A stretch of 40,500 bases of DNA, taken from NCBI GenBank assembly GCA_017941355.1, contig JAGAWN010000186.1, positions 1-40,500 of the forward strand, read 5' to 3'. The stretch comes from Ruminiclostridium sp. (lineage in GTDB: Bacteria > Bacillota > Clostridia > Oscillospirales > Ruminococcaceae). The notes under the pieces are model-generated. The model was not told the DNA's origin, did no database searches, and worked only from the letters and a program-made list of their open reading frames with translations. Made by a program: the position numbers and the translations under genes. This document shows positions 1-40,500 of this stretch, piece by piece (position 1 is the first letter of the stretch; every line of letters starts with the position of its first letter).

Positions 1-778
1 CCTCCTCATATACGTCAAGGCACGCTGCGCCCACCTTTCTCGCTCTGATGCCGTCAAGAAGCGCATCTGCGTCAATAAGTGCGCCTCTCGAAGTGTTCAG
101 TATCACGACGCCCTTCTTCATCTTCTCTATCGCTTCCGCATTTACCATATGATGTGTTTCGTCCGTGAGCGGGCAGTGCAGAGAAATGATATCGCTCCTT
201 TCAAAAAGCTCATCGAGGGTGACGTAGTCTATACCGCTGTCGGCTGCGGGATAAGCGTCGTATGCAATAACATTCATGCCGAAACCGCGGCAGATGTCGA
301 TGAAGACTCTTCCGATCCGTCCGGTTCCGACTACGCCCACGGTCTTTCCGTGCAGATCGAAACCGGTCATTCCGTTAAGCGAGAAGTTGAAATCTCTTGT
401 CCTGATATAAGCCTTGTGGATACGTCTTATCGACGTGAGCAGCAAAGCCATGGTGTGCTCGGCGACCGCGTAGGGAGAATATGCCGGCACACGCATGATG
501 TGTATCTTCCCATAGGCATGGCGGATATCGACATTGTTATAGCCCGCACATCTTAACGCTATGACCTTTATTCCGTATTCACAGAGTTTATCTATGACTG
601 CGGCATTCACATTATCGTTCACGAAAACGCAGACCGCATCACAGTCTTTCGCAAGGTCGGCGGTCACTTCCGTAAGCTTTGTTTCAAGAAATCTGAACTC
701 GGTTTCGCCCTCTTTTTCGTACTGAGCGAACGAGGCTTTGTCATAATCCTTTGTTTCAAAAAAAGCAATTTTTATCAT
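1..778 (-). CDS. ldhA: D-lactate dehydrogenase (D-isomer-specific 2-hydroxyacid dehydrogenase), 3' end cut by window
   Basis: Reduces pyruvate to D-lactate with NADH in the cytoplasm, a fermentative redox-balancing step. The reverse translation starts MIKIAFFETKDYD, typical of the LdhA subgroup, then shows the family segment around AGYNNVD, the Rossmann nucleotide-binding motif GTGRIG, and the NTSRGALID segment that carries the catalytic arginine region. About 259 residues are present; family members have about 330, so roughly 70 C-terminal residues, including the catalytic histidine region, lie outside the window. The ATG at 776-778 is preceded by GGAGGT at 785-790. It has its own promoter at 806-834 and appears monocistronic at the 5' side. 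A related 2-hydroxyacid dehydrogenase with another substrate cannot be excluded, but the N-terminus favours lactate dehydrogenase. Confidence 0.9.
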   Translation of the reverse strand, partial: MIKIAFFETKDYDKASFAQYEKEGETEFRFLETKLTEVTADLAKDCDAVCVFVNDNVNAAVIDKLCEYGIKVIALRCAGYNNVDIRHAYGKIHIMRVPAYSPYAVAEHTMALLLTSIRRIHKAYIRTRDFNFSLNGMTGFDLHGKTVGVVGTGRIGRVFIDICRGFGMNVIAYDAYPAADSGIDYVTLDELFERSDIISLHCPLTDETHHMVNAEAIEKMKKGVVILNTSRGALIDADALLDGIRARKVGAACLDVYEE

Positions 779-805
779 AAAGCGACCTCCGATTGATATA
801 CTTAT

Positions 806-834
806 ATTATACCATACAGGTAGATTTATGTCAA
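806..834 (-). promoter_or_regulatory. Sigma-A promoter of the D-lactate dehydrogenase gene
   Basis: Minus strand reads TTGACA (829-834), a 17-bp spacer and TATAAT (806-811), a perfect consensus promoter. It lies just upstream of the GGAGGT ribosome binding site and the ATG at 778. Confidence 0.9.
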
Positions 835-927
835 CGAAAAAGCGAGAGCGTATCGGAGAAAGTTTAATGATATGTTCGGGATAAATCTTCCGATATGGGC
901 GGTAGTTATTATTAAAAACTTCGGACT

Positions 928-972
928 GCGAGGCAGAAAAAAACCGTATGGCAGATAACTACCATACGGTTT
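928..972 (-). terminator. Distal copy of the tRNA operon terminator
   Basis: On the minus strand an 11-bp perfect stem (arms 962-972 and 941-951, loop of 10) is followed by a run of seven T. It is the second of two identical 45-bp units and lies downstream of the tRNA operon. Confidence 0.85.
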
Positions 973-1029
973 CGCGGCGGGTCGTCACCCGCCTGTCTCT
1001 GTCGAACGCTTTAGATGTTTCTCTGGACA

Positions 1030-1074
1030 GCGAGGCAGAAAAAAACCGTATGGCAGATAACTACCATACGGTTT
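1030..1074 (-). terminator. Proximal tRNA operon terminator
   Basis: The 45 bases are identical to 928-972. The minus-strand stem uses arms 1064-1074 and 1043-1053 and is followed by seven T. It sits 20 bases after the CCA end of tRNA-Cys and so is the first terminator met by polymerase leaving the tRNA operon. Confidence 0.9.
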
Positions 1075-1094
1075 GTCAGCGCGGACACCGCGCC

Positions 1095-1168
1095 TGGAGG
1101 CGCCACCCAGATTTGAACTGGGGATCAGGGTGTTGCAGACCCACGCCTTACCACTTGGCTATAGCGCC
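1095..1168 (-). tRNA. tRNA-Cys (GCA)
   Basis: The reverse strand folds as a 71-nt cloverleaf with anticodon GCA, T-arm TTCAAATC and discriminator U, followed by an encoded CCA at 1095-1097. It is the last gene of a four-tRNA transcript (Val-Asp-Gly-Cys). Confidence 0.95.
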
Positions 1169-1242
1169 GTTGCTTTTACTTTTGTAGAACGCGAACATTT
1201 TTACAAAAATAAAAGCAATTGCCCCCGCTTTTGCAAGGGCTA

Positions 1243-1318
1243 TGGAGCGGATTACGAGGCTCGAACTCGCTACCTCCACCTTGGCAAGGTGGCGCTCTAC
1301 CAGATGAGCTAAATCCGC
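1243..1318 (-). tRNA. tRNA-Gly (GCC)
   Basis: The reverse strand begins GCGGATTTAGCTC, with anticodon GCC in the loop context CTTGCCAAG, T-loop TTCGAGCC, an acceptor stem closing with AATCCGC, discriminator T and encoded CCA. Third gene of the tRNA operon. Confidence 0.96.
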
Positions 1319-1374
1319 AAAAGTATCTGCACTTACCGTACATCAGCAGGGGAGGGAAGTGCAAAATAAAAAGC

Positions 1375-1451
1375 TGGCGACCCGAATGGGGCTCGAACCC
1401 ATGACCTCTAGCGTGACAGGCTAGCGTTCTAACCAGCTGAACTACCGGGCC
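1375..1451 (-). tRNA. tRNA-Asp (GTC)
   Basis: The reverse strand begins GGCCCGGTAGTTCAG, with anticodon GTC in CCTGTCACG, T-loop TTCGAGCC, discriminator G (expected for Asp) and encoded CCA. The acceptor stem has two G-U pairs. Second gene of the tRNA operon. Confidence 0.96.
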
Positions 1452-1470
1452 TAATAAAAGTCGCTTGGGT

Positions 1471-1546
1471 TGGTGGGAGTTACAGGGCTCGAACCTGTGA
1501 CCCTCTGCTTGTAGGGCAGACGCTCTCCCAGCTGAGCTAAACTCCC
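1471..1546 (-). tRNA. tRNA-Val (TAC)
   Basis: The reverse strand begins GGGAGTTTAGCTCAG, with anticodon TAC in CCCTACAAG, T-loop TTCGAGCC, discriminator A and encoded CCA. First gene of the tRNA operon, 22 bases after the -10 box. Confidence 0.96.
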
Positions 1547-1567
1547 ACATCTTCAAGCGACTATCTC

Positions 1568-1596
1568 ATTATAATACAAAACCCCTCATTTGTCAA
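1568..1596 (-). promoter_or_regulatory. Promoter of the tRNA operon
   Basis: Minus strand: TTGACA (1591-1596), 17-bp spacer, TATAAT (1568-1573). A perfect consensus, as expected for a highly expressed stable-RNA operon. Confidence 0.92.
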
Positions 1597-1765
1597 TAGT
1601 TTTTTCAAATTTTTTTCTGATTGTACTCAACCTACACATTTCAACAGCGATTTTTGTGTATTTTGAATGAATATGTGAGTTACGGCGGTGCATAATAATC
1701 ACAGCCGCAAATCGGTTCCTTATATAGCGTCCGACGCGGCAAAAACAGCAAAGGAACTTGTAGGT

Positions 1766-1981
1766 ATGAGAATATTGGATAGAATAGCGCTTTTCCTGCT
1801 TGTCGTAGGCGGCATAAACTGGGGTCTTGTCGGACTGTTCGGATTTGACCTTGTGGCATGGATCTGCGGCGGCTCGGAGAGCATAATAAGCAGGATAGTA
1901 TATGTGCTTGTGGCGCTTTCTGCGCTGTGGAGCATCTCATTGTTCTTCAAGCACAACGAGCTTCTGGAAACGGAAGCGTAA
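1766..1981 (+). CDS. DUF378 family small membrane protein
   Basis: A 71-residue protein of the DUF378 (YuzA-like) family, function unknown. It has two hydrophobic segments: IALFLLVVGGINWGLVGLF, with the family's conserved INWGLVG, and a second near residues 40-58. The reading frame is open from 1688, but the family starts at MRILDRIA, which has AAAGGA 11 bases upstream, so 1766 is preferred. It is followed by two terminator-like hairpins and stands alone between the tRNA operon and a convergent gene. Confidence 0.85.
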   Translation: MRILDRIALFLLVVGGINWGLVGLFGFDLVAWICGGSESIISRIVYVLVALSALWSISLFFKHNELLETEA

Positions 1982-1991
1982 ACCGGCGTGC

Positions 1992-2060
1992 GGCGGGGGA
2001 GATACTCCCGCCGTACTTTTATAAGAGGAAAACGGACAGCCGTGAGACTGCCCGTTTTTT
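1992..2060 (+). terminator. Tandem terminator hairpins after the DUF378 gene
   Basis: The first hairpin pairs GGCGGG (1992-1997) with CCCGCC (2007-2012) and is followed by GTACTTTT. The second pairs AAACGG/CAG (2030-2039) with CTG/CCGTTT (2048-2057) and runs into six T. They separate this gene from the convergent gene ending at 2078. Confidence 0.8.
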
Positions 2061-2077
2061 ATTAAAGGGATATTATA

Positions 2078-2806
2078 TCAGAGCTGTTCGGGTCTGCTGA
2101 AATCAAAAGTCTCAACTTCATCGGATCCCACGCTGTCGATAGAAACGCTGTTGATATCATCGGCAGCATCCGCGAGTTCGTCCTTAACCTGTTCAGCCTG
2201 CTCGATCGCTTCCTCGGTTTTCTCCGCGATAGCATCGACTGTGTTCTGTGCAGCGTCCAGTACCTGCTCAACGATAGGCTCCGGGGAGTTCTTTATCTCT
2301 TCCGCCATGTCAACAGCCTTGTTTGCAAGCTCGTCAACGTCCTTTTCGATAGCCTCCGCAAGGTCTTCGGCACCGGTCTCATCAGCGACCTCGTCCGCTT
2401 TCTGGACTACCTTGTTCTTGATGTTCTCGATACCGGACTTGATGTTTTCGCCGGTGGTCTTGGCGAAATTCACAGCCTTGTCCTTGGTCTCCGCGGCTGT
2501 TTCCTTGGTCTTTTCGACAGTCTCCTCACCGAGTGTCACCATGTCCTTGTTGATGATATCGTCAATACCTTCCTTGAATTTCTCGGTTCCGGTCTTGATA
2601 GCGCCAACCGCAAACAGGGAAGCCTTCTGTATCTTCTCCTTGGGGGTGGAGTGCTTTTCTTCGACGAATACCTCGGAATCGCTTTCATAGACGTGCTGAG
2701 CGCGTTCTTCTTCCTGTGCGTTGCGCTTTTCGATGATCTTCTTTCCGACATAGTAACCTACGCCGGCGAGAGCGGCGATACTGATGAGTGCTGTTAATTT
2801 GCTCAT
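2078..2806 (-). CDS. YtxH-like membrane-anchored helical protein
   Basis: A 242-residue protein with one N-terminal hydrophobic segment (LTALISIAALAGVGYYVGKK), as in YtxH/DUF948-type envelope or stress proteins, then a long acidic, lysine-rich amphipathic helical region. The region contains repeated heptad-like blocks such as EKTKETAAETKDKA and AEQVKDELADAAD, resembling LEA or apolipoprotein-like proteins. The function is not known. The ATG at 2806 has AAAGGA at a proper distance; the frame extends to 2869 but the extra N-terminus has no ribosome binding site. It has its own promoter at 2861-2889. The helical region could be either a coiled coil or intrinsically disordered. Confidence 0.75.
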   Translation of the reverse strand: MSKLTALISIAALAGVGYYVGKKIIEKRNAQEEERAQHVYESDSEVFVEEKHSTPKEKIQKASLFAVGAIKTGTEKFKEGIDDIINKDMVTLGEETVEKTKETAAETKDKAVNFAKTTGENIKSGIENIKNKVVQKADEVADETGAEDLAEAIEKDVDELANKAVDMAEEIKNSPEPIVEQVLDAAQNTVDAIAEKTEEAIEQAEQVKDELADAADDINSVSIDSVGSDEVETFDFSRPEQL

Positions 2807-2860
2807 TGTTATCATTCCTTTCGGTACTTGGGACATTACTCCCGATTTTTTACTTAACTT

Positions 2861-2889
2861 ATTATACAATATTTTTTTGGATTTGTAAA
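2861..2889 (-). promoter_or_regulatory. Promoter of the YtxH-like gene
   Basis: Minus strand: TTTACA (2884-2889), 17-bp spacer, TATAAT (2861-2866). It lies between trmB and the YtxH-like gene, so the latter is a separate transcript. Confidence 0.82.
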
Positions 2890-2915
2890 GGGTTTATATG
2901 CAATTTTTACCAAAT

Positions 2916-3581
2916 TTATTTTCGGTTCACGGCTTCGAGATAGTTTATCGGAAGTCCCTGCGACAGAAATCTCTGTTCATATTCCGTAATAATATTCCCG
3001 GTTATGCCGCTGTTATGCAGATCGCGCGTCACACAGCGCAGTTCATATCCCGCGTTTTTCAGCGTTTCAAGCGAATAATCGAAAAACTCCCCGTTGTCGG
3101 TCTTTTGCAGTATCTCACCGCCGTTTATCAGCAGCTCCTTGTATATTGCAAGAAACCGCTCGCTTGTCAGACGGTGCTTGGTGTAGCGCGCTTTCGGGTA
3201 GGGGCAGCTGAAATTCAGATATATCCGCTGCACACTGTCGGGTTTCAGCACGCTGCGCAGGTACTCGGCATTTCCCATGAAATACCGCAGGTTTGTAAGC
3301 CCCGCGCTCAGCGTCTGCTCCATTGCCGAAACGATGACGTTGGGCGACTGCTCCACAGCGATGAAGCTGATATCCGGGTGAAGCGCGGCAAGCGTGTTTA
3401 TGAACTTTCCTTTGCCGCAGCCTATTTCAAGGTGCAGCGGGGCAGGAGATCCGAAGATATCTTCGCCGCTCCGGGGTTCACATTCTCCGTCATTATGAAC
3501 GCAGTCGGGTATCCAACCGAGATCAACGGCTGCACAGGCGGCAAGCCTCTCGTCGAGATGCTTTTTCTTCCTCATTCTCAT
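2916..3581 (-). CDS. trmB: tRNA (guanine-N7-)-methyltransferase TrmB
   Basis: S-adenosylmethionine-dependent enzyme that makes m7G46 in the variable loop of tRNAs. The start MRMRKKKHLDERL matches TrmB N-termini. The SAM-binding motif is EIGCGKGKF near residue 52, followed by acidic VEQS. The usual DPWPK motif reads NFSCPYPKARYTKHRL, so the aspartate is cysteine here; I believe this occurs in other clostridial members, but that is recollection. At 221 residues it has normal length. It overlaps the Nudix gene by four bases (ATGA) and is the last gene of the esterase-lysA-Nudix-trmB operon. Confidence 0.93.
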   Translation of the reverse strand: MRMRKKKHLDERLAACAAVDLGWIPDCVHNDGECEPRSGEDIFGSPAPLHLEIGCGKGKFINTLAALHPDISFIAVEQSPNVIVSAMEQTLSAGLTNLRYFMGNAEYLRSVLKPDSVQRIYLNFSCPYPKARYTKHRLTSERFLAIYKELLINGGEILQKTDNGEFFDYSLETLKNAGYELRCVTRDLHNSGITGNIITEYEQRFLSQGLPINYLEAVNRK

Positions 3582-4087
3582 ATTCCGAGCAGACCTCCGT
3601 TTTGCAGTCTTTTCACCTCATGCAGCATATCTATCCCGTAAGCGCCCTCAAACAGCGCCTTTTCCGCTTCCTCCGGCGTGAACCATGCCGCATCGCTGAC
3701 CTCGCCGGACAGCGTGAGATCCGACTTGCGCACCCTGCACGCGAATGCCAGCATCAGGTTGTCGTGCTTTTCGTAGTACCTGCTGTACAGAAAGCGGACT
3801 CCGAGTGTTTCAAGCCCCGTTTCCTCCGCTATCTCGCGGCGGGCGGCAGTCTCCGCGTCCTCGCCGGACTTTATGTAACCCGCAACGCAGACATAGCGGA
3901 TAATGCCGTAACTCTGCTTTATCAGCAGCACATCGCCGTCCTCCGCGATACAAAGGCATATCACGCAGGGGTAGGAGAACGGAAAGAACGGACGTTCACA
4001 TTTCCCGCAGTACGGAACATCACCCTCGTCGCCTATCTGCTTCGGCAGCAGCTTCTCCCCGCACTTCGGGCAGTAATCGAACTTCAT
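3578..4087 (-). CDS. Nudix hydrolase with N-terminal zinc ribbon (NADH pyrophosphatase-like)
   Basis: A 169-residue protein. The N-terminal zinc ribbon has CPKCG (residues 6-10) and CGKC (about 28-31); the Nudix fold follows. The Nudix box reads GYIKSGEDAETAARREIAEE-TGL, with the catalytic REIAEE near residues 85-90. This architecture is that of NudC-like enzymes that hydrolyse NAD(H) or other nucleoside diphosphate derivatives; the substrate cannot be told from sequence. The ATG at 4087 starts four bases after the lysA stop, and its ribosome binding site AAGGA lies in the last lysA codons, so the two are translationally coupled. The longer frame to 4156 lies inside lysA and is rejected as the start. 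Confidence 0.88.
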   Translation of the reverse strand: MKFDYCPKCGEKLLPKQIGDEGDVPYCGKCERPFFPFSYPCVICLCIAEDGDVLLIKQSYGIIRYVCVAGYIKSGEDAETAARREIAEETGLETLGVRFLYSRYYEKHDNLMLAFACRVRKSDLTLSGEVSDAAWFTPEEAEKALFEGAYGIDMLHEVKRLQNGGLLGI

Positions 4088-4091
4088 GCGT

Positions 4092-5363
4092 TCAGTCCTT
4101 GAAGCTGTACTCGCCGAAATCGAATGTTGCAAACAGGTCTTTCGGAGTCTCGGCACGGCGGATAAGCTTGAAGCTTCCGTCCTCTTTCAGCAGGACTTCC
4201 GCGGAGCGCAGCTTGCCGTTGTAGTTGTAGCCCATGGAGAACCCGTGCGCTCCCGCGTCGTGGATAGCGAGGATATCTCCCATATCTATCTTCGGCAGTT
4301 CTCTGTCCTTTGCAAACTTGTCGCAGTTCTCGCAGAGACCGCCGACTACATCATAAACGTGATCGTGGGGAGCGTCCTCCTTGCCCAGCACCGTGATATG
4401 GTGGTATGCGCCGTAGATAGCGGGACGCATGAGGTTTGCAGCACAAGCGTCAACGCCGATGTATTCCTTGTAGATGTGCTTCTCGCGGATAGCGGTGGTG
4501 ATGAGCATACCGTTGGGAGCGAGCATGAAGCGTCCGAGCTCAGTGCAGAGCCTGATATCGCCGAGACCCGCGGGAACGAGTATTTCCTCGTAAGCCTTGC
4601 GCACGCCCTCACCGATGACCTTGATGTCATTCTCGGTCTGCTCGGGGCGGTAAGCTATGCCGACACCGCCGGACAGGTCGATGAAGCTGAGGCTTATGCC
4701 GAGTTTTTCCTTGATCTCAACGGCAGTTCTGAACAGTATGCCGGCAAGAACCGGGTAGTAGTCATTCGTGAGCGTGTTGCTGGCGAGGAAGGAGTGCATA
4801 CCGAACACTTTCGCGCCCTTGTCGCGGAGTATCTTGTAGCCTTCGAGCAGCTGATCGTGTGTGAAGCCGTACTTTGCGTCCTTCGGGGTGTCCATTACGT
4901 TGCCGGTCTCGCTGGTCTTGAACTCTCCGCCGGGATTGTAGCGGCAGCAGATAGTTTCGGGGATCCCGGTCAGCTTGTCAAGTATCTCGATATGCGTGAA
5001 ATCATCGAGGTTGATGATTGCGCCGAGATCGTAAGCAAGCTTGAAATCCGCATCGGGAGTCTCGTTGGAGCTGAACATGATGTCATGTCCCTTTGCTCCC
5101 ACCTTGTCGGAGAGCATGAGCTCGGTGAGGGAAGCGCAGTCGAAGCCGCAGCCCTCCTCGGTGAGTATCTTCATGATGTAGGGATTCGGGGTAGCCTTGA
5201 CCGCGAAATACTCCTTGAAGCCTTTGTTCCACGCGAATGCGTCATTGAGCGCGCGTGCGGTGGCTCTGATGCCTTTTTCGTCGTAAACGTGGAAAGGCGT
5301 CGGGATCTCTTTTCTGATCTCTTCCGCTTTTTCTTTGGTGATAAATGGGATCTTCTTGCTCAT
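4092..5363 (-). CDS. lysA: Diaminopimelate decarboxylase-like fold-III PLP enzyme
   Basis: Converts meso-diaminopimelate to L-lysine in the last step of lysine synthesis. The 423-residue protein has the PLP lysine in FAVKATPNP (K56), the HSF motif (GMHSFLASN), the glycine-rich phosphate site DLSGGVGIAYRP and the C-terminal CENCDKF segment, whose first cysteine aligns with the substrate-binding cysteine of the family. A final YNYNGKLRSAEVLL matches the C-terminal barrel. The ribosome binding site AAAGGA precedes the ATG. The gene sits 24 bases after the esterase gene and is coupled to the Nudix gene. Other decarboxylases of this fold (arginine, carboxynorspermidine) are less likely given the CENxD motif. 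Confidence 0.85.
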   Translation of the reverse strand: MSKKIPFITKEKAEEIRKEIPTPFHVYDEKGIRATARALNDAFAWNKGFKEYFAVKATPNPYIMKILTEEGCGFDCASLTELMLSDKVGAKGHDIMFSSNETPDADFKLAYDLGAIINLDDFTHIEILDKLTGIPETICCRYNPGGEFKTSETGNVMDTPKDAKYGFTHDQLLEGYKILRDKGAKVFGMHSFLASNTLTNDYYPVLAGILFRTAVEIKEKLGISLSFIDLSGGVGIAYRPEQTENDIKVIGEGVRKAYEEILVPAGLGDIRLCTELGRFMLAPNGMLITTAIREKHIYKEYIGVDACAANLMRPAIYGAYHHITVLGKEDAPHDHVYDVVGGLCENCDKFAKDRELPKIDMGDILAIHDAGAHGFSMGYNYNGKLRSAEVLLKEDGSFKLIRRAETPKDLFATFDFGEYSFKD

Positions 5364-5387
5364 AACGTTTTCCTTTCTTTTATCTTT

Positions 5388-6197
5388 TTAGACGTTCATA
5401 TATCTTGCGAGGAACTTTATCGACAGGTCTATCCATGCTTTGCAGGCTTCCTGACAGAAATACTCGTTTTTCGCTGTTACCTTGTCGCAGGTGGACATTC
5501 CGTGGGGTCCCACATCGAACATATGCAGTTCAACCGGCACCTTGTTGGAAACAAGTGCCTTTGCCATTACAAGGCTGTTGTGGGCAGGAACGCTTTCGTC
5601 GTTTGCGGTACACCAGATGAATGTCGGCGGGGTCTTGGGAGTGACGCGGTTTTCGAGGGAAAGCCGGGACAGGTCACTGTGGGGAGCGTCCTTGCCCAGC
5701 AGCACTTCAAACGAGCCTTTGTGGGGATTGGTTATGCCGCTGATAACGGGGTAGCAGAGTATCGCCGCGTCCGGGCGGATATCGTATCCCTCGCAGCCGA
5801 GGCGTTCCAGCACGTTCGCATCGTTCCACATGGTAGCGAGACAGCCCGCGAGATGCCCGCCGGCGCTTGCTCCCCAGACGGCGATCTTGTTGCGGTCGAT
5901 GCCGAATTCATCTGCGCGCAGGCGTATCTTGTAGAGAGCGTAAGCCGCGTCGTAAAAAGAAGCGGGGAAGCGCTGATTGCAGGTGTAATACAGCACGAAC
6001 GCGTTGTAGCCCTCCGAAAGGTAGTGCATTGCTATCGGTTCGGCTTCCCGCTCGGAGGTGAACTCGTACCCGCCGCCGGGGAGTATCAGTATCGCGGGAC
6101 GCTTTTCGCAGAAGCTCACGCCGTCTATTGCCGAGAGCATATATGCTCTCATAAGCACGGTCTTTTCATTGTTCAGGTAAAACGTTTTTATGTTCAT
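5388..6197 (-). CDS. Alpha/beta-hydrolase, acetylesterase/BD-FAE-like
   Basis: A 269-residue cytoplasmic carboxylesterase-type hydrolase; no signal peptide is seen. It has the oxyanion-hole segment LPGGGYEFTS, the nucleophile elbow GASAGGH (serine near residue 130), the acid in ANDESVP and the catalytic histidine in GPHGMS, in the order of the xylan/acetyl esterase branch (Aes/BD-FAE family). It probably deacylates sugar esters taken into the cell, but the substrate is inferred. The ATG has AAAGGA ten bases upstream. It leads the operon with lysA, and a MITE-like element ends only 36 bases before its start, so the operon promoter may lie in or beyond that element. Confidence 0.85.
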   Translation of the reverse strand: MNIKTFYLNNEKTVLMRAYMLSAIDGVSFCEKRPAILILPGGGYEFTSEREAEPIAMHYLSEGYNAFVLYYTCNQRFPASFYDAAYALYKIRLRADEFGIDRNKIAVWGASAGGHLAGCLATMWNDANVLERLGCEGYDIRPDAAILCYPVISGITNPHKGSFEVLLGKDAPHSDLSRLSLENRVTPKTPPTFIWCTANDESVPAHNSLVMAKALVSNKVPVELHMFDVGPHGMSTCDKVTAKNEYFCQEACKAWIDLSIKFLARYMNV

Positions 6198-6233
6198 ACC
6201 GGAATGTCCTTTCTTTCAGAAAATACTGTATAT

Positions 6234-6449
6234 GGGTACCTCTAAAAACCGCTTTGAAAAGAGAAAATGTGTCAGCCGCGTTGAAGACGAGGAAAGGCTC
6301 CGAAGGCTTGCTGGTCTGTCGGTCAGCCCCTCTGTCTCGCAAGCTCGACACCTCCCCGCCGCCGGGGAGATCACGCAAGGCGAGGAGACTTGACAAAGTA
6401 TTCGGCGGGGCTGGCGCGTTTTCTCTCAAATGAGTTTTTAGAGGTTCCC
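6234..6449. mobile_element. MITE-like element with about 31-34-bp terminal inverted repeats
   Basis: The left end (6234-6267) begins GGGTACCTCTAAAAACC. The reverse complement of the right end (6419-6449) begins GGGAACCTCTAAAAACT. The two arms match over most of their length, ending in GAGAAAA. The 216-bp interior has no credible gene but contains GC-rich hairpins. No clear target-site duplication is visible. It separates the esterase operon from the UPF0210 gene. Confidence 0.75.
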
Positions 6450-6488
6450 TTATGCAAAACCCGGTCTGTCAACGGGATTTTTATACTA

Positions 6489-6521
6489 TTTGCAGATGTA
6501 CGGATCTCCGTGCTGCGGCAT
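6489..6521 (+). repeat. Dispersed intergenic repeat, copy A
   Basis: It contains TTTGCAGATGTACG, then CTCCGTG and CGGCAT. The same blocks occur reversed at 16513-16545 and, partly, at 26684-26721 and 33345-33378. It lies in the non-coding gap between the MITE-like element and the UPF0210 stop codon. Confidence 0.65.
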
Positions 6522-6558
6522 CGCTGCCGCTGCCCGCGAGGGCGTCTGCTGTATCTTG

Positions 6559-7917
6559 TCAGTTCTTCAGGCTTTGGAGCGGAGCGGGGATATGACCGCC
6601 GCGTGAGATGAATTTCTTCGGTGAGAACCTGTTCACGGACATTACGGGACCGCTGCCGAAAAGACCGCCGAAATCGAGAGTCTCTCCCTCTTTCATGCCG
6701 ATAGCCGGGATAACGCGGACGGCTGTGGTCTTGCTGTTCACCATGCCTATCGCCGCTTCGTCCGCTATGATCGCGGAAAGTATCTCGTCCGGCGTATCGC
6801 CCGGTACAACGAACATATCGAGTCCCACGGAGCATACCGCTGTCATCGCTTCGAGTTTTTCAAGGCAGAGGGAACCGCGGTTCACCGCGTCTATCATTCC
6901 GGCGTCCTCGGAAACGGGGATAAATGCGCCGGAAAGACCGCCGACACGGGAGGAAGCCATGACTCCGCCTTTCTTCACCGCGTCGTTAAGGAGCGCGAGA
7001 CACGCTGTTGTTCCGTATGCGCCGCAGCTTTCAAGACCTATCTCTTCGAGAATGTGAGCTACCGAGTCACCCACAGCGGGTGTAGGTGCAAGCGACAGAT
7101 CGACGATACCGAACGGCACGCCGAGCATCTTGCCGGCTTCCGTTCCCACAAGCTGACCCATGCGCGTTACCTTGAACGCGGTCTTTTTGATCGTATCGGC
7201 TATCTCGTCTATGCTCGCGTCCGGCATCTTTGCTATCGCCGCGCGGACAACGCCGGGTCCGCTGACTCCCACATTAATTACGCAGTCCGGCTCGCCTGTG
7301 CCGTGGAACGCGCCCGCCATGAACGGGTTGTCCTCGACGGCGTTGCAGAACACGACTATCTTTGCCGCGCCGAAGCAGTGGTCTTTTGCGGTGGCTTCGC
7401 TTGCCTGCTTTATGATCTTTCCCATGAGCGCGACGGCGTTCATGTTGATGCCCGCGCGGGTGGAGCCGACATTCACCGACGAGCAGACCTTTGTTGTCAC
7501 AACCAGCGCTTCCGGTATCGACTCGATAAGCTCCCTGTCGCCCGCCGAGAATCCCTTGTGAACAAGCGCGGAATAACCGCCCACATAGTTCACGCCTGTC
7601 TCGTCCGCTACCTTCTGGAGAGTTTCCGCGAATTTCACCGGACTGCCCTTAGCCGCCGCCGCAAGCATTGCGACAGGGGTAACGGAAAGCCGCTTGTTGA
7701 TGATCGGTATGCCGTAGCGTTTTTCTATGTTCTCGCCCGTCTTTACATGGTTGCAGGCAAGGCGCATCATCTTGTCATAGACCTTTGTGCAAGCCTTGTC
7801 TATATCGCTGTCGATGCAGTCGAGGAGGCTGATACCCATTGTTATCGTGCGGATATCGAGGTTCTCCTCCTGGATCATCTTGATCGTTTCGAGAATATCG
7901 TTAGAATTTAAGATCAT
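6559..7917 (-). CDS. UPF0210/DUF711 (PFL) family protein
   Basis: A 452-residue member of the UPF0210 family, whose members look like pyruvate-formate-lyase/glycyl-radical-fold proteins without a defined reaction. Recognisable segments are [14 protein letters not shown], the KRLSVTPVA block, [39 protein letters not shown]-type text in the middle and [10 protein letters not shown] near the end. The start is at ATG 7917, which has GAGAGG eight bases upstream; a GTG at 7926 is possible but too close to that site. It lies 12 bases after the ACT-domain gene, a pairing common in Firmicutes, and is cotranscribed with it. Confidence 0.9.
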
Positions 7918-7929
7918 TGCGCGCACCTC

Positions 7930-8199
7930 TCATATCCTGTGCATCGCGTTGAAAATATCTTCGTGCATGACATGGATCTGGAGCCCCATTTCCTCGCCCG
8001 CCTTGTTCAGCCTGTCCGCAAGCTCGGCGTAATGATCCTCACATTCCGTGATATCTATAAGCATTGTCATTGCAAACAGATCCTGCATTATCGTCTGCGT
8101 AACGTCCATAACGTTCGCGTTCGCTTCCGCGCATATAGTGCATATCTTTGCGAGTATTCCGACAGTGTCCTTACCAATAACAGCCACAACTGCTCTCAT
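7930..8199 (-). CDS. ACT domain protein (UPF0237 family)
   Basis: An 89-residue single ACT domain, beginning MRAVVAVIGKDTVGILAKI and including VMDVTQTIMQDLFAMTMLIDI. ACT domains bind amino acids or other small ligands. The UPF0237 members are almost always next to UPF0210, as here, so this is probably the regulatory partner of that protein. The ATG at 8199 has AAAGGA at good spacing; the open frame reaches 8256 but without support. It is transcribed from the promoter at 8262-8290. Confidence 0.92.
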   Translation of the reverse strand: MRAVVAVIGKDTVGILAKICTICAEANANVMDVTQTIMQDLFAMTMLIDITECEDHYAELADRLNKAGEEMGLQIHVMHEDIFNAMHRI

Positions 8200-8261
8200 A
8201 TTGTGTTCCTTTCCCGGCGTGCGCCGTTCAAACTGATTATGTGCAAACAAGCACAAACTAC

Positions 8262-8290
8262 ATTATACTATATTTTTTCTGAATTGTAAA
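8262..8290 (-). promoter_or_regulatory. Promoter of the ACT-UPF0210 operon
   Basis: Minus strand: TTTACA (8285-8290), 17-bp spacer, TATAAT (8262-8267). It is divergent from the promoter at 8349-8377. Confidence 0.85.
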
Positions 8291-8348
8291 GATTTTTCGG
8301 AAAATTTGTGAAGCAATGAGCAGAACCGAAAAAAATTTGAAATAGTTA

Positions 8349-8377
8349 TAGACAAATCAGGAAAAATATAGTATAAT
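8349..8377 (+). promoter_or_regulatory. Promoter of the PHP-Lrp-aminotransferase-ispE operon
   Basis: TAGACA (8349-8354), 17-bp spacer, TATAAT (8372-8377), followed by a GGGGGGA ribosome binding site before the ATG at 8405. Confidence 0.85.
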
Positions 8378-8404
8378 AAATCTGTATATGTTAGGGGGGA
8401 TCTC

Positions 8405-9211
8405 ATGGTACCGTTTGATCTGCACACTCACTGCACGCTCTCGTTCGACGGGCGCAGTACGGCGTCCGAAATGGTGCAGACCGCGGTTTCGCTCGGCATG
8501 GGGTATCACGCGCTTACAGACCACGTTGACCTCGGCGGTCACGCGGATCCGGAATTTGACCTTGAAGCCACGGTGAACGGCGCGCGGGAGACTATCCCGG
8601 CTCTGCAAAGGGAGTATGCCGGCAGACTGTGCCTGCTGTACGGCGTTGAACTCGGACAGCCCTGCCACGAACCGGAAAAGGCGGAGTTCCTGCTTTCGGA
8701 GAATATGTACGATTTTGTTGTCGGCTCCGTGCATAATATCCGCGGTCACGATGATTTCTACTTTCTCGATTACCGGGAGCATGACCCGGTGAAGCTGCTC
8801 GACGCGTACTTTGAGGAGCTTCTGGAGACTGCGGAATGGGGAAAGTTTGACATACTTGCGCACATCACATATCCGCTCCGCTACATTGCGGGCGAGTACG
8901 GCATAGATGTGGATATGAACAGGTATTCCGGCATTCTCGACGAGACGTTCCGCGCTCTGATAAGAAACGGCTGCGGGATAGAGATAAACACCTCCGGGCT
9001 GCGGCAGAAGCTGGGACGCACAATGCCGGAACTGCCGGCGGTGAAGCGGTACCGCGAACTCGGCGGCGAACTGCTCACGATAGGCTCCGACGCGCACTGC
9101 ACCTCCGATCTCGGCAAGGGGATCGCGCAGGGCATAGAAACAGCGAAGAAAGCGGGATTCACGCAGATCGCTGTGTTCAGAAAACGAAAACCGACATTCA
9201 TCAAAATATAA
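8405..9211 (+). CDS. PHP-domain phosphatase, histidinol-phosphatase (HisK)-like
   Basis: A 268-residue metal-dependent phosphoesterase. Metal ligands of the PHP fold are visible in order: DLHTHCTLSFDG (residues 5-16), LTDHVD, GVELG, VGSVHN, LAHI and GSDAH. The length and the segment after GSVHN fit the HisK/HisJ histidinol-phosphatase type that finishes histidine synthesis, although PHP proteins in this size class also dephosphorylate other small molecules. There are no his genes nearby, so the pathway assignment is tentative. It leads a four-gene operon. Confidence 0.83.
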   Translation: MVPFDLHTHCTLSFDGRSTASEMVQTAVSLGMGYHALTDHVDLGGHADPEFDLEATVNGARETIPALQREYAGRLCLLYGVELGQPCHEPEKAEFLLSENMYDFVVGSVHNIRGHDDFYFLDYREHDPVKLLDAYFEELLETAEWGKFDILAHITYPLRYIAGEYGIDVDMNRYSGILDETFRALIRNGCGIEINTSGLRQKLGRTMPELPAVKRYRELGGELLTIGSDAHCTSDLGKGIAQGIETAKKAGFTQIAVFRKRKPTFIKI

Positions 9212-9232
9212 ATGTACAGAAAGGAAAGAAAT

Positions 9233-9712
9233 ATGAACAAACTTGTTGAACTGTTACGCAAGAACGCGAGACTCACAAACAATGAGCTTGCCGTGATGCT
9301 CGGGAAAACACCCGAAGAGATCGAAAAGGAGATAGCGGAGCTGGAGAATGAGGGGCTGATAATCGGCTACTCCGCCGTCATCAACGAGGAAGAGGTTGAC
9401 CGCAACAGCGTCACAGCTTTCATAGAGATCAAGGTCTCCCCGCAGGCTGAGCATGGATACGACGATATCGCAACCATGCTTGCACAGTACAAGGAGGTTG
9501 ACAGCGTATATCTGATGAGCGGCTCCTTTGACCTGTCCGTGACCATTCGCGGCACCAATCTGCGCGAGGTGGCGCTGTTCGTGTCGGATAAGCTTGCGCC
9601 GATCGACGGCGTTCTTTCCACTACCACGCACTTCATACTGCGCCGTTTCAAGGAAAAGGGAATCGAGTTCCCGCTTATCGAGGACGACGAGAGGGGAATG
9701 GTGGGTCCGTGA
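9233..9712 (+). CDS. Lrp/AsnC family transcriptional regulator
   Basis: A 159-residue protein with an N-terminal helix-turn-helix (LLRKNARLTNNELAVMLGKTPEEIEKEIAEL-type text) and a C-terminal RAM/ACT-like effector domain (VTAFIEIKV to THFILRRFK). Family members sense amino acids and control nearby metabolic genes. The ATG at 9233 has AGAAAGGA upstream. Its stop overlaps the start of the aminotransferase gene (TGATG), so it likely regulates, or responds to products of, that enzyme. The target site is not identified. Confidence 0.92.
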   Translation: MNKLVELLRKNARLTNNELAVMLGKTPEEIEKEIAELENEGLIIGYSAVINEEEVDRNSVTAFIEIKVSPQAEHGYDDIATMLAQYKEVDSVYLMSGSFDLSVTIRGTNLREVALFVSDKLAPIDGVLSTTTHFILRRFKEKGIEFPLIEDDERGMVGP

Positions 9713-10884
9713 TGAACTACGAAGAAATACTTTCGCAAAAGACCCAGGCGATAAAGTTCTCCGGGATACGCAAGTTCTTTGACATTGCGGCTTCCGTCAA
9801 GGACGTCATAAGCCTGTCTGTCGGTGAGCCGGATTTCAAGACACCGTTCATAATCCGCAAGGAAGCAATAAAAACACTGGAAAAGGGCAAGACCGCATAT
9901 ACTTCAAATGCCGGTCTGGAATCCCTGCGTTCATCAATCGCCGGGTATCTGAACGAGACTATCGGCGTAGAATACGATCCGAAGCACGAGATCATCGTGA
10001 CCGTAGGCGGTTCGGAGGCGATAGACGCGGCATTCCGCGCTCTGCTCAATCCGGGCGACGAGGTGCTGGTATGCGAGCCGAGCTTTGTCTGTTATGACCC
10101 GCTTATCAGACTTGCGGACGGAGTTCCTGTTCCTATCGAAACAAAACAGGAAAACAAGTTCAAACTCATGCCGGAGCAGCTTCTCGCGGCGATAACCCCG
10201 AAAACCAAGGCTCTTGTCCTGCCGTTCCCGAACAATCCCACGGGCGCGGTCATGCGCAGGGACGAGCTTGCGGATATCGCGGCGATACTGCGTGAACGGG
10301 ATATCATCGTCATTTCCGACGAGATCTATTCGGAACTTACCTACGGCGACGAAAAGCACGTTTCCATATCCGAGTTTGAGGGCATGAAAGAACGCACGAT
10401 CGTCATAAACGGCTTCTCCAAAGCGTTCGCGATGACCGGCTGGAGACTCGGATTCGCGGCGGGTCCTGCGCCGATAATCACGCAGATGCTAAAGATCCAC
10501 CAGTACGGCATAATGAGCGCACCGACGGTGAGCCAGTATGCTGCCGTGACCGCGCTGCGGGAATGCAGAGCCGACATCGACTATATGGTGGGCGAGTACG
10601 ATATGCGCAGAAAGCTGATAGTGAACGGCTTCAACGAAATGGGGCTGGAGTGCTTCGAGCCGGAGGGCGCGTTCTATGTGTTCCCCTGCATAAAGTCAAC
10701 CGGGCTGTCGTCCCAGGATTTCTGCCTGCGGCTGATCGAAGAGAAGAAAGTGGCTGTTGTGCCGGGAGACGCGTTCGGCGAGTGCGGAGAGGGCTATATC
10801 CGCGTAAGCTACGCATACTCGATAAACCACATAATCTCGGCTCTAAAGCGCATCAGGGAGTTCATCAATGAGCTTGACGGTTAA
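9712..10884 (+). CDS. PLP-dependent class I/II aminotransferase (aspartate aminotransferase-like)
   Basis: A 390-residue fold-type I transaminase. Visible features are SLSVGEPDF near the N-terminus, PNNPTGAV, SDEIYSEL with the PLP-binding aspartate and tyrosine, the Schiff-base lysine in GFSKAFAMTGWRLG (K237), and the substrate-carboxylate arginine in YIRVSYA near the C-terminus. It resembles AspC/PatA-type enzymes; the amino-acid specificity is unknown. The ATG at 9712 overlaps the TGA of the Lrp gene, and the last 17 bases overlap ispE. The pairing with an Lrp/AsnC regulator is frequent in Firmicutes. Confidence 0.9.
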   Translation: MNYEEILSQKTQAIKFSGIRKFFDIAASVKDVISLSVGEPDFKTPFIIRKEAIKTLEKGKTAYTSNAGLESLRSSIAGYLNETIGVEYDPKHEIIVTVGGSEAIDAAFRALLNPGDEVLVCEPSFVCYDPLIRLADGVPVPIETKQENKFKLMPEQLLAAITPKTKALVLPFPNNPTGAVMRRDELADIAAILRERDIIVISDEIYSELTYGDEKHVSISEFEGMKERTIVINGFSKAFAMTGWRLGFAAGPAPIITQMLKIHQYGIMSAPTVSQYAAVTALRECRADIDYMVGEYDMRRKLIVNGFNEMGLECFEPEGAFYVFPCIKSTGLSSQDFCLRLIEEKKVAVVPGDAFGECGEGYIRVSYAYSINHIISALKRIREFINELDG

Positions 10885-11701
10885 GGCTTATGCCAAGCTG
10901 AATCTGTGGCTCGACATAACGGGTTACCGCGGTGACGGCTATCATACGCTGAACACCGTCATGCGGCGCATTGACCTGTATGACGATGTGACGGTGGAGA
11001 CCCGCTACGGCGGCGATGTCACGGTGGAGTGCAATGCGCCGGGCGTACCGTGCAACGAGTGGAACATCGCCTACAGAGCCGCAAAAGCGTTTCTTGACAC
11101 TATGCGCAAGAGCGTGGGTGTCAGCATCTCCATACACAAGCGTATCCCCGTTGCCGCGGGACTCGGCGGTTCCAGCGCGGACGGCGCGGCTGTGCTTACT
11201 GCGCTGAACGAGCTTTGCGGCAGACCGCACGATACACAGGCGCTTTGCGGGATCGGAGCCTCTCTCGGTGCGGACGTTCCTTTCTGCATCACGGGAGGAA
11301 CGGCGCGGTGCACCGGCATAGGCGAGATAATGCAGCCCATAGACTGTGCGGATCTCGCGGTGCTTGTCGTGCAGCCGGGCTTTGAATGTTCCACCGCGAA
11401 AGCGTATCAGCGGTACGACAGCTCCCCGATACCGGAAAAGCCCGGATTTGACGCGTTCTGCGGCGGTATCGCCCACAGCCGTTCATTGCTTGCAAACAAT
11501 ATGTACAACGTGTTTGAGCGGCTTTACGATAACCCGGAGATAACTGCGCTGAAAGAGCGTCTGCTCGCGGCGGGAGCCGAAGGTGCCTGCATGACCGGCA
11601 GCGGGAGCGCGGTATTCGGCGTATTTCCCGATATCGAAGCAGCGCGGGAGGCAGCAGAAAAGTTCGGGGACTGCACAAAATTTGCGGTAAATGCAATATA
11701 G
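10868..11701 (+). CDS. ispE: 4-diphosphocytidyl-2-C-methyl-D-erythritol kinase
   Basis: A GHMP-family kinase that phosphorylates CDP-methylerythritol in the MEP isoprenoid pathway. The 277-residue protein has the N-terminal AYAKLNLWLDITGYRGDGYH, the ATP-binding PVAAGLGGSSADGAA, LGADVPFC, and the C-terminal MTGSGSAVFG. It starts inside the end of the aminotransferase gene and ends the operon that begins at the 8349 promoter. All landmarks of a functional IspE are present. Confidence 0.96.
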   Translation: MSLTVKAYAKLNLWLDITGYRGDGYHTLNTVMRRIDLYDDVTVETRYGGDVTVECNAPGVPCNEWNIAYRAAKAFLDTMRKSVGVSISIHKRIPVAAGLGGSSADGAAVLTALNELCGRPHDTQALCGIGASLGADVPFCITGGTARCTGIGEIMQPIDCADLAVLVVQPGFECSTAKAYQRYDSSPIPEKPGFDAFCGGIAHSRSLLANNMYNVFERLYDNPEITALKERLLAAGAEGACMTGSGSAVFGVFPDIEAAREAAEKFGDCTKFAVNAI

Positions 11702-11704
11702 GTA

Positions 11705-11733
11705 TTGCTTTTTTAATCAAAATATGTTATAAT
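11705..11733 (+). promoter_or_regulatory. Promoter of the Gls24-flavodoxin-FakA operon
   Basis: TTGCTT (11705-11710), 17-bp spacer, TATAAT (11728-11733), followed by AAGGAGG before the ATG at 11763. Confidence 0.85.
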
Positions 11734-11762
11734 GTCATTTTGAAGCGTAAGGAGGAAGAACT

Positions 11763-12122
11763 ATGATAGTTGTTCACAATCACCTCGGCGGAATCGAGTT
11801 TACGAAAGCTTTCTTTGTGTCGCTTATCGCCAACACCGCGACAAGCTGCTTCGGCGTTTCCGCAATGAATGCTTCCACGCCCGCGGAAAGGCTTTCGGAA
11901 TTTGTTCCGGTGCTGGGCAGAGCCTTTGGCATCAACAAGGGCGTGAATGTCCGCATTACCGGCGGAAAGGTCTGCATCGGCATACATATCTCGGTAATGT
12001 ACGGTGTGAATGTTTCGGCAGTCGTTGCCAGCATCAAGAACAAGCTGCGCTACGCTGTCGAGGAACAGACGCGTCTCACGGTCGAGAGGATAGACGTTTA
12101 TATTGACGGTCTTACTACCTGA
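11763..12122 (+). CDS. Asp23/Gls24 family protein (YloU-like)
   Basis: A 119-residue protein of the Asp23/Gls24 (DUF322) family, envelope- or stress-associated proteins. The text VRITGGKVCIGIHISVMYGVNV followed by VVASIKNKLRYAVEEQT and VERIDVYIDGL matches the family core, in which the YGVNV and VxxxVxxA elements are conserved. As with yloU-yloV in Bacillus, it precedes a FakA/YloV gene, here with a flavodoxin-like gene between. It has a strong AAGGAGG site and its own promoter. Confidence 0.88.
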   Translation: MIVVHNHLGGIEFTKAFFVSLIANTATSCFGVSAMNASTPAERLSEFVPVLGRAFGINKGVNVRITGGKVCIGIHISVMYGVNVSAVVASIKNKLRYAVEEQTRLTVERIDVYIDGLTT

Positions 12123-12132
12123 AAGGCATGAT

Positions 12133-12615
12133 ATGAAGGATACTTTGCTGGTTTACTACTCGCTGGAGGGGAATACCGCGTTCGCTGCGGAAACGGCTGC
12201 TCAGACTGCCGATATGGATACCGAGCGGCTTATGCCCGTAAGCGAGCCGCCGAAAAAGGGGTTCGGCAAATTCTTCTGGGGCGGCAAGAGCGTTGTTATG
12301 AACGAAACGCCGGAGCTTGCACCCCTCGGACACGATCCCGGCAGCTACGCGAACATCATATTCGCGTTCCCGGTATGGGCGGGAAGCTATCCGCCGGCTA
12401 TTGCGTCATTCCTGAAAGCGCACGATATGAACGGCAAGCAGTGCCTTATCATAGCCTGCTCGGCGGGAGGGAATGCGCAGAAAGCGTTTGAAAAGCTGAC
12501 GAAAAAGCTGGAGGGCGCACAGGTGAAAGACACGCTCAGTCTCACAGACCCGGCGAAAGACAAGGAAAAGAACTCGGAGCTTATAAAAGCTTTTATCAAT
12601 AAGAACCTCCCGTAA
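12133..12615 (+). CDS. Flavodoxin-like protein
   Basis: A 160-residue protein with the FMN-phosphate loop YYSLEGNT (residues 8-15) and the later flavin-contact segment FAFPVWAGSYPPAIASFL. These are typical of the flavodoxin_4-like family, predicted to bind FMN and carry electrons or act as a small quinone or nitro reductase. The C-terminal third is lysine-rich. The ATG at 12133 has GAAAGG upstream, at the end of the Gls24 gene. The ATG at 12103 within that gene is not preferred. Confidence 0.85.
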   Translation: MKDTLLVYYSLEGNTAFAAETAAQTADMDTERLMPVSEPPKKGFGKFFWGGKSVVMNETPELAPLGHDPGSYANIIFAFPVWAGSYPPAIASFLKAHDMNGKQCLIIACSAGGNAQKAFEKLTKKLEGAQVKDTLSLTDPAKDKEKNSELIKAFINKNLP

Positions 12616-12653
12616 TACATCTTATGCGGGGAACTCAAAAGGGAAGTGTTGAT

Positions 12654-14306
12654 TTGGAAATCAGCGGTAAGCTGCTGCGCGACGGTATTATTTCCGGTGC
12701 GCACAACATCATTAACAACAAGAACAAGGTAGATGAACTGAACGTATTCCCGGTGCCGGACGGCGACACGGGAACCAATATGTCCATGACGATAAGAAAC
12801 GCTCTCGCGGAGCTTGAAGCTATGGACGACGACGTGACGGTATCGGCTGTCTCCTCGTCTGCGGCATCGGGTATGCTGCGCGGCGCGAGAGGTAACTCGG
12901 GCGTTATACTCTCACTTCTGTTCAGGGGCATTTCAAAGGGGCTGAGCGGAAAGACCTCGGCTACCGGAAGCGAATTCGCTGACGCGCTGGCAAAGGGCGT
13001 TGCCGCAGCTTACAAGTCCGTTATGAAGCCCACGGAGGGTACTGTGCTGACGGTTTCCCGCGAGGCTTCCGAGGCTGCCGTGAAAAAGGCGGAGGAAACG
13101 GACGACGCGCTGGAGGTATTCACCGCGCTGATCGAAGCGGGCGAGGAATCGCTGGCGCGCACCCCGGAACTGCTGCCTGCTCTTAAAAAGGCGGGAGTCG
13201 TGGATTCCGGCGCAATGGGATTCCTGCTGATCTTCAAAGGTATCTACAGCGTCGTAAAGGGCGATGGTATCATCGAAAACCTCGAAGCTGCCGAACAGAA
13301 GCGTGAGATAGCGCTCGTCAGCAAGAACGCCGCGGGTACATACGAAACGGACATCAAATTCACCTACTGCACCGAATACATAGTGAACAAGCGCGACGGC
13401 TGCGACGACGCGACAAAACTGCGCGCGTATCTCGAAAGCATCGGTGACAGCGTGGTGGTTGTCGATGACGACAGCATCATTAAGATACACGTTCATACCG
13501 ATCACCCCGGTCTTGCTTTTGAAAAGGGACTCACATTCGGTTATCTCACAAACATGAAGATCGAGAACATGAAGGAGCAGCACAAGACTCAGCGCCGCAA
13601 GGCTGCAAACGAGCTGCGCAGCCGTCCTGTTCCCGTGAAGCCGGAAAAGGAAGTGGGATTCGTTGCCGTGGCAAGCGGCGCGGGCGTTGAGGCTCTGTTC
13701 ACCGATCTCGGCGTTGACAGCATCGTGCGCGGAGGTCAGACCTCCAATCCCTCCACCGAGGATATTCTCGATGCGGTACTTGCAACCCCCGCAAAGAACG
13801 TGTTTGTGCTTCCGAACAACAAGAATATCATTCTCGCGGCGGAGCAGACTGTGAAGCTTGCGGACAGAAAGGTCATCGTTCTGCAGTCCCGCTCGGTGCC
13901 GCAGGGCATCACAGCAATGCTCACTTATGACCCCGATCTCTCCGTAAAGGAAAATAGTGTCAATATGACAGCCGCTCTCGACAGCGTGGGGACAGGGCTT
14001 GTGACGTTCGCAGTCCGCGACAGCGTTGTGGGCGACAAGAAGATAAAGCGCGGCGACATACTCGGTATGGAGAACGGCAAGCTGAATGTGGTTGACCGCG
14101 ATATCTCAAAGGTGCTGTACAAGGTGACAAAACACCTTATGAACGGCGGCAGCTCTTATGTCACGGTGATCTACGGAGCAGACGTGGCTGACGAGGACGC
14201 GCAGGCTGCTTTCGGCTACCTGAAGCAGAAGTTCGGTGACAGCATGGAACTCTCGCTGGTGAACGGCGGACAGCCGGTATATTACTATATGGTATCTGTG
14301 GAATAG
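12654..14306 (+). CDS. fakA: DAK-domain fatty acid kinase subunit A (FakA/YloV)
   Basis: The ATP-binding kinase subunit that phosphorylates fatty acids held by a FakB protein, feeding phospholipid synthesis. The N-terminal DhaL-type domain shows NVFPVPDGDTGTNMSMT (metal-binding aspartates) and GARGNSGVILSLLFRG; a middle domain and a C-terminal DegV-like region follow (FVLPNNKNI, VLQSRSVPQGITAML). The product is about 550 residues, normal for the family. The ATG at 12624 has no ribosome binding site, whereas TTG 12654 has AAGGGAAG seven bases upstream and gives the usual N-terminal length, so TTG is preferred. No fakB gene is in the window. Confidence 0.88.
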   Translation: MEISGKLLRDGIISGAHNIINNKNKVDELNVFPVPDGDTGTNMSMTIRNALAELEAMDDDVTVSAVSSSAASGMLRGARGNSGVILSLLFRGISKGLSGKTSATGSEFADALAKGVAAAYKSVMKPTEGTVLTVSREASEAAVKKAEETDDALEVFTALIEAGEESLARTPELLPALKKAGVVDSGAMGFLLIFKGIYSVVKGDGIIENLEAAEQKREIALVSKNAAGTYETDIKFTYCTEYIVNKRDGCDDATKLRAYLESIGDSVVVVDDDSIIKIHVHTDHPGLAFEKGLTFGYLTNMKIENMKEQHKTQRRKAANELRSRPVPVKPEKEVGFVAVASGAGVEALFTDLGVDSIVRGGQTSNPSTEDILDAVLATPAKNVFVLPNNKNIILAAEQTVKLADRKVIVLQSRSVPQGITAMLTYDPDLSVKENSVNMTAALDSVGTGLVTFAVRDSVVGDKKIKRGDILGMENGKLNVVDRDISKVLYKVTKHLMNGGSSYVTVIYGADVADEDAQAAFGYLKQKFGDSMELSLVNGGQPVYYYMVSVE

Positions 14307-14315
14307 AATATTTAA

Positions 14316-14342
14316 GACCGCGGTATTTATACAACCGCGGTC
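14316..14342 (+). terminator. Possible weak terminator or attenuating hairpin after fakA
   Basis: GACCGCGG (14316-14323) pairs with CCGCGGTC (14335-14342). The hairpin is followed only by AGTTTGTATAAAA, so termination would be weak. The downstream EAL gene starts 28 bases later and may be partly cotranscribed. Confidence 0.5.
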
Positions 14343-14370
14343 AGTTTGTATAAAAGGTGCAAGAGGAATT

Positions 14371-16446
14371 ATGGCAGGAAAAAAAGAGAAAAGATTCCGT
14401 GAGATAAAGAGAAGTCACGCATGGGTGTCAATTATCGTGTTCGTGATCGTTATGATCGCGGCAAACATCGTTATTGCGCTGTTTGCGATTTCATTTATGA
14501 ACTACATCATAGATCAGAAAGTTACCGACGAATTCAACACCGTCAGATACATGACCATGCTCTACGATGATTCGCAGAGCCGGGGCGGGAACGATACCGC
14601 GGATATCCTCGCGGTGTCGGGACGAAGCTATCGCGTCACATCTGCGGACGGCACTGTGCTGTTCGGGAACGGAGAATATACTGTCGGAGAACAGGGCGGG
14701 TACTTGCAGCTTTCGCGCTTTTCCGGAAAAATACACATCATTGCCGACGAATCGCTCCCGCTGACAGTCCCGGGATACGGTAAAGATGTTTATTTCAACC
14801 TTTTTTCGATAATGAATGATGTGCGCGTTTTCACTTCCTCGGAAGCTGTCGATCGCGCAGATGAGGAGGATTATGTATCCGGGCTGCCCGACGAGGACAA
14901 TGCCGAACTGCTGCATCTTCCGTTCTGGATAATGAACGAAACCGCCGACGGCAGCTTTCTTACCGTAAAATCGCACCTCACGTTCAATATGAGAGATATA
15001 TGGCTGCTTGGCATAAGCTTTGCGGTAATGACGCTGTTCATAGGCATCATACTTGTGATACTGCTTGTGAACATAATCGTTGGTATCGTAAGGCGCAGGC
15101 GCACGCTGAACGTATTTTTCACCGATGTGGTCACAAAGGGTCACAATATGATGTGGCTGCTGATAAAGGGTGAAGAGAAGCTCAAAAAGCTGAGGAACCT
15201 GAGCGTAAAATACGCGCTGGTGAATCTGGACTTTGTGAATTACCGCAACTTCTGCGTCTGCCACTCCGTTGAGGAGGGTGAACAGGTGCTTTTCAATATG
15301 TACGGCATTATAGCCGCCAACACCGACCGCAAGCGGGAGATGTGCGCACACGGCGGCTCGTCGGATTTCGCGCTGATAATGCGGTTCAATGACGAGCAGG
15401 CGCTTGAACGGCGCTTGCAGACGCTTATAGAGAAGCTGTCCGTGACAGACCCGGATCATGTTTTCTCGTTCCATGCGGGCGTTGTTGTGATCGAACCGGA
15501 CGGCACAGTCGGAAAGGACGGGGTGCAGATACACCGACGTTCGCTGGATCTTGAGCGGGAATACATAAACGCCTGCACCGCCGCGGAGACTCTGGACGGC
15601 ACCGAAGGCTCCGGCATCGCGTTCTTTGACAGCAAGATAGTTGAGGATCAGAAGTGGATAGACGTTGTGCATGAGCATCAGAGAACTGCTCTCGAAAACG
15701 AGGAATTCATTGTTTACTATCAGCCGAAATACGATCCGAAAACGGACGAGCTGCGCGGCGCGGAGGCGCTTATACGCTGGCAGTCCCCGGAATACGGCTT
15801 TGTTTCGCCGGGACGCTTCATTCCGATCTTTGAGAAGAACGGCTTCATAACCGAGATAGACCACTACATGATACAGCACGTTGCGCGGGATCAGAAAATG
15901 TGGCTTGACGCGGGATACCACTGTGTGCCGGTATCGGTGAACGTTTCCCGTGCGCATTTCATAGAGAGCGATCTTGCCGAGCAGATACGGGATATGGTTG
16001 ACAGATACGGGACCCCCCACGATCTGATCGAGATCGAGCTTACGGAAAGCGCGTTCTTTGACGACAAAAAGGCGATGATAAACACGATCGGGAAGCTGAA
16101 AAGCTACGGCTTCGCGGTATCTATGGATGACTTCGGCTCCGGCTACTCGTCCCTCAATTCGCTGAAAGATATGCCCCTCGATGTACTGAAGCTCGATGCG
16201 GAGTTCTTCCGCGGCGAGAACGGCGGCGAGCGCGGTGAGATCGTAGTCGCGGAGGCTATCCGGCTTGCAAAGAGCCTCAATATGCGCACTGTCGCGGAGG
16301 GCGTTGAGGTGCGCAATCAGGTGGATTTCCTCGCGGATCAGGGCTGCGATATGATCCAGGGGTATTTTTACGCGAAGCCCATGCCCTCGAATGAGTACGA
16401 GGAGCGTATGCGCGCCGGCAGACGTCCCAAGAGCGAGATCGTGTGA
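14371..16446 (+). CDS. Membrane cyclic-di-GMP phosphodiesterase (degenerate GGDEF + EAL)
   Basis: A 691-residue sensor and phosphodiesterase. Transmembrane helices at about 18-42 and 211-243 enclose an extracytoplasmic region of about 170 residues of unknown ligand. The GGDEF-like domain that follows is degenerate: the signature position near residue 325 reads HGGSSDF, so cyclase activity is not expected. The EAL domain is intact in its visible motifs: EALIRW near 464, DDFGSGYSS near 586, TVAEGVE near 640 and QGYFYAKP near 660. It should hydrolyse c-di-GMP to pGpG. The start has AGAGGA. It stands alone before the queuosine operon. Confidence 0.92.
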   Translation: MAGKKEKRFREIKRSHAWVSIIVFVIVMIAANIVIALFAISFMNYIIDQKVTDEFNTVRYMTMLYDDSQSRGGNDTADILAVSGRSYRVTSADGTVLFGNGEYTVGEQGGYLQLSRFSGKIHIIADESLPLTVPGYGKDVYFNLFSIMNDVRVFTSSEAVDRADEEDYVSGLPDEDNAELLHLPFWIMNETADGSFLTVKSHLTFNMRDIWLLGISFAVMTLFIGIILVILLVNIIVGIVRRRRTLNVFFTDVVTKGHNMMWLLIKGEEKLKKLRNLSVKYALVNLDFVNYRNFCVCHSVEEGEQVLFNMYGIIAANTDRKREMCAHGGSSDFALIMRFNDEQALERRLQTLIEKLSVTDPDHVFSFHAGVVVIEPDGTVGKDGVQIHRRSLDLEREYINACTAAETLDGTEGSGIAFFDSKIVEDQKWIDVVHEHQRTALENEEFIVYYQPKYDPKTDELRGAEALIRWQSPEYGFVSPGRFIPIFEKNGFITEIDHYMIQHVARDQKMWLDAGYHCVPVSVNVSRAHFIESDLAEQIRDMVDRYGTPHDLIEIELTESAFFDDKKAMINTIGKLKSYGFAVSMDDFGSGYSSLNSLKDMPLDVLKLDAEFFRGENGGERGEIVVAEAIRLAKSLNMRTVAEGVEVRNQVDFLADQGCDMIQGYFYAKPMPSNEYEERMRAGRRPKSEIV

Positions 16447-16512
16447 GAGGAGAGAGAATGGGGCTGCTCTTCTGTCGGTCAGCCCCTCCCGCGGCAGCGT
16501 GACGCTGCACCC

Positions 16513-16545
16513 ATGCCGTAACACGGAGAATCGTACATCTGCAAA
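16513..16545 (-). repeat. Dispersed intergenic repeat, copy B
   Basis: The reverse complement reads TTTGCAGATGTACGATTC, then TCCGTG and CGGCAT. It matches 6489-6521 and, with its downstream GGGTGCAG block, 26684-26721. A separate 17-bp exact match joins 16472-16488 to 6316-6332 inside the MITE-like element. Confidence 0.65.
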
Positions 16546-16638
16546 CAGGATCGGAATACCAAAGCGGCGCAGGGAACGTTTTTCTCCGCGCCGTTTGCGG
16601 TTTTCTGTAAAAATTTGCGCGTTTTACGGATTCCGCGC

Positions 16639-16667
16639 TTGACTTTTGGAACAGAACATGATATAAT
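16639..16667 (+). promoter_or_regulatory. Promoter of the queuosine operon
   Basis: TTGACT (16639-16644), 17-bp spacer, TATAAT (16662-16667). Transcription would start near 16674, about 170 bases before queD, leaving room for a leader with regulatory RNA. Confidence 0.88.
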
Positions 16668-16700
16668 GAATCATTGCAAGCCGTAAGCACTGCGGCATAC

Positions 16701-16744
16701 CCGACAGTTCATTTGCACCTTCCTGTCGTTAAACAAAACCGGGG
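16701..16744 (+). promoter_or_regulatory. PreQ1-I-like riboswitch
   Basis: A 6-bp stem (16702-16707 with 16723-16728) encloses a loop starting TTC and containing GCACC. It is followed by the A-rich tail GTTAAACAAAACC, which closely resembles the tail of preQ1-I aptamers such as that of Thermoanaerobacter. TTTG in the loop can pair with CAAA in the tail to make the pseudoknot. It lies in the leader of the genes that make preQ1. The fold and the context are strong; ligand binding is inferred. Confidence 0.75.
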
Positions 16745-16787
16745 CTGTCTTTTTGTGTAACGGGTTTGCCCGGAATATTGAAAGCTG

Positions 16788-16831
16788 CGCCTGCGATACG
16801 GAACGTTCCGTGATTTTGCAGGCGTTTTGTT
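16788..16831 (+). terminator. Leader terminator of the queuosine operon
   Basis: CGCCTGC (16788-16794) pairs with GCAGGCG (16818-16824), enclosing the perfect palindrome ACGGAACGTTCCGT, and is followed by TTTTGTT. It lies between the riboswitch and the queD ribosome binding site and is a plausible expression platform. Confidence 0.7.
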
Positions 16832-16844
16832 CGGAGTGAAGAAA

Positions 16845-17285
16845 ATGTATTATCTGAAAACATCTGCCGCTTTTGACAGCGCACATTTCCTCGCAGGCTA
16901 CAACGGCAAATGCGCGAATATCCACGGTCACCGCTGGAAAACAGAGGTCACCGTCTGCGGCGATACTCTCGCGGAAAGCGGAGAAAAGCGCGGTATGCTG
17001 ATTGATTTCGGTGATCTCAAAAAGGCTGTCAGAGATATTGCAGACAGCTTTGACCATGCGCTGATATATGAGCGCGGAAGTCTAAGACCCGCAACCGTGG
17101 CGGCGCTGAATGACGAGAATTTCAGACTTATTGAGGTCGGGTTCAGACCTACGGCGGAGAATTTCGCGCGGCATTTCTTTGAACTGCTGCGCGGGCAGGG
17201 AATTGCGGTGTGCAGCGTGACGGTGTACGAAACGCCGGAGAACTGCGCGGTTTATGAGGAGAAAGGTAATGTTTCCGGTAGCTGA
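16845..17285 (+). CDS. queD: 6-carboxy-5,6,7,8-tetrahydropterin synthase
   Basis: Converts dihydroneopterin triphosphate to 6-carboxytetrahydropterin, the second step to the deazaguanine base of queuosine. The 146-residue protein has the zinc histidines in DSAHFL and HGHRW and the catalytic cysteine in GKCANIHGH. The ATG at 16845 has GGAGTG upstream and follows the leader terminator; an in-frame ATG at 16827 overlaps that terminator and is rejected. The 3' end overlaps queE by 17 bases. It is the first gene of queD-queE-folE-queC-queF. Confidence 0.94.
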   Translation: MYYLKTSAAFDSAHFLAGYNGKCANIHGHRWKTEVTVCGDTLAESGEKRGMLIDFGDLKKAVRDIADSFDHALIYERGSLRPATVAALNDENFRLIEVGFRPTAENFARHFFELLRGQGIAVCSVTVYETPENCAVYEEKGNVSGS

Positions 17286-17928
17286 GAGATTTACAAGTAT
17301 CAACGGGGAAAGCCGCCGCGCCGGTGAACCCGCCGTTTTCATACGTTTTCGCGGGTGCAATCTGAACTGCACATACTGCGATACAAAATGGGCGAACAGC
17401 CCGGACGCTCCCGCAGAGATGATGACTGCGGCACAGATAGCGGACTGCGCCGATGAGACGGGTATCACAAATGTCACTCTGACCGGCGGGGAGCCGCTGC
17501 TGCAGGAGGGGCTGTATGAGCTTATCTCACTGCTGATGCGGCGCGGTCACAGGGTAGAGATAGAAACGAACGGGAGCCTGCCGATAGCGGAGCTTGCAAT
17601 GAAGCCTTTCCGTCCCGTGTTCACGCTGGATTACAAACTCCCGGACAGCGGTTCGGAGAACGCTATGCTGACGGAAAACTACGAGTTCCTGCGGGAGAAC
17701 GACGCGGTGAAGTTCGTTGCAGGCAGTCCGTCCGATCTCGAAAAAGCGGCGCGGATCATCGAAGAATACGGACTTCGGGGAAAGTGCGGGGTTTACATCA
17801 GCCCTGTGTTCGGAAAGACAGATCCGGAAGAGATAGTCTCGTTTCTTATAAACAGAAAGATGAATGATGTGAGATTGCAGTTACAGCTCCACAAGTATAT
17901 CTGGGAGCCTGACAGGAGGGGAGTCTGA
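17269..17928 (+). CDS. queE: 7-carboxy-7-deazaguanine synthase (radical SAM)
   Basis: Radical SAM enzyme that contracts the ring of 6-carboxytetrahydropterin to 7-carboxy-7-deazaguanine. The iron-sulfur motif is CNLNCTYC (CX3CX2C) near residue 31, preceded by FIRFRGCN; the SAM-binding TGGEPLLQ and ETNGS segments follow. At 219 residues it matches the short QueE form. The ATG at 17269 is chosen because GAGGAGAAAGG lies just upstream. folE begins immediately after the stop. Confidence 0.94.
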   Translation: MFPVAERFTSINGESRRAGEPAVFIRFRGCNLNCTYCDTKWANSPDAPAEMMTAAQIADCADETGITNVTLTGGEPLLQEGLYELISLLMRRGHRVEIETNGSLPIAELAMKPFRPVFTLDYKLPDSGSENAMLTENYEFLRENDAVKFVAGSPSDLEKAARIIEEYGLRGKCGVYISPVFGKTDPEEIVSFLINRKMNDVRLQLQLHKYIWEPDRRGV

Positions 17929-18489
17929 ATGGACAGAGAGAAGATACAGTACCACATACGCGGGCTGCTTGAAGCTATAGGCGAGGATCCGGACAGGGAA
18001 GGGCTTGCGGAAACTCCCGGACGGGTAGCGGATATGCTTGCCGAGGTGCTGGAGGGGACTGCATATACAAACCACGATATCGCGCAGATGTTCGGCAAGA
18101 CGTTCACTGCGGAGAACGGCGGCGAGGACAGTGCGATCGTGATGAAAGACATTACCGTGTTCAGCTACTGCGAACATCACCTTGCGCTGATGTACGATAT
18201 GACGGTGAACGTGGGTTATGTGCCGCGGGGCAGAGTATTGGGACTGAGCAAGATCGCGCGTATCTGCGATATGGCGGCGAAGAGGCTGCAATTACAGGAA
18301 CGGCTCGGACACGACATCGCGGAGATAATTGCGGAAGCTGCGGGAACTCCCGATGTGGGCGTGAAGATCACCGGCTCCCACAGCTGCATGACCGCGCGGG
18401 GCATCAGAAACGCGTCGTCGCGGACGGAAACAAGAACATATCTCGGTGAGTTCCGGCAGCGGCGTGATCTGCAGGAACTTCTCGACTGA
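17929..18489 (+). CDS. folE: GTP cyclohydrolase I
   Basis: Opens GTP to dihydroneopterin triphosphate, the entry step for both folate and queuosine. The 186-residue protein has zinc ligands C81 and H84 in SYCEHH and C153 in GSHSCM, and LSKIARICDMAAKRLQ-type text of the active-site region. Its place inside the que operon suggests it is dedicated to deazaguanine supply. The usual CMxMRG reads CMTARG. It starts directly after the queE stop, with AGGAGGGG upstream. Confidence 0.95.
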   Translation: MDREKIQYHIRGLLEAIGEDPDREGLAETPGRVADMLAEVLEGTAYTNHDIAQMFGKTFTAENGGEDSAIVMKDITVFSYCEHHLALMYDMTVNVGYVPRGRVLGLSKIARICDMAAKRLQLQERLGHDIAEIIAEAAGTPDVGVKITGSHSCMTARGIRNASSRTETRTYLGEFRQRRDLQELLD

Positions 18490-18500
18490 AAGGACAGATT

Positions 18501-19187
18501 ATGAAAGCACTTGTTTTATTCAGCGGCGGCATTGACAGCTCGACTTGTCTTGCGATAGCCGTAAATAAGTACGGCGCGGAGAATGTCATCGCGCTTTCGG
18601 TAAGCTACGGGCAGAAGCATGACAAGGAACTGCGGTCGGCGGAGGCTGTGGCTGCTCATTACGGAGTTGCGCTGAAAAGGCTCGATCTCGCGGCGGTATT
18701 TGCGGATTCCGACTGTTCGCTGCTGTCCGGTTCCGATGCCGGGATCCCGAAAGAGAGCTACGCGGAGCAGCTTTCGGTATCGGGCGGGAAACCGGTTTCC
18801 ACCTACGTTCCGTTCCGCAACGGGCTGTTCCTGTCCTGCGCGGCGAGCGTGGCGATAGCAAACGGCTGCGGGGTGATATATTACGGTGCGCACAGCGACG
18901 ACGCTGCGGGAAACGCGTACCCGGACTGCTCCGAGGAATTCAACAGCGCGATCGGCAGCGCGATATATCTCGGCAGCGGCGGGCAGGTGAAAGTCGAAGC
19001 GCCGTTTGTGGGACTGAAAAAGGCTGACGTTGTGCGCAAAGGCACGGAACTTGGAGTGCCGTATGGGCTTACATGGAGCTGCTATGAGGGCGGAGAGCGT
19101 CCGTGCGGGAAGTGTGGGACGTGCCGTGACAGGATAGCGGCGTTTGAAGCAAACGGACTTACGGATCCGCTGATGAAAGGAGACTGA
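18501..19187 (+). CDS. queC: 7-cyano-7-deazaguanine synthase
   Basis: ATP-dependent conversion of 7-carboxy-7-deazaguanine and ammonia to preQ0. The 228-residue protein has the PP-loop SGGIDS (residues 8-13) and a four-cysteine zinc site at C194, C202, C205 and C208. [16 protein letters not shown] is the family's substrate loop. It follows folE by 11 bases with its own AAGGA and precedes queF by one base. Confidence 0.96.
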
Positions 19188-19188
19188 A

Positions 19189-19686
19189 ATGACCGGAAGA
19201 AACGAGAACGAAAAGGGAAGCATCACTCTGCTCGGCAGCAGCAGGACAAGCTACTCGCATGATTACTCGCCGGAGGTGCTTGAGACTTTTCCGAACAAGC
19301 ACCCGGACAGGGATTATTTTGTGAAGTTCAACTGTCCGGAGTTCACAAGTCTCTGCCCGATCACGGGGCAGCCGGATTTCGCGTCGATCTACATTTCGTA
19401 TGTTCCCGATGTGAAAATGGTAGAGAGCAAGTCGCTGAAACTCTACCTGTTCAGCTTCCGCGATCACGGGGATTTCCACGAGGACTGCGTGAATATAATT
19501 ATGAATGATCTCATAAAGCTTATGGATCCCAGGTATATCGAGGTGTGGGGAAAGTTTTTGCCGCGCGGCGGTATTTCCATTGACCCCTACTGCAATTACG
19601 GCAGGAAAGGGACTAAGTGGGAAGATGTCGCATGGGACAGACTCTCGCACCATGACCTGTACCCCGAGGCGGTCAATAATCGGTAG
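19189..19686 (+). CDS. queF: NADPH-dependent 7-cyano-7-deazaguanine reductase
   Basis: Reduces preQ0 to preQ1, the base inserted into tRNA. The 165-residue protein is the short unimodular QueF. C56 in [14 protein letters not shown] forms the thioimide and D63 is the proton donor; the NADPH segment [13 protein letters not shown] follows. It is the last gene of the operon and is followed by a strong terminator. Confidence 0.96.
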
Positions 19687-19740
19687 TGGTTTTCAGAGAA
19701 GGGGACTGCTCGCCGCCTGTCGTACATCTGCGAAAAACGA

Positions 19741-19771
19741 AAAGACCTGTTTACCGACAGGTCTTTTCTGT
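19741..19771 (+). terminator. Terminator of the queuosine operon
   Basis: AAAGACCTGT (19741-19750) pairs with ACAGGTCTTT (19757-19766) and runs into TTCTGTT. A perfect 10-bp stem with a 6-base loop. Confidence 0.9.
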
Positions 19772-19795
19772 TGTATTATGTTTTCCCGCCGGAGG

Positions 19796-19825
19796 GGAAT
19801 GTCCCGGAATGTCCTTGAATGTCCT
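19796..19825 (+). repeat. Three direct 10-bp repeats upstream of the phage-type gene
   Basis: GGAATGTCCC, GGAATGTCCT and TGAATGTCCT follow one another with exact 10-bp periodicity, one helical turn. They end where the -35 box of a TATAAA promoter (19849-19854) would begin. The arrangement suggests a regulator array acting on the gene at 19912. Confidence 0.6.
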
Positions 19826-19911
19826 GAGGATATGTGATAACATGATAGTATAAATATATGGAGACACGCAGTGAAAGACTGCGGGTATGCTTTTTAAGGA
19901 GGAACTTTTTT

Positions 19912-20592
19912 ATGCGTGAAAACAAAGCTTTTCTGATGTTCTATGACTACATCGACCAGTTCGATCTGCTTTCCGACGAGCAGCTTGGAAAGCTTATCCG
20001 TATGATAATGGACAGGGTGAACGGCAGGGGAGCGGCTGCCGACTGCGGGGATCCCGCTGTGAGAATTATGTTCTCGATCATGTCCTCGACTATCGAAAAG
20101 GGGAATGAGCGGTACGAGGAGGAACGGCGCAGAAGATCGGAGGCTGCAAAAGAAAGAGAGAGGCAGAAGAAAGCACAGTCTGCCACAGCGAACCACGGGA
20201 CTGCACAAGACTCTGCAATAAAAGAAGAAGAAAAAGCAGAAGCGAAAGAAAAAGTGAAAGAAAAAGCGAAAGCGAAAGAAAAAGCCGCTCCCGCGGGCGG
20301 CTCTCTCTCTGACACACATAAAAACGTATTTGTTCCGCCTACGGAAAGCGAAGTCCTTACTTACTGCTATGAACGCAAGAGCATGATAGACCCGAAGAAG
20401 TTTATCAGCTACTACAACGCTAACGGCTGGCGGATAGGGAACAATCAGATGACTGACTGGAGGGCTGCCGTTCAGCTGTGGGAGAGCAGAGAACTGAATC
20501 AGCCCGCTCCCGCAAGGGAACGAGCCGATACAAGCTACGATATGTCGGAGATCGAGCGCAACTCTATGCGCAAATACGCGAAACTGCGTTAG
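19912..20592 (+). CDS. Phage-type replisome organiser-like protein (DUF6291-like)
   Basis: A 226-residue protein with an N-terminal module (ENKAFLMFYDYIDQFDLLSDEQLGKLIRMI) seen in phage and mobile-element replication proteins, then a very basic and acidic helix of repeated EKAKAKEK-type blocks. The C-terminal motif, ISYYNANGWRIG then MTDWRAAVQLWE, is of the kind found at the end of phage DnaD-like replication proteins. The ATG at 19912 follows AAGGAGG. No other phage gene is nearby, so it is an orphan, perhaps domesticated or a remnant. The last four bases overlap the convergent superoxide reductase gene. The family name is from memory. Confidence 0.72.
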   Translation: MRENKAFLMFYDYIDQFDLLSDEQLGKLIRMIMDRVNGRGAAADCGDPAVRIMFSIMSSTIEKGNERYEEERRRRSEAAKERERQKKAQSATANHGTAQDSAIKEEEKAEAKEKVKEKAKAKEKAAPAGGSLSDTHKNVFVPPTESEVLTYCYERKSMIDPKKFISYYNANGWRIGNNQMTDWRAAVQLWESRELNQPAPARERADTSYDMSEIERNSMRKYAKLR

Positions 20593-20969
20593 ATCTCGGC
20601 TTTCCACAGACCGTGGAGATTGCAGTAAGCGTAGGCTGCAACCGCCTTGTCGTCCGCTGTCAGAGCGAACTCCGCGTAAGGCTTGTCTGCCGCTGTCAGG
20701 ACTTTGCGCTGCATACCACGGGTGGTTTCGAGACATACCCAGTTGATGAGGTGCGCGTCTGTCATGGGGTGTTCGACTGTGCCGACAGCCACCTTTACTA
20801 TGCTGCCGTCAACGGTCACTGCGGGAACGTGCTTTTCTTTCGCAGCGTCAACGGTGTTTGCGGTAACCTCCTCCATTGCTTCTCCGCAGCACTTGATAGG
20901 GCAGGCTTTCTTGTCGATAGCGGCAACGAACTGTCCGCAGGCTTTGCACTTGTAGAACTTAGGTGTCAT
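20589..20969 (-). CDS. dfx: Superoxide reductase (2Fe-type desulfoferrodoxin)
   Basis: Reduces superoxide to hydrogen peroxide without making oxygen, in the cytoplasm of anaerobes. The N-terminal desulforedoxin domain has C8, C11, C27 and C28 for the Fe(Cys)4 centre. The catalytic domain has H47 in EKHVP, H67 and H73 in EHPMTDAH, and C116 and H119 in CNLHGLW for the Fe(His)4Cys site. The lysine next to H47 is the conserved catalytic residue. The 126-residue length is standard. AATGGAGG precedes the ATG. It lies beside a flavodiiron protein with a rubredoxin domain, a likely electron-chain partner. Confidence 0.95.
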   Translation of the reverse strand: MTPKFYKCKACGQFVAAIDKKACPIKCCGEAMEEVTANTVDAAKEKHVPAVTVDGSIVKVAVGTVEHPMTDAHLINWVCLETTRGMQRKVLTAADKPYAEFALTADDKAVAAYAYCNLHGLWKAEI

Positions 20970-21001
20970 AACGGTTCCTCCATTTGTTTTGATAGTATAT
21001 G

Positions 21002-21160
21002 TATTTTAAGTTTCCCCAAAAATTGAACGTAAAACTCGACTAAACGCCTTAAACACGCTATTTGTAAGCGCTGACAAATTGAAAATCCCATTTATTTTGA
21101 AAGCCGCATGAATAAACGCTTTTAGAGCTGTTGCGGGAAATTTTGGGGAAACTTAAAATA
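21002..21160. repeat. Inverted-repeat element, MITE-like, flanked by TA
   Basis: The 20 bases at 21002-21021 (TATTTTAAGTTTCCCCAAAA) occur as an exact reverse complement at 21141-21160. The 119 bases between have no gene. If the outer TA is a target duplication, the termini are TTTTAAG...CTTAAAA, as in Tc1/mariner-like miniature elements. It fills the gap between the superoxide reductase and flavodiiron genes. Confidence 0.6.
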
Positions 21161-21204
21161 TGTATTCTCCCGCCCGTGTGAAGCGGGAAAAGCCCGGTTT
21201 TTAC

Positions 21205-23040
21205 TCACGGCAGCGGTTCAAAATCCCCCGCGCCGTGACCGCACAGCGGACACTCGAAGTCCGGCGGCAGGGTCTCGCCCTCGTAGATGTAGCCGCAGAC
21301 GGTGCAGATGTAGCCCTTTTTCTTCGTGGGAGCGGGCTTCGGCTTGATGTGCTTCTGGTAGATGTCGTAGGTCACGGATTCGCCGTCACCTATCACCCGC
21401 GCTTCCGTCACTTCGGCGGTGAACAGCGTGTGAGTGCCGTAGTCCTGCGAAGCTATGACCTTGCCGGAGATGTAGGCGTTCACGTTTGAGGTGATATAGA
21501 CGATGCCGTTTTCGCTGCGCGCGAACTCTATCGGGGTATCGGCAAGCTTGTCCTTGTCGCGGCCGCTTACGAACCCGAACTCCTTGTATGTCTCGAAGGG
21601 AGCCTTGTCGGTGAGGACGGAGATGTTGAACCTGCCGGTGGACATTATCATGTCGTGGGTGAGGTTTTTCTTGTTCACAGCCACGGTTATGCGGCGCGGC
21701 TCGTCGGTGAGCAGCTGGGCGGTGTTGATGATGCAGCCGTTGTCCTTGCCGTTCTCGTTTGCGCTGAGGACGTACAGACCGTAGCTTATCTTGAACAGCG
21801 CCTTGACATCTACCGCGCTGTCGGCGTTCACGGGAACAGGCTTCACGAAGTCGGCGGCAATGCGCTCAACAAGCGCGTCAAGCTGCGGTTCGTTCTCCGG
21901 CTTCATGGCGGACTTGATTGTGAGCTGTTCGTCAAGCACGGTGATGCCCTTGCAGGGTTCGAGCATTGCTCGGATAAGCTTTCCGGCTGCGGGTGCCCAC
22001 GAACCGTTCTCGATGATACCGACGGTGCGGTTGGTGAGCGCGTGAGCAGTTATGTCATGCAGCAGCTCCTCCATTTTGATGAAGATGCCGTTGTTGTATG
22101 TCGTTGTGGCGAAGATGATGTGGCTATAGCGGAAAGCCTCGGCTACCGCGTAGGAGGTATGGGTCATGGAAGCGTCGATCATCTTCACGGGTATGCCTTT
22201 TTCGCGCAGCTTAACGGCGCAGAGTTCCGCGGCGGACTGGGTGTTGCCATAGACCGATGTGTATGCGAGAAGAACGCCCTTCTCCTCGGGTTCGTACTTG
22301 CTCCAGAGGTCGTATTTGGCGATGATGCTGTCGATCTCGTGTCTCCACACAAAGCCGTGGAGCGGGCAGATATAGGCGATATCAAGTCCGGCAGCCTTTT
22401 TGAGCACTGCCTGCACCTGTGAGCCGTACTTGCCGACGATGTTGCAGTAGTAACGGCGGGCTTCGTCGAGATAGTCGCGCTCGAAGTTCACCTCGTCCGC
22501 GAATACCGCGCCGTCGAGTGCGCCGAAAGTGCCGAACGCGTCCGCCGTGAACAGTACCTTGTCTGCCGCGTCGTATGTCATTATGACTTCCGGCCAGTGT
22601 ACCATAGGCGCAGCGACGAACGAGAGGGTATGTCTGCCGGTTTCGAGGGTATCGCCCTCTTTCACGGTCTGAACGCGCTCTGCCGGCAGCGGGTACATGA
22701 ACTGTGAGATCATGGTATTGGCTTTCGCGCTGGTTATGACTTTAGCTTCCGGGAACATTGCGAGGACGACTCCGAGCGTTGCGGAATGGTCGGGTTCCAT
22801 GTGCTGAACGATGATGTAGTCGAGCTTGCGTCCACCGAGCGCATAGCGCAGGTTATCGAGGAACTGGTCGCATATCGCCTTATCAACCGTGTCGAACAGC
22901 ACGGTCTTGTCGTCTTTCAGCAGGTAGGAGTTGTAGGAAACGCCCTCCGGGACGGGATAGACCGCTTCAAACAGCGAGAGTTTGCGGTCGCTGCCGCCGA
23001 GAAACGTGAGATCGTCGGTTATCTTTCGTGTGCAGTGCAT
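21205..23040 (-). CDS. Flavodiiron protein fused to flavin reductase and rubredoxin domains
   Basis: A 611-residue oxygen (and possibly NO) reductase. The metallo-beta-lactamase diiron domain (1-250) has H80, E82, D84 and H85 in the HMEPDH motif, then H148, D167 and H228. The flavodoxin domain (255-400) has the FMN loop TSVYGNT. A flavin-reductase-like domain follows (about 425-565, with STGRFNISVLT). The C-terminal rubredoxin has CTVCGYIYEG and CPLCG. This packs the electron chain into one polypeptide. The ATG at 23040 has AAAGGAG upstream; the longer frame to 23097 is not supported. No clear promoter was found. Confidence 0.93.
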   Translation of the reverse strand: MHCTRKITDDLTFLGGSDRKLSLFEAVYPVPEGVSYNSYLLKDDKTVLFDTVDKAICDQFLDNLRYALGGRKLDYIIVQHMEPDHSATLGVVLAMFPEAKVITSAKANTMISQFMYPLPAERVQTVKEGDTLETGRHTLSFVAAPMVHWPEVIMTYDAADKVLFTADAFGTFGALDGAVFADEVNFERDYLDEARRYYCNIVGKYGSQVQAVLKKAAGLDIAYICPLHGFVWRHEIDSIIAKYDLWSKYEPEEKGVLLAYTSVYGNTQSAAELCAVKLREKGIPVKMIDASMTHTSYAVAEAFRYSHIIFATTTYNNGIFIKMEELLHDITAHALTNRTVGIIENGSWAPAAGKLIRAMLEPCKGITVLDEQLTIKSAMKPENEPQLDALVERIAADFVKPVPVNADSAVDVKALFKISYGLYVLSANENGKDNGCIINTAQLLTDEPRRITVAVNKKNLTHDMIMSTGRFNISVLTDKAPFETYKEFGFVSGRDKDKLADTPIEFARSENGIVYITSNVNAYISGKVIASQDYGTHTLFTAEVTEARVIGDGESVTYDIYQKHIKPKPAPTKKKGYICTVCGYIYEGETLPPDFECPLCGHGAGDFEPLP

Positions 23041-23099
23041 GGGGTGGCTCCTTTCTTTGCCGCAGCAGCGGCGGGGGATTGTTTTGTGCGGTAACAAAT

Positions 23100-23620
23100 A
23101 ACGCAGTTTTGTTTCTGTTTCGCACGCGGCGGGTGCAGTGCCTTTTTCGCCGTTCTCTGCCGGCGTTGCGACTTACTTTCTGCCCGAGCGGCAGAAAGTA
23201 AGCAAAGAACGCGTGTCGCGCTCGTCGAAGCAGCTTGCGGGTATCGCGGACGGCTTTTAATGCTGTCGTGTAAACTCGGTGTATTCTGCGATTAGCAGAT
23301 TTTGGCGCAGGCAAGCTCTTCTCCATTCGCGCGACGGAAGTTGTGCAGATTCGTTCCCGCAGATGTGTCGCCGCGCACCCTGCCATTGGAACATTCTGCC
23401 CCTCGAAACGTGCGGATTGGCAGGCACACAGAGTACCGGTTACCCTCCATAGCGGTGCTGCGCCTCCGGCGGGTATCGCACAGGGGGCATTACGATTACA
23501 GCGCGGATTTGTGGGCGGGTGCGGTTCCCGCATACGTTAGCTTTGGGTTCGGACTAAGGGACAAGCACCGTTCCCGTTTCGTTAGCTTTGGGGCGCTGCT
23601 GAGTTCGTAGGTTTTGGGCT
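23100..23620. other. Non-coding GC-rich stretch with a perfect hairpin
   Basis: No credible gene is found in about 740 bases between the flavodiiron start and the next coding region. At 23172-23202 a 13-bp perfect stem, CTTACTTTCTGCC with GGCAGAAAGTAAG and a loop of five, is followed by AGCAAAG. The open frames on both strands are arginine-rich, lack ribosome binding sites and are judged spurious. It may be a dispersed structured repeat or an untranslated RNA. Confidence 0.5.
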
Positions 23621-23678
23621 TTTGGGGGATTTTATGAGGCTTTTCAATACGCAGGATTCAGCGTTTATGCCGCGAAAG

Positions 23679-23758
23679 CCTATTGACAATGAGTTTGAGT
23701 GTGGTAGGCTGCCCGTGCTGCCGGACTACCGCGCTCATCGAGGCTCATTGTCAATAGG
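23679..23758. repeat. 80-bp long imperfect hairpin with 15-bp perfect outer arms
   Basis: CCTATTGACAATGAG (23679-23693) is exactly reverse-complementary to 23744-23758. Inner segments (TGAG-TGGTAG and CTACCGC-CTCA) continue the stem imperfectly. Each arm carries TTGACA facing inward. It lies downstream of the small membrane protein gene. Confidence 0.75.
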
Positions 23759-23781
23759 ATCGTGGAATAAATGCGGTCATA

Positions 23782-24048
23782 TCACCGCAGATCCTTATAT
23801 TGGTTTAAAGCCTCAATAAGCTGTGCAAGCAGCATATTTGTTTCATTCTGACTTTCGTTCAGTTTATCAATGCCTGCTAAAATGTTGCCGAGGGCAACAA
23901 GTACCGCCAGAACAGTTATTCCGATCAATGCACCCGCGATCAATCCGGCTAACTGATTTTCTGATATACTCAGACCTGCGTACGATAAACCTAAAAAGCA
24001 TAGAAAACCTGTTATGACAAGGACTGTTTGTATTTGTTTGTTATTCAT
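23782..24048 (-). CDS. Small membrane protein, function unknown
   Basis: An 88-residue protein with two hydrophobic segments (about 8-28, VLVITGFLCFLGLSYAGL; and 33-57, LAGLIAGALIGITVLAVLVAL) and a polar C-terminal tail with an ESQNETNMLLAQLIEAL helix. It starts 41 bases after the upp stop on the same strand and could be cotranscribed. A possible site, GGAGA, lies about 13 bases upstream of the ATG, longer than usual. I do not recognise the family. Its base composition is more AT-rich than its neighbours. Confidence 0.65.
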   Translation of the reverse strand: MNNKQIQTVLVITGFLCFLGLSYAGLSISENQLAGLIAGALIGITVLAVLVALGNILAGIDKLNESQNETNMLLAQLIEALNQYKDLR

Positions 24049-24089
24049 AGAATTATACAGTTCTCCGGTTACAGATGTTTATATGCCGA

Positions 24090-24731
24090 TTATTTCGTCC
24101 CGAAAATGCGGTCGCCGCCGTCGCCTATGCCGGGGACGATGTACTGATCGTCGTTCAGGTGATCGTCGAGCGCGCCGCAGAAGATGTCGATATCCGGGTG
24201 CTTTGACTGCACATACTCAACGCCCTCGGGGCAGGTCACTACCGAAATCACCTTGACCGCTTTCGCGCCCGCGTCCTTAACAACGTCTATCGCCTTTACA
24301 GCAGTCTTTCCGGAACCTATCATAAGGTCGAGGATTATCACCTCGCGCTCCTCGATGTCAAACGGGAGCTTGCAGTAATATACCTGCAATCCGTCCGGCA
24401 TGGTTTCGGAACGGCAGATTCCGATATGTCCCACTTTCGCTGCCGGTACGAGCGCAGTCGCGCCGTCCACCATTCCGAGTCCCGCGCGAAGTACGGGAAC
24501 AAACGCCACCTTGCGCCCGGAGATAACGTTCGAGTTCGCAATAGCTATCGGTGTCTGCACCTTTATCTGCTTGAGCGGCAGGTCGCGCGTAGCTTCGTAG
24601 GTCATGAACATCGTGACTTCCTCAACAAGCTCGCGGAACTCCTTAGAGCCGGTGTTCTTGTCGCGGAGAAGAGTTATTTTGTGCTGCAAAAGCGGGTGAT
24701 CCAGAATGTGAAGTTTTTCGTTATTGTACAT
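24090..24731 (-). CDS. upp: Uracil phosphoribosyltransferase
   Basis: Salvages uracil with PRPP to UMP. The 213-residue protein has the family N-terminus (LDHPLLQHKITLLRDKNT), PVLRAGLGMVDG, and the C-terminal PGIGDGGDRIFGTK uracil-binding segment. The PRPP loop is unusual: it reads ILDLMIGSGKT (D135 to T143) where most family members have DPMLATGGS. GGAGG precedes the ATG. The 5' end overlaps rpiB by 11 bases, so the two are cotranscribed. Confidence 0.93.
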   Translation of the reverse strand: MYNNEKLHILDHPLLQHKITLLRDKNTGSKEFRELVEEVTMFMTYEATRDLPLKQIKVQTPIAIANSNVISGRKVAFVPVLRAGLGMVDGATALVPAAKVGHIGICRSETMPDGLQVYYCKLPFDIEEREVIILDLMIGSGKTAVKAIDVVKDAGAKAVKVISVVTCPEGVEYVQSKHPDIDIFCGALDDHLNDDQYIVPGIGDGGDRIFGTK

Positions 24732-25167
24732 TGTTCTTTGCCTCCAGTGCGGATATTTTGTCTATGCGGGTCTTGTGCCTGCCGCCCATGAACTCCGTGT
24801 GCAGCCACACGTCAAGTGACTCGGTCACAGAGCCGATGCCCATTGTGCGTCCGCCGAAGCAGATAACGTTCGAGTCGTTGTGCAGCTTCGTGTACTTCGC
24901 GGAATAGTAGTCGTAAGCAAGCGCCGCGCGGATACCCGGTATCTTGTTCGCCGCTATGGAAATGCCGATACCCGTTCCGCAGATCAGTACGCCCTTGTTG
25001 TCCGGGCTTTCAAGTACCTTCGCGCAGACCGCTTCCGCTATATCCGGGTAGTCAACCGGTTCGCCGCCGCAGCCCATGTCCTCATACTCAAAGCCGCTGT
25101 CTTTCAGATATGCGATCAGTGCAAGCTTCATTTCGTACCCGCCGTGATCGCAGCCAATGTATATCAT
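24721..25167 (-). CDS. rpiB: Ribose-5-phosphate isomerase B
   Basis: Interconverts ribose 5-phosphate and ribulose 5-phosphate in the pentose phosphate pathway, supplying PRPP. The 148-residue protein begins MIYIGCDHGGYEMK, has the catalytic cysteine C63 in CGTGIGISIAANK, and ends with the RHKTRIDKI segment of the family. The ATG at 25167 has AAAGGAG eight bases upstream; the GTG at 25176 sits inside that site. Its overlap with upp links ribose phosphate supply to nucleobase salvage. Confidence 0.95.
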   Translation of the reverse strand: MIYIGCDHGGYEMKLALIAYLKDSGFEYEDMGCGGEPVDYPDIAEAVCAKVLESPDNKGVLICGTGIGISIAANKIPGIRAALAYDYYSAKYTKLHNDSNVICFGGRTMGIGSVTESLDVWLHTEFMGGRHKTRIDKISALEAKNNVQ

Positions 25168-25191
25168 TGCTGTCACTCCTTTGTGTTACTG

Positions 25192-25220
25192 TTGACAATT
25201 TTATTTCAGTGTGTTATAAT
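25192..25220 (+). promoter_or_regulatory. Promoter of the 49-residue protein gene
   Basis: TTGACA (25192-25197), 17-bp spacer, TATAAT (25215-25220). A perfect consensus, followed by AGGAGGTG before the ATG at 25264. Confidence 0.92.
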
Positions 25221-25263
25221 TAAAGAAGAAAAACAGACCGTGTTTCTGACAGGAGGTGTTATC

Positions 25264-25413
25264 ATGTCAAATCAGGAATTATGCCTGCTCCTCGAAAGCG
25301 TTCTTGCTCTTATCGAGACAGGGAACAGTGACCGCGCCGCCGAGGTAATCAAAAACGGTATAAAGCGGATAGACAAGGAATACAAAAGGTCAGAAGATGA
25401 CAAGAATGACTGA
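25264..25413 (+). CDS. 49-residue helical-hairpin protein, function unknown
   Basis: A small acidic and basic helical protein, MSNQELCLLLESVLALIETG followed by NSDRAAEVIKNGIKRID. It has a perfect promoter, a strong AGGAGGTG site and a terminator directly after, so it is a genuine, well-expressed single-gene unit. The pattern (two helices with a turn at G-N-S-D) resembles one TPR-like repeat, and it resembles each half of the 87-residue protein at 28572-28835. The function is not known; protein-protein contact is a guess. Confidence 0.78.
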   Translation: MSNQELCLLLESVLALIETGNSDRAAEVIKNGIKRIDKEYKRSEDDKND

Positions 25414-25419
25414 ACTCAG

Positions 25420-25450
25420 GCTCCCGTATCACCGGGAGCTTGTTCTTTTT
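25420..25450 (+). terminator. Terminator of the 49-residue protein gene
   Basis: GCTCCCG (25420-25426) pairs with CGGGAGC (25433-25439), followed by TTGTTCTTTTT. Confidence 0.88.
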
Positions 25451-25489
25451 CTGACCGCCGTATTCAGAAATCATTCACTCAGGGGATCT

Positions 25490-26191
25490 TTACATATCTC
25501 CGCTCCCGCTCAGCTTCGCCAGACGTTCGCGCTCCGCCTGCGGGAGACGCAGATACTGCGGCATGAGCGCCGCCGCGTCGATGTCCGGGTACTGCTCAGC
25601 CGCGAGACATACTCCCACCCCGTTCTGATATCGCAGCGGGGCAGGGGCAAGCATTATCCTCCCGCCGCCGAAACGCTCACTGCACAGTTCCGCGCCGTCG
25701 CCTACAAGCATTACCGGCGCATCATCGAACTTTCCGTCAAGTTCCGCTTTCAGTTCGTCGCACTTTATCGCGCGGTCATCGCACAGCCGTGTGACTGTAC
25801 CGCCTTTTACCTCAAACAGCGCATTATACACCTGTCCGCAGCGTGCGTCCATTACTGCACAGACAACACCCTCAAACAGCGTGAGATTATATGCCATTGC
25901 GTGAAGCGTGGAAACCGCACGGACAGGCTTTCCCAGCGCGTAGGCTATCCCTTTGACCGCCGAAATGCCTATGCGCAGTCCCGTGAAAGAGCCGGGACCC
26001 GCGTTCACCGCAAGCACGTCGATATCGTTCAGCGTTAGCTGCGCATTGACCAGCATATCCGTTATCATCGGCATGAGGGTCTGTGAGTGGGTTATCCTGT
26101 TGTTGATGAAACTCTCCGCTATCACGCGCCCGCTGCCGCAGACTGCCGCACCGACGCTTACCGCGGAGCTGTCTATTCCTAAAATATTCAT
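25490..26191 (-). CDS. tsaB: tRNA threonylcarbamoyladenosine modification protein TsaB
   Basis: ASKHA-fold partner of TsaD in making t6A37 of ANN-decoding tRNAs. The 233-residue protein begins MNILGIDSSAVSVGAAV and has ITHSQTLMPMI and the hallmark NAGPGSFTGLRIG, then VSTLHAMA. It overlaps tsaE by four bases (ATGA). TsaD and RimI, often next to it, are not in the window. Confidence 0.95.
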   Translation of the reverse strand: MNILGIDSSAVSVGAAVCGSGRVIAESFINNRITHSQTLMPMITDMLVNAQLTLNDIDVLAVNAGPGSFTGLRIGISAVKGIAYALGKPVRAVSTLHAMAYNLTLFEGVVCAVMDARCGQVYNALFEVKGGTVTRLCDDRAIKCDELKAELDGKFDDAPVMLVGDGAELCSERFGGGRIMLAPAPLRYQNGVGVCLAAEQYPDIDAAALMPQYLRLPQAERERLAKLSGSGDM

Positions 26192-26628
26192 TTAACCTTC
26201 CTAACAGTTATTCTTCTGGAGTTTTCGCCGGTCTTTGCGATATCGACTGTGCGGACGTGTTCGAGTTCGTTCGCGAGTTCCGGTATGTTCTCGCTCCACT
26301 CGACGCAGATTATGCCGCCGCGGTCGAGATAATCGAAGAACCCGGTTGCGTACAGTTCATCGAGGTCGCCTATACGGAACAGGTCGAAATGGAACACGGG
26401 CGGGTCGCAGTTATACTCGTTGACAATTGCGAACGTGGGGCTTGTGACGGTATCGGGGTAGCCGAAATGCTTTGCGATACCCTTTGTGAAGTGGGTCTTT
26501 CCGGCACCCATTTCACCGGTGTAAAGGACGGTATCACCGGGATCCAGTGACCCGGCGAACCGTTCTGCCGCCGCGATAGTTTCCTCGGCGGAATTTGTTT
26601 CAAAAATCAAACTTTCTGTATCTGTCAT
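26188..26628 (-). CDS. tsaE: tRNA threonylcarbamoyladenosine biosynthesis ATPase TsaE
   Basis: The ATPase that cycles the TsaB-TsaD complex. The 146-residue protein has Walker A GEMGAGKT (38-45), the TSPTFAIVNEY segment and FHFDLFRI. The start is uncertain: ATG 26628 matches family N-termini and ATG 26643 lies five codons upstream; neither has a good ribosome binding site. Upstream lies a hairpin-rich repeat region rather than a recognisable promoter. It is coupled to tsaB. Confidence 0.93.
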   Translation of the reverse strand: MTDTESLIFETNSAEETIAAAERFAGSLDPGDTVLYTGEMGAGKTHFTKGIAKHFGYPDTVTSPTFAIVNEYNCDPPVFHFDLFRIGDLDELYATGFFDYLDRGGIICVEWSENIPELANELEHVRTVDIAKTGENSRRITVRKVK

Positions 26629-26683
26629 AACTAATATTAACATTCACACAAATCAGACTTCCGATCTGTTAAGAGAGTATCGA

Positions 26684-26880
26684 GTCTCCGTGAAACGGCA
26701 TGGGTGCAGGGTCCTCCCTGCCTCGAGGGTCCAGGGGCTGAGTAAGCCCCGGCGGGGGTGAAACGGGGGCAGAGCCCCCTCTTCTCTCTCAAATCTCTTA
26801 AAAAACGCTCCAAGGGATCCAAGGCGGCAGCCTTGGTCGAGTCCGGGGCGACGCTCCGGCGGAGTTTGAGGCAGAGCCTC
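26684..26880. repeat. Cluster of short hairpins and dispersed intergenic repeat, copy C
   Basis: A TCTCCGTGAAACGGCATGGG block shared with copies A and B is followed by successive perfect hairpins: 26706-26721 (GCAGGG/CCCTGC), 26734-26750 (GGGGCT/AGCCCC), 26765-26779 (GGGGGC/GCCCCC), 26819-26836 (CCAAGG/CCTTGG) and 26868-26880 (GAGGC/GCCTC). No coding sense is apparent. It separates fhs from tsaE. Confidence 0.7.
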
Positions 26881-26895
26881 ATCGCGCGCAAGCGC

Positions 26896-28569
26896 TTAAA
26901 ACAGACCTGAGATATTGCCGGCGTCGTCGATGTCGATACCGTAAGCTGCGGGCTTTTTGGGGAGACCGGGCATGGTCATGATATCGCCGGTATAGACTAC
27001 AACGAAGCCTGCGCCGGAGGACACTTTGAGGTCACGGACGGTGATATTGAAATTCGTGGGTTTGCCGAGTTTTGCGGGATCGTCCGACAGCGAATACTGG
27101 GTCTTTGCGACGCAGATCGGGAGTTTGTCCATACCGATCTCCTCGATCTTTTTGAGAGCCTTTTCGGCTGCTGCGGTGAAGATAACGCCGTCTGCGCGGT
27201 AGATCTCGCGGGCGAGAACACCTATCTTCTCCTTGATCGGGAGGGAAGCGTCGTAGAGGGGCTTGAAGCTGCTCTCGGGGTGTGCTTCGACAGTTGCAAG
27301 CACCTTGTTTGCGAGTTCTATGCCGCCCTCTCCGCCTTTGAGGAACACATCGGAGAATGCGACTTCAACGCCTTTCTGTTTGCAGTAGTCGGTCACATAA
27401 GCTATTTCGGCATCGGTATCGCTTGCAAAATGGTTGACTGCAACGACTACCGGAACGCCGAACTTGTGCATATTCTCGATATGCGTGCCGAGGTTTACGA
27501 TACCGGCTTTGAGAGCATCGAGGTTTTCGGTGCCGAGTTCGGTCTTGGGAACACCGCCGTTGTATTTGAGGGCGCGGATAGTTGCGACAAGCACCACGCA
27601 GACGGGTTTGAGACCGGCGAAACGGCACTTGATATCGAAGAACTTCTCCGCGCCGAGGTCGGAACCGAAGCCTGCTTCGGTGATGCAGTATTCGCCGGTT
27701 TTGAGGGCGAGTTTTGTTGCTCTTACGCTGTTGCAGCCGTGAGCTATGTTGGCGAAAGGTCCTCCGTGAATGAACGCGGGGTTGTTTTCGAGGGTCTGAA
27801 CGAGGTTGGGGTTCACAGCGTCCTTGAGGAGCGCAGCCATTGCACCCACAGCATTCAGGTCGCGAGCGAAAACGGGCTTTCCGTCGTAGGTGTAAGCAAC
27901 GAGAATGTTGCCGAGACGCTTTTTGAGGTCTGCAAGGCTGTCCGCTAAGCAGAGTATCGCCATTACCTCGCTTGCGACGGTGATGCGGAATCTGTCCTGA
28001 CGCGGAACGCCGTCAACGCGCGTTCCCATACCGATAACGCAGTTGCGGAGTGCGCGGTCGTTCATGTCAAGGCAGCGGTCGATCTGTATCATGCGGGGGT
28101 CTATGCCGAGTTCGTTGCCCTGCTGGAGGTGGTTGTCTATGATAGCGCAGAGCAGGTTGTTTGCGGCTGTGATGGCGTGCATATCGCCGGTGAAGTGGAG
28201 GTTGATGTCCTCCATGGGGACTACCTGCGAGTAACCGCCGCCGGCAGCGCCGCCCTTGATGCCGAATACGGGACCCAGCGAGGGTTCACGCAGGGCAAGG
28301 ACTGCTTTTTTGCCGAGCCTGTTCATAGCTTCCGCGAGACCTATGCTTGTGGTGGTCTTGCCTTCGCCGGCGGGAGTGGGGTTGATAGCGGTAACGAGTA
28401 CAAGCTTGCCGTCGGGCTTGTCGGAAAGGCTGTCGATGACTTTCTGCGGGATCTTGGCTTTGTAGTGTCCGTAGGGTTCGAGGTCATCGGCTTCAATACC
28501 GAGTTTTCCGGCGATCGTGTTGATCTTGGCAAGTTTTGCCTGCTGTGCGATTTCGATGTCTGTCAGCAT
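26896..28569 (-). CDS. fhs: Formate-tetrahydrofolate ligase
   Basis: ATP-dependent formation of 10-formyl-THF from formate, supplying one-carbon units for purines and, in acetogens, the Wood-Ljungdahl pathway. The 557-residue protein has the P-loop [10 protein letters not shown] near residue 65, [23 protein letters not shown] and the C-terminal [15 protein letters not shown]. Start choice: AAGGAG is one base before ATG 28575 but seven before ATG 28569, so 28569 is preferred. It follows the 87-residue helical-repeat gene by two bases and shares its promoter. Confidence 0.97.
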
Positions 28570-28571
28570 TT

Positions 28572-28835
28572 TCATTCTCCTTCGTTGTCCTGTTCCGGTT
28601 TTTTCATTGCATCGAGGATACCGTCTATAAGCGAGTTAGCCTTATCGGGCGCACCGGCTTCGAGGAGCGTTTTCACGGCAAAAAGCACTGTGAGCAGTTC
28701 AAGCTTGTTGCCGGGCGGCATTTTCCGCACCGAAGCGAGAAGCTCGTCCGTAAGTTCGAGTGCTTTATCGGTTTTCCCGCTGTCTGTCAGCGCTCTGACT
28801 GCAAGTGAAACGGTCAGTAGTTCAAGCTTTGCCAT
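28572..28835 (-). CDS. 87-residue protein with two TPR-like helical repeats, function unknown
   Basis: The protein is an internal duplication: [20 protein letters not shown] is followed by [10 protein letters not shown], then [20 protein letters not shown] by [10 protein letters not shown]. Each unit is a helix-turn-helix of about 40 residues like a TPR or HAT unit. The 49-residue protein at 25264 carries one similar unit. AAAGGAGG precedes the ATG, and the gene is directly in front of fhs under the same promoter, so its role may be linked to one-carbon metabolism, but that is inference from position only. I do not recognise a named family. Confidence 0.8.
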
Positions 28836-28879
28836 GATATATCCTCCTTTTTTCGGCAGTTTCCTGTGCGTACAAAGAC

Positions 28880-28908
28880 ATTATAACATATTTCCGTGAT
28901 TATTGCAA
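28880..28908 (-). promoter_or_regulatory. Promoter of the helical-repeat protein and fhs operon
   Basis: Minus strand: TTGCAA (28903-28908), 17-bp spacer, TATAAT (28880-28885). Confidence 0.82.
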
Positions 28909-29051
28909 TATCAACCGGAAAATTTTATATTCAGGTGTTCGGCGGGGGGACAGGTTGGAAAAACTGCACATAAAGCGGGGCAAAGTTTTGTTGAAACGGA
29001 CGTTTTTTCGGAAAAAGCGCGGAAAGTCTCCACAAACGTCCCGTTTTATGG

Positions 29052-29057
29052 TATAAT
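29052..29057 (+). promoter_or_regulatory. -10 box of the 2-hydroxycarboxylate transporter gene
   Basis: TATAAT at 29052-29057; the -35 position (29029-29034) reads TCCACA, a poor match, so activation may be needed. Confidence 0.65.
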
Positions 29058-29075
29058 CATAGGTACGCAGAAAAA

Positions 29076-29121
29076 ATGCCGTGATACCGCTCCGGACGGG
29101 GGCGGTATCTGTACGGGGCAT
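29076..29121 (+). promoter_or_regulatory. Structured leader hairpin before the transporter gene
   Basis: ATGCC (29076-29080) pairs with GGCAT (29117-29121), and inside it GATACCGC (29083-29090) pairs with GCGGTATC (29102-29109). The hairpin lies between the -10 box and the ribosome binding site and has no T-run, so it is a leader structure, not a terminator. Confidence 0.6.
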
Positions 29122-29149
29122 CTGACGTTTACGGAAAGAGGTGTGCTTT

Positions 29150-30439
29150 ATGAAAAATATCAGGATAGCCGGACTTGACATCAAGTGGTTCATTATCATT
29201 GCGGTCATAGTAGTGGCGGGCTGCGCTCTGAACGTACTGCCTGCCGGAATGGTGGGAGCTTTCCTGTTTCTGATGATATTCGGCGCGCTGCTGAATCAGA
29301 TAGGGAACGTAACGCCGTTTGTAAAGACGTTTCTGGGCGGCGGCGCTATCGTCTGTATCTTCGGCGGGGCGGCGCTTACCTACTGGAACATCATTCCCGC
29401 AGATGTAACGGAGAACTGCACCACGTTTATGAAAAGTGCGGGATTTCTTGATTTCTACATATCCGCGCTGATAACCGGCTCGATACTCGGAATGAACCGC
29501 AGACTGCTCATAAAGGCGGCGGTAAGGTATCTGCCCTGCATTATCGGAGCGGTTGCGGGGGCGCTGGGACTTGTGGCGCTGTTCGGCAACATTTTCGGAA
29601 TGAACGCGGGTGAGTCGATAGCCTACATCGGGATACCGATAATGGGCGGCGGAATGGGCGCGGGTGCTGTGCCTATTTCAAAGGTATTCGAGAGTGCGCT
29701 GGATATCCCGTCGGAGACGATACTCAGCAGGCTTGTTCCCGCCGTTGCGCTGGGCAACGCGCTTGCTATCGTGTTCGGGGGACTGCTCAACAAGCTTGGC
29801 AGCGCTGTCCCGAAGCTCAGCGGGAACGGGAAGCTTGTTATCTCGAAGGACGACTCTCTCAAAGAGGAACACAAGGAACTGAAAGTCGAGGGCATCGAGA
29901 ACTACGCTGTGGGCGTTATCATCTCCACCGCGTTCTTCGCTCTCGGAACGGTGATCTCGTCCCTTGTGGGGAAGCTGGGGCTGGAGATACACCCCTATGC
30001 GTGGATGATAATTTCGGTGGCTGTGGTGAAGTGTCTCGGGCTTATTCCGGAAAAGTATGAGGACGACGCGGCGCTGTGGTACAGCTTTGTTTCAAAGAAC
30101 TGGACAGCCGCGCTCATGCTCGGCATCGGCATTGCCTACACGGACATGGGGCAGATAATCGAGTCGTTCTCGCCGCTGTATCTTGTTCTTGTATTTGTGA
30201 CAGTTCTCGGCGCGGTGCTGGGTTCGGGTCTTATCGGCAGGCTTGTGGGATTCTATCCTATCGAAGCCGCTATAACCGCGGGACTTTGCATGGCGAACAT
30301 GGGCGGTACGGGAGATGTGGCTGTGCTTATGGCGGCAAAGAGAATGGAGCTTATGCCGTTCGCGCAGATCTCCTCGCGGCTCGGCGGCGCGTTTATTATC
30401 CTCATGGCATCGTTGCTTGTGCCTGTATTCTTCGGTTGA
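29150..30439 (+). CDS. 2-hydroxycarboxylate transporter (citrate/malate:cation symporter)
   Basis: A 429-residue membrane protein of the 2HCT family (CitS, CimH, MleP type). It has about eleven hydrophobic segments. The two family signature loops are visible: GGGMGAGAVPISK in the middle and CMANMGGTGDVAVLMAAKRM-ELMPFAQISSR near the C-terminus; in this family the GGxG motifs form re-entrant loops and the arginine of the second binds substrate. Citrate, malate or another 2-hydroxy acid may be carried; no citrate lyase genes are nearby. The start is ATG 29150, with GAAAGAGGTG upstream. A structured leader precedes it. Confidence 0.92.
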   Translation: MKNIRIAGLDIKWFIIIAVIVVAGCALNVLPAGMVGAFLFLMIFGALLNQIGNVTPFVKTFLGGGAIVCIFGGAALTYWNIIPADVTENCTTFMKSAGFLDFYISALITGSILGMNRRLLIKAAVRYLPCIIGAVAGALGLVALFGNIFGMNAGESIAYIGIPIMGGGMGAGAVPISKVFESALDIPSETILSRLVPAVALGNALAIVFGGLLNKLGSAVPKLSGNGKLVISKDDSLKEEHKELKVEGIENYAVGVIISTAFFALGTVISSLVGKLGLEIHPYAWMIISVAVVKCLGLIPEKYEDDAALWYSFVSKNWTAALMLGIGIAYTDMGQIIESFSPLYLVLVFVTVLGAVLGSGLIGRLVGFYPIEAAITAGLCMANMGGTGDVAVLMAAKRMELMPFAQISSRLGGAFIILMASLLVPVFFG

Positions 30440-30471
30440 TCCGGGGCTTTTCGGCGGGGGAGAGAACCCGC

Positions 30472-30500
30472 TTGACATCATTTGGCGAATGTGATATAAT
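30472..30500 (+). promoter_or_regulatory. Promoter of the first surface C1 protease gene
   Basis: TTGACA (30472-30477), 17-bp spacer ending in TGA (extended -10), TATAAT (30495-30500). Confidence 0.92.
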
Positions 30501-30559
30501 TGCACTGTGTTCCGGAAGAGAACCGGGCTCTATCTTACGATCAGGAAAGGATAACAGCT

Positions 30560-33148
30560 ATGAGAAAACAAATCAAATCGGCTGCGGCAGCCGCGCTTGC
30601 GGCAATGCTTGCGGCTGCGAACTGCGTACCGGTCAGCGCGGCGGGCAAGCTCTCACTTACCAAGGACGATCTTGTGAAAGCCCTTTACATTCTGGGCTAC
30701 GAAGAAGCTCCGCCTTACGAAGTGAAGCGTCAGCCTGACGTTGATACTTCCGGGCTTCCGTCAAAGTTCGACCTGAGAGACGTTGACGGCAAGAACTACG
30801 TTTCCCCGGTCAAGATCCAGAATCCGTGGCTTACCTGCTGGAGCTTCGGCGCTACCGCGGCTGCCGAAACAAGCATTGCTTACGAAAAGGGTCACGATTA
30901 CAATAATGATACCGGAAGCGACGAGGACGCTTTGTTCGACCTGTCCGAAAAGCACCTCGCGTGGTTCGCCTACACCGCGCTGCCTGAGGATTCAAAGGAA
31001 TTTCCGTCACAGGCGGGAGAGGGCTATCGGTTCACTTACTTTGACGAAGCAGATGCCGAAGAGATATCCAGAACGGTATATAACCAGGGCGGTTTTATGA
31101 ACTACGCCACAGCGGTGTATTCTTCCGGAATGGGTCCCAACCTTGAGGGGGTAGTGCCTTACGAGGAGACTACCAAAAAGGACGTGGCAGGAATAACGCT
31201 TTATGTATATGAGATATCTCCGACCGGCGGATTTACCTGTACTAAAACAGAATATGACACGTCCGAAACAACTGTCGAGGAACTCAGAAAAGAGTGGACG
31301 GAAAAGGGATACATCGAAGACGAAACTCCTGACGGCGCAGAGATGGCATATTGGATCGTTTCTTCGGGAATGTCCCAGGTGCCGCTGACCCCGGAGCAGC
31401 AGGAAAAGATGAATGAAGAGATGGGCGGAGAGACCCAGAAGCATTTCATAGCTTTTATGGACACCTCCACCGGCGACTGGACGCTTGACGAGAGCCAGCG
31501 CTTCATGAGCTTTTACACGCTCAAAGACGGAAATATGCTGCCCTGTCCCGCTCTCGAAGGCGAGAACGGCGAATACATCTTCAATCAGGCAGGCGTTGAC
31601 GCGATAAAGTCCGAGGTCGTGAACGGAAGAGCGGTTTCGATAACGTTCCTCGCGGATCAGTCCAGCCCCGAAGACGAGATAGCGGCAAACGGCGAGAGCT
31701 ACATCAGCTTTGTCGATAAGGACGGCAATTTCACAAAGGATAAGCTTGCGGAATACTGGACACATTACACATACGACAAGGACTACGATCCCGCAGACAA
31801 GAACTCCGTGAACAAAAAGGTCAGCATGAATCACGCCGTCTGCATCGTAGGCTATGACGACGATTTCCCGAAAGAATATTTCAGAGATCCGAAAGGAACT
31901 ATCGGCGGCAACGGCGCGTTCCTCGTGAAGAACAGCTGGGGCGATGCCCAATACAACGAGAACGGCGATCTGATGACCACATGGGGCAACGCGGGTACAG
32001 GCTACTTTTGGCTGTCCTACTACGATCAGAGTCTCGATCTTCCCGAAAGCTTCGATTTCGAGACAGAGAGCGAGTATGTTCCGCACAACATAGATATGTA
32101 CGACTTCCTCCCCAACGGCGGACTTAAAAGCAAGTCCTTTGACGGCGATGTGTATATGGCAAATGTGTTCACGGCACAGAGCAACTGCACAGTCCGCTAC
32201 ATCGGTCTTGAAAGCGCTGAGGCTGACATCGACGTGGATTACAGCGTATATCTGCTGAACGATGACGCAAAAAGCCCGATCGACGGCGAGCTTTTCGCGG
32301 AGGATACCGAGCATTTCGACTACGCGGGCTATCATGTTGTCGATATCGGCAAGACATGGTATCTGCCCAAGGGCGCGAAGTATTCCATAGTTGCAAAGGC
32401 AGGCGCGGACGGCAAGAGCGAACTCTACTACGCGGAAGTTTTCAACGAGAAAGATATAACGGGTGAAGGTATGCTCCCCGGCGCAACCTATGACATGAGC
32501 ATAAACGGCATCGTGAACCCCGGCGAAAGCTTCGTGGGAACAAGCCTTGAGGACTCCGGCGCATGGGTGGATTGGTCTGACGTTGTTACTGAAATGAGAG
32601 AGAGCAGCCTTGAAGTTATACCCCACGGCATTGCGTATGACAACTTCCCGATCAGAAGCTATCCGCAGACCGAACCCTACACCATATTCAACCTGAACAG
32701 CGAACCCGAAAAGGAGATCTACAAGGTCGGCGACAAGATCACAGGCTATGCTGTGGTACAGAACAACAGCGGCTATGATCTCAGCGAACTCGGTGACATC
32801 TCCCTCGCGGTGAATATCGGCGGCGTTAAGAACTTCCCCATCGGCAGGATCTCGACTCTGAAACCCGAAGAGAGCAAGATGTTCACTTACGAATACACCG
32901 TGACTGCGAAAGACGCGGCTGCGGGCAAGCTCACAAGCACGGTCTCCGTACTGTTCGACGGCGTTGAAGCCGATTCCGGCGCGCTGTTCGCGGAGACTCT
33001 CACATTCACTGTCAATACCGAAGAGAGCGGTTCGTCCGTTGACGGCGCTTCCGACAAGAACCCCGCTACCGGCAGCGAGATATTCTCGCTCGCAGTTCTC
33101 GCGGGTGCTGCGGCGGCAACTGCGTTCGTAAGCAGAAAACGCAGATAA
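30560..33148 (+). CDS. Sortase-anchored papain-like (C1A) surface protease with lectin-like domain
   Basis: An 862-residue exported cysteine protease. The signal peptide begins MRKQIKSAAAAALAAMLAA and ends near VSA-AGK. Papain core: Q87 (oxyanion), C93 in TCWSFG, H425 in NHAVCIVGYDDD and N458 in VKNSWG, with an unusually long insert between C93 and H425. It is followed by a lectin-like domain (YMANVFTAQSNCTVRYIGLE to DNFPIRSYPQTEP), as in clostridial Cwp84-type proteases, and an Ig-like module. The C-terminus has NPATG (834-838), a hydrophobic segment and RKRR, a sortase signal. A paralogue follows in tandem. The substrate is unknown; surface-protein maturation or gut protein degradation is inferred. 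Confidence 0.92.
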   Translation: MRKQIKSAAAAALAAMLAAANCVPVSAAGKLSLTKDDLVKALYILGYEEAPPYEVKRQPDVDTSGLPSKFDLRDVDGKNYVSPVKIQNPWLTCWSFGATAAAETSIAYEKGHDYNNDTGSDEDALFDLSEKHLAWFAYTALPEDSKEFPSQAGEGYRFTYFDEADAEEISRTVYNQGGFMNYATAVYSSGMGPNLEGVVPYEETTKKDVAGITLYVYEISPTGGFTCTKTEYDTSETTVEELRKEWTEKGYIEDETPDGAEMAYWIVSSGMSQVPLTPEQQEKMNEEMGGETQKHFIAFMDTSTGDWTLDESQRFMSFYTLKDGNMLPCPALEGENGEYIFNQAGVDAIKSEVVNGRAVSITFLADQSSPEDEIAANGESYISFVDKDGNFTKDKLAEYWTHYTYDKDYDPADKNSVNKKVSMNHAVCIVGYDDDFPKEYFRDPKGTIGGNGAFLVKNSWGDAQYNENGDLMTTWGNAGTGYFWLSYYDQSLDLPESFDFETESEYVPHNIDMYDFLPNGGLKSKSFDGDVYMANVFTAQSNCTVRYIGLESAEADIDVDYSVYLLNDDAKSPIDGELFAEDTEHFDYAGYHVVDIGKTWYLPKGAKYSIVAKAGADGKSELYYAEVFNEKDITGEGMLPGATYDMSINGIVNPGESFVGTSLEDSGAWVDWSDVVTEMRESSLEVIPHGIAYDNFPIRSYPQTEPYTIFNLNSEPEKEIYKVGDKITGYAVVQNNSGYDLSELGDISLAVNIGGVKNFPIGRISTLKPEESKMFTYEYTVTAKDAAAGKLTSTVSVLFDGVEADSGALFAETLTFTVNTEESGSSVDGASDKNPATGSEIFSLAVLAGAAAATAFVSRKRR

Positions 33149-33207
33149 GAGAAGCGGGGCTTTCCTGCGGGGGCGGGAAAACCTTTTTCCTGCACCCCCT
33201 CCCTCTC

Positions 33208-33285
33208 CCAAAAGGACTTTACTCCGTGAGGCTGTTTTCCGCAATGGGCGGGTCATCTGCCCCGCAGCCGTTATTCTCTGCCGGA
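33208..33285. repeat. Dispersed repeat, second type, copy 1
   Basis: A stretch containing CCAAAAGGACTTTACTCCGT, GGCGGGTCATCTGCCCCGCAG and CCGTTATTCTCTGCCGGA. It matches 39320-39398 with scattered substitutions; both copies lie after an exported or carbohydrate-active gene. Confidence 0.75.
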
Positions 33286-33316
33286 GAGTACAATAACAGC
33301 AAGTATAACAGAAAAG

Positions 33317-33339
33317 ACCTGCCGTGAAGCGGGTTTTTT
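33317..33339 (+). terminator. Terminator after the first protease gene
   Basis: ACCTGC (33317-33322) pairs with GCGGGT (33329-33334, one G-U pair), followed by a run of six T. Confidence 0.7.
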
Positions 33340-33344
33340 CGTTT

Positions 33345-33378
33345 TTGGCAGATGTATTGACCTCCGTGAAACGGCAAT
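33345..33378 (+). repeat. Dispersed intergenic repeat, copy D
   Basis: GGCAGATGTATTGACCTCCG, then TGAAACGGCA. It shares the GCAGATGTA and CTCCGTG-CGGCA blocks with the copies at 6489, 16513 and 26684. Confidence 0.55.
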
Positions 33379-33405
33379 ATCCATACAGATATGCACATAT
33401 ACCGC

Positions 33406-33431
33406 ATGATATACAATATGTTGTATATCAT
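33406..33431. promoter_or_regulatory. Palindromic operator-like site
   Basis: ATGATATACAA, a 4-base spacer TATG, and TTGTATATCAT form a perfect 11-bp inverted repeat of the size and style of a dimeric repressor or XRE-type operator. It lies about 90 bases upstream of the -10 box of the second protease gene. Confidence 0.65.
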
Positions 33432-33515
33432 TGCAGAAAATTAACCGGGATATTTATGCAAAATGTAGAAATAAAGTCACGCATACAAAAAAAGCTTTTA
33501 ATCCCGTTTCGGATG

Positions 33516-33524
33516 TGATATAAT
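33516..33524 (+). promoter_or_regulatory. Extended -10 promoter of the second protease gene
   Basis: TGA immediately precedes TATAAT (33519-33524); the -35 position is poor (TTTTAA). The extended -10 matches that of the first protease gene. Confidence 0.7.
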
Positions 33525-33595
33525 ATTTATGGTGTATGTTCAGCCGGAAGACGGACATACGCCGGAATGATCCGATATTGGAAGGAAGGAAAACA

Positions 33596-36205
33596 ATGAA
33601 CAAAAAATTTCTGAAATTTACGGCGGGCGCGGTTGCGGTAATGCTCGCCGCGGCTGAAAGTGTGCCGGTCTATGCGGCAAAAAGCGCACTTACCGCGAAA
33701 GATTTCGTGAATGCTATCCACGAAAACGATCTGCTGCTGGATAAGAATAAGCGCGAGGATGATGAGCTTACTCCGACGAAAGTGGGTGACAGATCTCCCG
33801 TTGTGGATACTTCCGCACTTCCGTCAAAGTTCGATCTCAGGGACGTTGACGGCAAGAACTTCGTTTCCCCGGTAAAGGACCAGTCACCGTTCGGTACCTG
33901 CTGGAGCTTCGGTGCTACTGCGGCGGCGGAAACCAGCATCGCATACGCAAAGGATCACGACTACAATGCCGAGACAGGCAGCGAAGAGGACAATCTGTAC
34001 GACCTGTCGGAAAAGCAGCTCGCTTGGTTCGCATATACGGCGCTCCCGCAGGACGTACGGGGATTCGCTTCCCAGGCAGGCGAGGGTTATCATCTTGTAG
34101 GCGAGGAGGATATGACGCTCGATGAGAGAACCAGCCTGATCTACAACATCGGCGGCGGAATGAACTACGCCACCACCGTGTATTCCGCGGGAATGGGTCC
34201 CGAACTTGAAGCGATCATGCCTTATGCGCCGACCACCGACAAGGAGTACCCGTGCAAGATGGTTATAGGCTGCAACGTAGGCGAGGACGGCTCGGTGAAA
34301 CAGGAAGATGTTTTTACCGATTACTATTACGGCGGTAGGATGACCAATGATGAAATAGCAGCCGAATGGACAGAAAAGGGCTATGAACCGGCAGATTTCA
34401 ATACGGTCAGAGAAATATACAATTTCGTTGTGGAGGGCGGCACAAAGCTTCCCGATTACACCGGAGAAGGGGAAAAGCTGTTCACGGTCATTGACACTGT
34501 CTCCTCGGGCGACTGGACGATAGACGAAGATATGAGGTTCCTGTCTTTCTACCACCTGAAAGACGGCAATCTTCTGCCCTCACCGGCGAGTGAGGACGAG
34601 AACGGCGCTTATGTGTTCAATCAGACAGGCGTTGACGCTATAAAGTCCGAGCTTGTGAACGGCAGAGCGGTGTCGATAGCTTTCAAAGCGGATCAGTCCC
34701 AGCCCGGCGAAACGCTCTCTGAGGACGGGGATCGCTTTATGAACTTTGTGGATAAGGACGGTAATTTCATCAATGACAGACTGGCGGAATACTGGACTCA
34801 CTATACTTACGATGTAAACTATGATCCCGACGACAAGAACTCCGTGAACGGTATTGTCGAAGCGAACCACGCGGTCTGCATAATCGGATATGACGACGAT
34901 TTCCCGAAAGAGTACTTCCGTGACCCCAAGGGTACATTAGGCGGAAACGGCGCGTTCCTTGTGAAGAACAGCTGGGGAAAAGTCAAGTACGACGATGACG
35001 GCAATATCACAAGCACATGGGGCAACGCCGGTACAGGCTGCTTCTGGCTCTCCTACTACGATCAGAGCCTTATTCTTCCCGAAAGCTTCGAGTTCGATAT
35101 GGACAACGATGACGCAGTGCGCAATATAGATATGTACGACTTTGTTGCGAGCTTCAGCAATACTTCTGTTGATTTTGACAGCGACGTATATATGGCGAAC
35201 GTGTTCACGGCGCAGAACAACTGCACTGTCCGCTTCATAGGTCTTGAGACTGCGGAAGCCGATACCGACGTGGAGTACAGCGTGTATGTTCTCGATGAGG
35301 GAGCGACAAGCCCTGTTGACGGCGTATGCGTGGCTACAGCGAATGAGCATTTCAACTACGCGGGCTATCATACCGTGGATCTCGGCAAGACCTGCTATAT
35401 CGGCGGCGGAATGAAGTATTCCGTAGTTGTAAAGGCTTCGGCAGGCGACAAGAGCAGCATCTTCTTCAACGAGCTTATCAATCCTTTCGGATACGACGAA
35501 GAGCTTACCAGAGAGACTCGCGGTGTTCCTTACTCAACAGCAATTGTGAACCCCGGCGAGAGCTTTATCGGTACCAGCCTTGACGATGCGAACGCGTGGA
35601 GCGACTGGTCGGATATCATTTCCGAACTGAGAACTCTCAACGCCGATCTCAACGACGACTGCTTCGAGTACGACAACTTTACGATAAGAAGCTATCCGCA
35701 GACCGAGGCTATCACAGTTCTGCATTTCCCTGATGATCTTGAAAAGGACACCTACAAAGTCGGAGAAACGATAACCGGTGTCATCATAGTCGAGAACAAC
35801 GGCTTCTACAAGTTTGACAAGGAAGACGAACTTAAACTTTATGTTACGATCGGTCAGAGCGATACCGAGCATCTCGTAGCGGAGATAAAGAAACTCGGAT
35901 TCGATCAGACCAAGACCTACACCTACAAGTACACCGTGACCGAAAAGGACGCTGCCGCAGGCGAGATCGCAAGCACCGTCAAGGTGAAGATGATGGGTGA
36001 GGATCTCAATGAGTTCGCGCTCTTCGATGATACTTACACTTACACCGTCAATGTTCTTCCTGCCGAGTCCGACACCGATGCGGCTGTTTCCGTGGAGTCC
36101 GAGTCTCCCGACAAGAACCCCGCTACCGGCACAGAGATCTTCTCCGTTGCAATTCTCGCGGGCGCTGCCGCTGCTGTTGCGTTCGTAAGCAGAAAACGCA
36201 GATAA
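33596..36205 (+). CDS. Second sortase-anchored papain-like surface protease (tandem paralogue)
   Basis: An 869-residue paralogue of the preceding gene, with the same plan: signal peptide (MNKKFLKFTAGAVAVMLAA to VYA-AKS), papain residues Q96, C102 in TCWSFG, H425 in NHAVCIIGYDDD and N458 in VKNSWG, a lectin-like domain, an Ig-like module, and a C-terminal NPATG (841-845) with hydrophobic segment and RKRR. The region between C102 and H425 differs most between the two, suggesting different substrates. Q-S-P-F-G-T-C is closer to the papain consensus than in the first copy. It has a separate promoter with an upstream palindrome. The ATG at 33596 follows GGAAGGAAGG. Confidence 0.92.
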   Translation: MNKKFLKFTAGAVAVMLAAAESVPVYAAKSALTAKDFVNAIHENDLLLDKNKREDDELTPTKVGDRSPVVDTSALPSKFDLRDVDGKNFVSPVKDQSPFGTCWSFGATAAAETSIAYAKDHDYNAETGSEEDNLYDLSEKQLAWFAYTALPQDVRGFASQAGEGYHLVGEEDMTLDERTSLIYNIGGGMNYATTVYSAGMGPELEAIMPYAPTTDKEYPCKMVIGCNVGEDGSVKQEDVFTDYYYGGRMTNDEIAAEWTEKGYEPADFNTVREIYNFVVEGGTKLPDYTGEGEKLFTVIDTVSSGDWTIDEDMRFLSFYHLKDGNLLPSPASEDENGAYVFNQTGVDAIKSELVNGRAVSIAFKADQSQPGETLSEDGDRFMNFVDKDGNFINDRLAEYWTHYTYDVNYDPDDKNSVNGIVEANHAVCIIGYDDDFPKEYFRDPKGTLGGNGAFLVKNSWGKVKYDDDGNITSTWGNAGTGCFWLSYYDQSLILPESFEFDMDNDDAVRNIDMYDFVASFSNTSVDFDSDVYMANVFTAQNNCTVRFIGLETAEADTDVEYSVYVLDEGATSPVDGVCVATANEHFNYAGYHTVDLGKTCYIGGGMKYSVVVKASAGDKSSIFFNELINPFGYDEELTRETRGVPYSTAIVNPGESFIGTSLDDANAWSDWSDIISELRTLNADLNDDCFEYDNFTIRSYPQTEAITVLHFPDDLEKDTYKVGETITGVIIVENNGFYKFDKEDELKLYVTIGQSDTEHLVAEIKKLGFDQTKTYTYKYTVTEKDAAAGEIASTVKVKMMGEDLNEFALFDDTYTYTVNVLPAESDTDAAVSVESESPDKNPATGTEIFSVAILAGAAAAVAFVSRKRR

Positions 36206-36288
36206 CGCCGGTTGTAATAAGATTATCGGTGTATCCGATGCATTCCGGATATATTGATATATAAATTTATTCAAAGGAGTATTATAAC

Positions 36289-38091
36289 ATGAACAAAAGA
36301 CTCAAAAGAACGATCAGCGCCGTGCTTGCAAGTGCAGTAATGCTCACTGCGATGACAGGCACACAGGTATTTGCCTCGGCGGACAGCACATCTGTTACCG
36401 CGACAGCAACAGCCGAAAAGACCTACAAAGTCGGAAGCAAGAGCGTAAACACTTATTTCTTTGCATACAGCGATCAGAAACAAAAGACAAAGCTTTACTT
36501 CATGAACGGAGTCAACGATGTTCCTTATATTGAGATCGATGACATGGTACAGTACCTGATAGCACTAATGCAAATGAAATATCAAGGGACCTACGATCTT
36601 AAGGTGGAAAAAGACGGCGATACCGTTACCCTCGCAAGAGAGAGCGGCTATACGGCAACGATCAACTTTGCCGATGACACCATTTTTTACTGGGATTTTG
36701 ACGGCTTCAACACAGCGGAAAGCAAGACTCTGATAGATATTATCCTCACGGTCTGGGATACTGCCGAGGGGATCACCGGACTGAAAACAGTCAAATCTAC
36801 CGAGCGCTACGGCACCCCCGTTACTATGAACGCGGCAGATTACGGCATAGATTTTGTTCGTAAGGGAGACAAGTATTACATACCCGTTCAGACCTTCTCC
36901 GATATATTCCTGTCACCCGGAATGTTAGGTGTGGCTCTCTATAACGGAAGATCTCTCATATTCTGTCGGGGAGAACAAGCAGAATTTTACGCTGGCGGCA
37001 AATACACCCAGCTCGGACAGGTGTATTACGGAAAGAACGGCAAGTACGCGAACAATAAGATCAGCGAGGAGCTTGCAGCATTCAGCGCGTGTGAGTTCTG
37101 CTTTGCAATGGATAATCTTTACGGATTGAGAGAAAAGCACAGTATAGACAGCTTCAAAACACTTTTACTGCAGAGAGAGTCCGGTTACAAGCTGTTTTCG
37201 ACAAAATCAAAGACAATAGACAGGGAGCTTCACTCGATAGTTACCGACGTCATTGATGACAGACACACCACTTATTCGATAAGTTCTTATGCTTCCGGAG
37301 TTGATTATGCAGATACTCTTGGTGAAAAATACGGCAGCGGATACGCTATAAGTACGATCGCCGACAGCTTCAATGCACATAGGACTGAAAGAGCAAAGTT
37401 TTATCCCGACGGTGTTCCCGCTTACGAAGAGGTCGGAGATACAGCATATATCACGTTCGACAAATTCGAAGTGGATATGGCATATATAGATCAACTCAAT
37501 TACGATGATCCGAGTACCATTGCGGGTACTTTCGGCGCGATCTCGTATGCGGTCAACAAGATAAACCGCAAGGACAGCCCCATAAAGAATGTTGTTCTTG
37601 ACCTTTCCTGCAATACCGGCGGAGGTGCTGACGCGGCAGTATTCACTATCGCCGCTTTCCTCGGCAAGGCAGGCATCAGCGTCGAAAACTCAAAGAGCGG
37701 CGCTCTCGTAACGAACTACTATAAGGCAGACACGAACTTCGACGGCAAATACAATTCCAAAGATACACTCGCAGGCAAGGGACTCAATCTCTTCTGCCTT
37801 GCCTCTCCGGTAAGCTTCTCCTGCGGAAACCTCGTTCCCTGCGTATTCAAGGAGGATCCTAATGTGTCCATAATCGGTCAGAAGTCCTCCGGCGGCGCTT
37901 GCACGGTAGGCACTATCTCCACGGCAACAGGCGCGGTAATGAACATTTCCAGCAACTTCCGCCTGAGCTACACAAAGAACGGTTCGTTCTATGACGTTGA
38001 CCAGGGTGCGGAGCCGGATTATGCAATTTCCAAGCTCGAACATTTCTATGACAGAGAGTGGCTCACAAACTACATCGACTCGCTTGCATGA
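36289..38091 (+). CDS. Secreted S41-like peptidase
   Basis: A 600-residue exported protein. The signal peptide begins MNKRLKRTISAVLASAVMLT and is cut near VFA-SAD. The N-terminal half contains a copper-amine-oxidase-N-like or similar beta region (YIEIDDMVQYLIAL to YYIPVQTFSDIFLSPG). The C-terminal half has the S41 fold: YITFDKFEVD, the segment NVVLDLSCNTGGGADAA, and PVSFSCGNLVP with a candidate serine near residue 511, then GQKSSGGACTVG. No PDZ domain or anchor is seen. AAAGGAG precedes the ATG. It is in line with the two C1 proteases and may be partly cotranscribed with the second. The catalytic assignment is moderate. Confidence 0.83.
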   Translation: MNKRLKRTISAVLASAVMLTAMTGTQVFASADSTSVTATATAEKTYKVGSKSVNTYFFAYSDQKQKTKLYFMNGVNDVPYIEIDDMVQYLIALMQMKYQGTYDLKVEKDGDTVTLARESGYTATINFADDTIFYWDFDGFNTAESKTLIDIILTVWDTAEGITGLKTVKSTERYGTPVTMNAADYGIDFVRKGDKYYIPVQTFSDIFLSPGMLGVALYNGRSLIFCRGEQAEFYAGGKYTQLGQVYYGKNGKYANNKISEELAAFSACEFCFAMDNLYGLREKHSIDSFKTLLLQRESGYKLFSTKSKTIDRELHSIVTDVIDDRHTTYSISSYASGVDYADTLGEKYGSGYAISTIADSFNAHRTERAKFYPDGVPAYEEVGDTAYITFDKFEVDMAYIDQLNYDDPSTIAGTFGAISYAVNKINRKDSPIKNVVLDLSCNTGGGADAAVFTIAAFLGKAGISVENSKSGALVTNYYKADTNFDGKYNSKDTLAGKGLNLFCLASPVSFSCGNLVPCVFKEDPNVSIIGQKSSGGACTVGTISTATGAVMNISSNFRLSYTKNGSFYDVDQGAEPDYAISKLEHFYDREWLTNYIDSLA

Positions 38092-38169
38092 GTGAGTAAT
38101 GGGGAAGCCTTCAGGCTGCGCTTTGAAGCATTTCGCGGCTGACGGGCAGACATTGATAATAACGCAGAA

Positions 38170-38197
38170 AACGCAGGACTCGTGTCCTGCGTTTTTT
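38170..38197 (+). terminator. Terminator after the S41-like gene
   Basis: AACGCAGGAC (38170-38179) pairs with GTCCTGCGTT (38184-38193), with a loop of four, and runs into TTTT. Confidence 0.93.
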
Positions 38198-38236
38198 ATG
38201 TAACTCTTACGGCGACAAAATCTCTTGCTATGATCG

Positions 38237-38265
38237 TTGACATTTCCCTCAGAATGCAATATAAT
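38237..38265 (+). promoter_or_regulatory. Promoter of the GH26 mannanase gene
   Basis: TTGACA (38237-38242), 17-bp spacer, TATAAT (38260-38265). Confidence 0.92.
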
Positions 38266-38307
38266 GAATATAAAAATACCTGTCTGTCACAGAAAGGAGT
38301 TCAAACA

Positions 38308-39276
38308 ATGAGCGACAAGCTGTACACGCCCGCAAACCCGGATTCGCAGAAATGTGTGGGGAATGTGCTTAAATTCCTGTCCGACATCACATACGACAGG
38401 ATAGTTACGGGTCAGCACACTCAGACCATGGCAATGGAGGAACTGCACCACATCAGGGATATCACCGGAAAGGAACCGGCTCTGCTGGGTTTTGAACTGC
38501 TGTCATACTCGCCGAACATCAACTATCTCGATACCGACGAGGAATGTATGACGGAAGTGACCGAGAATCACGGCACGCTGAAACGGGCGTGGGAATGGGC
38601 GGAGAAGAAAGGTCTGCTGACATTCACATGGCACTGGTTCTCGCCCCTCGGCGGACGCTCGAAATCCTTTTTCAGCGTGAACACCGATTTTGACGCGAGC
38701 CGTGCTGTGACAGACGGCACTCCCGAAAACAAGGCTCTGATCTCCGACATGGACGTTATGGCGGGACTGCTCCGTCCGTTCCGCGACAAGGGCATACCGA
38801 TACTGTGGAGACCGTTCCACGAGAACGAGGGCGGCTGGTTCTGGTGGGGAGCAAAGGGCGCGGACGCGGTAAAGAAGCTTTGGCGCATGATGTTTGAGCG
38901 CTACACCCGTGTGCATCATCTCGACAATCTGATATGGGTGTGGAATTCTCCGGCTCCGGACAATTATCCGGGCGACGATACCGTGGATATCATATCGAGG
39001 GATATGTACCCGGACAAGCACGTTCACACAAGTCAGAGCGAGATGTATCACGATCTTGTGAAGATCACCCGTCAGCCGAAAATAACGATCATCGGCGAGA
39101 CCGGCACTCTCCCCGACGCGGACGCTCTGCACAGCGAAAAGATAGGCTGGGCAAGCTATATGTCGTGGTCAAAGGAGTTCTGCCTAAGCGACGAATACAC
39201 AGCCCCTGAGTTTCTCAAAAGAACCTATCACAGTCCCAACGCCGTCACCCTCGATGACCTGCCGGAGCTTTACTGA
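38308..39276 (+). CDS. GH26 beta-mannanase, intracellular
   Basis: A 322-residue glycoside hydrolase of family 26, which cleaves beta-1,4-mannan. The acid/base glutamate is in WRPFHENEGGWFWWG (the usual family text is HEMNGGWFWWG) and the nucleophile glutamate in TIIGETGTL. Other landmarks are TGQHTQ near the N-terminus, TFTWHWFSP and YVSWSKEF-like SYMSWSKEF. There is no signal peptide, so it probably acts on imported manno-oligosaccharides. AGAAAGGAG precedes the ATG. The frame is open further upstream into the previous terminator, which is not credible as coding. Confidence 0.94.
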   Translation: MSDKLYTPANPDSQKCVGNVLKFLSDITYDRIVTGQHTQTMAMEELHHIRDITGKEPALLGFELLSYSPNINYLDTDEECMTEVTENHGTLKRAWEWAEKKGLLTFTWHWFSPLGGRSKSFFSVNTDFDASRAVTDGTPENKALISDMDVMAGLLRPFRDKGIPILWRPFHENEGGWFWWGAKGADAVKKLWRMMFERYTRVHHLDNLIWVWNSPAPDNYPGDDTVDIISRDMYPDKHVHTSQSEMYHDLVKITRQPKITIIGETGTLPDADALHSEKIGWASYMSWSKEFCLSDEYTAPEFLKRTYHSPNAVTLDDLPELY

Positions 39277-39319
39277 TAACAGACAGCCTTTGCTGTCGGC
39301 GGGGGAGAACCCACTCTTT

Positions 39320-39398
39320 CCAAAAAGGACTTTGCTCCGTATGTTTGTTTTCTGCAATTGGCGGGTGATCTGCCCCGCAGCCGTTATTGTCTGCCGGA
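39320..39398. repeat. Dispersed repeat, second type, copy 2
   Basis: CCAAAAAGGACTTTGCTCCG, then GGCGGGTGATCTGCCCCGCA and CCGTTATTGTCTGCCGGA; matches 33208-33285. Confidence 0.75.
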
Positions 39399-39515
39399 CT
39401 AAAATCCACTTTGATTTAGCAGAGGGCAGACCGTGTTACCGCTCAGTTTTTGTCATCAAACGCACGCTCTTTGCGCGGCATTGCCTTTATATGCAGCACA
39501 GATTAAAAAATTCCG

Positions 39516-39543
39516 GAAAACCGCAACGCACATTCCGGTTTTC
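39516..39543 (+). terminator. Possible terminator before the Nif11 genes
   Basis: GAAAACCG (39516-39523) pairs with CGGTTTTC (39536-39543), with a 12-base loop; TGCTTAT follows. The T-run is inside the stem. Confidence 0.5.
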
Positions 39544-39598
39544 TGCTTATATCAGTGAAAGGGAAAAGTGAAGAATTTCAGATTATTTTCCTCTTTTG

Positions 39599-39627
39599 TT
39601 GACTTATTGTATATTTTGTGATAAAAT
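39599..39627 (+). promoter_or_regulatory. Promoter of the Nif11 precursor genes
   Basis: TTGACT (39599-39604), 17-bp spacer ending in TGA (extended -10), TAAAAT (39622-39627). It leaves an untranslated leader of about 140 bases before the ATG at 39775. Confidence 0.8.
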
Positions 39628-39774
39628 ATAATAAAATTATTTGCATTAATAGCATTTCCGATACGGCGGTCAAACGGTCTGAACTTTGTTCTTTTCCATG
39701 CTGACGGCGGGCGAATGAACGCAGTATATCAGACAATTATCATAGAAACATTTTTACCCGGGAGGAACAAAACA

Positions 39775-40206
39775 ATGTCTAAAGAATCGGCAAAAGCGTT
39801 TGTACAGGCTATACTTAACGATGAAGAACTCAGACAACGCACAGAAAAAATGAAGCCCGAAGAAGCGATATCTCGCGCAATGGAAATGGGCTACGACTTC
39901 ACGCTCGATGAACTCAAAGGCGTTAAAGAAGAAGATGTCGAACTCTTCCCCGAAGAACTTGAAGCGGCAGCGGGGGGAGATAAAAAGAATGTCAATCAGC
40001 AAAAGTTTATCAATAAAGGTGTGAGGAAAGTACAGGAGGAGGAAAGCGAGCACTGTAATAATGATTTTAATGCCCCCTTACATAATTGGGTACCTACCGG
40101 TCACGAGGAAAGACCGGTTTTATGGGGCATATTCGGCGACTATACCAAAGGATATAATCTTTATAAATGCTCCCTCTGTGGCGCGACAAAGGATGAAAGA
40201 ACATAA
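39775..40206 (+). CDS. Nif11-type leader peptide with zinc-ribbon-like cargo
   Basis: A 143-residue precursor. Residues 1-68 are a Nif11-like leader (AFVQAILNDEELRQRTEKM, GYDFTLDELKGV, then EELEAAAGG), ending in a Gly-Gly (67-68) at which C39-type peptidase-transporters cut. The remaining 75 residues contain C26, H35 in LHNWVPTG, and C64 and C67 in YKCSLCGATK (numbered from the cut). This C...H...CxxC plan looks like a small zinc ribbon rather than a lanthipeptide-type core; only three cysteines are present. GGGAGG precedes the ATG. A second, similar gene follows at 24 bases. No processing enzyme is in the window. Confidence 0.85.
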   Translation: MSKESAKAFVQAILNDEELRQRTEKMKPEEAISRAMEMGYDFTLDELKGVKEEDVELFPEELEAAAGGDKKNVNQQKFINKGVRKVQEEESEHCNNDFNAPLHNWVPTGHEERPVLWGIFGDYTKGYNLYKCSLCGATKDERT

Positions 40207-40230
40207 GACAATACAACAGGAGGAATAAAA

Positions 40231-40500
40231 ATGTCAAAAGAAGCAGCATCAAAATTCGTACAGACTATACTTAACGATGCGGAACTCCGCATAAAGACAG
40301 CAGAAATAAAGCCCGAAGAAATAGTTCCGTTCGCAAAAGAAATGGGCTATGACTTCACGCTTGAAGAACTTAAAGAAGTTAAAGAAGAAGATATAGAACT
40401 CTCCCCGGAAGAGCTTGAAAGCGTGGCGGGGGGCGACAGTAAAGCCGTGCGTGATGGAATCAATCAGCACCAGAGATTTAGGAATAAGATTAATCAGGCA
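40231..40500 (+). CDS. Second Nif11-type leader peptide, cut by window end
   Basis: Ninety residues are visible and the frame is still open at the window edge. The leader (MSKEAASKFVQTILNDAELR, GYDFTLEELKEV, ELESVAGG) aligns without gaps with the first precursor and ends in Gly-Gly at 67-68. The start of the cargo (DSKAVRDGINQHQRFRNKI) resembles the first residues of the other cargo. AGGAGG precedes the ATG. It is in the same operon, so this looks like a tandem array of precursors. Confidence 0.88.
   Translation, partial: MSKEAASKFVQTILNDAELRIKTAEIKPEEIVPFAKEMGYDFTLEELKEVKEEDIELSPEELESVAGGDSKAVRDGINQHQRFRNKINQA

Follow-up and report, generated by a model that had tools for sequence, protein, structure and literature searches.

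Recombining arrays of Nif11-leader precursors carry a zinc-ribbon-like cargo family with a conserved Cys/His pattern

The window, the whole stretch of DNA that was analysed (40,500 bases), is identical with contig C67 of its genome (G000), and within its last 726 bases two precursor genes lie one behind the other on the forward strand. The first, w1 (39775..40206), encodes 143 amino acids, ends in a stop codon and consists of a 68-residue Nif11-type leader (39775..39978), which ends in AAAGG and has Leu at positions -12 and -7, and a zinc-ribbon-like cargo of 75 residues (39979..40203). The mechanically called open reading frame of w1 starts at 39715, but the ATG at 39775 is preferred because a likely ribosome-binding site, GGGAGG, can be read directly at 39760..39765. 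Four candidate ligands lie within the cargo: Cys26 (codon 40054..40056), His35 in the sequence PLHNW (40081..40083), Cys64 (40168..40170) and Cys67 (40177..40179). The second gene, w2 (40231..40500), is preceded by another directly readable, likely ribosome-binding site (AGGAGG, 40218..40223) and is cut by the contig end; what is left is a 68-residue leader ending in SVAGG (40231-40434) and 22 cargo residues without Cys. The two adjacent 68-residue leaders ending in Gly-Gly were recognised as Nif11-type in the preliminary description, and both indeed pass the cut-offs of TIGR03798 (51.4 bits for w1 and 59.7 bits for w2, cut-off 32.3) and of Pfam Nif11 (46.5 and 47.3 bits, cut-off 23.8). The first cargo was also described correctly, both in its length and its Cys/His pattern. 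To call the leaders near-matching was generous: they agree in family and length, but only 47 of the 68 residues are identical.

The operon had been predicted to continue past the window, and this is right in substance: a further contig of the same genome, C164 (10,881 bases), opens with six more Nif11-leader genes, all with leaders ending in GG. The ATG of the first is one base into the contig, and the remaining five follow head to tail with a GGAGG-type site ahead of each start. We infer that C67 and C164 are adjacent parts of one array that was broken in assembly. The genome has 18 Nif11 leader matches, all 18 above the TIGR03798 cut-off: eight on C67 and C164, two on C13 and eight on C40. 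The window also encodes two proteins in tandem (30500-33148, 882 amino acids; 33536-36205, 889 amino acids), which presumably are similar to papain-type peptidases that are secreted; their NPATG...RKRR tail resembles a surface-sorting signal. At locus L009, the region 3' of the array (5620-10672) encodes an FtsX-like permease, an ABC ATPase, a response regulator and a histidine kinase (permease and ATPase called from family matches below threshold, regulator and kinase by eye), a set that looks like peptide-sensing and detoxification modules; no FtsX/ABC or two-component genes of this kind were seen at L058, the array locus of genome G424. The gaps between precursors are 55 bases or less at both loci, which bears on the possibility of a dedicated immunity gene.

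Among the seven complete cargos of the window's genome, the only invariant columns are C, P, H, C and C (7/7). In a wider alignment of 13 cargos (window and L058-L062), Cys26, His35 and Cys67 are present in 13/13 and Cys64 in 12/13. The pattern C-x(1-18)-H-x(22-41)-C-x2-C (leftmost match; limits set after the sequences had been looked at) is found in 31 of 32 cargos from 14 genomes. These 32 comprise 27 cargos with Nif11 leaders, which are 53 to 91 residues long and have the pattern in 26 cases, and five cargos behind other leaders; with one representative per group of less than 50% identity, the pattern is found in 19/19. When the 27 Nif11-led cargos were shuffled 1000 times, on average 0.43 and never more than 4 of the 27 had the pattern, and as 26/27 were observed, its presence is beyond chance; the w1 cargo alone had it at a frequency of 0.006 in 20,000 shuffles. 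The usual conserved set has three Cys, some cargos have four or five, and the His is no less strictly conserved than the Cys. Thus, the Cys/His pattern is not lost in homologues, with the exception of one copy: the cargo of L058:5174-5605 in G424 (g3) is 93% identical to the w1 cargo, has Tyr in place of the third Cys and is possibly a decaying copy.

Several sequences were set aside from these counts: w2, whose cargo is truncated at the contig end; one copy with a frameshift (L062/L116) and one degenerate copy that contains stops (L063/L101); the leaderless proteins L095 and L109; the short match L105; a hybrid in G424:C213; a match within a 1342-amino acid frame of G315 (E 4.7e-4); and five matches within the genus with E values between 0.009 and 0.04. 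The broken precursor copies, with a stop codon in the leader (L063:10001-10233) or a frameshift (L062:7658-8066), are signs of turnover. In L095 a similar C..H.W...C..CG stretch ends a protein of 309 amino acids that has no leader, and in L109 it is found within a large protein with a signal-like stretch; as the motif occurs inside larger proteins too, the domain by itself is no sign of secretion.

Family searches identified no relative of the cargo: there was no match in Pfam or NCBIfam below E 0.005, and no significant one among PHROGs or PDB sequences. Two structure models (mean pLDDT 75.8 and 85.3) each have three strands, which are predicted to form a small sheet in which the CxxC falls on the end of a strand and a turn. 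A PDB fold search gave no significant match (best E 0.24), and in the fold comparison zinc-ribbon rows tie with unrelated rows. One feature of zinc ribbons, a set of four conserved Cys/His ligands that includes a CxxC knuckle, is present in the same 31 of the 32 cargos. The N-terminus of NrdR is a zinc ribbon, and proteins of this type appear in the comparison as structural rows only, with Z scores too low to claim a relation. The cargo also differs from them in its first half-site, which is C-x(n)-H rather than CxxC, and in being joined to an export leader.

The cargo family is rare and patchy and, by record titles, spans two phyla. Of 396 genomes drawn from the window's family, two match at E <= 0.001, the second one weakly; among 71 genomes of the window's genus eight match at E <= 0.05, three of them strongly (G000, G424 and G396). 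A search of GTDB contigs returned 405 pattern-matching stretches, of which seven were confirmed at six loci, one of these degenerate (L063). According to their record titles these loci come from water-deer rumen, sheep ileum and other metagenome-assembled genomes, and they are labelled Ruminiclostridium, Clostridiales, Clostridia, actinobacterium and Atopobiaceae. In the family of G460, 4/140 genomes match, three strongly, and in the family of G461 10/308; IMG/VR and PLSDB gave no match.

Leaders and cargos have evidently recombined. Five proteins have a related cargo behind a leader of another kind: four of these leaders have no NCBIfam match at E <= 0.01, while the L106 leader has a partial Nif11 match of 24.1 bits, under the cut-off of 32.3. 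By eye, all five are hydrophobic at -7 and -12 from the GG (AG in one). Between w1 and its G424 counterpart g3, cargo DNA is 94% and leader DNA 73% identical; between w2 and the first C164 gene the relation is reversed, with 96.6% identity in the leader and 54.5% in the cargo, over the 66 nucleotides available. In the G000 and G424 arrays, the matching cargos come in different orders. Five cargo pairs of these two genomes have DNA identities of 94, 99, 99, 91 and 72%, in comparison to 65-74% for NHLM ABC1 and radical-SAM genes, which may be paralogues; the simplest reading is that the two species have recently exchanged parts of their arrays. The dN/dS ratios of the five pairs are 0.22, 0.4, 0.51, 0.9 and one undefined, with few changes behind each.

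The leaders also carry the marks expected for processing by a C39 peptidase. When the 27 Nif11-led precursors are split at the GG, Leu is found at -12 in 25/27 and at -7 in 26/27; position -4 is Val, Ile or Leu in 19/27 and Ala in 8/27, including w1. Leu at -7 and -12 is important for the C39 protease LahT150 according to the available text of PMC6363468, and the leader ends agree with this C39 rule at both positions; Ala is not among the changes that this text reports at -4.

An NHLM exporter with C39 (TIGR03796) is encoded above cut-off in 7/7 carriers, in comparison to 22/71 genomes of the window's genus, a background that covers this one genus, and 0/14 control genomes. A second set of carriers, which has G462 in common with the first, has a C39 domain in 7/8 cases, resulting in 13/14 over both sets; the one missing it is G723, a weak match. 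This second count is the weaker one, because the C39 domain search alone also matches 6/14 well-known control genomes. The window's genome has three C39 domains, two of them in NHLM_ABC1 genes above cut-off, and NHLM-type exporters are on C13 and C29. The preliminary description had proposed a search to the right of the window for precursors, LanM, radical SAM and C39 genes. No exporter gene is present on C67 or C164, both of which break off inside the array; in the window's genome the precursors are therefore linked to the exporter by leader type only. The most direct link is found at L122 (genome G852). Here, the genes downstream of a precursor (5385-5765), all in its direction, are one that reads as SpoIIE-like, a short HlyD-like gene, NHLM ABC1 (914.9 bits, cut-off 853.3) and NHLM ABC2 (732.8 bits, cut-off 709.4). 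At L058, a HlyD-like gene that runs off the contig end lies 4 kb from the array (34.8 bits over 82 residues); the short HlyD-like proteins of C13 and L122 are, like this one, below the cut-off of 156.2 bits. At the other loci no exporter was seen near a precursor in the ORF lists, which were judged by eye (at L063 in part). Export of the cargo via C39 is thus a supported prediction, and so is the earlier suggestion that the leader would serve to export a metal-binding miniprotein: the C/H/C/C conservation, the C39 domains of the carriers and the exporter beside the L122 precursor all point this way.

From the leader, the Gly-Gly, the C/H/C/C pattern, the recombination and the exporter genes, all read in the sequence, we infer cleavage, export, zinc binding, lack of modification and a biological role. 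The reading that we consider probable is that the genes encode zinc-ribbon-like miniproteins which are cut from their leader, exported unmodified and kept as a recombining repertoire. An NHLM-type ABC exporter, acting in trans (in the window's genome from C13 or C29), would recognise and cleave the leader C-terminus with Leu -12, Leu -7 and Gly-Gly through its C39 domain. The released cargo would consist of a variable N-terminal linker and a domain of roughly 50 residues, a zinc-ribbon-like three-stranded sheet whose three Cys and single His (C-x(n)-H...C-x2-C) may coordinate a zinc ion. It would be in no need of lanthionine or any other modification.

The best of the alternatives concerns this last step. 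The cargo could be a RiPP, with its cysteines crosslinked prior to export by a radical-SAM/SPASM enzyme encoded elsewhere in the genome, as is likely for the other Cys-rich Nif11 cargos that these genomes encode; we consider this unlikely. On C13 and in G424:C213, a SPASM radical SAM enzyme does adjoin Nif11 precursors with another Cys-rich cargo. This second cargo type, with a conserved G-x-E..C and WC....C, forms arrays of up to 22 precursors (L010:133-1036, L032:93-2340, L065:1828-12242, L066:4132-10067), and its G, E and two Cys are present in 35/35 rows, which were selected by their Cys pattern, leaving out non-fitting precursors. Next to the radical SAM gene, the C13 array also adjoins an ECF sigma factor and an NHLM exporter. 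Yet another Nif11 precursor, with a Gly/Cys-rich core, lies beside a SPASM radical SAM gene on L032 (7535-7861 and 8009-9457). For crosslinking of the zinc-ribbon-like cargo speaks that the one copy of G396 sits amid 22 other Nif11 precursors, 19 of which are labelled as the second type, in an array of the kind associated with radical SAM, and that a natural hybrid combines the first half of one cargo type with the second half of the other: L066:6960-7397 (compared with L065:9138-9577) is near-identical to a zinc-ribbon-like cargo up to HEWN, continues with a tail of the other Cys-rich type and retains one His and three Cys. At L122, a radical SAM gene is on the opposite strand, 2.6 kb from the precursor.

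The distribution of the enzymes argues against it. Relatives of the C13 radical SAM are present in 5/7 carriers, the one of G459 with only 35% identity, while G460 and G461 have none at E <= 1e-20, and the cargos of these three genomes keep the C/H/C/C. C67, C164 and the G424 array contig have no such relative, those of G000 and G424 being on other contigs, and no radical SAM maturase was seen near precursors in the ORF lists of window positions 34000-40500, L009 and L058. LanM (PF13575) is absent from the window's genome at E <= 0.001, as it is from G424, G396, G461 and G462, and is present in two of the seven carriers (G459 and G460). Thus, neither enzyme is needed by the cargo family as a whole. 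The strictly conserved His, the usual set of three Cys and the profile comparison, which gives a probability of 1% for a relation between the two cargo types, also disagree with crosslinking. A novel modification of the cysteines, the other option of the preliminary description, is therefore the less supported one, even if such enzymes are encoded elsewhere in the window's genome and near the L122 precursor.

It is rather improbable that the cargo is an unmodified secreted peptide that forms disulfides outside the cell and binds no metal. Secretion and the small, Cys-rich cargo fit this, as do those cargos with four or five Cys, but a conserved core of three Cys and one His offers an odd number for disulfides, and there is little oxygen in the rumen and gut. 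Metal knuckles, moreover, typically have a CxxC(G) turn between strands, and because a conserved His stands beside the three Cys, we favour a metal site over disulfides or thioethers. That the genes encode intracellular small zinc proteins, with the leader as a vestigial domain of another role and no export, is very improbable: the window array has no adjoining exporter and a similar stretch ends the leaderless L095 protein, but Leu -7 and -12 are retained before the GG, the cargo is also found behind unrelated double-glycine leaders, and the L122 precursor lies beside an exporter of a type that all seven carriers have and fewer than a third of the genus genomes.

For the exported, unmodified metal-binding miniprotein, the arrays would serve as a repertoire, with recombination between leaders and cargos, cargo cassettes passed between species and a common export machinery. 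Its role is probably in competition or signalling between gut bacteria; this is a guess and the least certain step. More tentatively still, and with some doubt, the cargos could represent a new class of secreted zinc miniproteins: cassette-recombining zinc-ribbon effectors that are exported via C39 with whichever double-glycine leader is at hand, and that act as antagonists or signals with a varying target face on a fixed zinc core.

Nif11 leaders, their arrays and their exporters have been described before (PMC2887384; PMC3140520; PMC6363468, as far as the available text of each covers). The Nif11-derived peptides (N11P, TIGR03798) share with the precursors here the leader family, the Gly-Gly end, the paralogous arrays and the link to the TIGR03794/03796/03797 transport cluster; in comparison with the peptides in the available text of PMC2887384, the cargo here has 53-91 residues and a fixed C/H/C/C, and the search for a modifying enzyme next to the window array found none. 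Cyanobacterial double-glycine precursors of 28-164 amino acids are similar in leader and in the set of C39, HlyD and second ABC genes, but their cores have very little sequence conservation (available text of PMC3140520), while here gut Bacillota and Atopobiaceae have a conserved cargo family. The lah cluster of Lachnospiraceae C6A11 has nine Nif11-leader precursors with diverse cores and a C39 protease that reads Leu -7/-12 and GG; it is a lanthipeptide operon (available text of PMC6363468), whereas the window's genome is without LanM. Neither Nif11 nor zinc occurs in the main text of a 2026 rumen bacteriocin survey (PMC13289728), and in the portions of the literature that the searches covered there was no description of a zinc-ribbon-like Nif11 cargo. 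Class II (unmodified) bacteriocins resemble the precursors in their double-glycine leader and in the predicted C39 export without modification, but here no immunity gene was seen, there is no known activity and the cargo is metal-site-like.

Nif11 leaders are commonly read as the mark of a modified peptide, and genome mining looks for an adjoining modifying enzyme. The cargo family suggests that a Nif11 leader can also do no more than mark a small folded metal protein for export, and that such proteins may be carried by C39 exporters. The C/H/C/C pattern provides a searchable motif for genes that pipelines based on core peptides or enzymes could miss. The family would also be a natural test case for how a metal-binding cargo passes an exporter, and the exchange of leaders and cargos between two species allows a direct test of how such arrays evolve in modules.
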